Source: Candidatus Agathobaculum pullistercoris (GTDB lineage: Bacteria > Bacillota > Clostridia > Oscillospirales > Butyricicoccaceae). Taken from it: 64,000 nt of DNA. The DNA lies in NCBI GenBank assembly GCA_019114345.1, contig DXFS01000010.1, positions 62,001-126,000 on the forward strand, read 5' to 3'. Both the position numbers and the translations under genes were made by a program. Numbering within the stretch: the first letter of the stretch is position 1; every line of letters begins with the position of its first letter. The notes beneath the pieces are model-generated. The model worked only from the letters and a program-made list of their open reading frames with translations. It was not told where the DNA came from and ran no database searches. This document shows, piece by piece, positions 1 to 64,000 of the stretch.

Positions 1-1149
1 TCCGCGACCCCCTCGGTCGAGACGTATTACGGCGCAAAGCAGGGCAAATACCCGGTGTTCCGGCTGACCGAGCGCTTTCTCGGCGCAGGGCTGCCGGACG
101 TGCTGATCGCGGATATGCGCGGCCTTGCCCGCGAAGGGCGTGAGGGCGTGATCGGCCCGCAGCTCGAAAGCGAGCTGATCGACACGCTGGAAAAGGGAAA
201 ACAGGCGATATTGTTCCTCAACCGGCGCGGCAACAGCCGCGTGATCGGTTGCGCGCTGTGCGGATGGGTGCCCGAGTGCCCCTCCTGCTCGACGAGCATG
301 ACCTATCACTCGGTGTCCGGCCGCGCGATGTGCCACTACTGCGGCGCGTCGGTCAAGATCACGGGCAAATGCCCGGTGTGCGGCGGCGAAAGCCTGTTCA
401 CCGAAACACCCGGCACGCAGAAGGTCGAGCAGGAGCTGCACGACAAATTTCCGTCCGCGCGCGTGCTGCGCATGGACGCGGACACGATGAACACCAAGGG
501 AGCGCACGAAAAGCTGCTTGCCAAGTTCGCCAAGGGCGAGGCGGATATCCTGCTCGGCACCCAGATGGTGACCAAGGGGCTGGATTTTGAGAACGTCACA
601 CTGGTGGGCGTGCTGGACGCGGATCAGAGCCTGTATGCGCAGGACTACCGCGCCCGCGAGCGCACGTTTTCGCTCATCACGCAGGTGGTGGGGCGCGCCG
701 GGCGGCGGTTCGATACGGGCAAAGCGGTCATCCAGACCTACAGCCCGGCCCATCCGGTCATCCTTGCCGCGGCGCGGCAGGATTACGAGGCGTTCTACGA
801 GCGCGAGATGGAGACGCGGCAGGCGCTCCAGTGCCCGCCTGTGTGCGGGCTGACCGTGCTGACCGCGGTGGGCGAGGTCGAGCAGCAGGTGCTGAAAAGC
901 CTCATTGCGCTCAAGACCCGCCTGCAAAGCCTGATGGAAGGGCAGTATGCGGACGTCAAGGTACCCGTTTTAGGCCCGGCCGCGGCGCAGGTGGTCAAGG
1001 TGATGGGGCGCTACCGCTACCACCTGACCATGCGGGCGGACAGCAATGCGCGCTGGCGCTCGCTGATTGCGGGCGTGATCCGCGAATTCATGCTGGACAG
1101 CAAAAACCGGGGCGTGACCGTGTTTGCGGATGAGAACCCGGATCTGTAA
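1..1149 (+). CDS. priA: Primosomal protein N' (PriA helicase), C-terminal part, truncated by window start
   Basis: Helicase C-terminal motifs (ILFLNRRGNSR, GTQMVTKGLDFENVTLVGVLDAD, QVVGRAGR) and zinc-binding cysteines (CALCGWVPECPSCSTSMTYH..CHYCG..CPVCGG). Confidence 0.95.
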   Translation, partial: SATPSVETYYGAKQGKYPVFRLTERFLGAGLPDVLIADMRGLAREGREGVIGPQLESELIDTLEKGKQAILFLNRRGNSRVIGCALCGWVPECPSCSTSMTYHSVSGRAMCHYCGASVKITGKCPVCGGESLFTETPGTQKVEQELHDKFPSARVLRMDADTMNTKGAHEKLLAKFAKGEADILLGTQMVTKGLDFENVTLVGVLDADQSLYAQDYRARERTFSLITQVVGRAGRRFDTGKAVIQTYSPAHPVILAAARQDYEAFYEREMETRQALQCPPVCGLTVLTAVGEVEQQVLKSLIALKTRLQSLMEGQYADVKVPVLGPAAAQVVKVMGRYRYHLTMRADSNARWRSLIAGVIREFMLDSKNRGVTVFADENPDL

Positions 1150-1357
1150 ACTTCGATTGGGACGTACAGTCCCAATCGAGAGGCAGTTCAATCGGAAGCA
1201 AGCTTCCGATTGAAAGGACGTGCCGCGCGGGGCGCGGACACGTCCCAAGCTGCGCAAAGCGCGCCCTGCGGGCACACTTTGCTTCGCACTTGTATAAAAA
1301 CCGTGATACATGCTCCCGGTTTTTATGCAAAGCAAGAAATTATCTTGCTTTGCGATT
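1150..1357. repeat. Intergenic string of consecutive hairpins (string 1)
   Basis: CGATTGGGAC-gtaca-GTCCCAATCG; TTCAATCGGAAGC-aa-GCTTCCGATTGAA; GGACGTGCCGCGC-ggg-GCGCGGaCACGTCC; GCAAAG..CTTTGC; ATAAAAACCG..CGGTTTTTAT; GCAAAGCAAGA-aatta-TCTTGCTTTGC. Confidence 0.85.
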
Positions 1358-1388
1358 AAATGCGCGCCGACGGCGCGGAGGATATGAC

Positions 1389-1997
1389 ATGGAAGAACAT
1401 TTTACGATTCGAGAAGCAGCGGAGAGCGATGCGGCTGCGCTGCTGGATATTTACGCGCCGTACATCCGGGATACGGCAATTACATTCGAATACGACGTGC
1501 CGACGGCAGAGGAATTTGCCGCGCGCATCGCAGATATTCTCAAAACCCACCCTTATCTCGTGTGCGAGCGGGACGGCAAGCCTGCCGGCTATGCTTATGC
1601 GCACCGCATCCGCGAGCGCGCGGCATACGACTGGGCGGCTGAGCTGTCCATCTACCTTGCGCCGGAGGCGCAGGGGCAGGGCGTCGGCACGGCACTGTAC
1701 CGCTGCCTGGTCGACCTGCTTGCCATGCAGAATCTGCGCATTCTGTACGGCTGCGTCACCCTTCCGAACGGGAAAAGCCAAAAACTGCACGAAAAGCTGG
1801 GCTTTTTGCTTGTGGGCGTGTGGCACGGCTCGGGCTGGAAGCGGAACGGCTGGCACGATGTGGGCTGGTTTGAAAAGCGGATCGGCGCATGCTGCATGCC
1901 GCAGCCGGTCGTCCCGTTTGAAAAGCTGGACAGGAAAAAAATACAGGCATGTTTACACAGATATACGGAAAAGCTGAATGATGGAGGACTGAACTGA
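1389..1997 (+). CDS. GNAT family N-acetyltransferase (phosphinothricin acetyltransferase-like)
   Basis: IREAAESDAAALLDIYAPYIRDTAITFEYD..., PEAQGQGVGTALY; internal ATG chosen over the ORF start. Confidence 0.85.
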   Translation: MEEHFTIREAAESDAAALLDIYAPYIRDTAITFEYDVPTAEEFAARIADILKTHPYLVCERDGKPAGYAYAHRIRERAAYDWAAELSIYLAPEAQGQGVGTALYRCLVDLLAMQNLRILYGCVTLPNGKSQKLHEKLGFLLVGVWHGSGWKRNGWHDVGWFEKRIGACCMPQPVVPFEKLDRKKIQACLHRYTEKLNDGGLN

Positions 1998-1998
1998 T

Positions 1999-2502
1999 AT
2001 GGCACTTCGCAACATTTTGACCCAGGAAGACGAGCAGCTGCGGAAACACAGCCGCAAAGTGGAGAAATTCGACGCCCGTCTGCACACCCTGATCGACGAC
2101 ATGCGCGAAACGCTCCTGAACTCGGGCGGGGTCGGCCTTGCCGCGCCGCAGGTCGGCGTGCTGCGCCGCGTAGTCGTACTGCTGGACATCAACAAGGACC
2201 CGGAAGAAGTGGTCGAGCTGGTCAACCCTGAGGTGATTGAGCAGAGCGGCGAGCAGCGTATCGTCGAGGGCTGCCTGTCCGTACCGGGCGTGTACGGCTA
2301 CGTCACCCGCCCGACCTGGGCGAAGATCCGCGCACAGGACCGCAACGGCAACTGGTTCGAGCGCGAGGGCGAGGGCGTTGTCGCGCAGTGCTTCTGCCAC
2401 GAGACTGAGCATCTGGACGGCCATCTGTTCACCGAAAAGGTGGAGGAGTATGTGGATCCGGAGGATCTCCAGCGCGGGGACGAAGAGGAAGACGCAGAAT
2501 GA
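1999..2502 (+). CDS. def: Peptide deformylase
   Basis: GGVGLAAPQVG, EGCLSVPG, CHETEHLDGHLF motifs. Confidence 0.97.
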   Translation: MALRNILTQEDEQLRKHSRKVEKFDARLHTLIDDMRETLLNSGGVGLAAPQVGVLRRVVVLLDINKDPEEVVELVNPEVIEQSGEQRIVEGCLSVPGVYGYVTRPTWAKIRAQDRNGNWFEREGEGVVAQCFCHETEHLDGHLFTEKVEEYVDPEDLQRGDEEEDAE

Positions 2503-3422
2503 GGATCGTATTCATGGGCACGCCGGACTTCGCCGTGCCGAGTCTGCAGGCGCTTCTTGACGCGGGGCATGAGGTGTGTGCGGTATACACCCAGCCCGAC
2601 AAGCCGCAGGGCCGCAAGCAGGTCCTGACCGCGCCGCCGGTCAAGGAGCTGGCCTTGCAGCACCATATCCCGGTGTATCAGCCCGCAACGCTTAAAAACG
2701 AGGACGAGCAGGCAAAACTGCGCGCGCTCGCACCTGATGCCATCATCGTCGTGGCGTACGGCAAGCTGCTGCCAAAAGCGGTGCTCGACATCCCGCCGCG
2801 CGGGTGCATCAACGTGCACGGCTCGCTGCTGCCGCGCTGGCGCGGTGCGGCGCCGATCCAGTGGTCGGTGATCGCGGGCGACCAAAAGGCCGGCGTGACC
2901 ACCATGCAGATGGCCGAAGGCTTGGATACGGGCGACATGCTGCTGACCTATGAGACCGAAATCGGCGCGCGGGAGACCGCAGGCGAGCTGTTCGACCGGC
3001 TCGCGCAGGCGGGTGCAGCGCTTCTGGTGGAAACCCTGGAAAAACTGGACAGCATCACCCCGCGTCCGCAGGACGACAGCCGGAGCTGCTACGCACATAT
3101 GCTGGATAAGCAGATGGCGGTGATCGACTGGGCCAAATCCGCGCACGAGATCGACTGCCTGATCCGCGGGCTGAGCCCCTGGCCGGTCGCACTGACAACG
3201 CTCGCCGGCGCGCGGCTCAAAATTTATGCCGCCGAGCCGGTTTCCGGCACGGGCAAACCGGGCGAGGTGCTCGAAAGCGACCCGAAAAAGGGTCTTACCG
3301 TCGCGTGCGGCGAGGGCGCGCTCGCGCTGCGTGAAGTGCAGCTCGTTGGCGGCAAGCGCATGCAGAGCGCGGACTTCCTGCGCGGCCATGCGATCGCGAA
3401 AGGAACCATGTTAGGCGAGTAA
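2499..3422 (+). CDS. fmt: Methionyl-tRNA formyltransferase
   Basis: MRIVFMGTPDFAVPSLQAL, NVHGSLLPRWRGAAPI; overlaps def. Confidence 0.97.
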   Translation: MRIVFMGTPDFAVPSLQALLDAGHEVCAVYTQPDKPQGRKQVLTAPPVKELALQHHIPVYQPATLKNEDEQAKLRALAPDAIIVVAYGKLLPKAVLDIPPRGCINVHGSLLPRWRGAAPIQWSVIAGDQKAGVTTMQMAEGLDTGDMLLTYETEIGARETAGELFDRLAQAGAALLVETLEKLDSITPRPQDDSRSCYAHMLDKQMAVIDWAKSAHEIDCLIRGLSPWPVALTTLAGARLKIYAAEPVSGTGKPGEVLESDPKKGLTVACGEGALALREVQLVGGKRMQSADFLRGHAIAKGTMLGE

Positions 3423-3436
3423 AAAAGGAGCAGACT

Positions 3437-4147
3437 ATGCCTTATTTCGGTTATTACGGTATTGATATATGCTATATCGCGCTGGTTGTGCCCTGCATTA
3501 TTTTCGCGTTTTGGGCGCAGGCACGGGTCAAAAGCACATTTAACCGCTATGAGCAGGTGCTGAACCGCCGCGGCCTGACCGGCGCGCAGGCGGCCGAGGC
3601 TGTGCTGCGGCAGAACGGCGTGACCGGCGTGCGCATCGAATGGGTCGCGGGCAAGCTCAACGACCACTTTGACCCGCGCACCAATACCATCCGCCTGTCG
3701 AATGCAGTGTATGCCTCGACTTCGGTCGCGTCCATTGGCGTGGCCGCGCATGAGGCGGGGCATGCGGTGCAGTATGCGGTCGGATACTTTCCCATCCGCC
3801 TGCGCGCGGCGATCATTCCGGTGACGCAGTTCGGCTCGGCGGCGGCGTTCCCGCTCATCATCCTCGGCCTGTTTATGAATTCGGGCATCCTGATCGACAT
3901 CGGTATCTGGGCGTTCGCGCTTTCGACCGTGTTTCAGCTGGTGACGCTGCCGGTTGAAATCAATGCCTCCAACCGCGCGCTCGCGGCGATCGAGCAGGGT
4001 GGCTTGCTGACCGGGGACGAATACCCGATGGCGAAAAAGACCCTGACCGCGGCTGCCATGACCTATGTGGCGGCACTTGCCGTCTCGCTCGCGCAGCTGC
4101 TGCGCCTGCTGCTCATTTTCGGAGGACGGGGACGCGATGATCGATAA
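3437..4147 (+). CDS. Zinc metallopeptidase, YugP family
   Basis: VAAHEAGHAVQ (HExxH) with membrane segments; def-fmt-yugP-rsmB order. Confidence 0.9.
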   Translation: MPYFGYYGIDICYIALVVPCIIFAFWAQARVKSTFNRYEQVLNRRGLTGAQAAEAVLRQNGVTGVRIEWVAGKLNDHFDPRTNTIRLSNAVYASTSVASIGVAAHEAGHAVQYAVGYFPIRLRAAIIPVTQFGSAAAFPLIILGLFMNSGILIDIGIWAFALSTVFQLVTLPVEINASNRALAAIEQGGLLTGDEYPMAKKTLTAAAMTYVAALAVSLAQLLRLLLIFGGRGRDDR

Positions 4148-5486
4148 ACGCCCGCGCACGCCGCGCGAGGCCGCGGCGTTTTCGCTGTTTTCCATGGCCG
4201 AGGAGGGCGCATGGTCGGACGGCGCACTGCATTACTATCTGGGCCGCGCGGCGCTGGACAGCCGTGACGCGGCGCTCGCCTCGCGCCTGGTTTACGGCAC
4301 GGTGCAGTACGAGCTGCTGCTCGACTGGTATCTGCGGCATTTTTCCAGCGTGCGCCTGAAAAAGATCGCGCCGCGCGTGCTGGCCTGCCTGCGCATGGGG
4401 CTGTACCAGCTGATTTTGATGGATAAGATTCCCGCGCACGCCGCGGTCGCGGAGACGGTCGGGCTTGTGCGGCGGTACTGCCACGCGAACGAGCGCACGA
4501 TTTCGTTTGCCAATGCGGTGATGCGGAACGCAGCGCAGGCCGCGGAGCAGGGCAAACTGCCCGCGCTCGACTGCCCGGATAAGGAGAGCTATTATGCGCT
4601 GCGATACAGCCACCCGGAGTGGCTCGTGCGGCTGTGGTCAAAGCAGTTCGGCCTGAAAATGGCCGAGCGCCTCTGCCAGGCGGACAATGCGGACGCGCCC
4701 ATCTCGGTGCGTGTCAACACCCTGAAAGCGTCACCCGCGGACATGCAGGTTGAGCTGGAAGCCGCGGGGCTGACGGTTACGCCGCACCGCGCATTCCCGG
4801 AGATCCTTCTGTGCAGCGGCGGCGATGCGGCCGCGCTGCCCGCCTTCGCGGAGGGCAAAATCACGATCCAGGACGCGGCGAGCGCGCTGGCCGCTGCGGT
4901 GGCGGATCCCCAGCCGGGGGACACGGTGCTCGACTGCTGTGCCGCGCCCGGCGGCAAGAGCTTTGCCATGGCCGAGCGCATGGAGGGCAGGGGCAGTGTG
5001 ACGTCCTGCGATATTTACGAGCATAAGCTGCGCCGGATCAAAGAAGGAGCATCCCGGCTGGGTCTGCCCAATATCCGTACCGAGCTGCAGGACGCAGCCG
5101 TGCCGCGAGACGCATGGTTGGGTACCGCGGATGTGGTGCTGTGCGATGTACCGTGCTCCGGGCTGGGCATCATCCGCAAAAAGCCTGAGATCCGCTACAA
5201 AGACCCGGCAGAGATTGAGCAGTTGCCTGCTCTGCAGGCGAAGATCCTGCAAAACTGCGCGCAGTATGTGAGACCCGGCGGGACGCTGGTATATTCGACC
5301 TGCACGATTTTGCAGCGCGAAAATGATGACGTGGTCCGTGCGTTTCTGGCGCAGAACCCGGATTTTGCGGCCGAAGCGTGGTCGCACCCGGTGTGCGGCG
5401 AGCGGGTGGATGGCATGGTCACGCTGCTGCCGCCGGTACATGACACGGACGGGTTTTTCATCGCCAAGCTGCGGCGGAAAAAGTAG
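4137..5486 (+). CDS. rsmB: 16S rRNA (cytosine967-C5)-methyltransferase
   Basis: NusB-like N-terminus, DCCAAPGGKSFAMA, DVPCSGLGIIRKKPEIR, STCTI. Confidence 0.95.
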   Translation: MIDKRPRTPREAAAFSLFSMAEEGAWSDGALHYYLGRAALDSRDAALASRLVYGTVQYELLLDWYLRHFSSVRLKKIAPRVLACLRMGLYQLILMDKIPAHAAVAETVGLVRRYCHANERTISFANAVMRNAAQAAEQGKLPALDCPDKESYYALRYSHPEWLVRLWSKQFGLKMAERLCQADNADAPISVRVNTLKASPADMQVELEAAGLTVTPHRAFPEILLCSGGDAAALPAFAEGKITIQDAASALAAAVADPQPGDTVLDCCAAPGGKSFAMAERMEGRGSVTSCDIYEHKLRRIKEGASRLGLPNIRTELQDAAVPRDAWLGTADVVLCDVPCSGLGIIRKKPEIRYKDPAEIEQLPALQAKILQNCAQYVRPGGTLVYSTCTILQRENDDVVRAFLAQNPDFAAEAWSHPVCGERVDGMVTLLPPVHDTDGFFIAKLRRKK

Positions 5487-6090
5487 CGCTGGCCGTCAGG
5501 CTGGCGGGAATTCCGCTCGCAGCGGTTTGCCAGACAAGGCAAGCGGATGTGCCCGCGCTTCACGGGCAGGGATGCGGCCTGCGCGGCCGCACTGCGCACA
5601 AGAGGGGCGAAACCCATGGTTTCTCCCCTCTTGCGAATCACCCCTCTTCCTTCAGGACGCGCTGCGCGCGTAAAAGTAAGTGACGCCTTCCGTCTGCCAC
5701 CCAATTGCCATTGCGACAGGCAGGGGATTGGCTGCCACCCCAGAGGGTCGCGCCAGCACCCGGCCGGAGCGTCGCCTTCACGCGAACAATAACCGTAAAC
5801 CTTACATCGTCAGCACTCCCGCCGCCCGGATCAGGCGCAAAACGAAACTGCCGCGACGTTATCGCAAATCAAATTTTCCACAGTATGTGGACAAATTTGT
5901 TTGCGGTCGCGGGCATCCGCGAACCTCCCCAGGCGGGGGTGACCCGCAAGAGGGGGCAAGGCCACCTCTTGCCCGCCCGCGCCGCGCAGGCGCACCGTCC
6001 CCGCCGCCCGCAGGCGGCGAAATCCTGCCCGTGAGGCACGGGCACTTCCCGTCCGCCTTTTTAAGGCGAAATCCCCCGGGCGAATCACAG
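5487..6090. repeat. Intergenic string of consecutive hairpins (string 2)
   Basis: e.g. CAAGAGGGGcGAAACC-cat-GGTTTCtCCCCTCTTG (5599-5633), GCGGCC/GGCCGC (5574-5590), GCAAATCAAATTTTCCACA..TGTGGACAAATTTGTTTGC (about 5864-5903), GCAAGAGG/CCTCTTGC (5946-5972), GCCGCC/GGCGGC (6003-6018), TGCCCGTG/CACGGGCA (6026-6044), CGCCTT/AAGGCG (6054-6068). Confidence 0.75.
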
Positions 6091-6101
6091 AGGAGAACAC
6101 C

Positions 6102-7139
6102 ATGACTGAGATCAAATCCCTGACAATCGAAGAACTCAAGGCCGCGCTTGCGGACATGGGCGAAAAGCCCTTCCGCGCAGGACAGATATTCAAATGGCTT
6201 CACGGGGGCGTGGAGTCCTTTGAAGAGATGTCCAACCTGTCCAAAGACCTGCGGCAGCGGCTGGCCGGGCGGTTTATCCTGACCGTGCCCACCGTGGCGC
6301 GCAAGCAGGTGAGTAAGGTGGACGGCACGGTCAAATACCTGTGGCGGCTGCGGGACGGCGACTGCGTCGAGTCCGTGCTCATGCACTACGAACACGGCAT
6401 ATCGGTATGCGTATCCACGCAGGTCGGTTGCCGGATGGGATGCAAATTCTGCGCTTCGGGACTGAACGGGAAAAAGCGGGATCTGTCTGCAGGTGAGATT
6501 CTGGACGAGATCCTGTTCATGCAGAAGGACAGCGGCGAAAAGGTGTCGAGCATCGTGCTCATGGGAACGGGCGAGCCGCTTGACAACTACGACAATGTGC
6601 TCAAATTCCTGCACTTGGTCAGCTGTCCGGAGGGGATCAACATCGGACAGCGGCATATTTCCTTGTCAACAAGCGGAATTGCTGATAAAATAGAAGCGTT
6701 GGCAGAGGAGAAGCTGCAGATCACGCTGTCCGTCTCGCTGCATGCTCCGGACGACGAGACGCGCTCCTCCATCATGCCGGTGAACAACGCATATCCGGTC
6801 GAGCGGCTGATGCAGGCGTGCCGGTACTATTTTGATACGACCGGCCGCCGCATCTCCTACGAATACATGATGGCGCGGGACAAGACCGACCGCCCGTGGC
6901 AGGCCGAGCAGCTGGCAAAGCTGCTGCGCGGCCGTCCGGCGCATGTCAACCTGATCCCGCTCAACGAGGTGGCGGAAAGCCCGCTGCGGCCCTCGCGGCC
7001 GGAAACCGTACGCCGTTTCCAGCAGGCGCTGGAAAAGCGCGGCGTGACCGCGACCGTGCGCCGCAAGCTCGGGCCGGACATTGACGCGGCCTGCGGCCAG
7101 CTCCGTCGGCGCGAACTGCAGGAGAAAACCGCATTATAA
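6102..7139 (+). CDS. rlmN: 23S rRNA (adenine2503-C2)-methyltransferase, radical SAM
   Basis: GCKFCASG radical SAM motif, KPFRAGQIFKWLH N-terminus. Confidence 0.97.
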   Translation: MTEIKSLTIEELKAALADMGEKPFRAGQIFKWLHGGVESFEEMSNLSKDLRQRLAGRFILTVPTVARKQVSKVDGTVKYLWRLRDGDCVESVLMHYEHGISVCVSTQVGCRMGCKFCASGLNGKKRDLSAGEILDEILFMQKDSGEKVSSIVLMGTGEPLDNYDNVLKFLHLVSCPEGINIGQRHISLSTSGIADKIEALAEEKLQITLSVSLHAPDDETRSSIMPVNNAYPVERLMQACRYYFDTTGRRISYEYMMARDKTDRPWQAEQLAKLLRGRPAHVNLIPLNEVAESPLRPSRPETVRRFQQALEKRGVTATVRRKLGPDIDAACGQLRRRELQEKTAL

Positions 7140-7197
7140 GGCTGCCTCCGCTTCGGGGACGGCGTTACATGGAAAAACTCCTTTGGAGGTGCTGAAA

Positions 7198-7950
7198 GTG
7201 GAATACTTCGGCTTAACGGATAAAGGGCGCGTGCGCCCGACCAATCAGGACATTTACCAGATCGAAGCGCGGGAGGACAACCAGACCGCGCTGCTCGTCG
7301 TCTGCGACGGCATGGGCGGCGCGAACGCGGGCAACGTGGCCAGCCGCTTTGCCGCGCAGGTGTTCACGGAGTCGGTCAAGGCGGCGCTGGCCGACAAGCT
7401 GGATGCCGGGAAACGGCAGGACCTGCTCACGCGTGCGCTTGAGGAGGCAAACCAGACCGTATTCAGCTTGGCCGGACGGCAGCCCGAGTTCCGCGGGATG
7501 GGCACGACGCTGGTCGCGGCGCTCGTGCAGGGCGGTGAGGCCACCATCCTCAACGTGGGCGACAGCCGTGCCTATCTGTTTGACGGTACCCGGCTGCACC
7601 AGCTGACCGAAGACCACTCCTATGTCGAGGAGATGCGCCGCCAGGGACGGATCACGGCCGAGGACGCGCGCACCCATCCCCAGAAAAACCTGATCACCCG
7701 TGCAGTCGGCGTTGAGCCCTCGGTCGAGGGCGATCTGTTCGAAGCGCGGCTGGACAAAAATGAAGTGCTGCTGCTGTGCTCGGACGGTTTGACCGGCATG
7801 GCGGAGGACGGTCAGATCGCTGAAACGATCAAAAACGCGAAAACGCTCGCACTGGCGGGCGATGCGCTGCTTACCCTCGCGCTGGAGGGCGGCGGCCGCG
7901 ATAACATCACGGTCGCGCTGTTCACCCGCGGCGCGGAAGAGGAGGCGTGA
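7198..7950 (+). CDS. PP2C-family Ser/Thr protein phosphatase
   Basis: DKGRVRPTNQD, VCDGMGGANAGN, GRDNITV; GTG start with upstream SD; adjacent to PASTA kinase. Confidence 0.92.
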   Translation: MEYFGLTDKGRVRPTNQDIYQIEAREDNQTALLVVCDGMGGANAGNVASRFAAQVFTESVKAALADKLDAGKRQDLLTRALEEANQTVFSLAGRQPEFRGMGTTLVAALVQGGEATILNVGDSRAYLFDGTRLHQLTEDHSYVEEMRRQGRITAEDARTHPQKNLITRAVGVEPSVEGDLFEARLDKNEVLLLCSDGLTGMAEDGQIAETIKNAKTLALAGDALLTLALEGGGRDNITVALFTRGAEEEA

Positions 7951-7956
7951 GCATAT

Positions 7957-10005
7957 ATGGATAAATATATCGGCAAACTGCTCGGCGGCCGGTATGAGAT
8001 CATTGACGTGGTCGGCGTGGGCGGCATGGCAGTCGTCTACCGTGCGCGCTGCCATGTGCTTAACCGCTATGTCGCCGTCAAGATCCTCAAAGATGAATAT
8101 GCCAAGGATCCGGAAATCCGCAAACGTTTTTCAATCGAGTCGCAGGCCGTAGCAAAGCTCAGCCATCACAACATCGTGTCGGTTTATGATGTCGGCAGCG
8201 AAAACGGTACGGATTATATCGTCATGGAACTGATTGAGGGCGTTACCCTCAAGGAGTATCTGCAGAAAAAGGGCCGCCTGACCTGGCAGGAAGCGGTATT
8301 CTTTGCAGAGCAGATCTGCCGGGCGCTCATCCATGCGCATTCCCGCGGCATTATCCACCAGGACATCAAGCCGCAGAACGTTATCATCCTGCGGGACGGC
8401 ACTGCAAAACTGACCGACTTCGGCATTGCATCCTTTGCCACCACGCAGGAGACGCGTGTGGTGCAGGAAGCCATCGGCTCGGTGCATTATATCTCGCCTG
8501 AACAGGCCAAAGGGTCCAAGATCGATTACCGGACGGATATCTATTCGCTCGGCGTTGTGATGTACGAGATGCTCACCGGCAAGCTGCCGTTTGAGGGCGA
8601 AACTGCACTGCAGATCGTCATGCAGCACCTGAATACCGTGCCGCTTGTGCCCAGCGAGCTGGTTCCCGGCATTCCCAAAGGGCTGGATGAGATTGTTATG
8701 CACGCGATGTGCGCCAACATCAGCCGCCGTTATGCTTCGGCGGAAGAGCTGTATACCGATCTCGAGCGGGTCAAAGGTAACCCGGATGTGCGGTTTGGAT
8801 ACAGCGCACTGGTCGACGACAGCGGTGAGACGCAGGTAATCGGCCGCGATGTGCAGCAGGCTGCGCGCCACGCGCAGGCAATGGGAACGCCGGGGCGGAG
8901 CGCCGGGCAGGCCGCTGCGCCGCGGCGCACGGCCACAGCCGTTGTGAATGAGCCGGAGGGCTTCTTTGACCGCCTGGCGGAGCGGCCGGGGCTGGCTGCC
9001 GGGATCGCGGTCGCAGTGGTCGCAGTGATCACGCTGGTTGTAGTCGGGATCCTGATCATGACCGGGCGCGGCACCGGCGATAAGGTGGAAGTACCGTCGT
9101 TCGTCGGCATGAATATTGATGAGGTATTATCGGATGCGACGTATACCAGCAACTTTACGCTCCAGGAAGCGTCCGAGCGGGTGGAGTCTGACCGGCCCGT
9201 GGGTGAAATACTGGATCAGGATGTGGAGGCGAAAAGCGAGGTCGTCAAGGGGACGGTCATCACACTGACCGTTTCGGCAGGCGGCGAGAACGTCAGCGAC
9301 ACCTATAAGGTAGTCGATTTTGCCGACCGTTCGCTGGACTACGTCACCACTATGCTGGACGAGCACGATATTTCCTATACGATACAGGAGGAATTCAGCG
9401 ACGAGGTCGAGTCCGGCCATGTCATCCGCACGGATCCGGCCGCAGGCACTGAACTGGAGGCGGGCGCGTCCATCACGATTTATGTCAGCAAGGGGAAGGA
9501 GACTAAAAAGACAACCGTACCCGATCTGTATGGTATGACGCAGGAGGCCGCACAGCAGGCGCTGACCGAGCGCGGGCTGTCGCTCGGCTCGGTGGATCCG
9601 GTATCCAATCAGGCGGCTGCGGGAACAGTCGTATGGCAGTCTACGAGTGCGGATACCGAGGTCGACCAGGGCACGACGATCAACATTCAGATTTCAAGCG
9701 GCCCCAGCCAGTCCACGCCGGATACAGATACATCGGATGATGGGGACAACAGCTCTGGCGGCAACTATGTATCCGAAGAACCACCTGCGCCGGAACAGGG
9801 GTCAGCGACTATACAGGTGACGCTGCCCAGCAGCACAGATATGGCGCATGTCGTGGTTTCGGTAGATGGTGTCGTGCAGTATGACGAGACGCTGGAAACC
9901 AGCATGGGCAGCATTTCCGTGCCGCTGACCAGCACCGCGGGCGAGCATGAGGTGACGGTTTCTGTGGATGGAAGCAGTTCAAGCCAGACCTATACGTTCA
10001 GTTGA
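7957..10005 (+). CDS. prkC: PASTA-domain Ser/Thr protein kinase (PrkC/Stk family)
   Basis: Kinase motifs (GGMAVVYRARC, IIHQDIKPQN, TDFGIA), TM segment, PASTA repeats (VEVPSFVGMN, TTVPDLYGMTQEAAQQAL). Confidence 0.95.
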   Translation: MDKYIGKLLGGRYEIIDVVGVGGMAVVYRARCHVLNRYVAVKILKDEYAKDPEIRKRFSIESQAVAKLSHHNIVSVYDVGSENGTDYIVMELIEGVTLKEYLQKKGRLTWQEAVFFAEQICRALIHAHSRGIIHQDIKPQNVIILRDGTAKLTDFGIASFATTQETRVVQEAIGSVHYISPEQAKGSKIDYRTDIYSLGVVMYEMLTGKLPFEGETALQIVMQHLNTVPLVPSELVPGIPKGLDEIVMHAMCANISRRYASAEELYTDLERVKGNPDVRFGYSALVDDSGETQVIGRDVQQAARHAQAMGTPGRSAGQAAAPRRTATAVVNEPEGFFDRLAERPGLAAGIAVAVVAVITLVVVGILIMTGRGTGDKVEVPSFVGMNIDEVLSDATYTSNFTLQEASERVESDRPVGEILDQDVEAKSEVVKGTVITLTVSAGGENVSDTYKVVDFADRSLDYVTTMLDEHDISYTIQEEFSDEVESGHVIRTDPAAGTELEAGASITIYVSKGKETKKTTVPDLYGMTQEAAQQALTERGLSLGSVDPVSNQAAAGTVVWQSTSADTEVDQGTTINIQISSGPSQSTPDTDTSDDGDNSSGGNYVSEEPPAPEQGSATIQVTLPSSTDMAHVVVSVDGVVQYDETLETSMGSISVPLTSTAGEHEVTVSVDGSSSSQTYTFS

Positions 10006-10021
10006 CGGAAGGAAGGATTAT

Positions 10022-10921
10022 TTGACCGAAGGGATCATTCTCAAAGGTATCGGCGGGTTTTACTATGTGGACACGCCCGAAGGATTGATCGAATGCAAGG
10101 CGCGCGGCCGCTTCCGCAAGACCGTGGGCAAGCCGATCGTGGGCGACCGGGTGACGCTTGAGATCCAGCCCGAGGACGGTACCGGCTATCTGCTGGATAT
10201 TGCGCCGCGCAAAAACAGCTTGGTACGGCCGGCGGTCGCGAACCTCGATCTGCTGGTCGCGGTCGCGTCGGCGGCTCCGCCGGTGACCGACCCATTCTTG
10301 ATCGACCGCGTGACTGCGATCGCCGTGCACAAGGACATGGATGTGCTGGTGGTCATCAACAAGACGGACGAAAACCCGGGCGACGAGCTGTATGCGGTCT
10401 ATCAGAAGAGCGGCATCGAGGTGCTGCGCGTGAGCGCACTGACCGGTGAGGGGATTGATGCGCTGACCGCGCGCATCCGCGGCAGGGTATCCGCATTCGC
10501 GGGCAATTCCGGGGTAGGAAAATCAAGCGTACTCAACCGCATCGATCCGTACTTCGGGGCAGCGGTCGGTGCGATCTCCGACCGCATCGGCCGCGGAAAG
10601 CATACCACACGGCATGTGGAGCTGCACCCGATCGAGGGCGGCGGATACATCGCGGATACGCCGGGCTTTTCCTCGTTCGATACCGAGCAGATGGATCTTG
10701 TATTGGCAGAGGATCTGCAGTATGCGTTCCCGGAGTTCGAGCCGTATATCGGGCAGTGCAAATTTACCGGCTGCGCCCATGTCAAGGAAAAGGGCTGCGC
10801 GGTGCTCGCCGCCGTTGAAGCGGGAGAGATCGCCAAAAGCAGGCACGAGAGCTACGTCAAGCTCTACGAAAGCGTAAAGGATCTGAAGGAATGGGAGCTT
10901 ACCAAGGGCGGCACGCGCTGA
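10022..10921 (+). CDS. rsgA: Ribosome small subunit-dependent GTPase A
   Basis: Circularly permuted GTPase motifs NKTD, GNSGVGKSS, DTPGF; TTG start proposed. Confidence 0.95.
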   Translation: MTEGIILKGIGGFYYVDTPEGLIECKARGRFRKTVGKPIVGDRVTLEIQPEDGTGYLLDIAPRKNSLVRPAVANLDLLVAVASAAPPVTDPFLIDRVTAIAVHKDMDVLVVINKTDENPGDELYAVYQKSGIEVLRVSALTGEGIDALTARIRGRVSAFAGNSGVGKSSVLNRIDPYFGAAVGAISDRIGRGKHTTRHVELHPIEGGGYIADTPGFSSFDTEQMDLVLAEDLQYAFPEFEPYIGQCKFTGCAHVKEKGCAVLAAVEAGEIAKSRHESYVKLYESVKDLKEWELTKGGTR

Positions 10922-11553
10922 TTTTCGCGGCCGCGCCCGAAACCGAATATGGGTACATCCGTGCGTTTCTGGACGAGCATCCGGACGCGCTGATCGCCTG
11001 TGCGGACGGTGGGCTGCGCCATGCGCGCGCGCTCGGCCTGCACCCGGATTTTATGATCTCGGACTGCGATTCGCTGCCCGAGGTTGAGGGGACGGAGATC
11101 ATCCGCCTGAAACCCGAAAAGGACGACACGGACACGCAGGGCTGCCTGCGTGAGGTGTTCCGCCGCGGCTGCACCGAGGCGACGCTGGTCTGCGCGACCG
11201 GCGGGCGCATGGACCACGAGCTGGCAAACCTCTCCCTGCTGGAGGAGGCGTATGCCATGGGCGGCCGCCTGACCCTGCTCGACCGGCAGAACCGCATCAT
11301 TTTGCATGAGGGCGGCTGCCAAAAATTCATCATGCCGCCGGAATACCGGTATTTCTCCATCGTGCCGCTGGATGCGGTGCTGCAGGGCGTGACCATCGAA
11401 AACGCAAAATACCCGCTGCATGAGGCGACTGTCACGCGCGCGGGCATGATCACTATTTCCAACGAGGCTGCCGCAGGAGAGGCGTTTGCAGTGACGATCC
11501 GGGACGGGCGTGCGCTCGTCGTGTTTTCGCGCGACCTGAACCGTGCTTTGTGA
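10891..11553 (+). CDS. thiN: Thiamine pyrophosphokinase
   Basis: ACADGGLRHA, SDCDS, DDTD, GATGGRMDHE motifs; overlaps rsgA. Confidence 0.93.
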   Translation: MGAYQGRHALIFAAAPETEYGYIRAFLDEHPDALIACADGGLRHARALGLHPDFMISDCDSLPEVEGTEIIRLKPEKDDTDTQGCLREVFRRGCTEATLVCATGGRMDHELANLSLLEEAYAMGGRLTLLDRQNRIILHEGGCQKFIMPPEYRYFSIVPLDAVLQGVTIENAKYPLHEATVTRAGMITISNEAAAGEAFAVTIRDGRALVVFSRDLNRAL

Positions 11554-11565
11554 ATATTCCACACG

Positions 11566-11592
11566 AAAACCGCCAAATCCGGCGGTTTTTTC
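11566..11592 (+). terminator. Intrinsic terminator after thiN
   Basis: AAAACCGCC-aaatcc-GGCGGTTTT TTTC. Confidence 0.85.
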
Positions 11593-11692
11593 TATCCGGA
11601 CTGTTTTGCAATTCGCCAGGCGCATACTTGCAAAAGAACGCCAACGAGCATATAATAAAACCATAGAGAGAAGAAAAGGGAGTGCGTAACCA

Positions 11693-12892
<1,200 letters not shown>

Positions 12893-13020
12893 AAGCAGAT
12901 ACTGCGCCAATCAAAATGACCGCTGTTGAGCGGTCATTTGTTTATTGCAGAGGGATTGACAGACTGGCTGCATTGATGTATATTTGTTCTATCATAATAA
13001 TACAAAAGGAGCGGTCGAGC

Positions 13021-14739
13021 ATGAGAGCAAAACAATGGCTGGCAGGCTGCCTGAGCGCAGCCACTGTACTGAGTTGCCTGCCCTTTGCGGGCGCGGTGGA
13101 CAGCACGGCGCAGGCACGGCAGGAGGATCTGGACTATCTGGTGCAGACGCTGACCGAAAACCATCCGGATTTCTACGCGAATACCACCGAGCAGGAAGTC
13201 GCAGACAAGGTCGGTGAGATCGAGGCGGGGCTGGGAGAGATGTCCGACTTTGATTTTGCGGTCGGGCTGTCCGAGCTGGCCGCGCTGGCAGGGGATTCGC
13301 ATACCATGATTTCGGTCGGCAGCGTGCTGCAGGATTACCACATGCTCATCATGGCCCCGGACTGGTACGAAGGGCATTGGGTGCTCGCCGGTGCGGAAAA
13401 GCAATATCAGGACTATATCGGGCAGGAGATCGTTTCTGTCGGCGGGCATACCATGGACGAGCTGATGCAGGCGATCGAGCCGATGCTCTCCTATGATAAT
13501 GCAGTACGCCTGCGCCGGCAGTTTGGCAGCATGGTGTATGTCACCGAGGTCCTGCAGCACTACGGCATGATCACGGGCGGGGAAGAGAGCCTGCCGGTCG
13601 TGGTGCGCGCCGCGGACGGCGCAGAGACCACGCTGGATATGAAGGTGTACGCGGCGCAGGAATATGCGGCGCTCGGTCCGGATGCATATATCAACGCAAG
13701 CCAGCTGCGCACGTCTGTCCCCGCGACCGAGCCGGATCGCGAGGTATACTATAAGCTGCTCGATCTTGGAGAAGGTACGCTGTATATGCAGTACAACAGC
13801 TGCCGGGAGGATCCTGAACACCCGATGGACGAATTTGCCGCCGGGGTACAGGCTAAACTGGATTCGGGCGCGTACGAAAAGTTCATCATCGACCTGCGCA
13901 ATAACGGCGGCGGCTCGGACGGCGTGCTGTATCCGGTCACCTATCTGGCACAGCAGTTTGTCGCGGACGGCCACGCCGCTTATGTGCTGGCGGGCGAGGG
14001 GACGTTCTCCTCTGCGCTGATCAACACGGTGCAGCTGAAGGACGCAGGCGCGACGTTTGTCGGCACGCCGACCGGCGGCAGTGTGGACCATTTTGGCGCG
14101 GTCACGGCGTTTGCCCTGCCGAACACAGGGATCCGCGGACAGTATTCCAACAAATTTATCGATCTGGGCAGTTACTATGCCGCGGCGCAGCCCTACGGGA
14201 TCGAGAGCTTCCGGCCGGATATCGAGGTGGAGCAGACGTTTGCAGATTATCTGAACGGCGTGGATACGGCAGTGCAGTATATTCTGGACCATGCGCCGGT
14301 CGCGACCGAACTGACCAAAACGGCGCAGGTGTCCGACGCACGCGTCGTGGTTGACGGCGTGCCGGTTGCGGCAGCTGCATACGAGATCGAGGACAACAAT
14401 TACTTCAAGCTGCGCGATCTGGCGATGGCGTTTACCGGTACCCAGGCCGCGTTCAACGTAGCCTGGGACGGGGATGCGAAAAAAGTGACCCTGACCGCGG
14501 GTACATACGAGCCGGTCGGCGGCGAACTGGAGCCGCTCGAAGGCGGGGACAAGACCGCCACCCGCGCCACCGCGGATGTATATGTGGAGGATATGCCGCT
14601 CGTCGGAAAGGCGTATGAGATCGACGGTAACCACTACTTCAAGCTGCGCGACCTGTGCTTCATGCTGGGCGTCAGCGTCGAGTGGGACAATGCCACGCAG
14701 ACCATTGCAATCGATACCACGAAGCCATACGTGCAGTGA
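13021..14739 (+). CDS. S41-family peptidase-like protein with C-terminal stalk (copper amine oxidase N-terminal-like) repeats
   Basis: Signal peptide; DLRNNGGGSDG; two repeats YEIEDNNYFKLRDLA / YEIDGNHYFKLRDLC. Confidence 0.8.
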   Translation: MRAKQWLAGCLSAATVLSCLPFAGAVDSTAQARQEDLDYLVQTLTENHPDFYANTTEQEVADKVGEIEAGLGEMSDFDFAVGLSELAALAGDSHTMISVGSVLQDYHMLIMAPDWYEGHWVLAGAEKQYQDYIGQEIVSVGGHTMDELMQAIEPMLSYDNAVRLRRQFGSMVYVTEVLQHYGMITGGEESLPVVVRAADGAETTLDMKVYAAQEYAALGPDAYINASQLRTSVPATEPDREVYYKLLDLGEGTLYMQYNSCREDPEHPMDEFAAGVQAKLDSGAYEKFIIDLRNNGGGSDGVLYPVTYLAQQFVADGHAAYVLAGEGTFSSALINTVQLKDAGATFVGTPTGGSVDHFGAVTAFALPNTGIRGQYSNKFIDLGSYYAAAQPYGIESFRPDIEVEQTFADYLNGVDTAVQYILDHAPVATELTKTAQVSDARVVVDGVPVAAAAYEIEDNNYFKLRDLAMAFTGTQAAFNVAWDGDAKKVTLTAGTYEPVGGELEPLEGGDKTATRATADVYVEDMPLVGKAYEIDGNHYFKLRDLCFMLGVSVEWDNATQTIAIDTTKPYVQ

Positions 14740-14756
14740 ATATGGTCGGGAAAAGT

Positions 14757-14792
14757 GAAAACCGGCGGGGCATCATCCCGCCGGTTTTGCTC
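14757..14792. terminator. Bidirectional terminator between convergent genes
   Basis: AAAACCGGCGGG-gcatcat-CCCGCCGGTTTT. Confidence 0.85.
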
Positions 14793-15030
14793 AGTCCAGA
14801 TAATTGCCCACCGGACTCTGGTTGTACTGCTTGATGATCCTGATGATTACCGAGCCGTCCGGCTGCGTGGTTTCCTCCAGGATTTTGTGTTTTGTCCGGT
14901 TACGCTCAAGTGTGCGCTTGTATTGGGCGGCCTCATCCTGCACCTGGCGGACCGCCAGATCATGGGAGATATCCTCCTTGAGCAGGAAATGTACGGTTTG
15001 ACAAATGCAGGCTGCCTGGATGCGTTTCAT
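14791..15030 (-). CDS. Small hypothetical protein (79 aa)
   Basis: ORF with Cys-containing N-terminus, convergent to the S41 gene with a shared terminator. Confidence 0.6.
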   Translation of the reverse strand: MKRIQAACICQTVHFLLKEDISHDLAVRQVQDEAAQYKRTLERNRTKHKILEETTQPDGSVIIRIIKQYNQSPVGNYLD

Positions 15031-15259
15031 ATAACAATTCCTCGCTTTCCCATATATAGATATCGGATCACACAGATATCAATATCTTGCGGATTTGGCT
15101 CTATTTTATATGCAAAACAGGAGAATTGCAAAGGCAGTTTTGGACAAAAAGCATGCAGAAAAGTTTTGTGCGATCTGCGCATGGAACGCTTGTGCTGCGT
15201 GCGGGCAGAAAAACACCGGGCGGCACATTGCGTGCCGCCCGGCGGCGGGACTTCATGGA

Positions 15260-15901
15260 TCAGTCTTTTTCCGCATCAAAGGCGTCCAGCCAGTTTTGCA
15301 GATGCTCGACCAGACGGCCGACATGCAGCCCGTCCACAAATGAGTGGTGCGCCTGGATGGAGAACGGCAGCAGCGTGCGGCCGTGACGCGTGAAATATTT
15401 CCCCCAGTTAAACAGGGCTGCGGCGTTTCCCTTTTTGCCGGACTCAGTGTGCGATACATGGGTATACCGCACCCACGGCATAGCGGAGCACTGGAACACA
15501 TCGTTGCCAAGCGGACCGGTGAAATATTCCTTCTGTTCCTGCGCGGTGCGCGCTGCAAGCGGGATGAATGCGCGCATGGTATCGCCCAGCGGCACGTTCA
15601 CCACCTTGAACAGCTCGGTTTCCGGATTGAGCCAGATAAAGGCGGCGTCGATCCGGTCATAAAGAACCACGTCGCCGTCTAGAAAGCGGTAGCGGAACGC
15701 CTCGATATCGTTGGCGCAATGGCAGGCTGCATACGTCATGGCAAGTGTGAACGACCAGCCCTGCGCACGCACCTGCGCGAGAAAGTGCGTGATGTCCAGC
15801 TCGACGGTCACGCAGTAGGACGGCAGCAGGCTGTCCCGGAACGCCCGGCAGTGCGCAGCACGCGGCCAGGTATCCATATCGATTTTGCGAAAGGTATTCA
15901 T
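15260..15901 (-). CDS. Chloramphenicol acetyltransferase-like protein (CAT family)
   Basis: Ends in PFSIQAHHSFVDGLHVGRLVEHLQ (HHxxxDG catalytic motif). Confidence 0.88.
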   Translation of the reverse strand: MNTFRKIDMDTWPRAAHCRAFRDSLLPSYCVTVELDITHFLAQVRAQGWSFTLAMTYAACHCANDIEAFRYRFLDGDVVLYDRIDAAFIWLNPETELFKVVNVPLGDTMRAFIPLAARTAQEQKEYFTGPLGNDVFQCSAMPWVRYTHVSHTESGKKGNAAALFNWGKYFTRHGRTLLPFSIQAHHSFVDGLHVGRLVEHLQNWLDAFDAEKD

Positions 15902-16046
15902 TTCATCATCTCCCTGCACCCATCTTAGCATGCAGCCGGGAGCAAATCAAGCAGGAGCCGTCTGCGTACGGGCAGGATATCCGGGCAGCCATTGTCCGCT
16001 TTTTCTGGTATAATTATGGTACACGGATACGGCAGGAGGGAGCACT

Positions 16047-16934
16047 GTGCAGACGATCCCGGCAAAGACCATTGTCACAAATACGAAAAACGGGGCAGGC
16101 TGGTTCGGAGCGCGCTACAATATGAATATCTACCGCGGGTGCACGCACGGATGCATCTACTGCGACAGCCGTTCGGAGTGTTACCGCAACGATGACTTCG
16201 ACACGGTATACGCCAAGCAGGACGCGCTGCGCATCATTCGGGACGACCTGCGCCGTAAGACCCGCCCGGGTGTGGTGTCCACAGGGGCGATGAGCGACCC
16301 GTATAACCCGTTCGAGCGCACCGAACAGCTCACGCGGCATGCCCTCGAGCTGCTCGCGGCTTATGGTTTCGGCGTAGCGATTGCGACCAAAAGCGACCTG
16401 ATCTGCCGGGATATTGATGTGCTGCGCGAGATCCACCGGGAAGCGCCCGTGCTGTGCAAGCTGACCGTGACCACGGCGGACGATGCGCTGGCCCGCCTGA
16501 TCGAGCCGCATGCGCCGCTGCCCTCTGCTCGGCTGGATGCGCTCGCGCGCCTGTCGGCAGCAGGGCTGCCGTCCTGCGTCCTGCTCATGCCTGTGCTGCC
16601 GTGGATCACGGACACGCAGGAAAATATCCTGACGCTCGTGCGGCGCGCGCAGGAGGCGGGCGTGCCGTACATCTATCCCGCGTTCGGCCTGACCATGCGC
16701 GACCGGCAGCGCGCGTACTTTTACCAACAGCTCGACCGCGCCTTTCCCGGCCTCAGGCAGAAATACATCGCGCGCTACGGCACGCGTTACCAGTGCGCCA
16801 GCCCGCACGCACGGCCACTGTGGGAGGCGTTTACCCGCGCCTGCGACGCGGCGGGGATCTTCTACCGGATGCAGGATATCACCCGCCGCTACCAGCGCGG
16901 GTACGGCTGCGGGCAGCTTTCCTTTTTCCAATAA
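16047..16934 (+). CDS. Radical SAM protein, spore photoproduct lyase (SPL)-like family
   Basis: NMNIYRGCTHGCIYCDSRSECY. Confidence 0.88.
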   Translation: MQTIPAKTIVTNTKNGAGWFGARYNMNIYRGCTHGCIYCDSRSECYRNDDFDTVYAKQDALRIIRDDLRRKTRPGVVSTGAMSDPYNPFERTEQLTRHALELLAAYGFGVAIATKSDLICRDIDVLREIHREAPVLCKLTVTTADDALARLIEPHAPLPSARLDALARLSAAGLPSCVLLMPVLPWITDTQENILTLVRRAQEAGVPYIYPAFGLTMRDRQRAYFYQQLDRAFPGLRQKYIARYGTRYQCASPHARPLWEAFTRACDAAGIFYRMQDITRRYQRGYGCGQLSFFQ

Positions 16935-17019
16935 ACAAAAAACCGGCATGGCGGAAACATGTGTTTCCTGTCCGTGCCGGTAACAATTTTGATGCCTAAC
17001 CCTGCAAAAAGCGGAGAAA

Positions 17020-17131
17020 ACAAAAAAGAACGCGACTTCAGGCCACACTACTGCACAGCCCCGTCGCGTGTCTTTGACCATAAATAAAAAAACGGATTCA
17101 GGCGAGCTGTTCTCAAGCCCTCCTCCGAAGA
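17020..17131 (-). ncRNA. Candidate minus-strand sRNA with own promoter and terminators
   Basis: On minus: TTGTCT-18-TGCTATAAT (plus 17139-17168), hairpin plus T7, then ACGCGAC...GTCGCGT-TCTTTTTT (plus 17021-17069). Confidence 0.5.
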
Positions 17132-17446
17132 TGCTAAAATTATAGCACCGCCGGACTTGTAGAGACAAGATAAAATTTCGACAAAATCCCGTTTACAATT
17201 TGTTCATAATTGGGCAATTCGACAAAAACACCAAAGGAAAGTGCTCATTTCCGGCTAAATGAATAAAAAAACAGAAATTACTTTACAAATTCGTCCGCAC
17301 ATGGTATCATATATTGTGCTTTCGCCCCGTGCTTAGCTGACGGAACGACCGGCCGCGTCCCTACCGCGTCCATTTCACCAAGCCGCAGCCCGGCCCGCGG
17401 GTATGAAAAGCAGCCATACCATATTATATACGAAAGGTGAAGCAAC

Positions 17447-17713
17447 ATGATCCGTAAGGAAGACAAGACTGCCGTTATCGAGGCAAACCGCATCCACGCA
17501 ACCGACACCGGTTCTCCGGAGGTCCAGATCGCCATCCTGACCGCGCGCATCCAGGAGCTCACTGAGCACCTCAAGGTCCACAAGAAGGACAACCACTCCC
17601 GCCGCGGCCTGCTCAAGATGGTCGGCCAGCGCCGTTCCATGCTGGCTTACCTCCAGAAGAAGGACATCAACCGCTACCGTGCGCTGATTGCCAAGCTCGG
17701 CATCCGTAAGTAA
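17447..17713 (+). CDS. rpsO: 30S ribosomal protein S15
   Basis: [16 protein letters not shown]...[19 protein letters not shown]. Confidence 0.99.
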
Positions 17714-17723
17714 AGAACAAACG

Positions 17724-17754
17724 AATAGGGGAGCAGTCTGCTCCCCTATTCGTG
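17724..17754 (+). terminator. rpsO terminator-like hairpin
   Basis: GAATAGGGGAGCA-GTC-TGCTCCCCTATTC followed by GTGTTTTG. Confidence 0.8.
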
Positions 17755-17764
17755 TTTTGTTACT

Positions 17765-17859
17765 GGAAGGCGGCCAAAGCGCTTTTTAGCAGTTGAAGGA
17801 GCGGGGAAAGCAGCGTTCCCCTTTGCTTCAAGTGCTAAAAAAGTGATGTGCCGCCCTCC
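17765..17859 (+). promoter_or_regulatory. Long imperfect stem-loop in pnp leader (candidate RNase III/PNPase autoregulatory hairpin)
   Basis: GGAAGGCGGC..GCTTTTTAGCAGTTGAAG..GGGGAA / TTCCCC..CTTCAAGTGCTAAAAA..GCCGCCCTCC. Confidence 0.6.
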
Positions 17860-17884
17860 GAAAAATGATCAAGGAGGAAAAACA

Positions 17885-20008
17885 ATGGCAAATATCAATC
17901 CCTTTGACTTCAAAAACTACCGCGTTTTTGAAACCGAAATCGCCGGCCGCAAGCTGACCGTCGAGACCGGCAAGATGGCGCAGCTCGCCAACGGCTCGTG
18001 CCTCGTGCGCTACGGCGACACCGCCGTACTCGTCACCGCGACCGCTTCCGCCAAGCCGCGCGACGGCATCGACTTTTTCCCGCTCTCGGTCGACTTTGAG
18101 GAGCGCCTGTATGCGGTAGGCCGCATCCCGGGCAGCTTTATGCGCCGCGAGGGCCGTCCCTCCGAGAAGGCGATCCTGGCCTCCCGCCAGATCGACCGCC
18201 CGATGCGCCCGCTGTTCCCCAAGGATCTCAGAAACGACGTTTCCATCGTCTGCACCGTGCTGGAGAACGACTATGACAACTCCCCCGAGGTCGTAGCGCT
18301 GCTGGGCGCTTCGATCGCGGTTTCGATATCGGACATCCCGTTCGACTACGTCGTCGCGGGCTGCCAGGTCGGCATTGTGGACGGCAAGACCGTCATCAAC
18401 CCGACCTCCGAGCAGCGCAAGGTCTCCGAGATGGATGTTACCCTGTGCGCGACCAAGGACAAGATCGTCATGATCGAGGCGGGTGCCAAGGAAGTGCCCG
18501 AGGATCAGATGTTTAACTCTCTGATGGAGGCGCACGAGGAGCTCAAGAAGATCTGCGCGTTTATCCAGGGCATCAAGGACGAGATCGGCAAGCCCAAGTT
18601 CGAGTACGAGCACCACGACATCGACCACGACCTGTTCGACAAGCTCGAGGCTGCCTGCAATGACAAGTTCGAGGTCGCCATGGACACCGACGACAAGACC
18701 GTCCGCGACGCAGGCGTGCGCGCGATCGTCGACGAGTTCGAGGCGGGCCTTGATGAGGAATACAAGGAAGAACATGGCGCGAACCTGTCCGAGTGCGTGG
18801 ACAAGCTCCAGAAGAAGATCGTGCGCCGCTGGCTGGCAAACGGCAAGCGCGTAGACGGCCGCGGCATGGAGGAAGTCCGTCCGCTGGCGGCTGAGGTGCA
18901 TGTGCTGCCGCGCGTACACGGCTCGGGCATGTTCACCCGCGGCCAGACCCAGGTACTGACCACCTGCACGCTGGGCACGCTGGGCGATGCGCAGGAGCTG
19001 GACACCATCTTCGAAGAGACCGAAAAGCGCTATATCCACCACTACAACTTCCCGTCCTTCTCGGTCGGTGAGACCCGCCCGTCCCGCGGCCCCGGCCGCC
19101 GCGAGATCGGCCACGGCGCGCTCGCGGAGCGCGCGCTGCTGCCGGTCATCCCGCCGGTGAGCGAGTTCCCGTATGCGCTGCGTCTGGTTTCCGAGGTCAT
19201 TTCCTCCAACGGTTCGACCTCGCAGGGCTCGGTCTGCGGCTCGACCCTCGCGCTGATGGACGCCGGCGTGCCGATCAAGGCGCCGGTTGCGGGTATCTCC
19301 TGCGGCCTGATCACGGACGGCGGCCAGGAGACCACCTTCACCGATATCCAGGGCGTTGAGGACTTCTATGGCGACATGGACTTCAAGGTCGCAGGCACCA
19401 AGAAGGGCATCACCGCAATCCAGGTCGACATCAAGGTGGACGGCCTGACCCCGAACATCATCAAGCAGGCGTTTGAGAAGTGCCGCGTTGCGCGTTACGG
19501 CATTCTGGACGAGATCATGCTCAAGGCGATCGACAAGCCGCGCGCGGACGTATCCGAGTGGGCGCCCAAGATGACCACCATGCACATCCATCCGGACAAG
19601 ATCCGTGAGGTCATCGGCAAGGGCGGCAGCGTGATCCAGAATATTGTTGCCGAGTCGGGCGCCAAGGTCGATATCGACGACGACGGCACGGTCACCATCG
19701 CGGCGGTCAAGGCGGCTGACGCGGAGAAGGCCAGGAAGATGATCGAAGCGATCGTCAAGGAGCCGGAGCCGGGCGAGATCTACTACGGCAAGGTTGTCCG
19801 CCTGATGAACTTCGGCGCGTTCGTCAACCTGCTGCCGGGTAAGGATGGCATGGTGCACATCTCCAAGATGGCGGACCACCGCATCGAGAAGGTAGAGGAT
19901 GCTGTCAAGGAAGGCGATATGGTCTGGGTCAAGGTCATGGAGATCGACGACAAGGGCCGCGTCAACCTGTCCATGAAGGATGTAAAGCCGGAAGAGAAGA
20001 TCAAGTAA
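17885..20008 (+). CDS. pnp: Polyribonucleotide nucleotidyltransferase
   Basis: Two RNase PH domains, KH and S1 domains; rpsO-pnp synteny. Confidence 0.98.
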
Positions 20009-20084
20009 TTTCGGTTGTAATGAAAAATAAAGGCTTCGGAAGCAATTCCGAAGCCTTTTTATTTTTCCTGCGCATCGGGATGCC

Positions 20085-20113
20085 TTGACAGATGAAGTGT
20101 GAAAAGTTATACT
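20085..20113 (+). promoter_or_regulatory. Sigma-A-type promoter for the AbrB-like gene
   Basis: TTGACA-17-TATACT. Confidence 0.75.
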
Positions 20114-20150
20114 AATTATACAAATCATACTTTTGCTTGGAGGGATACAT

Positions 20151-20381
20151 ATGGTAGCATGTCCGGAGGGACGTTATGCCTGGACAGCCAAGGTGGGAGA
20201 AAAAGGACAGATCGTCATCCCTAAGGAAGCGCGCGAGGTGTTTGGGATCAAGCCGGGCGACACACTGCTGCTGCTGGGCGATGTCAGGCAGGGCATAGCA
20301 ATCGTCAATAATGAACTGTACCAGCAGTTTGCTGATGCCGTGTTCCATGCACAGAAGGATACCGTGGATAGCGAAGACTGA
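20151..20381 (+). CDS. AbrB-family transcriptional regulator
   Basis: KVGEKGQIVIPKEAREVFGIKPGDTLLLLGD. Confidence 0.9.
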   Translation: MVACPEGRYAWTAKVGEKGQIVIPKEAREVFGIKPGDTLLLLGDVRQGIAIVNNELYQQFADAVFHAQKDTVDSED

Positions 20382-20399
20382 CGGCAGGAGGTGTGTCGG

Positions 20400-21869
20400 A
20401 TGAAGGTCGTCATCATCGGCGGCGGTGTGGCCGGTCTGACAGCGGGCGTATATGCCCGAAAAGCAGGCTGGGAGGTTGCCCTGTACGAGAAAAACGCGCT
20501 TGTCGGCGGGGAGTGCACCGGCTGGGACCGGCAGGGGTTCCATATCGACAACTGCGCGCATTGGATCATGGGCATGCGGCCGGGAACGGCGCTGTACGAG
20601 GTCTGGTGCGAAAACGGAGCAGTGTCAGATGGGGTGGAATTGCTGCGTTCCGACCACATGTATACCTCTGAGCTGGGGGGTGAGCGCGTAACGCTATGGG
20701 CGGATGAAGCGCGCACCCGGCGTGAGCTGCACGCGCTGTCCCCGGAGGATGGTGATGCGATCGATGAATTGCTGGACGATGCGCTTGCAGCGCGCAGCAT
20801 TGAGATACCTGCGGAAAAACCGCCCGAATTGATGGGCGCGGCGGATAGCCTCAAAATGGCGGTCAGGATGCGGCAGGCGCTGCGCCTGTTCCGCAAGTAC
20901 CGCGGTATGGATACGACCGATGTGAAAAACCGTTTCCGGCACCCGCTGCTGCGGGCGATGATTTCGGATTTCTGCCCCACAGTGATGGGCGGCTACGCGT
21001 TCCCGATGATGTACGGCAATTTCCTCAGCGGAGACGGCGGCACGCCGCGCGGCGGTTCGCGGGCTATGGCGCTGCGCATGGGGCAGCGCCTGGAAGCGCT
21101 CGGCGGCAGGATCTGCACCCGGGCACCGGTTGCGCGCCTGGTGGTGGAAGATAACCGGGTGCAGCGTGCGCTGCTGGAAAGCGGGGAATCGGTCGAGGGC
21201 GATTATTTCATCTGTGCCTGCGATCCGGATTTCACCTTTCATCATCTGCTTGACCCCTCGTATATGGACGAGATGTTCCGCACCGTGTACCGCGAGAGGG
21301 AAACCTATCCGGTATTCGGTATGTTCCAGACTGCCTTTGCGGTGGACTGCCCGGACGACCTGCTTGGCGGCGATGTGATGCTCGACTGCGCAGAGTTGTG
21401 CGACCAGCCGTGGCAGAGCAAACGGCTGACCGTATGGACCTGCGCGCATCAGCCGGAATTTGCCCCGCCGGGGCATCAGGTTTTGCAGGCCATCTGGTTT
21501 ATGAGCGAGGCAGGCTGGGATTTCTGGTCAGCGCTGGGGGCGGAGGAATACCGCGCAAGGAAAAATGAATACGCCGCGCGTGTGCAGCGCAAGATCGAGG
21601 CACGCTGGCCGGGCTATGCCGGGCGGCTGCGCCTGCTGGACAGCTGGACGCCTGTCACCTACCGGCGCTGGTGCAATGCGTACAAGGGATACAATCAGGC
21701 GTATGTAGCGACTAAGCACGCCCGGGAAAACCCCTATCCGCAGGCGTGGATCCCCGGACTGGACAATGCGCTGCACGCTGGGCAGTGGCTGTCCGCACCC
21801 GGCGGCTTGTGCGGGGCGGCGACGCAGGGGAAATTCGCCGTCCAGCGGATTCAGGCGCGTCAGAAATAG
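20400..21869 (+). CDS. FAD-dependent NAD(P)/FAD oxidoreductase (phytoene desaturase-like)
   Basis: MKVVIIGGGVAGLTAGVYARKAGWEVALYEKN dinucleotide fold. Confidence 0.88.
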   Translation: MKVVIIGGGVAGLTAGVYARKAGWEVALYEKNALVGGECTGWDRQGFHIDNCAHWIMGMRPGTALYEVWCENGAVSDGVELLRSDHMYTSELGGERVTLWADEARTRRELHALSPEDGDAIDELLDDALAARSIEIPAEKPPELMGAADSLKMAVRMRQALRLFRKYRGMDTTDVKNRFRHPLLRAMISDFCPTVMGGYAFPMMYGNFLSGDGGTPRGGSRAMALRMGQRLEALGGRICTRAPVARLVVEDNRVQRALLESGESVEGDYFICACDPDFTFHHLLDPSYMDEMFRTVYRERETYPVFGMFQTAFAVDCPDDLLGGDVMLDCAELCDQPWQSKRLTVWTCAHQPEFAPPGHQVLQAIWFMSEAGWDFWSALGAEEYRARKNEYAARVQRKIEARWPGYAGRLRLLDSWTPVTYRRWCNAYKGYNQAYVATKHARENPYPQAWIPGLDNALHAGQWLSAPGGLCGAATQGKFAVQRIQARQK

Positions 21870-21960
21870 AGGGAGGGCGCGCGCCCTCCTTTTCATTTGC
21901 CCCTTTGCGCCCTGTATGTTATAATAAAAACCGATACCCATCTGGAAAGGAACTGAAGCC

Positions 21961-22905
21961 ATGCCCACCTCCGTACTGCTCCCCGAGGGCGAGCTGCGCG
22001 TTGCGCGCTGTGATACGCTGGACAAGCTGATCGCGGTCGGCGACGGCGACGCGGCGCTGCTCTATCTCTATATCCTGCGCCACGGCGGTACAGCGGACGG
22101 CAAGGCGGCCGCGCGGGCGCTGCACCTGTCCGCGGAGCGGTACGAGCGCGCGGCGTTTACCCTAAACCAGCTCACCGCTCCGGCCGTACCGCAAAAAGAG
22201 GACAAGCCCGATGCGGCCCCGCAGTACACGGCGGACGAGCTGCGCCGCGCCCGGCTGGATGACCAGCGGTTCGCTGCGGTCTGCCAGAGCGCGGAGGGCG
22301 TGCTCGGCCGTACGCTGACCGAGGGCCAGCTGCGCTGCCTGCTGACTGCCTATGACCACCTCGGCCTGTCGGCAGAGGCGATCATTGAGCTGCTGTCCTA
22401 CCTGAAAGGGGAGAAAGGCACGGTTCGGCTGGCGGATATCCGCCGCGAGGCGTACCAGTGGGCGGATATGGGCATTGTGACCGCGCAGGACGCACAGCAG
22501 TACCTGTCCCGCCGGGTAAATGAAAAGCCGCTCAGCGAGGCGGTCTATAAGGCGCTCGGCGCCGACCCGTCCCAGCCCGCGCCCAAGGAGCAGCGCGTGT
22601 GCCGGTTCGCGCTTGCGCACGGCTTCCCGCCCGAGGCGGTCGCGCTGGCCGCCGCGCGCACGGACAAGCACCAGGGGCATAAGAGCCTGGATTACACGCT
22701 CGGCATCCTGCGCCGGTGGGATGAAAGCGGCGTACATACGATCAGCGAGATCACCGCGCTCGAGCCGGAGACCCGGGCGGCGGTCGGCCAGACCGCGGCG
22801 CAGCCGACCGACAGCGCGACCCTCGCCGCGTGGGAGCAAAAGTGGGAAGAAAGCAGGAGAGAGACTCGACGGAAGAGACTGGAGGCGGAAGCCAGTGGCA
22901 TATGA
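21961..22905 (+). CDS. DnaD domain protein
   Basis: Domain order and downstream DnaC-like gene; EGVLGRTLTEGQLRCLLTAYDHLGLSAEAIIELLSYL. Confidence 0.8.
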   Translation: MPTSVLLPEGELRVARCDTLDKLIAVGDGDAALLYLYILRHGGTADGKAAARALHLSAERYERAAFTLNQLTAPAVPQKEDKPDAAPQYTADELRRARLDDQRFAAVCQSAEGVLGRTLTEGQLRCLLTAYDHLGLSAEAIIELLSYLKGEKGTVRLADIRREAYQWADMGIVTAQDAQQYLSRRVNEKPLSEAVYKALGADPSQPAPKEQRVCRFALAHGFPPEAVALAAARTDKHQGHKSLDYTLGILRRWDESGVHTISEITALEPETRAAVGQTAAQPTDSATLAAWEQKWEESRRETRRKRLEAEASGI

Positions 22906-23890
22906 TAGAAAAATCCTTGCCGCCGCGCGCCGCGCGCTCGAGCGCGACCGTGCCGCGCGGGCGGAGGAGATGGAAGCGCGCCGGCGCGACGTTTACGCGC
23001 GCGCGCCGCGCATCCGCGCGATTGACCGCGAGCTGTCCTCGACCGCGGCGGCGGTGCTCAAAGCGGCGCTTGAGTCGGGCGGCGATCCCGAGGCGGCGAT
23101 CACGCAGCTGCGCGACCGCAATCTTTCCCTGCAGGAGGAACGTGCGTCCCTGCTCGGTCAGCTCGGCCTGCCTGCGGATTACCTGGCGGACAAGCCGCTG
23201 TGCCCCAAGTGCGGGGACACCGGCTATCAGGGCAGCGCGACCTGCGACTGCGTCAAGGAGCGCTACACGATGCTGCTAAAGGAACAGCTTTCTACTGTAT
23301 TGCCGATCCAAGATCAAAATTTTGATAAATTCAGGTTGGATTATTATCCCACAAGGGTTGATAGCCGGTTGGGCGACTCACCTCGAGAAATAATGGCTGA
23401 CAATTTATACGAGTGCCGAACATATGCAAAGGAATTTACGCCGCATGCACCTAATCTGCTGTTTTATGGCTCAACAGGTCTGGGGAAAACGTTTTTATCA
23501 ACGTGTATTGCCGAGGAAGTTTCTGCGCGTGGATTTTCGATAGCATATGACACGGCAATTAACATTATTGCGACATATGAGACGATCAAGTTCGGCAACG
23601 GCGACGGGGAAGCCGCTGCAGAGCGCGCCGCACGTTATGAGCGCGCCGACCTGCTCATCATCGACGATATGGGCACCGAGATGGGCACAGCGTTTACCGT
23701 GTCCGCTCTGTACAACCTGATCAACAGCCGTCTGATGGCAAAGCGGCCTATGATCATCAACACCAATCTGTTACCTGAGCAACTTAGTGATAAATACTCG
23801 CCAGCTGTGGCTTCCCGGTTGCGTGGTGAGTTTAAGCCCCTGCATTTTGTAGGCGACGACATCCGGCTGATGAAGAAAAAGCAGAGGTAG
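22895..23890 (+). CDS. DnaC/DnaI-like ATP-binding protein
   Basis: Walker A FYGSTGLGKTFLS, Walker B LLIIDDMGTE; N-terminal zinc-binding CPKCGDTGYQG..CDC; GTG start proposed. Confidence 0.9.
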   Translation: MAYDRKILAAARRALERDRAARAEEMEARRRDVYARAPRIRAIDRELSSTAAAVLKAALESGGDPEAAITQLRDRNLSLQEERASLLGQLGLPADYLADKPLCPKCGDTGYQGSATCDCVKERYTMLLKEQLSTVLPIQDQNFDKFRLDYYPTRVDSRLGDSPREIMADNLYECRTYAKEFTPHAPNLLFYGSTGLGKTFLSTCIAEEVSARGFSIAYDTAINIIATYETIKFGNGDGEAAAERAARYERADLLIIDDMGTEMGTAFTVSALYNLINSRLMAKRPMIINTNLLPEQLSDKYSPAVASRLRGEFKPLHFVGDDIRLMKKKQR

Positions 23891-23919
23891 ACGCGGCAAA
23901 AGAAAAATGAAACAATTCT

Positions 23920-23973
23920 TTCACAGGCCGTTCAAAATCTGTTCATATATCCGGTGGGGAAATGGGGTATACT
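23920..23973 (+). promoter_or_regulatory. sRNA1 promoter: 3 x TTCA at 11-bp phasing + TATACT
   Basis: TTCA at 23920, 23931, 23942; TATACT 23968-23973; 20 bp from TTCATA to -10. Confidence 0.85.
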
Positions 23974-23979
23974 AAACAT

Positions 23980-24115
23980 GTCGATAAGGGAAGCCGCAAT
24001 CCTGAATCGACAGACAGCCTACCGATCTTTTTTATTTCTCTTTTACCCCCCTTTTTATTTTGTGAAATGACAGAAAGCGCCCCGGTTCCGTTTCCCCCAC
24101 GGACCGGGGCGCTTT
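23980..24115 (+). ncRNA. Tandem sRNA unit 1
   Basis: GTCGAT..ATCGAC 5' hairpin, pyrimidine tract with CTTTTACCCCCCTTTTT, terminator AAAGCGCCCCGGT..ACCGGGGCGCTTT. Confidence 0.75.
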
Positions 24116-24154
24116 CCCGTCTGCCGGAAAGAGCGGAGAACTTGTAAAAAACCT

Positions 24155-24208
24155 TTCAAAGACTGTTCAAAAACGGTTCACAAACCAAGGCGTACGGTGC
24201 GTTATACT
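24155..24208 (+). promoter_or_regulatory. sRNA2 promoter: 3 x TTCA at 11-bp phasing + TATACT
   Basis: TTCA at 24155, 24166, 24177; TATACT 24203-24208; 20 bp gap. Confidence 0.85.
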
Positions 24209-24214
24209 AAGGAT

Positions 24215-24352
24215 GTCGATAAGGGAGACCGCAATCCCGAATCGACAGACAGCCAACCGATCTTTTATTTCTCTTTTACCCCCCTTTTTTCTATTTTGTG
24301 AAATGACAGAAAGCGCCCCGGCCCAGTTCCTCCTGTGGATCGGGGCATCTTT
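24215..24352 (+). ncRNA. Tandem sRNA unit 2
   Basis: GTCGAT..ATCGAC hairpin, CTTTTACCCCCCTTTTTT tract, terminator hairpin 24310-24352 with loop TTCCTCC. Confidence 0.75.
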
Positions 24353-24390
24353 CTGCATAGGGCGGCATCAGACGAATTTGTAAAAAACCT

Positions 24391-24444
24391 TTCAAAGTCT
24401 GTTCAAGAATCGTTCACAAATTCGGCCGGCTGCTGGGGTATACT
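24391..24444 (+). promoter_or_regulatory. sRNA3 promoter: 3 x TTCA at 11-bp phasing + TATACT
   Basis: TTCA at 24391, 24402, 24413; TATACT 24439-24444; 20 bp gap. Confidence 0.85.
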
Positions 24445-24448
24445 ATGG

Positions 24449-24591
24449 TTGTCGGAAGGGAAAACACCCTCCCTCCGGCAAACTCCTTTTAACACCTTGT
24501 TTTCTTTCTTTCACCTTTTCTTTTTACCCTCTTTTTCATTTTGCATTGGTATGTACCCTGTTTCCAGCCGGAAGCAGGGTACTTCCCTTTT
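24449..24591 (+). ncRNA. Tandem sRNA unit 3 (most diverged)
   Basis: TTGTCGGA..TCCGGCAA hairpin, long T/C tract, terminator GTACCCTGTTTCC-agcc-GGAAGCAGGGTAC plus TTCCCTTTT. Confidence 0.7.
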
Positions 24592-24623
24592 ACCGAAGGC
24601 TTTTGCCGGGCAGAAACAAATCT

Positions 24624-24677
24624 TTCACAGGCTATTCAAAATCTGTTCACACATTCTCCACCGCAGCGCAGTATACT
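24624..24677 (+). promoter_or_regulatory. sRNA4 promoter: 3 x TTCA at 11-bp phasing + TATACT
   Basis: TTCA at 24624, 24635, 24646; TATACT 24672-24677; 20 bp gap. Confidence 0.85.
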
Positions 24678-24683
24678 AAATAC

Positions 24684-24820
24684 GTCAGCAAGGGAAGCCG
24701 CAATCCCCCGCTGACAAGCCAACCGATCTTTTATTTCTCTTTTACCCCCCTTTTTCAAATCTGTGTAGTGAATCGGCAAAGCGCCGCTGTCCCGTTTCCC
24801 CCAACGGGCGGCGGCGCTTT
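24684..24820 (+). ncRNA. Tandem sRNA unit 4
   Basis: GTCAGC..GCTGAC hairpin (compensatory changes vs units 1-2), CTTTTACCCCCCTTTTT tract, terminator AAAGCGCCGC..GCGGCGCTTT. Confidence 0.75.
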
Positions 24821-24874
24821 GTCAATGTTTCGTGTTTCGCCCGGACCATACAGGTTCGGACGAGAGGGATGCAT

Positions 24875-24905
24875 AAAAAGGCAGGCGCATGTCCTGCCTT
24901 TTTAT
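24875..24905. terminator. Perfect bidirectional terminator downstream of the sRNA array
   Basis: AAAAAGGCAGG-cgcatgt-CCTGCCTTTTT. Confidence 0.85.
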
Positions 24906-25092
24906 GAGCACAGACTGCAAGCGGCCTGTACTCAGTTCAGCTGCGCACGGTCGCGCAGTTTAGTGGGGGTACGGCTTTCTGAAATTTTGACAAAAATTTC
25001 AGAAAAGCGGCGGCGTCCCAGCCTTGCGAAAGTGCAGAGAATGCGCTATACTTAAAAACAGACGAGAAAAGATATGTTAGGAGTTGTTAACT

Positions 25093-25911
25093 ATGGGTTG
25101 CTCGCATAACTGCGATTCCTGCTCGGCGGGCTGCGGCGGCGAAAAGAGCCTTAAGGTCGCGGCCAACCCGGCGGCAACGGTCCGCAAGGTCATCGGCGTG
25201 GTGTCCGGCAAGGGCGGCGTAGGCAAGAGCCTGCTCACCTCGATGCTGGCGGTCGGCATGACCCGCAAGGGCTACACCTGCGGCGTGCTGGACGCGGATA
25301 TCACCGGCCCGTCCATCCCCAAGACCTTTGGCGTGCATGACAAGCTCGAAGGCTGCGAGGCAGGCATCCTGCCCGCGCGCAGCGAGGGCGGCGTACAGAT
25401 GGTTTCAATCAATCTGGTTCTCCCCAACGAGGATGACCCGGTCATTTACCGCGGCCCGATTATCGCGGAAACGGTTAAGCAGTTCTGGTCGGACGTGGTG
25501 TGGGACGATGTGGACTTTCTGTTCGTCGATATGCCCCCCGGAACGGGCGACGTGCCGCTGACCGTGTTCCAGTCCCTGCCGGTGGACGGCATCCTGGTCG
25601 TCACCTCGCCGCAGGATCTGGTTTCCATGATCGTGGGCAAGGCGGTCAAGATGGCGCAGATGATGAACATTCCGCTGATCGGCGTAGTGGAAAACTACAG
25701 CTATCTGGAGTGCCCGGACTGTGGCAAGCACATCTCGGTATTCGGCGAAAGCCATCTGGATGAGGTCGCGGCGCAGTATGGCCTGTCCGTACTGGCCAAG
25801 CTGCCGATCGACCCGCATCTGGCCGAGGCGGTCGACGCGGGCAAGATCGAGGACGTCAAACTGCCGGACGCGCTCGCAGGCGCGATGCAGGCAGTGGAGG
25901 CGCTGCGATGA
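25093..25911 (+). CDS. mrp: Mrp/NBP35 family ATP-binding Fe-S carrier protein
   Basis: GVVSGKGGVGKSLLTSML, DMPPGTGDVPLTVFQ; N-terminal CSHNCDSCSAGC. Confidence 0.95.
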   Translation: MGCSHNCDSCSAGCGGEKSLKVAANPAATVRKVIGVVSGKGGVGKSLLTSMLAVGMTRKGYTCGVLDADITGPSIPKTFGVHDKLEGCEAGILPARSEGGVQMVSINLVLPNEDDPVIYRGPIIAETVKQFWSDVVWDDVDFLFVDMPPGTGDVPLTVFQSLPVDGILVVTSPQDLVSMIVGKAVKMAQMMNIPLIGVVENYSYLECPDCGKHISVFGESHLDEVAAQYGLSVLAKLPIDPHLAEAVDAGKIEDVKLPDALAGAMQAVEALR

Positions 25912-26348
25912 ATATAGCGGTAGCGTATGATAACGGGCAGATCGCTGGCAATCTGGGCAGCTGTAAAACCTTCCTGATCGTAACTGTGGAAGGGAAGGAG
26001 CCTACCGGCAAGCGCCTTGCCGCGGTGGACGGCGAGGGCACAACCGCGCTGCTTAAGCTGGCGAGCCTGGAAAAGCTCGACGTGCTGATCTGCGGCTCGC
26101 TCGGCCTTGCGATCCGCAACGCGCTCGAGATGATCGGCATCCTGCTGGTGCCGGGCTGCGAAGGTTCGCCCGAGGAAGCGGTTGCCAAGTTTATCGTCGG
26201 CGAGAAGCAGGGTGACCCCACCCTGCTCGAGATCGGCCGCGAGGAGGATCCGGACGATCCGATGGCCTGCATGCACGACTGTGCCAAGTGCGCGGGCTGC
26301 GGACCGATCGAGCTGCTCAAGCAGATCCCGGTCGAAGAGATCAAGTAA
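25908..26348 (+). CDS. NifB/NifX-type dinitrogenase iron-molybdenum cofactor biosynthesis family protein
   Basis: NIAVAYDNGQIAGNLGSCKTF...LEKLDVLICGSLGLAIRNALEMIGI; overlaps mrp; C-terminal CMHDCAKCAGCG. Confidence 0.75.
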   Translation: MNIAVAYDNGQIAGNLGSCKTFLIVTVEGKEPTGKRLAAVDGEGTTALLKLASLEKLDVLICGSLGLAIRNALEMIGILLVPGCEGSPEEAVAKFIVGEKQGDPTLLEIGREEDPDDPMACMHDCAKCAGCGPIELLKQIPVEEIK

Positions 26349-26363
26349 GTTGCAAAAATGCTC

Positions 26364-26395
26364 AAAAAGCACCCCGGATGGGGTGCTTTTTTCGT
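26364..26395 (+). terminator. Terminator after mrp operon
   Basis: AAAAAGCACCCC-ggat-GGGGTGCTTTTTT. Confidence 0.85.
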
Positions 26396-26406
26396 AACAG
26401 CGCGCA

Positions 26407-26460
26407 TTGACAAGAACGGGAAAAAGTCTTATCATTTAGTTTGGATACAAACTAAATGAT
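26407..26460 (+). promoter_or_regulatory. marR-like promoter with operator palindrome over the -10
   Basis: TTGACA-17-TATCAT; ATCATTTAGTTTG-gata-CAAACTAAATGAT. Confidence 0.85.
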
Positions 26461-26476
26461 AGAAGGAGGGAGCTCC

Positions 26477-26917
26477 TTGCTTGAGGAGGAACTGCATTAC
26501 CTGCTGATGCGCGCGTTCCACGTTTCCAACCGGGAGGTGGTCGCGCGGGTGCGGCAGGATGGCCTGCTGCCCGGGCAACCCAAGGTGCTGGAGTACCTGC
26601 ATGAACATGACGGGTGCACGCAGAAGCAGCTGGGCGAGGGCTGCGCGCTGGACAAGTCCTCGATTACCGGCCTGCTCACGCGCATGGACCAGCAGGGGCT
26701 GGTGCGCAGGGAGACGGCGGCCGATGACCGGCGTGTTTCGCTGGTCTGCCTGACCGGGGAAGGCCGGAAACAGGCTGCACGCGTGCGGCAGGGCTGCGCC
26801 GAGGTCGACGCGCTGGCATGGGACGGCATCCCGCCGGAGGCGCGCGCGGCGTTCCTGCAAACCATGCGGGACATTATCGCAAATCTTCAGAACAAGGGTG
26901 GGAAAAATGGCAAATAA
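26477..26917 (+). CDS. MarR family transcriptional regulator
   Basis: LDKSSITGLLTRMDQQGLVRRETAADDRRVSLVCLTGEG; TTG start after GAAGGAGGG. Confidence 0.9.
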   Translation: MLEEELHYLLMRAFHVSNREVVARVRQDGLLPGQPKVLEYLHEHDGCTQKQLGEGCALDKSSITGLLTRMDQQGLVRRETAADDRRVSLVCLTGEGRKQAARVRQGCAEVDALAWDGIPPEARAAFLQTMRDIIANLQNKGGKNGK

Positions 26918-27608
26918 ATCACTGCGCTATCTTTACTTTTTTATCGGGGTGCTGATCAATTCATTCGGTGTGGCGCTGATCACCAAGGCGGCGCTCGGCA
27001 CCTCGCCGATCTCGAGCGTGCCGTATGTGCTCAGCCTGCGGTTTACGCCGACGCTGGGCGGGTTTACCTTTGTGATGAACCTCATATTTATCATATTGCA
27101 GCCTGTCCTGCTGCGGCGGCAGTACCATCCGGTCCAGCTGCTGCAGATCGTCGTCAACGTGGTTTTCAGCTGGTTCATCGACGTGAGCATGAACCTGCTC
27201 GGCTGGCTTGAGCCGCAGAATATCGCGGTCGAGCTGATCATCCTTCTGCTGGGCTGCGCGGTACTGGGCTTCGGCATCAGCGTGGAGGTCGCGCCGGACG
27301 TGCTGCGCGTCCCGGGCGAAGGGCTGGTCGGCGCACTGGCGCAGGTCAGCAAAATCCGCTTCGGCACGGTCAAGGTGGCGTTTGACGTGACGCTGGTCGC
27401 GATCTCGCTGACCATGTCACTTGTGTTCTTCCACCGTCTCAACGGTCTGGGGCTGGGCACCGTGATCTCGGCGCTGATCGTAGGCCGCTTTGTCAACCTG
27501 TTCAACGCCCGCCTGCCGCTGATCGCGCGCATCGCATCGCTGGCACAGACGCCGTCTGGTGCGCAGATGCCGGAACAGCAGATGCCTTCCGGTGAAGAAG
27601 CGGGATAA
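26898..27608 (+). CDS. YczE/YitT-like membrane protein
   Basis: RYLYFFIGVLINSFGVALITKAALGTSPISSVPYVLSLRF. Confidence 0.75.
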   Translation: MGKMANKSLRYLYFFIGVLINSFGVALITKAALGTSPISSVPYVLSLRFTPTLGGFTFVMNLIFIILQPVLLRRQYHPVQLLQIVVNVVFSWFIDVSMNLLGWLEPQNIAVELIILLLGCAVLGFGISVEVAPDVLRVPGEGLVGALAQVSKIRFGTVKVAFDVTLVAISLTMSLVFFHRLNGLGLGTVISALIVGRFVNLFNARLPLIARIASLAQTPSGAQMPEQQMPSGEEAG

Positions 27609-27651
27609 CACAAAAAAGACGCGCACCGCGCGTCTTTTTTGTGTTATCCCG
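27601..27651. terminator. Perfect 24-bp inverted repeat, bidirectional terminator between convergent paralogues
   Basis: CGGGATAACACAAAAAAGACGCGC-acc-GCGCGTCTTTTTTGTGTTATCCCG. Confidence 0.9.
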
Positions 27652-27654
27652 GAT

Positions 27655-28338
27655 TCAGGCAGCCTGCTGGTCCCCGGTTTCGGCGGGCAGGCCGCCCGGG
27701 TGCAGGAACCGCCGCACGCCGCGGCACAGCGTCCGCTGGGACAGGCGCAGGAACAGCCCTACGCCGAAGGCCGCGATCAGCGTGCCCTCGCGGATGCCGT
27801 CCAGCCGGTGCAGCACGAGCCAGCACAGCAGCAGCGATACCGCGACCACGCTCCAGTCGAACAGGATCTTGGAGCTGGAAAGCTGCCAGCCGGTCTTGGC
27901 GGCGATCGCCTGCGCCACGCCCTCGGCGGGCATGCTCATCAGGTCTGCCTCTACGTAAAACGAGATGCCGAAACCGATCAGCACCATGCTGAGCAGCAGG
28001 TACAGCAGCTGCAGCGGATAGCTGTCGGCTGCGGGCAGCAGCGCGCTTTCGAGCGTGTTGGTCACGCTGACGAACCAGCCGAAGCAGATGCCGATCGGGA
28101 TCTGCAGGATGTTGCGCCTCGGGAAATCGCGCCGCAGGATGACCGCCTGCAGGCCGACGTAGCAGGCGAAGATGATCGCCGTCCACAGCCCCATGTCCGA
28201 ATGGAAAATGACGCTTGTGACATAAGGGATGGTGTCGATCGGCGAAACGCCCAGGCCGGACAGCACCGAAAAGGCGACCCCGGCCGCCATCAGGAACAGA
28301 CCACCGAAATACACTGTCCATCGTCTGATTTTGCTCAT
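27655..28338 (-). CDS. YczE/YitT-like membrane protein (diverged paralogue)
   Basis: RWTVYFGGLFLMAAGVAFSVLSGLGVSPIDTIPYV. Confidence 0.75.
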   Translation of the reverse strand: MSKIRRWTVYFGGLFLMAAGVAFSVLSGLGVSPIDTIPYVTSVIFHSDMGLWTAIIFACYVGLQAVILRRDFPRRNILQIPIGICFGWFVSVTNTLESALLPAADSYPLQLLYLLLSMVLIGFGISFYVEADLMSMPAEGVAQAIAAKTGWQLSSSKILFDWSVVAVSLLLCWLVLHRLDGIREGTLIAAFGVGLFLRLSQRTLCRGVRRFLHPGGLPAETGDQQAA

Positions 28339-28482
28339 GGTTTTCCTCCCTTGTTCCGCGGAGGGAACAGCTTTTTTCCTGATCCGTTCAAAGTCTCCGT
28401 GTTTATTATACTATGTCCCGGCACGTGCCGCAAGAAAATGCAGCGGATGCGCGGAGAGAAAAATAATTTTTTGCAATAATGC

Positions 28483-28513
28483 TTGACTGTAAACCTGCTT
28501 TACCCCCTATAAT
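28483..28513 (+). promoter_or_regulatory. MerR-type promoter with 19-bp spacer
   Basis: TTGACT-19-TATAAT with GTAAA-cctgc-TTTAC dyad in the spacer. Confidence 0.75.
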
Positions 28514-28541
28514 GGAGTCAGAGAAAGGGCAGGTGAGAGCA

Positions 28542-29975
28542 ATGAACATAGCAGAGGTGGAGCGTCGGACCGGGCTGACGCGCGCGAACATCCGGTTCTA
28601 CGAAAAGGAGGGGCTGGTCGCGCCCGCGCGCAGCGCGAACGGCTACCGCGATTACACGGAAGCGGATGTGGAGACTCTGCGCAAGGTGCGCCTGCTGCGG
28701 CAGCTGCGGGTGCCGGTCCCCGAGATCCGCGCGGTGCAGGCAGGGGAGCACGCCCTGCCCGATACCGCGGCCAGACAGCTTGACGTGCTCGAGCAGGACA
28801 TCCGCGAGGGACAGCAGGCGTATGCGGCCTGCCGCGCGATCTGCGACGACCGCGCCGAGTGGGACGGGCTGGACGTGGACAAATACCTGTCCATCTCCGT
28901 GCTGCCGTCCTATGCCGTGCCTGCGCCCGGCGAGCAGGACCGCATCCCGCCCGCGGGCTGCCCGTGGCGGCGGTATTTTGCGCGGTCGCTCGACCTGTCG
29001 CTGTACGGCCTGATCTGGAGTATGATGGCGCTGTGGGGATTTCGGATTAATCCGGATGAACAGAGCTTTTGGGTGTGGACACTGCTGTGCAACTATCTTG
29101 CCTGGACATTGACCTTTATCTTTGAGCCTTTGCTGCTGCACCTCTGGGGGACAACGCCCGGCAAATGGGTTTTCGGCCTGTCCGTGCGCGACGAGGATGG
29201 AAAAAAGCTGTCCCTCCGCACTGCGCTTTACCGCACGTTGGGCGTATTTGTTCACGGTATGGGCGGCGGTATTCCGTTTTATGATCTGTACCGCAGCTTT
29301 CAGTGCTACCGGGACTGCACAGTGGAAGAACTGCCGTGGGATCTGGATAATGCCTGCGCGATCGTGGTGCGTGAGCGGGAGACAAAATGGTACCGCATCG
29401 CAGGCTATCTTGTGCTGACCGTACTCACAGCTCTGGCGGATCAGGGCATCACCCTGCGCGCCGAGCTGCCGCCCCATCAGGGCGAGCTGACGCTTGCGGA
29501 ATATGTGGACAACTGCAACGATTATCTGGAATATCGAAATTATCCACCTTATGTGGCAGCAGACGGCACATGGCAGGATCAGCCGACATATGGAAAATGG
29601 TTTGACATGGGGTTGGAGGACTGGTATCCGGTCGTTCATGTCGAAACCGACGAAAACGGCTATGTCTCTGCGGTGACCGTGACCTGCGAGGGGCAGGACG
29701 GTACGTTCGGTCATATGGCGCGGGAAACCGCGTTCTATGCGTTCGCCGCTTCGCATGAACAGTGGGGCGTCATCGACCTGCTGCGCAGCAGAGAACTGGA
29801 GCAGACCGCATGGGATCACTGGGATTACGGCGCGCCCGACACAGAGCAGACCGATATCACCGAGATGGGCGCGCTGGAGATCACGCATAGCTATATGTAC
29901 AGCAACACCAATGCTGACTGGACACAGAAGGAGGCCATGCCTTACCGATCGATCTATACCATCCGCAATAAATAA
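28542..29975 (+). CDS. MerR-family regulator fused to RDD-family membrane domain
   Basis: N-term MNIAEVERRTGLTRANIRFYEKEG; C-term RYFARSLDLSLYGLIW...TTPGKWVFGLSVRDEDGKKLS. Confidence 0.85.
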   Translation: MNIAEVERRTGLTRANIRFYEKEGLVAPARSANGYRDYTEADVETLRKVRLLRQLRVPVPEIRAVQAGEHALPDTAARQLDVLEQDIREGQQAYAACRAICDDRAEWDGLDVDKYLSISVLPSYAVPAPGEQDRIPPAGCPWRRYFARSLDLSLYGLIWSMMALWGFRINPDEQSFWVWTLLCNYLAWTLTFIFEPLLLHLWGTTPGKWVFGLSVRDEDGKKLSLRTALYRTLGVFVHGMGGGIPFYDLYRSFQCYRDCTVEELPWDLDNACAIVVRERETKWYRIAGYLVLTVLTALADQGITLRAELPPHQGELTLAEYVDNCNDYLEYRNYPPYVAADGTWQDQPTYGKWFDMGLEDWYPVVHVETDENGYVSAVTVTCEGQDGTFGHMARETAFYAFAASHEQWGVIDLLRSRELEQTAWDHWDYGAPDTEQTDITEMGALEITHSYMYSNTNADWTQKEAMPYRSIYTIRNK

Positions 29976-30152
29976 AGCAGGGCTGTCCGCCGCAGGCGGA
30001 CAGCTTTTTTGTCAGCAAAAGGCGAAAAAATCCTGCAGGTTACCGGAAATTTATCGAAAAATGCTGATGCAATTTACATACGCCTGATGTATAATAAACC
30101 TGTAATGAAAATGGGGGCTTTTTTGCCCCTGCGGAACGGAAGGATTTTCTGC

Positions 30153-31400
30153 ATGAATCATGTTACTGCCGCCCTGGTTGGCGGCCTGTTTGACGAAGGC
30201 GGCTTCGCCGCCTGGGCGCGTCCGGTGCTGTTCGGCACGGCGGGCGATGCGGTGTGCGGCCTGCTGCCCGATGCGGTGGACGCGTGCTGCTTTGTGCACG
30301 ACGACAGGGAGCCTGCCATTACAGGCGTCCAGAGCCTTGCGCTCGACGCGGCAAACCGCTTTGCCGCGCTGAAAAACCTGCGTGAGAGCGCGCATGCACT
30401 GGTCATCGCTGCGCCGGTCGCGCTGACCGAGGCGGACGCCCTCACCCATCTGGCGGAGACGCATATGCACACCGGCTACGGTGTGAGTGTGCTCACTGCC
30501 GAGCAGCAGGGCTTTGACGAGGAGGGCCAGCCCATCCCGCGCGATGCGCATGTCCTCGCTGCCATGTTCACCCGGGACATGCTGATGAAGGCGCTGGAGA
30601 CCGGCGCGGATACGCTGGACGCGCTGGTCGCGGCGGCGGTTGCTGCGGGCGCGCAGAAGGGCGTTGCGGTCACCAACGAAATCATCGAGATCTGCGACGG
30701 CAGTTCGGCCTATATCGCGCAGCTTGCCATGATCCAGCGGGTCAACTTCAGCCTGATTGAAAAGGGCGTGCAGATCTTTGACCCTGCGAACACCTATATC
30801 GCGCCGGACGCGGATATTGCGCCGGGCGCAACCATCCTGCCGGGGTGTCACATCCGTCCGGGCTGCAAGGTCGGCGCGGGAGCGGTCATCGGCCCGAACT
30901 CCATCCTCGAAAAGGCGGAGATCGGCGCGGGCACCACGGTCAACAACTCGCAGGTTTATGAGTCCAAGGTGGGCGAAAAGGTAACGGTCGGCCCGTTCGC
31001 CTATATCCGCCCGCAGTGCGTGGTGGGGGACGGCTGCCGCATCGGCGACTTTGTTGAGCTGAAGAAGTCCACGATCGGCAACGGCACCAAGGTATCCCAT
31101 CTGACCTATATCGGCGACGCGACCGTCGGTGAGCGGGTCAACTTCGGCTGCGGCACGGTTGTGGTCAACTACGACGGCTACCACAAGTACCAGACCGTGA
31201 TCGGCGACGACTGCTTTATCGGCTGCAACACCAACCTGGTCTCGCCTGTTAAACTGGGCGACCGCGCGTTTACCGCTGCAGGCACAACCGTGACCAAGGA
31301 CGTGCCGGCGGGCGCACTGGCGGTTGCGCGTGCGCGCCAGACCAATATGGAGGGCTGGAACGACCGCCGCATTGCGCTGCACAAGAACGAAAAGAAATAA
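30153..31400 (+). CDS. glmU: GlmU homologue with acetyltransferase beta-helix and degenerate N-terminal domain
   Basis: GVQIFDPANTYIAPDADIAPGA, DFVELKKSTIGNGTKVSHLTYIGDATVG, upstream of prs; lacks the N-terminal LAAGxGTRM motif. Confidence 0.8.
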   Translation: MNHVTAALVGGLFDEGGFAAWARPVLFGTAGDAVCGLLPDAVDACCFVHDDREPAITGVQSLALDAANRFAALKNLRESAHALVIAAPVALTEADALTHLAETHMHTGYGVSVLTAEQQGFDEEGQPIPRDAHVLAAMFTRDMLMKALETGADTLDALVAAAVAAGAQKGVAVTNEIIEICDGSSAYIAQLAMIQRVNFSLIEKGVQIFDPANTYIAPDADIAPGATILPGCHIRPGCKVGAGAVIGPNSILEKAEIGAGTTVNNSQVYESKVGEKVTVGPFAYIRPQCVVGDGCRIGDFVELKKSTIGNGTKVSHLTYIGDATVGERVNFGCGTVVVNYDGYHKYQTVIGDDCFIGCNTNLVSPVKLGDRAFTAAGTTVTKDVPAGALAVARARQTNMEGWNDRRIALHKNEKK

Positions 31401-31498
31401 GGAAGACGGCGCTGCGCCGCGGTATGGCCTGCGGCGGGGCTGTCTGAAGATAGAGAGAAAACAACCCGGATAAAATGAATTATGACGGAGGCTAACCA

Positions 31499-32458
31499 AT
31501 GATTTCTCACGGAAAAAATATCAAAATTTTCTCCGGCAACTCCCATCCCGCGCTCGCGATGCAGATCGCGTCCGCACTTGGCCTGCCGATTGGCAAGGCT
31601 GCGATCTCTACCTTTGCGGACGGTGAGATCTCGGTTTCCATCTCGGAGTCCGTGCGCGGCTCGGACGTGTTTCTTGTGCAGTCCACCTGCGGCCCGGTCA
31701 ACAACAACCTGATGGAGCTGCTCATCATGTGTGATTCCTGCAAGCGCGCATCCGCGGGCCGCATCACAGCGGTCATTCCGTACTTCGGCTATGCGCGTCA
31801 GGACCGCAAGAGCAAGGCGCGCGACCCGATCTCCGCCAAGCTGGTGGCCGACCTGATCACCGCCGCAGGAGCGGACCGTGTGCTCACCATGGACCTGCAT
31901 GCGGCGCAGATCCAGGGCTTCTTCAACATCCCTGTGGACAATATGCTCGGCTCGTCCGTGCTCATCCCATATATTGCGGGCAAGTTCGGCGTCGGCACTG
32001 AGGACACCGTGATCGTCTCGCCCGATCTGGGCTCGGTCACCCGTGCGCGCAAGTTCACGGAAAAGCTGGACATGCCGCTCGCGATCATTGACAAGCGCCG
32101 TCCCAAGGCGAACGTGTCCGAGGTCATGAACATCATCGGCAACGTTGAGGGCAAGAAGTGCATCCTGGTGGACGATCTGATCGACACCGCAGGTACGCTG
32201 GTACATGCAGCAGATGCGCTGGTCGAAAAGGGCGGAGCGACCGAGGTCTACGCCTGCGCAACGCACGGCGTGCTGTCCGGTCCGGCGATCGAGCGTATTG
32301 CAAACAGCCCGATCAAGGAGCTGGCGATCCTCGACACTATCCCGCTGCCGAGCGAGAAAAAGCTGGACAAGATCAAGGTGCTTTCGGTCGCACCTGTGTT
32401 CACCGAGGCGATCGCACGCATTTACGAGGAAGTATCGGTATCTACCTTGTTCGACTGA
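31499..32458 (+). CDS. prs: Ribose-phosphate pyrophosphokinase
   Basis: KIFSGNSHPALA, PYFGYARQDRKSKARDPI, VDDLIDTAGT. Confidence 0.98.
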   Translation: MISHGKNIKIFSGNSHPALAMQIASALGLPIGKAAISTFADGEISVSISESVRGSDVFLVQSTCGPVNNNLMELLIMCDSCKRASAGRITAVIPYFGYARQDRKSKARDPISAKLVADLITAAGADRVLTMDLHAAQIQGFFNIPVDNMLGSSVLIPYIAGKFGVGTEDTVIVSPDLGSVTRARKFTEKLDMPLAIIDKRRPKANVSEVMNIIGNVEGKKCILVDDLIDTAGTLVHAADALVEKGGATEVYACATHGVLSGPAIERIANSPIKELAILDTIPLPSEKKLDKIKVLSVAPVFTEAIARIYEEVSVSTLFD

Positions 32459-32700
32459 GTCGAACAAGGTTACAGGGGGAATCCAATTCCCCCTGTATAC
32501 AAAAACGGGTTCCCACAGGAAACCCGTTTTTGATACCCCCAGGACGCCGCCCAAGGCGGCTGAGTCGGGGTATCCAAAAGCCCGGCAAAACTGGGCTTTT
32601 GGATGAAAATCGCAGGGCGATTTTGACAAAATGCCGCGCGGGTCGCGGCTCGGAATGCGAACGGGGGAGGCGGACAAAAAGTTTGTCCGCCTCCCTTTTT
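32444..32700. repeat. Intergenic string of 8 consecutive hairpins (string 3), first one spanning the prs stop codon
   Basis: ACCTTGTTCGAC-tga-GTCGAACAAGGT; ACAGGGGGAAT-cca-ATTCCCCCTGT; CAAAAACGGGTT..AACCCGTTTTTG; GATACCCC..GCCGCC/GGCGGC..GGGGTATC; CCAAAAGCCC..GGGCTTTTGG; AAAATCGC-agg-GCGATTTT; GCCGCG..CGCGGC; GGGAGGCGGACAAA-aag-TTTGTCCGCCTCCCTTTTT. Confidence 0.85.
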
Positions 32701-32715
32701 GGAAAGGAAGGGTAT

Positions 32716-33243
32716 ATGCGCAAAGCGGCAGCATATTTGGCCGTCAGTCTGGATGGTTTTATCGCGGATAAGGACGGCGGCGTGGGCTGGCTGGATGATT
32801 TCGCAGACGCGCAGGAGGACAGCGGCTACGAAGCATTCGTGCAGACCGTGGACACGGTCGTCATGGGCGGACGGACCTACCGGCAGGTCACACAGGAGCT
32901 TTCGCCGGGTGTATGGCCGTATGAGGGGCTGGACTGCCGGGTCTGGACACATGACAGCGGGCCGCTGCCCCATGCGCAGCGCATCGAGGGAAACCTTGCC
33001 GCGTGGCTGCACGCGGAAAAACAAAAGCCCGGCAGGGACATCTGGCTGTGCGGCGGCACGGAGCTGATTGCAGCGGCAGCCGCCGCGGGAGAAGTCGACC
33101 GCTGGCACCTGACCGTGCTGCCCGTGCTGCTTGGCGGCGGCATCCGGTTGTTCCCGGAGGGGGACAGACAGCAGTTACGCTTGGTGTCCGCGCGGCAGTC
33201 AGGCGGCATTGCGGAACTGGTTTACGAGCAGAAACCGCGGTAA
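32716..33243 (+). CDS. Dihydrofolate reductase family (RibD C-terminal-like) protein
   Basis: AAAYLAVSLDGFIADKDGGVGWLDDF. Confidence 0.88.
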   Translation: MRKAAAYLAVSLDGFIADKDGGVGWLDDFADAQEDSGYEAFVQTVDTVVMGGRTYRQVTQELSPGVWPYEGLDCRVWTHDSGPLPHAQRIEGNLAAWLHAEKQKPGRDIWLCGGTELIAAAAAAGEVDRWHLTVLPVLLGGGIRLFPEGDRQQLRLVSARQSGGIAELVYEQKPR

Positions 33244-33336
33244 AACTGCCGCAGAAACGCATTGTAGCATGCCGGAAACCGGGCGTAGCGGACAAAAACG
33301 CGGCATTCTGCTATGCTGGACGCGAGGTGATGGAAT

Positions 33337-33735
33337 ATGACATTCGGGGAAAAACTGAAAGCACTCCGCGTCAAAGAAGAATACTCGCAGGAGCAGCTCG
33401 CTGCGCTGCTCCACGTCTCGCGGCAGGCGGTGACCAAATGGGAAAGTAATGCGGGCATGCCGGATATCGAGAACATCAAAGCAGTTGCCGACCTGTTCGA
33501 CGTGACGCTGGACTCGCTGCTGCGTGAAGAGGAAGAGCTGGAAACGACCGACGAGAGCCGCTGCTGGAATATTTCGCTGGCCTGCGCGGCGATCGGGTTC
33601 GTGATCGGTTTCCTGCTCAGGGAGATGGACGTGGGCAGCAGCCGCATGATCGGCATGTGCACGCTTGGCGCAGGGCTGGTCGGCTGGGCGCTGTACTATA
33701 TCGCGCTGCAGCTGCGCAAAACAAACAAGAGGTGA
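33337..33735 (+). CDS. XRE-family HTH regulator with C-terminal membrane segments
   Basis: FGEKLKALRVKEEYSQEQLAALLHVSRQAVTKWE. Confidence 0.9.
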   Translation: MTFGEKLKALRVKEEYSQEQLAALLHVSRQAVTKWESNAGMPDIENIKAVADLFDVTLDSLLREEEELETTDESRCWNISLACAAIGFVIGFLLREMDVGSSRMIGMCTLGAGLVGWALYYIALQLRKTNKR

Positions 33736-33739
33736 CAGG

Positions 33740-34522
33740 ATGAAAATTTTAACCATCGGCGACGTGGTCGGCGAGGCGGGGATCGACACCCTGCACGGCC
33801 TGCTGCGCCGCGTCAAGCGCGAGCACGGCGCGGATTTCGTGATCGTTAACGGCGAGAACGCCGCCGGGCGCGGCGTTACCCCGAAGCAGGCGGACGATAT
33901 CTTTGCCGCGGGCGCGGATGTGATCACGCTGGGCAACCATGCGTTTTCTAAGCAGCAGATCGCGCCCTATCTGGACGAGCACCCGGACGTGCTGCGCCCG
34001 GCCAACCTTGCGCCGCAGAGCCCGGGGCAGGGCTGGGGCATTTACGACGGGCCGCAGGGCCTGCGCCTGCTCGTGATGAACCTGATCGGCCGGTGCGACA
34101 TGCACTACGGGCCGGACAACCCGTTTTTGTGCGCGGACAAGATCTTCCGCGAGGCGGAGGGCAGATACGATATCGCCCTGGCGGAGATTCACGCGAATGC
34201 CACGAGCGAAAAGCTCGCCATGGGCTATTATCTGGATGGGCGCGCGTCTGCCGTCTGGGGCACGCACACCCATGTGCAGACCGCGGATAATCGCATAAAC
34301 CCCAGGGGATCGGGTTATATCACGGATATCGGCATGACCGGTCCGGTCGTGTCCGTGTTGGGCGTGTGCGTCGAGCAGTCGATCGCCATGTTCCGCGGCG
34401 ATTTGACCGAATATTTTAAAACCGCCCCCGGCGACTGTGCGCTTTCGGGAGCGGTCTTTGAGATCGGGCGGGACGGGAGATGTTCGGCCGTCACCCGCGT
34501 ATGGGAGCGTTGGAAGCGGTGA
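33740..34522 (+). CDS. YmdB-family metallophosphoesterase
   Basis: MKILTIGDVVGEAG, NGENAAGRG, GNHAF, HANATSEK, GTHTHVQTAD. Confidence 0.92.
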   Translation: MKILTIGDVVGEAGIDTLHGLLRRVKREHGADFVIVNGENAAGRGVTPKQADDIFAAGADVITLGNHAFSKQQIAPYLDEHPDVLRPANLAPQSPGQGWGIYDGPQGLRLLVMNLIGRCDMHYGPDNPFLCADKIFREAEGRYDIALAEIHANATSEKLAMGYYLDGRASAVWGTHTHVQTADNRINPRGSGYITDIGMTGPVVSVLGVCVEQSIAMFRGDLTEYFKTAPGDCALSGAVFEIGRDGRCSAVTRVWERWKR

Positions 34523-36179
34523 GCGCGGCGGCGGCTTCTGCATCTGAACCGTCCGCCTGCCAGTCGTTGTAGTCCGTGATGCCTTCGCCCGCGTTCGGGT
34601 GGAAGTGCGAGTACACCGCGTCGGCTGCAAACAGCGCGATCAGCACCGCGCAGATCGCGTTCTGTTTGGCGGGGGAGAGCTTTTCAATCAGCCCGGCGAG
34701 CAGCGGCCCGGCAAAGTACACGACCGCGCAGCAGGCAAGGCCGAACGTGACCGCGCCCTCCAGGCAGATGCGGCCGTTCAGGTTCATAAAATAGCCGCTG
34801 TAATCCCACCAGCGGATGCCCTTGGTGACCTCGAGGTACCAGCTGGTGAAATACTCGATGATCGAGCACAGCACCATGGATACAAAGAAGGTCGCCACCG
34901 GTTTGGTAAACAGCCGGCGGAGCAGAAACAGCACGATCGCGCCGCCTGCGCCGTAGATCGGCAGCCACGGGCCGAGCATGGTGCCGCGGTTGACGAACAT
35001 GCCTTTGGTAACGATGTGCAGCGCGACCTCCCACAGCCAGCCCGCGATCGAGAACGCGAAAAACAGCAGGATGAGCGTGCGGAGGCAGTAGCGCCGGTTG
35101 TAGTTGAGCTTGTGCTGCTGGGCGAAATGGAACACCGGATCTTCGGGCAGGTGCACGTCTGCGTCGGGCAGCTTGGGCTTGGGACCCTCAGGGGCCGCCT
35201 CGCCAAAGGCCGGAACGGTGAACAGACCCGCAAGCGGCGCGTCAGCCTCGATCTGCGCCTGCCGCAGGGCGGCATACAGCGCGGTATAGGCCGCGGACTT
35301 GTAGCCGTTGACAAACAACAGGCTGAGCAGCCCGACCGCTACGGTTGCAATGGACTGGCACAGCACGATCCTGCCGGTGAGCATACCGATGCCTGTGCCG
35401 AGGATGGAGGCAAGCAGCGTCGGCAAAAAGGCCCAGTGCAGATAGAGCGTCAGGTCGAGCACGAAGCAGCGCCACTTGTTCCCGTTCATCATCTGGCGGG
35501 ACAGCTGGATCGCCTCGGTGGGCTTGGCCTGCGGGTTCTCCGCAAGGATATACGGTACCATGCGGTAGGCGTAAAATTTGATCGGGAAGCCGATGATGGT
35601 ACAGGTCCACAGGATCATGTACACAGAGCGCAGCAGCATGCCCTTGGTCACGTTCCACCAGTTGCCGCGGTAAAACGGCGTGAACATGGCCGCAATGCTG
35701 ATGTTGTCACGCACACGGCTTTCCAGGAAAAACCGCCGCGCGCCGACGGTCAGCGCGCTGAGCACCCAGACCGAAAACCACACGCCGCCCGCGATGCCCG
35801 CGCAGGCAAGCAGGATATCCAGCCAGCCTGCAAAGTCCGAACGCTCAAGCAGCGCGAAGAACGCGGAAAACGGCGCGGTCAGCGTATCGAACAGCGGGCC
35901 GACGCTCTGGCCGGCCGCAGCCCACATGGGATGCGTGCCGTCCATCGGGTCGACGTGCAGCCACTCAAGCAGCAGCTCCCAGTTGGACAGGCTGACTTCC
36001 TGAATGACGACCTGATCGTCCGGCAGCACAGCCGCCGGATTGAATTGGCCGATAAAGTCGGCCGACTGGGCAAATTCTGCTCCGGTAAAGGACAAAAGAA
36101 AGCATACCGCGATCATTGCCGCCCAGTTGCGCAGGAACTGCCGCTTGCCCTGCTTTTTAATCTCTCTTCTTTCCCACAT
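34491..36179 (-). CDS. Multi-domain membrane protein: DUF975-like N-terminus plus ABC_trans_CmpB-like C-terminus
   Basis: MWERREIKKQGKRQFLRNWAAMIAVCFLL...; GWLWEVALHIVTKGMFVNRGTMLGPWLPIYGAGG. Confidence 0.7.
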   Translation of the reverse strand: MWERREIKKQGKRQFLRNWAAMIAVCFLLSFTGAEFAQSADFIGQFNPAAVLPDDQVVIQEVSLSNWELLLEWLHVDPMDGTHPMWAAAGQSVGPLFDTLTAPFSAFFALLERSDFAGWLDILLACAGIAGGVWFSVWVLSALTVGARRFFLESRVRDNISIAAMFTPFYRGNWWNVTKGMLLRSVYMILWTCTIIGFPIKFYAYRMVPYILAENPQAKPTEAIQLSRQMMNGNKWRCFVLDLTLYLHWAFLPTLLASILGTGIGMLTGRIVLCQSIATVAVGLLSLLFVNGYKSAAYTALYAALRQAQIEADAPLAGLFTVPAFGEAAPEGPKPKLPDADVHLPEDPVFHFAQQHKLNYNRRYCLRTLILLFFAFSIAGWLWEVALHIVTKGMFVNRGTMLGPWLPIYGAGGAIVLFLLRRLFTKPVATFFVSMVLCSIIEYFTSWYLEVTKGIRWWDYSGYFMNLNGRICLEGAVTFGLACCAVVYFAGPLLAGLIEKLSPAKQNAICAVLIALFAADAVYSHFHPNAGEGITDYNDWQADGSDAEAAAALTASNAPIRG

Positions 36180-36226
36180 AAAATAAAATGTCCCCTTTTT
36201 GAAATTTTGACAAATGCTGTGGAGTT

Positions 36227-37414
36227 TTGAAAATGCTTGCCTTTATTCTCGCACCTTTTTATGTCTTAGTCAATCTTTATATCGTGCATTGGGTGCTCCG
36301 GTGGACAGGCTGCTGCCATCGTCTGTGCGGCACGCGGGCGTTCCGCGTGCTTTTCTGCGTGGTTTACGCCTTTGCAGCCCTGTCCCCGCTGACCGGCTTT
36401 GCGGTACAGGAGCCGCAGTGGCTGCGGCACGCGCTGAAGCAGGCCGGCAATTACTGGCTTGGCTGGATGCTGTATCTGGTGCTGGCCGTCCTGGTGGTGG
36501 AAGGGCTGCTGTTTGCCGTGCGGCGCATCCGTAGAAAGGATTTCCAGCAGATGCAGCGTGTGCGTCAGGTACAGGGCGGCGTTGCGCTGGTGCTGGTGTG
36601 TGCAGTGTGCCTGTACGGCATGGCCAATGCCGACAGGCTGCGCGTGACCGATTATGAGATCACGCTGGACGGTGCGGGGGAAGATATGACGGTTGCGCTG
36701 CTGGCTGACCTGCATCTGGGATACAGCACAGAGACGGCTTATATCGAGCAGGCTGTGCAGGCGGTAAACAATATGCAGGCCGACCTCGTTGTGATCGCGG
36801 GGGATATTTTCGACAACGAGTATGAAGCCATCCCGGAGCCCGGCCGCATTGCAGCGGCACTGGCCTCTTTGCACAGTACATACGGCGTTTATGCCTGCTG
36901 GGGCAATCATGACGTATCCGAGCCGATCCTGGCGGGCTTCACCTGGGACACGGCGGATGCGGACAAGGACGATCCGCGTATGGAGGCATTTCTCCGGCAG
37001 GCGGGGATCACGCTTCTTGCGGACGAAGCGGTGACACTGGGAAACGGCGTGCAGCTTGTCGGCCGCAAGGACCCGTCGCGGGACAAAAAGCTCGGCGACG
37101 ACCGGCTTTCACCGGAGGCGCTGCTGGAGCCGCTCGACCCGGCGCGGCCTGTTTTCGTGATCGACCACCAGCCGAAGGAGCTGGACGAGCTGGCGGCCGC
37201 AGGAGCGGATCTGGATCTGTCCGGGCATACACATGACGGGCAGATGTTTCCGGGCAACCTGATCATGCCGCTGATCTGGGACAACCCCTGCGGCTGCCTG
37301 CAGGTGGGAGGGATGTACTCGGTCGTGACCTCCGGGCTGGGCGTATGGGGGCCGGATATGCGCGTGGGGACAAAGAGCGAGATTGTCCGCATCACCGTGC
37401 ATTTTGCCGGATAA
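36227..37414 (+). CDS. Membrane-anchored metallophosphoesterase
   Basis: LLADLHLG, VVIAGDIFDN, GNHD, LSGHTHDGQ. Confidence 0.9.
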   Translation: MKMLAFILAPFYVLVNLYIVHWVLRWTGCCHRLCGTRAFRVLFCVVYAFAALSPLTGFAVQEPQWLRHALKQAGNYWLGWMLYLVLAVLVVEGLLFAVRRIRRKDFQQMQRVRQVQGGVALVLVCAVCLYGMANADRLRVTDYEITLDGAGEDMTVALLADLHLGYSTETAYIEQAVQAVNNMQADLVVIAGDIFDNEYEAIPEPGRIAAALASLHSTYGVYACWGNHDVSEPILAGFTWDTADADKDDPRMEAFLRQAGITLLADEAVTLGNGVQLVGRKDPSRDKKLGDDRLSPEALLEPLDPARPVFVIDHQPKELDELAAAGADLDLSGHTHDGQMFPGNLIMPLIWDNPCGCLQVGGMYSVVTSGLGVWGPDMRVGTKSEIVRITVHFAG

Positions 37415-37653
37415 CAACAAATGTCCGCGTGAAGAAAACACGGAAACAGGTACAGAATTTTGTACATTTTGCAAGAAGTTGTCGAAAATCCTGCAAAATA
37501 AACAAAATTAGTTGACGGGACAGGCTGTTTTGCGGTATGCTATAAATGAAGAACAATTGGCCTTGAAGGAAATGAAATTCGGCAAGGCTCTGCATGCACA
37601 CCGGCCGGCTGTCTGGGAGCGCGGCGGCGGTGCCACAAGGAGGAAACAAATAG

Positions 37654-39528
37654 ATGGACTCTCTGCTGACCAAATTCACCTTTACGGATGAGCTGACCGA
37701 TGTCATCGAGCATTGCAAAGGCGTATCCGTGCCGACCAGCAAGGCGGAGCTGTATGATATGGTGTTCGGCCCCGACCATGCGGATGTTTATGATGTTATT
37801 TTTGACGTGCCGGGCAAGGGTCCGGTCAAGGAAGCGGACGTAACCCGCTGCAAAAATGGAGCCTCGGTCAATTTTGTAGAGGACTATATGCGCCGCCGCG
37901 AGCCGGACTGCATGCGCATTGCGGACGACAAGCCGACCGACAAAAAGCGCTTTGTGGACGTTTACGGCTATCCGTTTGCCGATCTCCGCCGCGAGACCAT
38001 GGATTGGTTCAAGACCCAGGAACTGATCCTGATGCCGTTCAATTCGGGCGGCAACATTTATGGCTACGGTTCGATGCTGGTATGCCCCAAGCAGTGCGCG
38101 TTTTTTGCATTTGCGCTGGCGCACCTGCAGGGCTTCGTCAACGCGGAGGAGTGCGAGGGATATAAGCCCCGCGCGATCGTTTACGTTGCGCCCCCGTTCC
38201 GCCATACCCACTTCGAGGGCAAGCAGGTCGTTGTGCACAACCGCCTGGACGACTGCCACGAAGTATTTTCCTATAACCTCTATCCCGGCCCGTCCGCCAA
38301 GAAGGGCGTGTACTCGGTGTTGCTCGACATCGGCGAGCAGGAGGGCTGGGTGACCGCGCACGCTTCCTGCGGCCGTCTGGTGACCCCCTATGAGAACGAA
38401 ATGGTCATCATGCACGAAGGCGCCTCCGGCGGCGGCAAGAGCGAGATGCTGCAGGACATCGCCCGCGATCCCGAGGGTCGCGTACTGCTCTCCACCAATA
38501 CGGTAACCGGCGAGGAAACCTATATTACCATGAGCGCGACCTGCTCGATCGAGCCGGTGTGCGACGACATGGCGACCTGCTACCCGCAGCTGCAGAACCG
38601 TTCGGGCAAGCTTGTGCTCGTGGACGGTGAGGACGGCTGGTTCCTGCGCATGGACGGTGTGACCCACTATGGATGCGACCCGGTATACGAGCGCATTTGT
38701 ACCGAGCCCAAGGAGCCGCTCTGCTTTTTCAACATGGAAGGCCATGCGGGCGCGACCCTGCTGATTTGGGAGCACACGCTGGATTCCAACGGCAAGCCCT
38801 GCTCCAACCCGCGTGCGATCGTGCCGCGTTGGGATATCCCGCATATTGTCAAGGAACCGGTGGAGGTCGATGTGCGTTCGTTCGGCGTGCGCATGCCCCC
38901 CACGACCCGCGAGAACCCGAACTACGGCATTATGGGCATGATGCACATCATCCCGCCCGCGCTTGCCTGGCTGTGGCGTCTGGTTGCGCCGCGCGGGTTT
39001 AACAACCCGTCCATCGTGAGCGGCAATGAGCTCAAGAGCGAGGGCGTGGGTTCCTACTGGCCGTTTGCGACCGGCCAGCGTGTCAAGCAGGCGAACCTGC
39101 TGCTTGACCAGATCATGGACTGCCCGAACACCCGCTATGTGCTCATCCCGAACCAGCACATCGGCGTGTATAAGGTCGGCTTTGCAGCCGAGTGGATCAG
39201 CCGCGAGTACCTCGCCCGCCACGGCGGCGCGCGCATCCGCCGCGAGCATCTCGAGCCCGCACGCTGCCCGCTGCTCGGCTACGCGATGAAGGACATGACC
39301 ATTGACGGCCAGCGCATCCGTTCCAAGTACCTGCGCGTGGATACGCAGGACCGCGTCGGTACAGAGGGCTACGATGCAGGCGCGAAGATCCTGACCGATT
39401 TCTTCCGCAAGGAACTGGCCAAGTTCGACACGCCCGAACTGGATCCGCGCGGCAAGCAGATCATTGATTGCATCCTGAACGGCGGCAAGCTCGAGGATTT
39501 TGAGGCAATTACCCCGACCAATATCTAA
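37654..39528 (+). CDS. DUF4914-like protein with PEPCK-like P-loop
   Basis: 624 aa; MHEGASGGGKSEMLQDIA P-loop-like motif; overall resemblance to the DUF4914 family from memory. Confidence 0.6.
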   Translation: MDSLLTKFTFTDELTDVIEHCKGVSVPTSKAELYDMVFGPDHADVYDVIFDVPGKGPVKEADVTRCKNGASVNFVEDYMRRREPDCMRIADDKPTDKKRFVDVYGYPFADLRRETMDWFKTQELILMPFNSGGNIYGYGSMLVCPKQCAFFAFALAHLQGFVNAEECEGYKPRAIVYVAPPFRHTHFEGKQVVVHNRLDDCHEVFSYNLYPGPSAKKGVYSVLLDIGEQEGWVTAHASCGRLVTPYENEMVIMHEGASGGGKSEMLQDIARDPEGRVLLSTNTVTGEETYITMSATCSIEPVCDDMATCYPQLQNRSGKLVLVDGEDGWFLRMDGVTHYGCDPVYERICTEPKEPLCFFNMEGHAGATLLIWEHTLDSNGKPCSNPRAIVPRWDIPHIVKEPVEVDVRSFGVRMPPTTRENPNYGIMGMMHIIPPALAWLWRLVAPRGFNNPSIVSGNELKSEGVGSYWPFATGQRVKQANLLLDQIMDCPNTRYVLIPNQHIGVYKVGFAAEWISREYLARHGGARIRREHLEPARCPLLGYAMKDMTIDGQRIRSKYLRVDTQDRVGTEGYDAGAKILTDFFRKELAKFDTPELDPRGKQIIDCILNGGKLEDFEAITPTNI

Positions 39529-39534
39529 AACCAA

Positions 39535-39573
39535 AATACAGAACCGCTCCGGAGGGAACCGGAGCGGTTTTTT
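39535..39573 (+). terminator. Intrinsic terminator
   Basis: AACCGCTCCGG-aggga-ACCGGAGCGGTTTTTTT. Confidence 0.85.
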
Positions 39574-39577
39574 TCAT

Positions 39578-40279
39578 TTATTTCATTTCAGCAGGCTGTA
39601 TGCTGACGACGGTCAGCCGGCCGTCCGCAACAGTAAAGCGCACCTCAAACCCGGCGAATGGGAAGCCGTACACACGTCCGGCTTCATTTTGGTAGCCCGG
39701 GCGCGGATCCTGTGCGAGAACAGCCAGCAGCGCTTCCCGCCGGTCTTCGGGCAGGCGGGCAAGAAGCGTGGGCGGGCAGTCCACGGGCAGTGTGCGCTGC
39801 AGCGCCTGATAGGCAAACCCGCCGGCCGCATCCAGGTGCGCGTCCGTATAGGCAAGATAGGGCTTGATGTCCAGAATGGGCGTGCCGTCCATCAGGTCGG
39901 CGCCCAGCACATGCAGCACCGGCCCTTCGGGGGTGTGCAGTTCGGCATGGCCCAGCCGGACGGATGACAGCCCGATCGCGTTCGGCCGGAAGGGCGAGCG
40001 CGTGGCGAACACCCCGACGCGCTTGTTGCCGCCGAGCTTGGGCGGGCGCACAGTGGGCGACCAGCCTTCGCGCTCCGCTTCGGAAAAATGCCAGAGCAGC
40101 CACAGGTGGGAAAAACCCTCGATGCCGCGCAGCGCGTCCGCATTGCGGTATTCCGGCTCGAAAACAATGCGGGCGGGCGCATCTGCCAGTCCGCTCTGGC
40201 GCGGGATGCCGAACTTGGTCGGGAAATCGGTGCGGATGTGTGCAATGATGTGCATGGGGATGGTCTGGGACATGGACAT
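39578..40279 (-). CDS. trmO: tRNA m6t6A37 methyltransferase TrmO (TsaA/UPF0066)
   Basis: GIEGFSHLWLLWHF, GVFATRSPFRPNAIGLSSVRL, DGTPILDIKPYLAY. Confidence 0.93.
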   Translation of the reverse strand: MSMSQTIPMHIIAHIRTDFPTKFGIPRQSGLADAPARIVFEPEYRNADALRGIEGFSHLWLLWHFSEAEREGWSPTVRPPKLGGNKRVGVFATRSPFRPNAIGLSSVRLGHAELHTPEGPVLHVLGADLMDGTPILDIKPYLAYTDAHLDAAGGFAYQALQRTLPVDCPPTLLARLPEDRREALLAVLAQDPRPGYQNEAGRVYGFPFAGFEVRFTVADGRLTVVSIQPAEMK

Positions 40280-40439
40280 GCCTCCTTGGGACGGTTAAAT
40301 GGTCTTGTTCCAGTATAGCATGTCCGGCACGGAGAAGCAATTCCATGCGCTGATTGCCGTCCGGCAGGCAAATCAGGAGCAGAGAGGGCGCATCGGACAA
40401 GGAAAACGGGCGGGGCAAAGGAAGACCGGATACATCGCT

Positions 40440-40482
40440 TTTACAGTTTGTTAATGCATTTTTCGCAAAACAGCGGTATAAT
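40440..40482 (+). promoter_or_regulatory. TCS promoter with two degenerate 11-bp-phased boxes
   Basis: TTTA 40440, TTAA 40451, 20 bp from TTAATG to TATAAT 40477-40482. Confidence 0.4.
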
Positions 40483-40516
40483 GGAAACAGACTACATGGG
40501 AAAGCAGGGGATTGTC

Positions 40517-41197
40517 ATGCCCAAGAAAATATTGATCGTAGAAGACGAAGCCAACATCCGCGAGCTGCTGCGCCTGTACCTCGAGCGCGAGGGCTACACG
40601 GTGATTGAAGCGGAAAACGGCGTGGAAGGCATCAAGCAGTGGAAAAGCGAAAAGCCGGATATGCTCCTGCTCGACGTGATGATGCCGGTCATGGACGGCT
40701 GGACGGTGTGCAAGGAGATCCGCGCGGAAAGCGACGTGCCGATCATCATGTTGACCGCCAAGGGCGAGACGGCGGACCGCGTTTCCGGCTTGGAGATGGG
40801 AGCGGACGACTACATCGTCAAGCCGCTTGAAATGCCTGAAGTCATTGCACGCGTGCGCGCGGTGTTCCGCCGCATGGCGCCGGACGAAACGCCGGAGAAG
40901 CTGTCTTTCGACAATCTGGTGATCGATAAGCAGGCGTATGACCTGGTCATCAAGGGCAAACGCGTGGATGCGCCGCCTAAGGAGATCGAATTGCTGTATT
41001 ACCTTGCCTCCAGCCCCAACCGCGTATTTACCCGCGCGCAGCTGCTGGATGACGTATGGGGGTTCGATTATTTCGGCGATACCCGTACGGTGGATGTACA
41101 TGTCAAGCGTCTGCGCGAAAAGCTGGAGGGCGTGTCGGATAAATGGGAGCTGAAAACCGTCTGGGGCGTTGGCTATAAATTTGAAACCAAGGAGTAA
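40517..41197 (+). CDS. OmpR/PhoB-family response regulator
   Basis: KKILIVEDEANIRELL, LLLDVMMPVMDGW, C-terminal winged helix TRTVDVHVKRLREKLE. Confidence 0.95.
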   Translation: MPKKILIVEDEANIRELLRLYLEREGYTVIEAENGVEGIKQWKSEKPDMLLLDVMMPVMDGWTVCKEIRAESDVPIIMLTAKGETADRVSGLEMGADDYIVKPLEMPEVIARVRAVFRRMAPDETPEKLSFDNLVIDKQAYDLVIKGKRVDAPPKEIELLYYLASSPNRVFTRAQLLDDVWGFDYFGDTRTVDVHVKRLREKLEGVSDKWELKTVWGVGYKFETKE

Positions 41198-41200
41198 GCC

Positions 41201-42658
41201 ATGGGCAGACGCAGCTTTTTCTTTAAAAATTACGTGACCCATCTGGTGCTGATCGTGTGCGCATTTGCAGTAGCAGGCGGTGTGTTTTACTACCAGATGA
41301 GCAACTATGCACTGTCCTCCAAGCAGGCGGAATTGCGCACGACCGTGCAGAGCCTTGCCGAACAGACCAAGCTGATGCAGGGAACGGATTCGGATATCAT
41401 CCGGCAGATTTATATGCTGTCCATCGGCCGTGTGGCCAAAGAGGATATGATCACGGTCTGCGTGACCGATCAGGACGGGATTATCCAGATGGCGGCCGAC
41501 CCGACCGGCACGGTGGTGGAATACAGCCGTCAATATGTGATGCCGGCGGCCGCGATCGAGCAGGTGCGCAGGACGGGCAGCTATGCTGAGGTAGGCCAGT
41601 TGGGTGTTCTGGGCGACAGCTCAAGCTATACGGTCGGCACAGGCGTGGTGGACGACAGCACGGGGGAGCTTTCCGCAATGGTGTTCGTCAACACGCAGGA
41701 TGCGACCGCAGCCGGTACGGTGCGCCATTCGACACAAACGCTGGTCCTGATCCTGCTGGTGACGCTGGCGGCAGCGCTGATTATCTCGTTCATCCTGTCC
41801 CAGCACATGACGCGGCCGCTCAAAGTGATCGCGGCCGCGGCCAAAGCGTTCGCGGCAGGCAATTTTGAGGTGCGCGTGCCGGAGGATAACCACTGCTATG
41901 AGATAGACGAACTGGCGGTATCCTTTAATAACATGGCGCGCGATCTTGACCAGCTGGAAGAGCTGACGCGCGGGTTTATTTCCAACGTCAGCCATGAATT
42001 CAAGACCCCGATGACAACGATCGGCGGTTTTGTCGACGGCATGATCGACGGCACCATCCCTGCCGACCAGCGGGATAAATACCTGCATATTATTGCCGAG
42101 GAGACGCGCCGCCTGTCGCGTATGGTCAACCGCATGCTGGACGCCGCCAAGATCCAGTCAGGCGAACTGATCCTGAACCCCGCGCCGCTCGATTTTTCCG
42201 AAATGACAACGCAGATCCTGCTGTCCTTTGAGCAGAAGATCGAAAAAAAAGAGCTTGCGGTTGAGTGCGACGTGGGCGAGCGCCTGCTTGTAATGGGCGA
42301 CGTCGATCATTTGTACCGCGCCGTGTATAATCTGGTGGATAATGCGGTTAAATTTATTGAACAGGGCGGCCGCCTGTGCCTGCGGGCGCGCAAGGAAGGG
42401 GACTTCTGCGTGTTCTCGGTCAGCAATACAGGAGCCGGGATTTCAGCGGAGGATTTGCCGCATATCTTTGACCGGTTCTATAAGGCGGACCGCTCGCGTT
42501 CCATGGATAAGACGGGCGCAGGATTGGGACTGTATATTGTCAAAAATATTATCAACCTGCATGGCGGCGAGATATCCGTCCGTTCGGATGGCGGTGAGAC
42601 CGAGTTTGAACTGACGCTGCCGCTGGCTCCCGCGCAGCTGCCGAGCAGCAAGCAGTGA
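41201..42658 (+). CDS. Sensor histidine kinase (extracytoplasmic sensor, HAMP, HisKA, HATPase)
   Basis: FISNVSHEFKTPMTTIGGFVDGMIDG, NLVDNAVKF, DRSRSMDKTGAGLGLYIVKNI. Confidence 0.95.
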   Translation: MGRRSFFFKNYVTHLVLIVCAFAVAGGVFYYQMSNYALSSKQAELRTTVQSLAEQTKLMQGTDSDIIRQIYMLSIGRVAKEDMITVCVTDQDGIIQMAADPTGTVVEYSRQYVMPAAAIEQVRRTGSYAEVGQLGVLGDSSSYTVGTGVVDDSTGELSAMVFVNTQDATAAGTVRHSTQTLVLILLVTLAAALIISFILSQHMTRPLKVIAAAAKAFAAGNFEVRVPEDNHCYEIDELAVSFNNMARDLDQLEELTRGFISNVSHEFKTPMTTIGGFVDGMIDGTIPADQRDKYLHIIAEETRRLSRMVNRMLDAAKIQSGELILNPAPLDFSEMTTQILLSFEQKIEKKELAVECDVGERLLVMGDVDHLYRAVYNLVDNAVKFIEQGGRLCLRARKEGDFCVFSVSNTGAGISAEDLPHIFDRFYKADRSRSMDKTGAGLGLYIVKNIINLHGGEISVRSDGGETEFELTLPLAPAQLPSSKQ

Positions 42659-42681
42659 GCCTTACGGACAGGACAGAATAA

Positions 42682-42709
42682 AGCGCCGCCTGCGGGCGGC
42701 GCTTTAAAC
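42682..42709 (+). terminator. Terminator after the TCS
   Basis: AAAGCGCCGCC-tgc-GGGCGGCGCTTTA. Confidence 0.8.
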
Positions 42710-42729
42710 ATTGAGAGAAAATCCATCTG

Positions 42730-42783
42730 TTCAAAAAATATTCATATTGTTTTCAACAAACCGCCACAATGGCGCACTAAAAT
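42730..42783 (+). promoter_or_regulatory. htrA promoter: 3 x TTCA at 11-bp phasing + TAAAAT, same geometry as the sRNA promoters
   Basis: TTCA at 42730, 42741, 42752; TAAAAT 42778-42783; 20 bp from TTCAAC to -10. Confidence 0.85.
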
Positions 42784-42814
42784 GAAACCATAAACGATAG
42801 GGAGGTCAAGTGTC

Positions 42815-44347
42815 ATGGACGAATTCAATAATAACTATACGCCCGCACCGCGCGGCGATGATAATAGTATGGATACGCAGCCGCAGCAGGCGGAGGCGCA
42901 GAACATGCAGCCTGGACAGGATGCACAGACGGCACAGGAGCCGCAGACGCAGTATACGCGGTCGGAACCGACGGAACAGGAGCCGCAGGCCGCGCCGCAA
43001 TACGAAGAGCCGCGTACGCCGTACCAAACACCGGTGCAGCATCCGGATTATCAGCCGCCGCACGCGGATCAGACTTATTACTCCGCGCCGCAGCCGCAGC
43101 AGGATTTCGCCGGCGGACCGCAGCCGCCTAAAAAGAAGGGGCACGGAAAAGCCATCGTTATCGGACTCTGCAGCGTGGCGGCGGCATGCCTGCTGTTTGC
43201 GGGCGGAGCGGTCATTGGGCATGTGGTATCCGGCGGCAACGGCGGATCGGCCGCAGCCAGTGCGGATAGCGGATCCGACAGCCTGCCGACGGTACAGATC
43301 AGCGACACGCCGGAGCTCGATCCGGACAACTACGATGTCGTCAACGGGCTGGCAGGCGAGGAGATTTACAAAAAGGTAAGCCCGGCTGTTGTATCTGTGA
43401 TTGCAACGCTGTCCAATGGCACAGGCAGCGGCTCAGGCGTGATTATGAGCGCGGACGGCTACATTATCACCAATGACCATGTAGTAGCGGATGCGCAGAG
43501 CGTTTCGGTCCAGCTTAGCGACGGCACTCAGATGGACGCGCAGATCATCGGCACGGATGAGCAGACCGATCTGGCGGTCATCAAGGTCGAGCCGGAGAGC
43601 GAGCTTACGCCGGCTGAGTTCGGCAACTCGGATGACCTGCAGCCTGGTGAATATGCATATGCGATCGGCTCGCCCGGCGGCGTGCAGTTCGCAAATACGA
43701 TTACGGGCGGCCGGATTTCCGCCATTAACCGCGACGTAACGATCAACGACCGTGTGATGACCCTGATTCAGACAGACGCGTCCATCAACCCGGGCAACTC
43801 GGGCGGCGCATTGATCAACAAGTACGGCCAGGTGGTCGGTATCACGTCAGCGAAGCTGTCCAGCAGTGCATTTAGTGATACCACGATCGAGGGCATGGGT
43901 TTTGCGATCCCGATCAACACCGCTAAGGATATCGTTGACGAACTGATTGCCAACGGTTATGTGACAGGCCGTCCTTCCATCGGCATTACGGGCCGCAACG
44001 TCGAGTCGGCTGACGGCAGCATTTCGGGCGTACAGGTCTATTCGATTGACTCGCGCGCTTCTGCGGGCAGCGAAGGCCTGCAGGTCGGCGATGTGATCAC
44101 GGCGGTTGACGGAACCCCGACCCCGACGATGGACGAAGTGAACAGCGTCAAGGAAGATAAGCAGGCAGGCGACAAGATTACCCTGACCGTATACCGGATT
44201 TCGACTGGCCAGATGCTTAACATCACCGTCACGTTGATGGATGCGCATGATCTGGAAGGCGATGATCCGGCGGCGGAGAGCAGCCAGAGCACACAGGACA
44301 ACAGCAGCGGCGGCTATCAGGATACCTTCCCGTTCTTTGGCTGGTAA
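42815..44347 (+). CDS. htrA: HtrA/DegP-like S1C serine protease with PDZ domain
   Basis: TNDHVVADAQ, DLAVIKVE, SINPGNSGGALIN, PDZ region; Pro/Gln-rich cytoplasmic N-terminus plus TM. Confidence 0.96.
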   Translation: MDEFNNNYTPAPRGDDNSMDTQPQQAEAQNMQPGQDAQTAQEPQTQYTRSEPTEQEPQAAPQYEEPRTPYQTPVQHPDYQPPHADQTYYSAPQPQQDFAGGPQPPKKKGHGKAIVIGLCSVAAACLLFAGGAVIGHVVSGGNGGSAAASADSGSDSLPTVQISDTPELDPDNYDVVNGLAGEEIYKKVSPAVVSVIATLSNGTGSGSGVIMSADGYIITNDHVVADAQSVSVQLSDGTQMDAQIIGTDEQTDLAVIKVEPESELTPAEFGNSDDLQPGEYAYAIGSPGGVQFANTITGGRISAINRDVTINDRVMTLIQTDASINPGNSGGALINKYGQVVGITSAKLSSSAFSDTTIEGMGFAIPINTAKDIVDELIANGYVTGRPSIGITGRNVESADGSISGVQVYSIDSRASAGSEGLQVGDVITAVDGTPTPTMDEVNSVKEDKQAGDKITLTVYRISTGQMLNITVTLMDAHDLEGDDPAAESSQSTQDNSSGGYQDTFPFFGW

Positions 44348-44362
44348 AACAAAAGAACAGCT

Positions 44363-44402
44363 GGCAAAAGGCAGGCTTTCCAAGCGGAAAGCCTGCCTTT
44401 TT
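44363..44402. terminator. Bidirectional terminator htrA/lexA
   Basis: AAAGGCAGGCTTTCC-aagc-GGAAAGCCTGCCTTTTT. Confidence 0.85.
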
Positions 44403-44415
44403 CAGAGGATGCATC

Positions 44416-45006
44416 TTAATATTCACGGTAGAGCGCTTTGACAATGCCGAGGATCTGGCAGCCTGTGCCGTCAATCGGGGGATAGGCGGGATTTTCCGGC
44501 ATGAGCCAAACCCCGTCCGGCGTGACGTTCAGCGTTTTACAGGTCGCCTCATCCTCGAGCAGCGCAATGACAATATCCCCGTTGCGCGCCTGCGCATCCT
44601 GCCGGACGATAACCAGATCGCCGTCCAGGATGCCTGCGCCGGTCATGGAGTCACCGCGGATACGCAAGGCATAATACTCGCCGCCGTTGGCGGCCGGCGC
44701 AAAAGGCACATAGCCCACATGCTCTTCCACTGCGAGGATCGGCATGCCGGCGGTGACCCGGCCGAGGATCGGCACGCGCGGTACCATGGAGGGACCCTGA
44801 ACCGGCGTGAGTGCGCGGGACTTGTGCTCGGTCGGCTCGAGATAGCCGGCTTCCTGCAGCTTTTTCAGATGGGCATGCACGGTTGAAGGAGAGCGGAGCC
44901 CCATTTCTGCGCCAATTTCACGTACGGAGGGCGGATAGCCGTGTTCCAGGGAAAACTCATTGATATAATCGAGAATCCGTTGCTGTTTCGCGGAAATTTT
45001 TTTCAT
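44416..45006 (-). CDS. lexA: LexA repressor
   Basis: MKKISAKQQRILDYINEF..GYPPSVREIG; GDSMTGAGILDGD; autocleavage/peptidase S24. Confidence 0.96.
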   Translation of the reverse strand: MKKISAKQQRILDYINEFSLEHGYPPSVREIGAEMGLRSPSTVHAHLKKLQEAGYLEPTEHKSRALTPVQGPSMVPRVPILGRVTAGMPILAVEEHVGYVPFAPAANGGEYYALRIRGDSMTGAGILDGDLVIVRQDAQARNGDIVIALLEDEATCKTLNVTPDGVWLMPENPAYPPIDGTGCQILGIVKALYREY

Positions 45007-45034
45007 GAGTGATGCGCTCCTTGCCTATGGGTAA

Positions 45035-45046
45035 GAACATGCGTTC
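45035..45046. promoter_or_regulatory. LexA (Cheo-type) operator upstream of lexA
   Basis: GAAC-ATGC-GTTC. Confidence 0.85.
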
Positions 45047-45277
45047 GTATTTTCTCTATTATACCCTGTTTTGCGCAAAAAGGCAAACATTTGTTTGTGA
45101 AATAATTGAAGCCTGCAAAAAAGCCGGGAAAGAAATGGATTATCCTGTTATAAACGTGAAAATATGCAAATCATACGCAAAAAAATCTGCACTTTACTTG
45201 TATTTGGCATGGATTTGTTATATCATATAATCAATTGGAAAACGCAATACTGCAAAACGTCACAGGGAGGTTTTTCT

Positions 45278-45628
45278 ATGACGATCAAAACCGAACTCGG
45301 TTATATCGAGATCACAAACGAGGTGATGGCCGGCATAGCAGGCTATGCGGCGTCTTCCTGCTTTGGGGTAAAGGGTATGACCATCCGTTCCATGTCGGAC
45401 GGGCTGGCACACCTGCTGGGCCGGGAGAACCAGTCGCGCGGTGTCAGGGTATCCGAAGCGCCGGACGGCGGCGTGAATATCGACCTGCACATTGCGGTTG
45501 AGCATGGCGTTAATATTGCAACCGTCTGCCGCTCGATCATCAGCGAGGTGCGTTATCATGTTGAGCGCCTGACCGGCGTAGACGTGAAGAACGTGGATGT
45601 TTATGTGGAGAGCATAAAAGCAGACTAA
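45278..45628 (+). CDS. Asp23/Gls24 family envelope stress protein (YloU-like)
   Basis: LGYIEITNEVMAGIAGYAASSCFGVKGM. Confidence 0.92.
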   Translation: MTIKTELGYIEITNEVMAGIAGYAASSCFGVKGMTIRSMSDGLAHLLGRENQSRGVRVSEAPDGGVNIDLHIAVEHGVNIATVCRSIISEVRYHVERLTGVDVKNVDVYVESIKAD

Positions 45629-45783
45629 AAGCATCCGGAGGGCTTCAGCCTGCGGATCGCCGGAGCGGGGCATCAGAATTCCGGGCGGAGTTCGGACTTT
45701 TGAGGAGAAACCGTGTGCCGGTTTTTCGTTTGATACGTGCCGGAGGCGTGATGGCTCAAAACAAGAGATAGGGAGAATTGCAA

Positions 45784-47433
45784 ATGGCAGAACAGAAAAT
45801 AAACGGCGCGCTGTTCCGGTCCATGGTGACCGAGGGCGCGCTCGCCATTGCCGAGAAAAAGGAACAGATCAATGAACTGAACGTGTTCCCGGTGCCGGAT
45901 GGCGATACCGGCACCAATATGTCCATGACCATGGCTGCAGCCATGACCGAGCTGGAGAAGCTTGCCGAGCCGACGCTTGCCAAAGCGGCGGATACGGCAG
46001 CTGCCGCGTTGCTGCGCGGCGCGCGCGGCAACTCAGGCGTCATCCTGTCGCTGCTGTTCCGCGGTATGGCCAGAAAGCTGCATGAGGAGCAGGAAGCGGG
46101 CGGCTGCGAGCTGGCGCTGGCGCTGCGCGAAGGCGTGGAGACTGCCTATAAGGCGGTGATGAAGCCCGCAGAGGGAACCATACTGACCGTATCGCGCGTA
46201 GCTGCACAGCATGCCGTTGAGGCATGCCAAGCAGAACCGGAACTATCCGCGGAGCAGGTGCTGGAAAAGATCCTGGAGTGCGGCCGGGTCGCGCTGGAGG
46301 AGACCATACACCAGAACCCCGTGCTGGAAAAAGCGGGCGTGGTAGATGCGGGCGGCTTTGGATTCCTGACCATATTGGAGGGCATGCAGGACGCGCTGCG
46401 CGGCATCCACAAGGAGCGTAAGATAGCGGAACCGGCGGTGAGTACGGCGGCGGACTTCGGCGCAATCGCGGACGAGGATATCACCTTCACCTACTGCACG
46501 GAGTTTATCGCCGCACGCAAGGACAAGGCGCGCAATGTCGGCCGCCTGCGCGCGATCCTGAACGATATCGGCGACTCACTGGTTGTGGTCGAGGATGACG
46601 ACATCGTCAAGGTGCATGTGCATACCGACCAGCCCAACAAGGCGCTGGAAGAAGGGCTTAAATTCGGCCCTCTCCTCACGGTCAAGATCGAGAACATGCG
46701 CGAGCAGCATACCGCCAAGGTGATCGAGGGTACAGCGGACGCGCCGCGTGAGCGCGTGATCGTGCCGGCAAAGAAGAAATTCGGCTATGTGTCGGTCGCT
46801 GCGGGCGAAGGGCTCAAGGCACTGTTTACCGACCTTGGGGCGGATGCTGTCGTGCAGGGCGGGCAGACCATGAACCCGTCTACGGACGACATTGTGCGCG
46901 CAGTGGACGCAGTCCCTGCGGAGATCGTATTCGTGCTGCCGAATAACAAGAACATCATCATGGCGGCTGAGCAGGCCGTGCACCTGTCCGAGGAGAAAAA
47001 GATTGTGGTCGTGCCGACGCGGACCATCCCGCAGGGGATTTCCGCCCTGCTTGCGGTCGATCCGGACTGCGAAGATGAGGCGGCGCTTGCGCAGGCGATG
47101 CGCGACGCAGCGCACCACGTCCGCAGCGGACAGGTGACCTATGCGGCGCGGGACAGCGAGTTCGACGGCAAGAAGATCAAAGAGGGCGAGTACCTTTCGC
47201 TTTCCGAGGGCAGGCTGTGCGCAAGCGGGCGCGAGAGCTCGGTGCTCAAAAAGCTGGTGCGCGAGATGGTGACCGATGAGAGCGCATTCGCGACCGTTAT
47301 CTACGGCGAGGGCGTGAGCGAGGAACAGGCAGCTGAGGTCGAAGCCCTGCTGCATAAGGAAAACAAGGATATGGAGATCTCGGTCATCAACGGCGGGCAG
47401 CCGGTGTACTATTATATCCTGTCCGTGGAATAA
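45784..47433 (+). CDS. fakA: DAK2 domain fatty acid kinase catalytic-subunit-like protein (YloV/FakA)
   Basis: INELNVFPVPDGDTGTNMSMTM, GARGNSGVILSLLFRG; next to asp23. Confidence 0.9.
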   Translation: MAEQKINGALFRSMVTEGALAIAEKKEQINELNVFPVPDGDTGTNMSMTMAAAMTELEKLAEPTLAKAADTAAAALLRGARGNSGVILSLLFRGMARKLHEEQEAGGCELALALREGVETAYKAVMKPAEGTILTVSRVAAQHAVEACQAEPELSAEQVLEKILECGRVALEETIHQNPVLEKAGVVDAGGFGFLTILEGMQDALRGIHKERKIAEPAVSTAADFGAIADEDITFTYCTEFIAARKDKARNVGRLRAILNDIGDSLVVVEDDDIVKVHVHTDQPNKALEEGLKFGPLLTVKIENMREQHTAKVIEGTADAPRERVIVPAKKKFGYVSVAAGEGLKALFTDLGADAVVQGGQTMNPSTDDIVRAVDAVPAEIVFVLPNNKNIIMAAEQAVHLSEEKKIVVVPTRTIPQGISALLAVDPDCEDEAALAQAMRDAAHHVRSGQVTYAARDSEFDGKKIKEGEYLSLSEGRLCASGRESSVLKKLVREMVTDESAFATVIYGEGVSEEQAAEVEALLHKENKDMEISVINGGQPVYYYILSVE

Positions 47434-47453
47434 AAAACGCCCGCCCCGATGCC

Positions 47454-47482
47454 TTGACAGGCATGGAGCAGGCCGGTATAAT
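47454..47482 (+). promoter_or_regulatory. Consensus promoter for structured RNA
   Basis: TTGACA-17-TATAAT. Confidence 0.85.
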
Positions 47483-47488
47483 ACAGAT

Positions 47489-47692
47489 AGAAGGGCGCTG
47501 CTGCTGCGGTTAGCCCTGAAGCAGATTGTGAAAAGTCACTAACCGCTTGGTGCCAGCCGAGCGGTTAGTGCGCATTTATGGTAAAATTGTAGAGCAAAAA
47601 TGCAATACAGATCAAAATCCGTAGGATTCGATACCACAAAGGCAATCACCCCCTTTCGCAAAGGGAATGCTAACCGCTGCAAACAACAGCGC
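47489..47692 (+). ncRNA. Candidate structured ncRNA / leader with alternative pairings (upstream of pth)
   Basis: Segments GCGGTTAGC (47506), CACTAACCGCT (47537), AGCGGTTAGTG (47560), GCTAACCGC (47669); closing GCGCTG..CAGCGC. Confidence 0.55.
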
Positions 47693-47775
47693 GCAAGTAA
47701 AGCATAACAAAAGACGCGATATTGATCAATATTTCGCCTCCCGGCGCGGAGGCGCTTATTTTGGAGTTGGAACCA

Positions 47776-48414
47776 ATGTCAGTATTCGATATTTTCAAAA
47801 AGCTGGACGAGCAGAAGGCCGCGCAGGCGGCGCAGCCGGCCGAGTGGCTGGTCGTCGGGCTGGGCAACCCGGGCAGCAAGTACGACAACACCCGCCATAA
47901 CGCGGGTTTCCGAGCGCTGGAAAGCTACTGCGAGCGCTCCGGGCAGAAGATCGACCGGATGAAGTTCAAGGCGCTCGTGGGCGAGGGGATGCTGGGCGGC
48001 AAGCGCGTGCTCTTCCTCAAGCCGCAGACCTTTATGAACCTGTCCGGCGAGGCGGTGCACGATGCGGCGTCGTTTTACAAGATCCCGCCCGAACGGATCA
48101 TCGTGCTGTCGGACGATATCTCACTCGACGTGGGCACGCTGCGTGTGCGCGCGAAGGGCTCGGCAGGCGGCCAGAACGGGCTGAAAAACATCATCTACCA
48201 TCTCGGCAGCGAGGATTTCCCGCGCGTCAAGATCGGCATCGGCAAAAAGCCGCATCCGGACTACGATCTCGCTGCGTGGGTGCTGAGCAAGTTCACCGCG
48301 GACGAGCAGAAGGCGATTGATAAAGCATGCGAGGACGCAGTCAGCGCCGCAGCCTGCATCATCGCGGAGGGCTGTCCTGCGGCCGCGCAAAAGTTCAACG
48401 GCAGACGGCTGTAA
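47776..48414 (+). CDS. pth: Peptidyl-tRNA hydrolase
   Basis: LVVGLGNPGSKYDNTRHNAGF, KPQTFMNLSGEAV. Confidence 0.97.
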   Translation: MSVFDIFKKLDEQKAAQAAQPAEWLVVGLGNPGSKYDNTRHNAGFRALESYCERSGQKIDRMKFKALVGEGMLGGKRVLFLKPQTFMNLSGEAVHDAASFYKIPPERIIVLSDDISLDVGTLRVRAKGSAGGQNGLKNIIYHLGSEDFPRVKIGIGKKPHPDYDLAAWVLSKFTADEQKAIDKACEDAVSAAACIIAEGCPAAAQKFNGRRL

Positions 48415-48415
48415 T

Positions 48416-48459
48416 GCAAAAGCAGCATCCGGTCTTTGGACCAGATGCTGCTTTTTCTT
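48416..48459. terminator. Bidirectional terminator
   Basis: AAAAGCAGCATCCGGTC..ACCAGATGCTGCTTTTTC. Confidence 0.8.
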
Positions 48460-48473
48460 ACGGCTTGACCGCA

Positions 48474-48911
48474 TCACAGCGCGGGGATGTAGCCCACGCA
48501 GGAAAGATCAGCCGGCGATGCCACAATGCGCAGGGGGCTGAGATCGCTTGCGCTGTTGGGAAAGCAGAGCAAAATCGCGTCCCCGTCCAGGGGATATGTT
48601 TCGATCGTGTCATAATTGCCATCCAGATCAATGATGACCGCAGACACATCGTCCTCTCCGAGCCGTTCAATGATGCAGCCGCCACGCCGGTACCGGCGCT
48701 TCATTTCTTCGCTGAATGCCGAACGGCTGAGGTAGGCATCGCAGTTTTCCATAACGCGTGCAGTCTCTTCGGGGGTCAGCCCGTACCGGTCGATGACTCT
48801 CGTTCTGCCGGAAAATGCGATCACAATAGCGATCAGGATGATACCGATCGGTACAATGGCCATGCGGCGGATCATTTTCTTGCCCATGCAGCGTTCACCT
48901 CGATCTGCCAT
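48474..48911 (-). CDS. Hypothetical membrane-anchored protein (145 aa)
   Basis: Single N-terminal TM segment; operator-like palindrome upstream. Confidence 0.7.
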   Translation of the reverse strand: MADRGERCMGKKMIRRMAIVPIGIILIAIVIAFSGRTRVIDRYGLTPEETARVMENCDAYLSRSAFSEEMKRRYRRGGCIIERLGEDDVSAVIIDLDGNYDTIETYPLDGDAILLCFPNSASDLSPLRIVASPADLSCVGYIPAL

Positions 48912-49033
48912 ATCATAGAGGAAGTATGCTAAAATATGCTATATACAGTATAGCATACGCAAACCAGCTCGGCAAAATAAACGCTCAAAAAAGGCAGGCT
49001 CCGGCCTGCCTTTTTTGAAATAGGATGTGAAAA

Positions 49034-49822
49034 TCAGCAATTCTCCATGATCGCCTTGACAGCGGTCTTGGTGTCGGTCGACGGGAACAGCTCGTAGCCG
49101 ACGCGGCCGGTGTAGCCGCATGCCTCGAGGTGGCGGATGACCTTCTTGTAGTTGATCTCGCCCGTACCCGGCTCATGGCGGCCTGGCGCATCCGCAACGT
49201 GGATGTGGCCGAAGCAGTCTGCGTAGTTGGTGATCGTGTCGCAGATGCAGCCCTCGTTGATCTGCATGTGGTATACGTCGTACAGCAGCTTGAGGCGCGG
49301 CGAGCCGATCAGGCGCACGATCTCTGCGCCCATCTGGGTGGTCGCAAGGAAGTTGCCGACGTGGTCGGTGGTGATGTTGAGCGCTTCGAGGTTGAGGTTG
49401 ATTTCCTCGGCCTCTGCAATCTTTGCGCACTCGAGCAGCATGTCGTACATCGAGCAGAGCTTAACCGTGTGGGACAGGTTGTCGTAGTGGTCGACAACGA
49501 TGCCGCCCTCGCCCAGTGCGTTGGAGTGGATGGTCACGCTGGAAGCGCCGACCTTCTTCGCCGCCGCAATGGACTGCTTGAGGTAGTCGATGTACTTCTC
49601 CTTGTGGGTCGGGTCAACGAGCGAGTAGTCCGCGTCGCCGTTGAAGCCGGAGATCGCGATGCCGGCCTTTTCAGCCGCCTCGCGGGTTGCATCCAGGTCG
49701 CGGATGCGCCAGTCCCAGAACTCGACAGCCTCAAAGCCGTCGTCCTTGGCCGCCTGGAAGCGGTCGAGCCAGTCCAGCTCGGTATACAGCGTGTCGATGC
49801 ACGCGCATTTTCTCAGTGCCAT
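49034..49822 (-). CDS. Sugar phosphate isomerase/epimerase (TIM barrel, hydroxypyruvate isomerase-like)
   Basis: LLYDVYHMQINEG, FGHIHVADAPGRHEPGTGEINY. Confidence 0.88.
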   Translation of the reverse strand: MALRKCACIDTLYTELDWLDRFQAAKDDGFEAVEFWDWRIRDLDATREAAEKAGIAISGFNGDADYSLVDPTHKEKYIDYLKQSIAAAKKVGASSVTIHSNALGEGGIVVDHYDNLSHTVKLCSMYDMLLECAKIAEAEEINLNLEALNITTDHVGNFLATTQMGAEIVRLIGSPRLKLLYDVYHMQINEGCICDTITNYADCFGHIHVADAPGRHEPGTGEINYKKVIRHLEACGYTGRVGYELFPSTDTKTAVKAIMENC

Positions 49823-49938
49823 AGTTTATTCCTCCCAGATAGTACAGGATATTGTAAATGGTATCATGGAATACCCTGTCCATGATACCATTTACTTTTG
49901 CTCCTTTCAACTGCCGGTTCGGCAGTTGCCCTGTTTTA

Positions 49939-50946
49939 TTACTCGATTTCGGAGATCTTGACCGGGCGGCCCTCATGCAGGGACTTGGTGGCGGCAGCCG
50001 CCATCAGTACCGGATACAGGCCGTCCTCGCCGGTGACCGGGGTCTCCTTGTCATTGACCACTGCGTCGGCAAACGCCTGCATCTCTGCAACGAACGCGCC
50101 GGTGTAGCGATCCCACATGACCTTGTACGCTGTGCCGTGCACCGCACCATCCGCCGTGGACAGGACAGCGGTGTTCGGGGTGTCGTTCTGATCCTCTGCG
50201 CAGCCCTCAGAGCCGAAGACCTCAACGCGCTGGTCATAACCGTAAACCGCCTTGCGGCTGTTGTCGATCACGCCGATCGCGCCGTTTTCAAACTTCAGGG
50301 TGACCAGAGCCGTGTCCACGTCGCCCGCCTCGCCGATGCCGGGATCGACCAGCACGGAACCGATGGCGTTGACCTCGGTGACCTCGCTGCCCGCCAGGAA
50401 GCGCGCCATATCGAAGTCATGGATCATCATGTCGTAGAAGATACCGCCGGAAACCTTGACATAGGATACCGGGGGCGGCTCCGGGTCGCGGGAAGAGATC
50501 TTGACGATGTTGACCTTGCCGACCTTGCCATCGCGAACCATGTCGTAAACCGCGCGGTGGTTGTGGTCAAAACGGCGGCAGAAGCCAATCTGGAGCTTGA
50601 CGCCGGCTTCCTTGGCTGCGTTGATCGCCTCGTGCACTTTTGCCAGGTCATAATCGATGGGCTTTTCGCAGAAGATGTGCTTCTTTGCGTGCGCCGCCTC
50701 GATGATGTACTTGGAGTGGGTGTCGGTCGAGGAGCAGATCAGGACTGCCTCGATCTCGGGGTCGTTCAGGATGTCGTTTGCGTCCTTGGTGCAGTTCGGG
50801 ATGCCGCACTGCTTGGCAAACGCTTCGGTCTGCTCGTTCATGAACGGGTCGGCGATGGTCTTGATCTCCATCTCCGGCACGAACATGGAAATGTTCTTGG
50901 CGTGTACCTTGCCGATGCGGCCTGCGCCGATAATGCCTACTTTCAT
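49939..50946 (-). CDS. iolG: Gfo/Idh/MocA oxidoreductase, inositol 2-dehydrogenase-like
   Basis: MKVGIIGAGRIGKVHAKNI, CEKPIDYDLAKV, GGIFYDMMIHDFDMARFL. Confidence 0.88.
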   Translation of the reverse strand: MKVGIIGAGRIGKVHAKNISMFVPEMEIKTIADPFMNEQTEAFAKQCGIPNCTKDANDILNDPEIEAVLICSSTDTHSKYIIEAAHAKKHIFCEKPIDYDLAKVHEAINAAKEAGVKLQIGFCRRFDHNHRAVYDMVRDGKVGKVNIVKISSRDPEPPPVSYVKVSGGIFYDMMIHDFDMARFLAGSEVTEVNAIGSVLVDPGIGEAGDVDTALVTLKFENGAIGVIDNSRKAVYGYDQRVEVFGSEGCAEDQNDTPNTAVLSTADGAVHGTAYKVMWDRYTGAFVAEMQAFADAVVNDKETPVTGEDGLYPVLMAAAATKSLHEGRPVKISEIE

Positions 50947-51017
50947 GTCGTATTCTCCTTTGCTGCTGCAAAATGGATCCGTTGGGCTGAAGGAGCGGTA
51001 AGCAATCAATATTTGGG

Positions 51018-51340
51018 TAAATGCTCAAAGCATCCTGTTTCCATCTTTAAAGAACAAACGTTGGAGCGTCACCTGTTCAAAGATCGGATAGGAGTTCGGT
51101 CCCATCAAGCCCGTTTGGGTTGTGCCTTTGTATGCGAGATAAAACTCAAATTATCCTGCTTTCTCTTAAAACAAACGTTGGAGCGCCGCTTGCTTGAAGA
51201 CCGCATAGGGGTCGGGTTTTATCAGGCGAATTGGTTTGCGTGGTTTACTGAAGTAATAAAAGCTCAAAGCATCCTGTTTCCATCTTTTAAAACAAACGTT
51301 GGAGCGTTATCTGTTTACGAAGATAGATGAGGAGATGGTC
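51018..51340. repeat. Three tandem, about 120-bp diverged repeats within the sugar operon
   Basis: Core AAACAAACGTTGGAGCG-like repeated at 51061, 51178 and 51299 (TTGGAGCG), with CTCAAAGCATCCTGTTTCCATCTTTTAAA upstream of each core. Confidence 0.8.
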
Positions 51341-51357
51341 AAATCAGGCAGTTTGCA

Positions 51358-52374
51358 TTAAGAAAGCCACTCTGCGAAGCGGTCGAGACGGTCCTGTGCG
51401 GTGTCTGCGGTAACGATCTCGGTGCCGGTATCAACATCGCCGTACTCTTCGCCCTGGAGGCACTTGACCATATTTTCAACAGCCTTGTAGCCGATATCGA
51501 AGTTGTTCTGCGCTGCGGTCATGGTCAGGTCGCCGCTCAGGACAGCCTCGCACGCGGACTTCTGGCCGTCGAAGCCGAGGAAGATGGTGTTTTCATAAGC
51601 CGGATTGCTTGCAGCGGTACGTGCAGCAGCGATCGCCATGTCGTCGTTGTTGGAGCAGATGATGGCAACGCCGTCCGGGTAACGGCCCATGATGCCGTTC
51701 ATCGCGTCAACAGCCTTGGTAGCGGTAGCGTCAGCATACTGAACGTCGTCTGCCAGCCATTCGCCGCCGGCCTCGGTGATGCCTTCTGCATAGCCTTCCA
51801 TACGGGCGGTGTTGGTCGCGTCGCCCTGAACGCCGGCGATCTCGATGCACTGGATGGTCTCCCAGCCGGCAGCCTTGGCAGCCTCTACAGCGGCCAGCGC
51901 GCCCTGCTTGGCAGCTTCCTTGTTGCCGGTGCCGATGAAGGCCAGGCACTTGTCGGAGTCGATGTCGGTATCGAATGCCATAACCGGCTTTTCGGTGTCC
52001 GCGATCAGGCTGGCAACGGATTCGGACTGCAGCGGCGCGATCAGATAACCGTCAAAGGTGTCGTCGGACAGGTCGGTCTTGATCATATTGATCTGGTCCT
52101 GATAGCTGGTCTCAGACGGGGGGCCCTTGATGGAGAGCTCGGAAACCAGATCCGGATGATCTTCCACATACGCTTCTGCGCCAGCCTGGATGACCTTCCA
52201 GAACTCGGAAGAGTTTGTCTTGAGGATCATGCTGAGACGGTAGCCGCCGTCGCCGCCATCAGAGCTGGCCTGGTCGCCGCTGTCAGAGCTGGCAGAGGTG
52301 TCACTGCTGCATGCAGCCATGCTGAGCATCAGGGAACCGGCCATCAAAGCAGCGAGCAATCTTTTGGTTTTCAT
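51358..52374 (-). CDS. Sugar ABC transporter substrate-binding lipoprotein (periplasmic-binding type 1)
   Basis: Lipobox SMAACSSD; FDTDIDSDKCLAFIGTGN; sugar-binding fold. Confidence 0.9.
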   Translation of the reverse strand: MKTKRLLAALMAGSLMLSMAACSSDTSASSDSGDQASSDGGDGGYRLSMILKTNSSEFWKVIQAGAEAYVEDHPDLVSELSIKGPPSETSYQDQINMIKTDLSDDTFDGYLIAPLQSESVASLIADTEKPVMAFDTDIDSDKCLAFIGTGNKEAAKQGALAAVEAAKAAGWETIQCIEIAGVQGDATNTARMEGYAEGITEAGGEWLADDVQYADATATKAVDAMNGIMGRYPDGVAIICSNNDDMAIAAARTAASNPAYENTIFLGFDGQKSACEAVLSGDLTMTAAQNNFDIGYKAVENMVKCLQGEEYGDVDTGTEIVTADTAQDRLDRFAEWLS

Positions 52375-52840
52375 GTCGATACATCCTTTCTCTCTCAGTG
52401 TGTGTTTGTGTGCTCTGTGCTTTTATGCGCTTATTATAATCCGGACAAGCAGAAATGTCAATCAGGTTTTTAGGGGGGGGATGTGTTGTGAGAAGAATAG
52501 CAAAATGATGATTATAGTTTGAAATAACGGAAATTATTTTGATATATTGCGCTATATGGCGCGTTAAAGTGCGGGAAAATAATAGTGACGATTTTGAGGC
52601 CGGTGAGTTGGCCATTCTATACAAACTGAATGGCAGGATTCAAGATGAAATGCAAGAAAAAATGATATTATTTCAAACAATAATGCTTGATATAAGGCGA
52701 TTTGCAAGTAAGTATGCAAGCGGAAGGAAAGGGTTACAGACTGGTGCGTGCTTTTGCACATATTTTTTTAAATGCATTCATGCGGTACAAAGCACAGAAT
52801 GTGTGCTATAATAGAAACAAATCACAGGCAGGTGGAGTAT

Positions 52841-53887
52841 ATGCAAAAACGCCCTACAATTCAAATGGTTGCAGAACGCGCGGGAGTTTCCCGCGGCACA
52901 GTGGACCGGGTGCTCAACAACCGTTCCTATGTGCGGGCGGATGTGCGCGAACGGGTGCTGAATGCGATCCGCGAGACCGGGTATTTGTCCCCGCGCGAGG
53001 CACATCGGCGGTCGGTTGCGTCGCAGCAGCATTTCCAGCCTGTGCGGATTGGCGTTGTTTTGCCCAGCTGGGCAGGGCCTTTCCGGGATGAGGTTACCCG
53101 CGGAATTGATGCCGCGCGGGCTGTGCTGGCAGAGCGCGGAGCGCAGATCCGTGTGTGCACTTGTGAAAGCGATATCCCGGTCGAAACAATCGATCTGCTG
53201 GACGAACTGCTTGCCTGGGGGGCGCAGGGCATTGCACTGTGCGCACTCAATGATATTTCGATTGAGGCAAAGGTGAATGAAATGGCAGAGCAGGGCATCC
53301 CCTGCATCACGTTCAACTCCGATCTGCCGGAAAGCCGCAGGCTGTGCTTTGTTGGACAGGATTATGCCAAAAGCGGCCGGATCGCAGCCGAATTGCTGAG
53401 CAAATGCATCCCGCAGGATTCCCGTGTGCTGGCTATGGTCGGCAACATGGAGTATAACGGACACCGCACCCGTCTGGATGGGTTCTGCGAACGCATGCGG
53501 GAATGCGGTTTCGAAACCGGCCAGATCGAGATTGTAGAAACATACAATGATTACCGCCGTACCTATAATAAGGTGTCCGAAGCGCTGCAGCGCATGTCCG
53601 GCCTGCGGGCGATCTACATGGCAAACCGCAGCGTAACCGGCTGTGTGGATGCGGTTAAGGCAGCGGGTATGGCGGGCAAGATCCGTGTGATTGCACATGA
53701 TATGTCGCCCCGCCGCAAAACCATGCTGCGGGAAGGGTCGCTCGATTTGACCATTACGCAGGACCTGTACCGGCAGGGATACCAGCCGCTGCAGCTGCTG
53801 TGTGACCTGCTGCAAAAGCAGGAGCAGCCCGCAACCGACCAGCAGAGTGCAAGCATTTCGATCATCTGTGCGGAAAATATGGACTGA
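52841..53887 (+). CDS. LacI-family transcriptional regulator
   Basis: PTIQMVAERAGVSRGTVDRVLNNRSYV. Confidence 0.92.
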   Translation: MQKRPTIQMVAERAGVSRGTVDRVLNNRSYVRADVRERVLNAIRETGYLSPREAHRRSVASQQHFQPVRIGVVLPSWAGPFRDEVTRGIDAARAVLAERGAQIRVCTCESDIPVETIDLLDELLAWGAQGIALCALNDISIEAKVNEMAEQGIPCITFNSDLPESRRLCFVGQDYAKSGRIAAELLSKCIPQDSRVLAMVGNMEYNGHRTRLDGFCERMRECGFETGQIEIVETYNDYRRTYNKVSEALQRMSGLRAIYMANRSVTGCVDAVKAAGMAGKIRVIAHDMSPRRKTMLREGSLDLTITQDLYRQGYQPLQLLCDLLQKQEQPATDQQSASISIICAENMD

Positions 53888-54024
53888 ATGGTATGCCTGC
53901 AGCTGATTTCGATAGAAAGCCTGCCTGAAAAAGCGGTGATGCGAAGGAACCAAATTCGCGGTTGACATTTGCAGCCGGTCGGATTATTATATACTTTGCA
54001 AGCAAACAAAATGGGGTGTGCAGG

Positions 54025-54465
54025 ATGCAGGGCGAGATCAATACGGATGTCAGTTTCTACGTCAAAAAGCTGAATAACCACGCCGTGCGGATGGCGCACT
54101 CCCTGTACAGCCGCAAGGCCCTTGACGAATGCTCCCTGATGAACATGTGGGTGGCGGATTTTCTGTACAACCACCGCGGCGAGGATGTGTTCCAGAAGGA
54201 CATTGAGGCGGAATTTTTCATCACCCGGGCGACAGCTTCCAAAATGCTCACACTGATGGAGGAAAAAAAGCTGATCCGGCGCACCAGCGTCGAGCGGGAT
54301 GGGCGGTATAAGAAAATTGAGCTTGAACCGCGCGGTGTGCAGCTGCACGAAATGTGCCTGTCCATCCGCGAGGAGGTCGAGCGGCGGTTTACCGCCGCGC
54401 TGACCGCGGAGGAGACTGCGCAGTTCAAAGCACTGTGCCGCAGGATCCTGCAAAGTCTAGAGTGA
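54025..54465 (+). CDS. MarR family transcriptional regulator
   Basis: FFITRATASKMLTLMEEKKLIRRTSVERDGRYKKIELEPRG. Confidence 0.88.
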   Translation: MQGEINTDVSFYVKKLNNHAVRMAHSLYSRKALDECSLMNMWVADFLYNHRGEDVFQKDIEAEFFITRATASKMLTLMEEKKLIRRTSVERDGRYKKIELEPRGVQLHEMCLSIREEVERRFTAALTAEETAQFKALCRRILQSLE

Positions 54466-54517
54466 GTTTTTTACAGCCTAATAGTTTGCCAGCATACAAA
54501 AAGGAAAGGGTGGTTCG

Positions 54518-55897
54518 ATGAACCAAAACGAAGCGGTATTTGAAAAAGCGCCGGTCAAAAAAGCGGTGCTGCAAATGGCGATCCCGACCGTGATCTCGTC
54601 ACTCGTGCTCGTGGTGTACAACATGGCGGACACGTTTTTTGTCGGCCAGACGCACGATGCGTTCCAGGTCGCGGCGGTGTCGCTGACCAATCCGGTGTTT
54701 GTCATGTACATGGCGATCGCCAACCTGCTCGGCATCGGCGGCAGCGCGGTGATCTCGATTTTGCTCGGCCAGAATGAAAAGGATAAGGCGCGCGCTGCGT
54801 CCTCGTTCTGCTGCTATGCGTCGCTCGCCTTCGGCGTAGTGACCGGCGTGCTCATCATCCTGTTTATGGACCCGCTGCTCGCCCTGCTCGGCGCGACCGA
54901 AAACACCTACCAGTTCTCCAGGGATTATCTGCTCTACATCGCGCTGGGCGCGCCGTTTATCCTGTTTGCAAACACCTTCGGCCATACGGTGCGCGGCGAG
55001 GGTGCGGCCAAGGCATCAATGATCGGCGGCATGATCGGCACCGTGGTCAACATCGTGCTTGACCCGATCTTCATCCTGACCTTCGGCATGGACACCGCGG
55101 GCGCAGCGATCGCGACCGTGCTGGGCAATGTGTTCGGCTGTGTGTATTACCTCTACTACTTTGCGCGCAAAAGCCCGCTGCTGTCCATCCATCCGGCGGC
55201 GCTGTGCGCAGGCAAGGGCGTTGCAGGGCGCGTACTGTCGATCGGGGTACCCGCGGGCGCGAACTCTGCGCTCATGAGCGTGGCGACCGTGCTGCTCAAC
55301 AACGCGCTGGTCGCCTATGGCGATAAGGCGGTCGCCGCGATGGGCATTGTCACCAAGGCGTATATGTTCATTGCGTTTGTGCATATGGGCATTGCCAACG
55401 GCATCCAGCCGCTGCTCGGCTACTGCTACGGCGCGAACAACCGCGACCGCTTCTGGGGTATCCTCAAGTTCAGCGGCGTGCTGACCGTGATCTGCGGCAC
55501 GGTGCTGAGTGCGGTGTATATCGTTTGCAGCGAGCCGGTCGTCGGGCTGTTCATCGACGACCCGGAGGTCGTCGCCTACGGCGGGCCGATGCTGATTGCG
55601 ACCTCGCTGGCCGGGCCGATCCTCGGGCTGCTGTTCCTTGCGATCAACAGCATGCAGGCACTGGGGCGGCCGGTTCCGGCGACCGTGCTGTCGGTCTGCC
55701 GTCAGGGACTGTTCTTCATCCCGCTGCTGTATATCCTGGATGCGGTGTTCGGCCTGAATGGCATCAACTTCACCCAGACCGTAGCGGACTACCTGTCGAT
55801 CGTGATCTCGCTGCTGCTGCTCCGCTCGACCATGCGCCGCGCCATGCCGCGTGACGGGGCAGAGATACAGGAAAACGCACGCAAGCAGACGGCATAA
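54518..55897 (+). CDS. MATE family efflux transporter
   Basis: Multi-TM; MAIPTVISSLVLVVYNMADTFFVGQ. Confidence 0.95.
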   Translation: MNQNEAVFEKAPVKKAVLQMAIPTVISSLVLVVYNMADTFFVGQTHDAFQVAAVSLTNPVFVMYMAIANLLGIGGSAVISILLGQNEKDKARAASSFCCYASLAFGVVTGVLIILFMDPLLALLGATENTYQFSRDYLLYIALGAPFILFANTFGHTVRGEGAAKASMIGGMIGTVVNIVLDPIFILTFGMDTAGAAIATVLGNVFGCVYYLYYFARKSPLLSIHPAALCAGKGVAGRVLSIGVPAGANSALMSVATVLLNNALVAYGDKAVAAMGIVTKAYMFIAFVHMGIANGIQPLLGYCYGANNRDRFWGILKFSGVLTVICGTVLSAVYIVCSEPVVGLFIDDPEVVAYGGPMLIATSLAGPILGLLFLAINSMQALGRPVPATVLSVCRQGLFFIPLLYILDAVFGLNGINFTQTVADYLSIVISLLLLRSTMRRAMPRDGAEIQENARKQTA

Positions 55898-55944
55898 AAC
55901 AAAACCGCCCGAACCAACCGGTTCGGACGGTTTTTCTTTGCCTT

Positions 55945-56220
55945 TTATTCGGCTGAGAGGATAAAAGAAGGGTTTTCCGCCGCTGCGTCCGCAAGCACAC
56001 GCAGCAGCAGTTCACCGTAGTTGCCCATATGGACGACCAGCATCTCCGCGTGGCGCAGGGTTAGCCGCGCGGGCGGGTATGCGGTCAGCAGATCGTACAG
56101 CGCGTCCAGATTGCGGCCGTAATCCGCCGGGAAGCCGAATACCTTGGCGAGCGCGTCATGCGCCTGCGCGCGGGTGTACAGGGTCTCCGCATCAAGGAGC
56201 AGTTCCCTCATCTTGTCCAT
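55945..56220 (-). CDS. Barstar family ribonuclease inhibitor
   Basis: ALAKVFGFPADYGRNLDALYDLLT. Confidence 0.9.
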   Translation of the reverse strand: MDKMRELLLDAETLYTRAQAHDALAKVFGFPADYGRNLDALYDLLTAYPPARLTLRHAEMLVVHMGNYGELLLRVLADAAAENPSFILSAE

Positions 56221-56833
56221 CCCCCAAAAGCAGTGTAAAAGTCTGATAATGATCCTCTGTGTAAAAGATCAGCCCGTCGTTAGAAAACACGATGCGTTTC
56301 GCGCCGCGCTCGTCAGCGCCCGCGGTATCAATGTCGCATTCCGTGTAGGTGCGCCCTTCCGCTTCGGGCAACGCCCCCTCGTAGTTGCCGAACCGGTCGC
56401 CGCCGATCGATTTTCCGGGCGCGTATTCCAGCAGGGAGCCGCCTTCCCAGCCGAGCGCCTGCGCTTCGGCTTTGGTGATATAATTCTGCGGCAGCGTGCC
56501 GTATTTCATCAGGTAGAGCGCAACCGTGTCGCGGCTGGTGTAGCTGCCCTCTTCCTCAAGCACGGTATTGCCGAGCGAGAGGGTTTCAGTCCCGGTGACA
56601 GCCGGGCCGAGTTCTGCCTCTGTCAGCGATCCGGTTCCATCATTGACCAGGGCTGAAGTCGGCCCGTCCGTGATCGAGCCGTCTGTGCCGGCACCGGACA
56701 GGCTTTCGCTGTCAGATACGATGACCTCAGTCGGTCCGTCCGCGCTGCCGGTGACGCCTGTATCCTGCGCGCAGCCGGTGAGCGGCGCGAGCAGGAACAG
56801 CAGCGCCAGCCACAGAGATGTTAACTTTTTCAT
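56192..56833 (-). CDS. Barnase-like secreted/lipoprotein ribonuclease
   Basis: LPQNYITKAEAQALGW, GKSIGGDRFGNYEG, CDIDTAGADERGAKRIVFSNDGLIFYTEDHYQTF. Confidence 0.92.
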   Translation of the reverse strand: MKKLTSLWLALLFLLAPLTGCAQDTGVTGSADGPTEVIVSDSESLSGAGTDGSITDGPTSALVNDGTGSLTEAELGPAVTGTETLSLGNTVLEEEGSYTSRDTVALYLMKYGTLPQNYITKAEAQALGWEGGSLLEYAPGKSIGGDRFGNYEGALPEAEGRTYTECDIDTAGADERGAKRIVFSNDGLIFYTEDHYQTFTLLLGDGQDEGTAP

Positions 56834-56845
56834 GTAATTCTCCTG

Positions 56846-57283
56846 TTATACAGCGTTCGGATACACCAGAACGTAAAGCTTGTGGTAAAATTCCTGTCCC
56901 CGGCTGCCCTCGATATCGCGCAGTTCGCCGTTTACAAACACATAACCATCTGCATTGACGCCGATCGAGTTGCCGTTTTCAAAGGTGACGGTGATGCGGT
57001 TGGCGGTCAGGCGTTCACTGCCGGGTTTAACGAAGTGCGGGTATTGCTTATAGGTATAACTGCTGAGCAGCGCAGTAAAGTCGCTGATCTGCCCGGGATC
57101 GGTGACCGGGGACAGCGCGGTGTCATTTTCTGCGACAGACAGCGTGGTGGGTGTGCCTGTCCCGGCAATATCTGCATAGGACTGGCTGTACAGATTGATA
57201 TACAGCATGCGCCCGGCGACAAACAGCAGAACCAGCAGCAGTGTGCCGCAGATCGCAAAGCCGAGCGCTGTCATTTTTCGCAT
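56846..57283 (-). CDS. Hypothetical protein with N-terminal TM anchor (145 aa)
   Basis: ORF with signal-anchor; next to barnase. Confidence 0.7.
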   Translation of the reverse strand: MRKMTALGFAICGTLLLVLLFVAGRMLYINLYSQSYADIAGTGTPTTLSVAENDTALSPVTDPGQISDFTALLSSYTYKQYPHFVKPGSERLTANRITVTFENGNSIGVNADGYVFVNGELRDIEGSRGQEFYHKLYVLVYPNAV

Positions 57284-57385
57284 GATTTCGCTCCTTTACG
57301 GGGTCAAAGGTTGGGGCTTTCACATGTTTAGGATACCGCAAATCCGGGGTGCTGTCAATGTTCCAAACTGTAAACAAAGTATGAC

Positions 57386-57435
57386 TTGACAGAGAGATTC
57401 TACCAATGTAGAATATAAGTGTAAAATGATTTTAC
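57386..57435 (+). promoter_or_regulatory. blaI promoter with BlaI/MecI-like dyads
   Basis: TTGACA-17-TAGAAT; ATTCTAC-caat-GTAGAAT and GTAAAA-tga-TTTTAC. Confidence 0.75.
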
Positions 57436-57453
57436 TTTTGTAGAAAAGGAGGG

Positions 57454-57831
57454 ATGGAAATGAAAGCAGGGAAACGGCTGCCGGACGCGGAGCTCGAGGT
57501 GATGCAGGCGATCTGGTCGCTTGAGCCGCCTGTGACTGCGGCCGCCGTGCAGCAGCGGGTGAGTAAGGAATGGAAGGCGACGAGCGTGCTGACTTTCCTC
57601 TCCCGCCTGTGTGACAAGGGCTTTTTATCGTGCGAAAAGGAAGGACGGCAGAATTACTACACGCCGCTCGTCTCGCGCGAGACCTATCTGCAGCGGGAGA
57701 GCACGAGCTTTGTCCGGCGTCTGTGCGGGGGCTCGGTGAAAAACCTGGTCGCCAGCCTGTCGGACGCGGGCGCGCTGACCGAGCAGGACATCGAGGACCT
57801 GCGCGCCTTTCTGGACGCGCAAGGACGGTAG
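57454..57831 (+). CDS. blaI: BlaI/MecI/CopY family repressor
   Basis: LPDAELEVMQAIWSLEPPVTAAAVQQRV..WKATSVLTFLSRLCDKGFL. Confidence 0.92.
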   Translation: MEMKAGKRLPDAELEVMQAIWSLEPPVTAAAVQQRVSKEWKATSVLTFLSRLCDKGFLSCEKEGRQNYYTPLVSRETYLQRESTSFVRRLCGGSVKNLVASLSDAGALTEQDIEDLRAFLDAQGR

Positions 57832-57848
57832 GATTGGAGGGGTAGGAT

Positions 57849-60800
57849 ATGTTCCCAGTCAGTTGGAGCGGACTGATCAATAATGTGGTGCAGATTGGAC
57901 TGACCGTGTCGGCGGCAGCGCTGGTGCTGTTCTTGTTGCGGCGGGTCATGAAAAAACGCTATCCGGCGCGGGCCATCTGCTTTGTTTGGGCGCTGCTCGC
58001 GATCCGGCTGCTGATCCCGGTGCAGCTGACGCTTCCGGATGCACCGGTGCAGGTCACGCCGATCCGGGCGGTTACAGTGGATATGTCGCCGCGGGAAGAG
58101 ATGCAATCCACGGCGCAGGCTGCGGCAGCGGACGAAACGCGAACGCCGCGCGTTTCGGTGTACCGGGGGGACGAGATGTGGCATGAAGTGCCTGTCGGCT
58201 GGAATTTCCCGGTTGCGAAAATGATGTTCATCCTGTGGGGAGCGGGGATATTGGCTTTCCTGGGCTGGCAGGCATATAGCTACATCGGTTTTGTTTACTT
58301 GGCGCGGGAGACCGGCCAGGCTGCCGAGCGGGACACCCTGCGCCGCGTGTTTGAGGAGCAGAAGCAGTCGCTTGGCATCCGGCGGGACATCCCGCTGGTT
58401 GTCACGCCCGCAGCGGACTGCCCGATGCTGGCGGGGTTCCTGCGGCCTGCGCTCTATCTGCCGGATGAAGCGCTCTCTGAGCAGGAGGCCCTGTTTGTCT
58501 TCCGGCACGAGCTGACGCATTTGAAGCGCGGCGACCTGTGGCTCAAGCTGCTGCTCACGGCGGCGAGGGCGGTGCACTGGTTCAACCCGCTGGTGTATCT
58601 GATGGCGCGGTTCGCGCAGGAGGATATCGAGCTGGCATGCGACGACGCAGTCGTGTGCGGCATGGACGGCGCCCAGCGCCGCGCCTACGGCGAGACGATC
58701 CTGAAATCCGCCACGGCACAGGTGAAAAAGCGCGCGCTGGTGTCATGCTTCACAGGGGATAAAAAGACGCTTATGCGCCGGTTTGAAGGTTTGTTTGATA
58801 CCCGCGCGAAAAAACGCGGCGTAGCGCTGGTCGTGGCGGCGGCCGTGCTGGTCGGATCGCTCGGCTGCGCGGTTTCGGTAGGGGAGAGTAAGGACAGCGG
58901 CGAGACGTTTGAGGCGCGGGCACTGGCTGCGGCAGAGGAATATGGGGAGGCGCTGCTGGCAAACGATGGTCGCCGCGCCGCCGAAGTGTTTACCGACCGC
59001 CTAGTACAGGAATCGGGCTTGGGAGATGAGGCACAGGCGCAAAATCATTTGAACACAGAGGATTTTGACCCATGGGCAATTAACAGCGGCTATTGGCCGG
59101 TCGTCCGGTATACGGTGGACTATGAGCCGGATATGCAGACCTGCCTGATGGTGCGGGAAAAAGACACCTCTTCGCAGAGCTTTGCCGCAGAAGGCTTTTC
59201 GTACGGCATACCGCTGCGGGACGCGGTCCGGCTTTCGTTCGAAGAGGCGGATGGCCAGGTGCTGATAGACAGCATGGAGACGCTGCATATGGAGGTTGAC
59301 CCGGTGGATAGTCTGGAAACCTTCTGTATGCTGTACGAAAACGACCTCGGCCTGCCGGATTACACGCCCTATGTCGACGGGGAAAACCCGCAGCTCAGCA
59401 GCGACCCCGCTGAACGGGCGGTGCAGATCCTGCATCTGGGGGGCGGCAGCGCGGAGGTTGTCCGCAGCCGGGATGTGACCAACGATGGTGAAAACGATCT
59501 GGACGAGGTGCAGTACACGTTTGCAACTGGCGAACAGCTGGGTATCATCATGGCGGCAGGCCAGCCGCAGGACTACACCTACGGAGACGGTGAGAACAAC
59601 CGCACTGCCGCCGACCTTGCGCAGCAGTATGCGCGCGCGGTGTCGTATGAGTCCGTGTGGCCGCTGTATCCGGTGCTGTCCGGGGAAGAACAGCAGGGCT
59701 TGGTTCGGCAAACGCTGTATTTGGCCGGATATTCCGAGGAAGAGATGGAAAATGAAAATGCGATCTGGTATTCCAAATACGGGGCCTCGTCGCCCTCGTT
59801 CCGTAATTATGTGATTGTGCCGGGCAAGGATGAGAACACCTGCATCGCGGTGTTCCAGATGTACGGCGGCGGTGTGACTGACGGCCGCACAGCAGCCAAT
59901 ATTACGGTTGGAAAGGAAAACGGCCGCGTTGCCATCACAGGGCTGGCGCAATTCGAATATGACGGCGGCTTGGGATATATCCTCACCGAGATCGGCGGGG
60001 AAAGCATCTCCCAAACGCAGAGCGAGCTGTTCCGGCTGCTGTATGGTTCCGGCCTGCCCTGGCCGGATATGGAATACGGCAACAGCGGGGAAATTGTGAC
60101 CGATTCCTACAACAGTGAGCCGATCGAAAATCTGGAGCAGCCGCTCACGGCTGCAGAAGCAGTTTTCAGCTTTTTCCATGAAACATATGAATACACGGAA
60201 GGCGATACGCATTATGTAAGAAGCCGGCCGCTTTTCACCGCCGCGCTGGTTCAGGAGGACGATGCCGGAGCCGTTGTGCGGCTGAGCTTCACCGACGGCA
60301 GCCCGTCCGTGGACGTACAGATGCAGAAAACCGGCGATTACTGGCTGCCGGTAGGGTTCTCCGGACAGTTCGACGATGGCTTCGGTGCATATCTCGTCGA
60401 AGACGACAGTCTGGTCAGCTATGCTGAACTGCCGGTCGGCGCGACGGTCGCGCAGGCAATCGAAAACGCAAACGGTGAGATCCCGCTGGTGCAGGCTGGG
60501 CAGGTCATCAAACTCGAGCCGGCCTGGGGCAAGATACTGCCGGTAGACGGCACGCTGAGCGATGCAGTTGTCCGCGCGGACGGAACGCTGCAATACACCG
60601 AAAAAGAAACACAGAAGAGCAGCATCCGCTTTGAAGTTTTGCAGGAACGACGCAGCGCTGTATACCTGTATACAGCGGAGCATATCCCGGCTGAATACTT
60701 GAGTTCGGCATCGCCTGATTATATTTACCGCGGCGTGACGGTCACTTATCGCAGCGCACATATTACCGGTATTGAACAGGAGTATACCGCCGCGTTCGTC

Positions 60801-62438
60801 TATCGGCTGGCAACTGGGAGCGCGGCAAGCCAGCCCGACTACACCATCACCTCGACCACCTACCACAACGACACCTACGGCTATACCCTAACCCTGCCGG
60901 AGTGCTTTGTCGACCGGGGCTATCTGCAGGAGATGGAGGAAAACGTCAGGTTCGGCATGAAAAACGCATGGCCCAGCGAGTTTACCGACCCGTTTGTGGG
61001 GGGTACGGTCATGACACTGTGCATCGAAGCGACTGCTTATCTGCAGGATTCCTTCGGCGAGGACTGGGTCCGCGGCCATCCGGTGCCGTGCGTGGAGCTG
61101 GCGGAGCACAACGGCCTGACCTATTATCTGGCGTTTGCCTCCGACGTGCAGTACGACCCGGCGGATGCGGAGATCACAGCCCAATATGGTGAAATGCGTC
61201 AGGCTGCGGAGGCAATGGGCGGCAGCGCGATCTCGTTTGACGGGCAGACAAATGCACAGCACGAAAATGAACAGGAACTGTTGCTGCGCGATCTGTCGTA
61301 CAGCTATGCGTACCGGCAGTCTGGTACGGGCGAAGGGCCGTATACCGACCAGATCACGGTGGTACCCGATGTGGCGGATCATTCTGCGCTGGTTACCATC
61401 CGGTTTACCAACTGGCAAGGGGATTACTACTTTACCACCGTGGAGCGGGTGCGGTACGACCGTACGGATACGGTTACTCCCTCGCACACAGAGACGCTGC
61501 TCAACACCTCCGACGGCGTGCGCTCGCTGGAGCAGTTTATCCTTGCGTTCCCGCTTGAGCAGAAACTGCCGTACTTTGAAGGACAGGGGCTGGAAAGTCT
61601 GAGCGATATGGCTTCCCGCCCGGCCTCGCAGGATAATCCGGACCTGTCCACCCCGCAGGCGTGCGCGGCCTACGCGCTACATCTTGTCGCGGGGGAGTGG
61701 GCCGGGGCGGATGACACGCAGCCGGAGGAAACGACATGGTGCACCTATCAGTGGGAGGACGGTTTTGTCCAAATCACGCTGCAGCGCGTGCAGCTGACGG
61801 ACGACAGCCCCGTGCTCTGGCTGCCGATCGGCTGGCGGACAGAGGAATCCGGAATTGGCTTTGTCGGCCAGTGGCCGCATTATTACTCCGTGTTGGCGCA
61901 CATGCCGGACTATTATAGTGCGCGCGATACCGACGATCTGCTCTGGTATCTGGATATGGACTGGGCGGACGGAGCCTATGCGGAAGCCGTATGGGACGAG
62001 ATCGACCGCCGTTGGCGACTGAACCCGGAAGAGGTTGAAAGCGCGATTGATAATTACAGCGGCTGGAGCGACGGCGCTGCCATGCGTGAGATGTGGCAGC
62101 AGCACCGCGACAGCCTGGAACCGCGCTTTTCCGACAGCGAGATCGAGACCGCATATCAGGCAGTGCGCGACTATGCAGCGGCAAACGGCTTTTCGGTCGA
62201 AAATCTGCGCTATGACACGGTGACCGACTGGAGCCAGTCACAAGTCATTCTGCGGAACGGCGTGCTGCAGGACAACGCGCAGCAGGACGGCCTGACGATC
62301 GACGACGTGATCACGGTCGTGGGCGATGCGCAGTTCGGCGAAAACGCATGGCGCGAGAGCGCGGATGGATGGTCGTTCACCCTGTACCGCGGCGCGGACG
62401 GCCGCTGGGTGCTGGAGGACGGCGCATTCGGCTACTAA
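57849..62438 (+). CDS. BlaR1-like M56 metallopeptidase with very long extracytoplasmic C-terminus (1529 aa)
   Basis: FVFRHELTHLKRGDLWLK (HExxH), VHWFNPLVYLMARFAQEDIELACDDAV; follows blaI. Confidence 0.9.
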   Translation: MFPVSWSGLINNVVQIGLTVSAAALVLFLLRRVMKKRYPARAICFVWALLAIRLLIPVQLTLPDAPVQVTPIRAVTVDMSPREEMQSTAQAAAADETRTPRVSVYRGDEMWHEVPVGWNFPVAKMMFILWGAGILAFLGWQAYSYIGFVYLARETGQAAERDTLRRVFEEQKQSLGIRRDIPLVVTPAADCPMLAGFLRPALYLPDEALSEQEALFVFRHELTHLKRGDLWLKLLLTAARAVHWFNPLVYLMARFAQEDIELACDDAVVCGMDGAQRRAYGETILKSATAQVKKRALVSCFTGDKKTLMRRFEGLFDTRAKKRGVALVVAAAVLVGSLGCAVSVGESKDSGETFEARALAAAEEYGEALLANDGRRAAEVFTDRLVQESGLGDEAQAQNHLNTEDFDPWAINSGYWPVVRYTVDYEPDMQTCLMVREKDTSSQSFAAEGFSYGIPLRDAVRLSFEEADGQVLIDSMETLHMEVDPVDSLETFCMLYENDLGLPDYTPYVDGENPQLSSDPAERAVQILHLGGGSAEVVRSRDVTNDGENDLDEVQYTFATGEQLGIIMAAGQPQDYTYGDGENNRTAADLAQQYARAVSYESVWPLYPVLSGEEQQGLVRQTLYLAGYSEEEMENENAIWYSKYGASSPSFRNYVIVPGKDENTCIAVFQMYGGGVTDGRTAANITVGKENGRVAITGLAQFEYDGGLGYILTEIGGESISQTQSELFRLLYGSGLPWPDMEYGNSGEIVTDSYNSEPIENLEQPLTAAEAVFSFFHETYEYTEGDTHYVRSRPLFTAALVQEDDAGAVVRLSFTDGSPSVDVQMQKTGDYWLPVGFSGQFDDGFGAYLVEDDSLVSYAELPVGATVAQAIENANGEIPLVQAGQVIKLEPAWGKILPVDGTLSDAVVRADGTLQYTEKETQKSSIRFEVLQERRSAVYLYTAEHIPAEYLSSASPDYIYRGVTVTYRSAHITGIEQEYTAAFVYRLATGSAASQPDYTITSTTYHNDTYGYTLTLPECFVDRGYLQEMEENVRFGMKNAWPSEFTDPFVGGTVMTLCIEATAYLQDSFGEDWVRGHPVPCVELAEHNGLTYYLAFASDVQYDPADAEITAQYGEMRQAAEAMGGSAISFDGQTNAQHENEQELLLRDLSYSYAYRQSGTGEGPYTDQITVVPDVADHSALVTIRFTNWQGDYYFTTVERVRYDRTDTVTPSHTETLLNTSDGVRSLEQFILAFPLEQKLPYFEGQGLESLSDMASRPASQDNPDLSTPQACAAYALHLVAGEWAGADDTQPEETTWCTYQWEDGFVQITLQRVQLTDDSPVLWLPIGWRTEESGIGFVGQWPHYYSVLAHMPDYYSARDTDDLLWYLDMDWADGAYAEAVWDEIDRRWRLNPEEVESAIDNYSGWSDGAAMREMWQQHRDSLEPRFSDSEIETAYQAVRDYAAANGFSVENLRYDTVTDWSQSQVILRNGVLQDNAQQDGLTIDDVITVVGDAQFGENAWRESADGWSFTLYRGADGRWVLEDGAFGY

Positions 62439-62466
62439 GGGCTGCAAAATCCTTTGCGTGTTTCGC

Positions 62467-62496
62467 TTGACACCCCGCTTTGTCCGATGGTATGAT
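62467..62496 (+). promoter_or_regulatory. Promoter upstream of riboswitch candidate
   Basis: TTGACA-18-TATGAT. Confidence 0.7.
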
Positions 62497-62499
62497 AAG

Positions 62500-62606
62500 A
62501 CAGGACAAAGGGGAGTAGTCGGCGCGGCGGCCTGCCGCGCGGCATCGTCAACACACATGACGGGGCTTGGCTCCGCTCTGGCTGTTGCCTGAAATGACCA
62601 GACCTG
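62500..62606 (+). ncRNA. yybP-ykoY-like (Mn2+) or other cation riboswitch candidate
   Basis: GGGGAGTAG (62510-62518), GTCAACA, ...GAAATGACCAGACC, followed by overlapping terminator. Confidence 0.55.
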
Positions 62607-62638
62607 CGTCTCCGTGGGGGAGGCGCAGGTCTGTTTTT
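62599..62638 (+). terminator. Riboswitch expression-platform terminator
   Basis: CAGACCTGCG..CGCAGGTCTG-TTTTT. Confidence 0.8.
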
Positions 62639-62706
62639 GCATCAGCGGACTTCCGGAGCGGCAGGCACCTCTTTGCTGATATATCCGGGTTTTAGGGGGA
62701 GTATTA

Positions 62707-63834
62707 GTGGAATTTCTATACGAAGGCCTGCTGGCTATCACGTGGCAGCAGGTAGTCATGTACTTGGTCGGCGGCCTGCTGATCTGGCTGGCGATCGAGA
62801 AGGAGTATGAGCCGTCGCTGCTGCTGCCGATGGGATTCGGTGCGATCCTGGTCAACCTGCCGATGTCGGGCGTCATCGACCAGATCACACAGGGCGTGGG
62901 CGAGACCAACGGCATTATCCAATGGCTGTTTGAGGCCGGCATTGAAGCGAGCGAGGCGTTCCCGCTGCTGCTGTTCATCGGCATCGGCGCGATGATCGAC
63001 TTCGGGCCTCTGCTGGCCAACCCGAAGCTGTTCCTGTTCGGCGCCGCGGCGCAGGCAGGCATTTTCCTGACCATCATTGTGGCGGCGGCGCTCGGCTTTG
63101 ACATCATCGACGCGGCCTCCATCGGCATTATCGGCGCGGCGGACGGCCCGACGTCCATCCTGGTATCCCAGGTGCTGGGATCCAAGTATGTTGGCGCGAT
63201 CGCGGTCGCGGCGTACAGCTATATGGCGCTCGTGCCGATCATCCAGCCGTTTGCCATCAAGCTGGTGACAACCAAGAAAGAGCGCGCGATGAAGATGCCC
63301 TACGCGGCGAGCGGCGTTTCCCGCCGCACGCGCATCCTGTTCCCCATCGTGGTTTCGATCGTGGCGGGCCTGGTTGCCCCCTCGTCGGTCGCGCTGGTTG
63401 GTTTCCTGATGTTCGGCAACCTGATCCGTGAGTGCGGCGTGCTTGAGAGCCTGTCGCAGACCGCGCAGCACGAGCTGGCCAATCTGATCACCCTGCTGCT
63501 CGGTATTACGATTTCGTTCTCCATGCGGGCGGAGCAGTTTGTCACCAAGGAGACGCTGATCATCCTGTGCCTCGGCCTGGTCGCATTCGTGCTCGATTCG
63601 GTGGTCGGCGTGCTGTTTGCCAAGGTGCTCAACCTGTTCTGCCGCAGCAAGGTCAACCCGATGATCGGCGCGGCAGGCATTTCGGCGTTCCCGATGTCCT
63701 CGCGCGTCATTGAAAAACTGGGCATGGAAGCGGACCGCACCAACCATCTGCTGATGCATGCGGTGGCCGCAAACGTGTCGGGACAGATTGCCTCGGTCGT
63801 TGCCGGCGGCGTCATCCTCGGGTTCTTTATGTAA
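62707..63834 (+). CDS. Sodium ion-translocating decarboxylase subunit beta (OadB/GcdB family)
   Basis: GIGAMIDFGPLLANPK, GAADGPTSILVSQVL, NPMIGAAGISAFPMSSRV. Confidence 0.95.
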   Translation: MEFLYEGLLAITWQQVVMYLVGGLLIWLAIEKEYEPSLLLPMGFGAILVNLPMSGVIDQITQGVGETNGIIQWLFEAGIEASEAFPLLLFIGIGAMIDFGPLLANPKLFLFGAAAQAGIFLTIIVAAALGFDIIDAASIGIIGAADGPTSILVSQVLGSKYVGAIAVAAYSYMALVPIIQPFAIKLVTTKKERAMKMPYAASGVSRRTRILFPIVVSIVAGLVAPSSVALVGFLMFGNLIRECGVLESLSQTAQHELANLITLLLGITISFSMRAEQFVTKETLIILCLGLVAFVLDSVVGVLFAKVLNLFCRSKVNPMIGAAGISAFPMSSRVIEKLGMEADRTNHLLMHAVAANVSGQIASVVAGGVILGFFM

Positions 63835-63852
63835 GAAAGGGGCGCAGACAAT

Positions 63853-63984
63853 ATGAGTGAATCGGTAAAAATGGCCATCGAGCTGCTCGGACAGGGCATG
63901 GCCGGTATTTTCACGGTTTTGATCGTGATTGCGCTGATTGTGGCGCTGCTGGGACGGATGGACAAGCGGCCTCCCAAGCAGTAA
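63853..63984 (+). CDS. Small OadG-like membrane subunit (43 aa)
   Basis: MSESVKMAIELLGQGMAGIFTVLIVIALIVALLGRMDKRPPKQ*. Confidence 0.75.
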   Translation: MSESVKMAIELLGQGMAGIFTVLIVIALIVALLGRMDKRPPKQ

Positions 63985-64000
63985 AAAAGGCTTGCAACCC

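Follow-up and report, generated by a model that had tools for sequence, protein, structure and literature searches.

Phased TTCA boxes shared by htrA and a tandem small RNA array point to a probable common two-component regulon in Agathobaculum

In Agathobaculum, one sensor–regulator pair probably switches on a surface quality-control protease and a set of tandem small RNAs (sRNAs) through the same evenly spaced boxes. The sequence studied is a 64,000-nucleotide stretch of a Candidatus Agathobaculum pullistercoris contig (the window), in which genes for a response regulator, a histidine kinase and the protease HtrA follow one another on the forward strand. The features of this locus are:

40440–40482, + strand: promoter of the regulator operon with TTTACA (40440–40445), TTAATG (40451–40456) and the −10 element TATAAT (40477–40482), a candidate for autoregulation
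40517–41197, + strand: OmpR/PhoB-type response regulator, 226 aa (Pfam Response_reg and Trans_reg_C)
41201–42658, + strand: sensor histidine kinase, 485 aa (domain matches to HAMP, HisKA and HATPase_c)
42680–42705, + strand: G+C-rich inverted repeat AAAGCGCCGCC-TGCG-GGCGGCGCTTT in the gap between the kinase gene and htrA (direct reading)
42730–42757, + strand: htrA operator, three boxes phased by 11 bp, TTCAAA (42730), TTCATA (42741) and TTCAAC (42752) (direct reading; kept in congeners)
42763–42768, + strand: fourth half-site of htrA, GCCACA, in the same 11-bp phase and inside the palindrome GCCACAATGGC
42778–42783, + strand: htrA −10 element TAAAAT, without a sigma-70 −35 hexamer
42815–44347, + strand: htrA, membrane-anchored trypsin-like serine protease with a PDZ domain, 510 aa (Pfam Trypsin_2 and PDZ_2)

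The HtrA protein matched the HtrA/DegP models of NCBIfam, with scores below their cut-offs. The inverted repeat ahead of the operator lacks a long T tail and hence was not listed in the consensus terminator scan; it is a probable terminator isolating htrA on its own promoter.

A preliminary description of the window had placed TTCA at 42730, 42741 and 42752, with TTCAAC followed by 20 bp and TAAAAT at 42778–42783, and direct reading confirmed these coordinates exactly. It had also called the htrA promoter identical in architecture to the four sRNA promoters. That holds for the spacing, which is the same in all five, but not for the box sequences: the hexamers are TTCAAA/TTCATA/TTCAAC at htrA and TTCA[CA]A/TTCAA[AG]/TTCA[CT]A at the sRNAs, and a matrix built from the sRNA promoters gave htrA 19 bits versus 45–49 bits for the four sRNA sites. 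The genome-wide scan that had been suggested was run with the pattern TTCA-N7-TTCA-N7-TTCA-N22-TANNNT, its reversed form serving as the control. The pattern occurred five times in the organism's own genome (2.06 Mb, 77% complete), at the four tandem sRNA promoters and at htrA, with no randomly scattered matches. The reversed pattern had no match in the whole 2.06-Mb genome, and none of 100 dinucleotide shuffles of the window contained the pattern. When two mismatches were allowed in the boxes, a search of eight genomes gave mostly chance hits, the reversed control matching too.

The exact pattern was present in 24 of 24 Agathobaculum congeners, giving 88 matches in 25 genomes and none for the reversed control. 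Sorted by sequence, 21 of the matches precede htrA and the remainder precede sRNAs. Among congeners without an exact match at htrA, G009 and G010 retain boxes 2 and 3 and have an altered box 1, and the htrA boxes of G011 are more diverged. In A. desmolans (L053) and at L055, htrA lies upstream of the regulator genes and is divergent from them, yet the boxes are kept. At the htrA promoters of other Butyricicoccaceae genera, boxes 1 and 2 stand in identical register to the −10 element and box 3 has become GACAAC or similar. The fourth half-site appears as TCACA, GCACA or TCATA in other genera and is absent from the class A sRNA promoters of Agathobaculum. Being paralogues, the four sRNA promoters are not independent, and one could read their boxes as alike through duplication and those of htrA as coincidental, a chance or copy-number artefact. 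However, htrA is an independent match, the shuffled and reversed controls were empty, and the htrA boxes are conserved both in congeners and in other genera; these conservation data already refute the chance or duplication reading, to which we attach virtually no weight.

The four sRNA genes form a tandem array, each copy with its own promoter:

23920–23973, + strand: sRNA 1 promoter, TTCA boxes at 23920, 23931 and 23942, −10 TATACT (23968–23973)
23979–24117, + strand: predicted sRNA 1 (class A), with a 5′ hairpin, a CU-rich single strand with CCCCCC and a strong 3′ hairpin with a C-rich loop (RNA model match and fold; inferred 5′ end)
24155–24208, + strand: sRNA 2 promoter, three TTCA boxes and TATACT
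24214–24354, + strand: predicted sRNA 2 (class A; RNA model match and fold)
24391–24444, + strand: sRNA 3 promoter, three TTCA boxes and TATACT
24450–24587, + strand: predicted sRNA 3 (class B), with another CU-rich stretch, UUUUUACCCUCUUUUU (class B alignment, weak model match of 22.8 bits, fold)
24624–24677, + strand: sRNA 4 promoter, three TTCA boxes and TATACT
24683–24822, + strand: predicted sRNA 4 (class A; RNA model match and fold)

Copies 1, 2 and 4, which make up class A, share the 5′ hairpin loop GCCGCAA and the conserved single strand CCGAUCUUUUAUUUCUCUUUUACCCCCCUUU; their strong 3′ hairpin has the loop UUUCCCCC in most cases. The C-rich core is 89–95% unpaired in the predicted ensemble. 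The arms of the 5′ hairpin vary but stay paired, in 95% of cells versus 83% (maximum 87%) with the arms re-dealt; because the count takes the best-fitting 3′ arm it favours pairing, a bias for which this shuffle control corrects in part. An Rfam search of the window and the array returned nothing at the gathering score, the best weak match among bacterial sRNA families being RsaE with 19.7 bits (cut-off 79). The short transcripts might instead encode small proteins (e.g., MSIREAAIPNRQ...), as in 37 of 76 sRNA copies an ATG close to the inferred 5′ end is followed by a short frame. The ATG is missing in the other 39, however, and where a frame does begin with ATG the space upstream is too small for a Shine–Dalgarno sequence. 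The distance from GCCGCAA to CCGATC, between hairpin and core, ranges from 24 to 31, with indel lengths not divisible by three, and the frame is lost. The hairpin arms co-vary. We rejected the small-protein reading on the lost frame and the missing ATG, and consider it very improbable. Directly upstream of the array lies a DnaC/IstB-like helicase-loader gene (22520–23890 of the window); a gene of this type, recognized by eye, also stands beside an sRNA in another genus (L031). A scan of viral contigs for the sRNA promoter found none.

A covariance model of class A, which starts downstream of the promoter, was run on 87 genomes of the family. It matched in 25 of 25 Agathobaculum genomes and in genomes of five further genera (g5, g9, g10, g12 and g14). 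Among the inspected relatives outside the genus with a recognizable −10 element, the boxes were in register in 36 of 36, with TT[ACT]A at −26 in 35 and at −37 in 33, and box 3 was a nearly invariant TTCACA (26 of the 36). Three further weak model matches lacked boxes and are probably spurious. Genus g10 also has a second sRNA class (10 matches: L225, L229, L236, L244–L247 and L257–L259) in which ACAC is added at −15 and the boxes stand at −37/−26/−15 rather than −48/−37/−26. The proposal of a regulon shared by htrA and the sRNA array thus gains support from the uniqueness of the pattern, the reversed control, its presence in all 24 congeners and the register kept at the sRNA relatives. Possible distant relatives of the sRNAs occur in another Oscillospirales family: at L302 and L303, a triple TTCA with TATAAT precedes a stretch that resembles an RNA and contains a hairpin with the loop GAGCCGCACC, CUACCCUCCUC and a terminator.

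The organism's own genome encodes about 17 OmpR-type regulators. Curated NCBIfam equivalogs (MtrA, PhoB, YycF, CseB, BaeR and CpxR) all scored below cut-off against the response regulator, the best being MtrA (239.7 of 300) and PhoB (239.2 of 296), and the kinase reached no NCBIfam equivalog cut-off. In the matrix scan of the window, the promoter of the regulator operon was the best site after those of the sRNAs and htrA, and its boxes share the register of boxes 2 and 3 there. Among the OmpR-type regulator loci scanned in the same genome, a strict box pair was found only at the regulator 40517–41197. Other genera have a TT[TCA]ACA box at −37 of the regulator promoter and mostly TTAATG, TTCATG or TTCACC at −26, the promoter reading TTCACA..TTCACC in some of them. 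Kinase orthologues with at least ~47% identity occur in g1, g5, g9, g10, g12 and g14, which are the sRNA genera, apart from single genomes without a match; the other genera of the family have kinase relatives of 35–42% only and no convincing sRNA. This co-occurrence tracks the boundaries of genera, and phylogeny is a confounder. In one congener, G024, the kinase search found none.

Proteins of the same family, PhoB and PhoP, bind 11-bp direct repeats head-to-tail near the −35 position. The phosphate regulon resembles the present case in its 11-bp repeats and its protein family, but differs in that Agathobaculum has a dedicated PhoB, encoded as a separate gene beside phoU, and that the pstS promoters of congeners carry TTTACA repeats. 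When the matrix was run over four pst loci of congeners, no comparable box site emerged, and the phosphate-regulon explanation was rejected on the separate PhoB and on pstS having TTTACA repeats rather than these boxes. PhoB may nevertheless cross-talk at the regulator promoter of Agathobaculum, which begins with TTTACA.

Control of htrA and the sRNAs by the adjacent two-component system is thus supported indirectly, by adjacency, the related boxes at its own promoter, the genus-level co-occurrence and the exclusion of PhoB. Proteins of the OmpR/PhoB subfamily commonly recognize 11-bp direct repeats, several of the regulators present could read TTCACA-like repeats, and the adjacent regulator's own promoter departs from TTCA in Agathobaculum (TTTACA/TTAATG), nearer to the PhoB box TTTACA. 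The regulon could accordingly be real but belong to another OmpR/PhoB-type regulator (e.g., WalR-like or PhoB-like), the neighboring system being there for another reason. We regard this as unlikely given the location of PhoB and its pstS boxes, the confinement of the strict in-register pair to the adjacent regulator locus and the occurrence of kinase orthologue and sRNA in the same genera. It is, in our judgment, quite likely that htrA and the four sRNA genes form one regulon of the regulator 40517–41197, phosphorylated by the kinase 41201–42658.

Under this assignment, the phosphorylated regulator would bind head-to-tail on TTCA/TTCACA half-sites spaced at 11 bp, the third of which overlies the −35 region, and would recruit RNA polymerase to promoters that offer a −10 but lack a usable −35. 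Its own operon is probably a target too. A scan for consensus sigma-70 −35/−10 promoters found none at the sRNAs or htrA, and because of this and the place of box 3 over the −35 position, activation is more likely than repression. The position of the boxes alone fits either mode, and phased boxes upstream of the −10 and overlapping the −35 region might block polymerase until stress relieves the block. Such repression appears improbable to us, the missing −35 hexamer giving the sRNA and htrA promoters an activator-dependent look; both CiaR (PMC3091779) and LisR (PMC4132741) act as activators of their sRNA promoters. From gene content alone, we infer envelope stress as the signal. HtrA would handle misfolded surface or secreted proteins, and each sRNA would consist of a 5′ hairpin, a CU-rich single strand of ~60 nt with the C-rich core, and a terminator hairpin, mostly with a C-rich loop. 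The sRNAs would pair with G-rich Shine–Dalgarno regions and block translation of the target mRNAs.

The C-rich sRNA cores are complementary to G-rich ribosome-binding sites. The combination AAAGGGGG-N3-10-ATG is ~3–4 times commoner than its reversed control, an excess that Shine–Dalgarno composition alone could explain. The gene pgsA, identified by eye, carries AAAAGGGGGAAUAAAAAUG or nearly so in four of four species, and at L350–L353 its ribosome-binding site reads AAAAGGGGG(A)AUAAAA(A)AUG, complementary to the sRNA core. We take pgsA as a candidate sRNA target and as a lead only.

Boxes 2 and 3 with a −10 element recur at two further genes. They precede a DUF5711 membrane protein gene in nine genomes (G000:C37:3468–3510, L181, and eight congeners), where the box pair is followed by TACAAT, and the operon seems to continue into a CvpA-like frame, labeled as CvpA by eye. 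They also precede an FHA-FtsW/RodA gene in six genomes (G000:C72:4688–4730, L037, and L182–L186), the box pair there being followed by CTTGACAAGCTGTGCTATAAT. Both genes are likely further members of the regulon, and both promoters fit an envelope regulon.

The preliminary description had drawn an analogy to the CiaRH system of streptococci, where CiaRH activates htrA and several csRNAs through direct repeats with an 11-bp period upstream of the −10 (PMC3091779, PMC8186281). The analogy is fair as to logic: htrA and the sRNAs show one operator architecture, and the repeats share their period and their position upstream of the −10. The operators differ: CiaR recognizes two boxes, NTTAAG-N5-(T/W)TTAAG (TTTAAG-N5-TTTAAG), at a distance of 10 bp to the −10 (PMC3091779), whereas the present ones have TTCA boxes in three copies with 20 bp from the third hexamer to the −10. 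Membership in a CiaRH regulon fails on this operator. In Streptococcus, most csRNA loci are scattered and do not form one array. In Bacillus subtilis, the two-component system CssRS controls htrA under secretion or envelope stress and would be alike in that respect; we know of no sRNA arm of CssRS.

The closest analogue in logic, closer than CiaRH, is the LisRK system of Listeria monocytogenes, which controls htrA and LhrC1–5 (PMC11236296). In LhrC, two loops and one single-stranded stretch bear UCCC motifs (PMC4132741), its C-rich sites pair with Shine–Dalgarno regions (PMC4132741, PMC11236296), and no LisR consensus was available when PMC4132741 was published. The two circuits share a two-component system, htrA, and multicopy short sRNAs with a C-rich single strand and loops, the C-rich motifs being a common property and not evidence of descent. 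They differ in that the sRNAs described here have no Rfam match at curated cut-offs, htrA directly adjoins the regulator genes, and the hosts live as commensals in the gut and belong to the order Oscillospirales.

The layout of the circuit is thus one known from Listeria and Streptococcus, here with unrelated-looking parts and in harmless gut commensals. We tentatively see in it, with rather less than even confidence, a third and independently built circuit of two-component system, htrA and multicopy C-rich sRNAs, present in at least six Butyricicoccaceae genera and perhaps in other Oscillospirales families. The sRNAs would damp genes whose ribosome-binding sites carry AAAGGGGG, for example pgsA, a phospholipid gene, as HtrA and FtsW-type functions rise, a convergent envelope-stress logic outside Bacilli. 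If true, this would suggest that htrA and multicopy C-rich sRNAs have come under a single two-component system on more than one occasion, a concrete case for asking why cells couple envelope quality control to translational damping. In a search of an open-access library, we found no paper on sRNAs of Agathobaculum or on this regulon. The sensor pair, the operator with its exact coordinates, the sRNA family and candidate targets are named here, and A. butyriciproducens is among the culturable species.

Another recurrent and conserved element with an 11-bp repeat was treated as a separate motif. At L145, L147 and L148, and similarly in G008, TTTACA-N5-TTCAAA-N5-TACAAACTTTAGACATA is followed by AGCAAGGGA..CCCCTTTT several hundred nucleotides upstream of a gyrB/parE-like gene, and the element is possibly another RNA or a leader.
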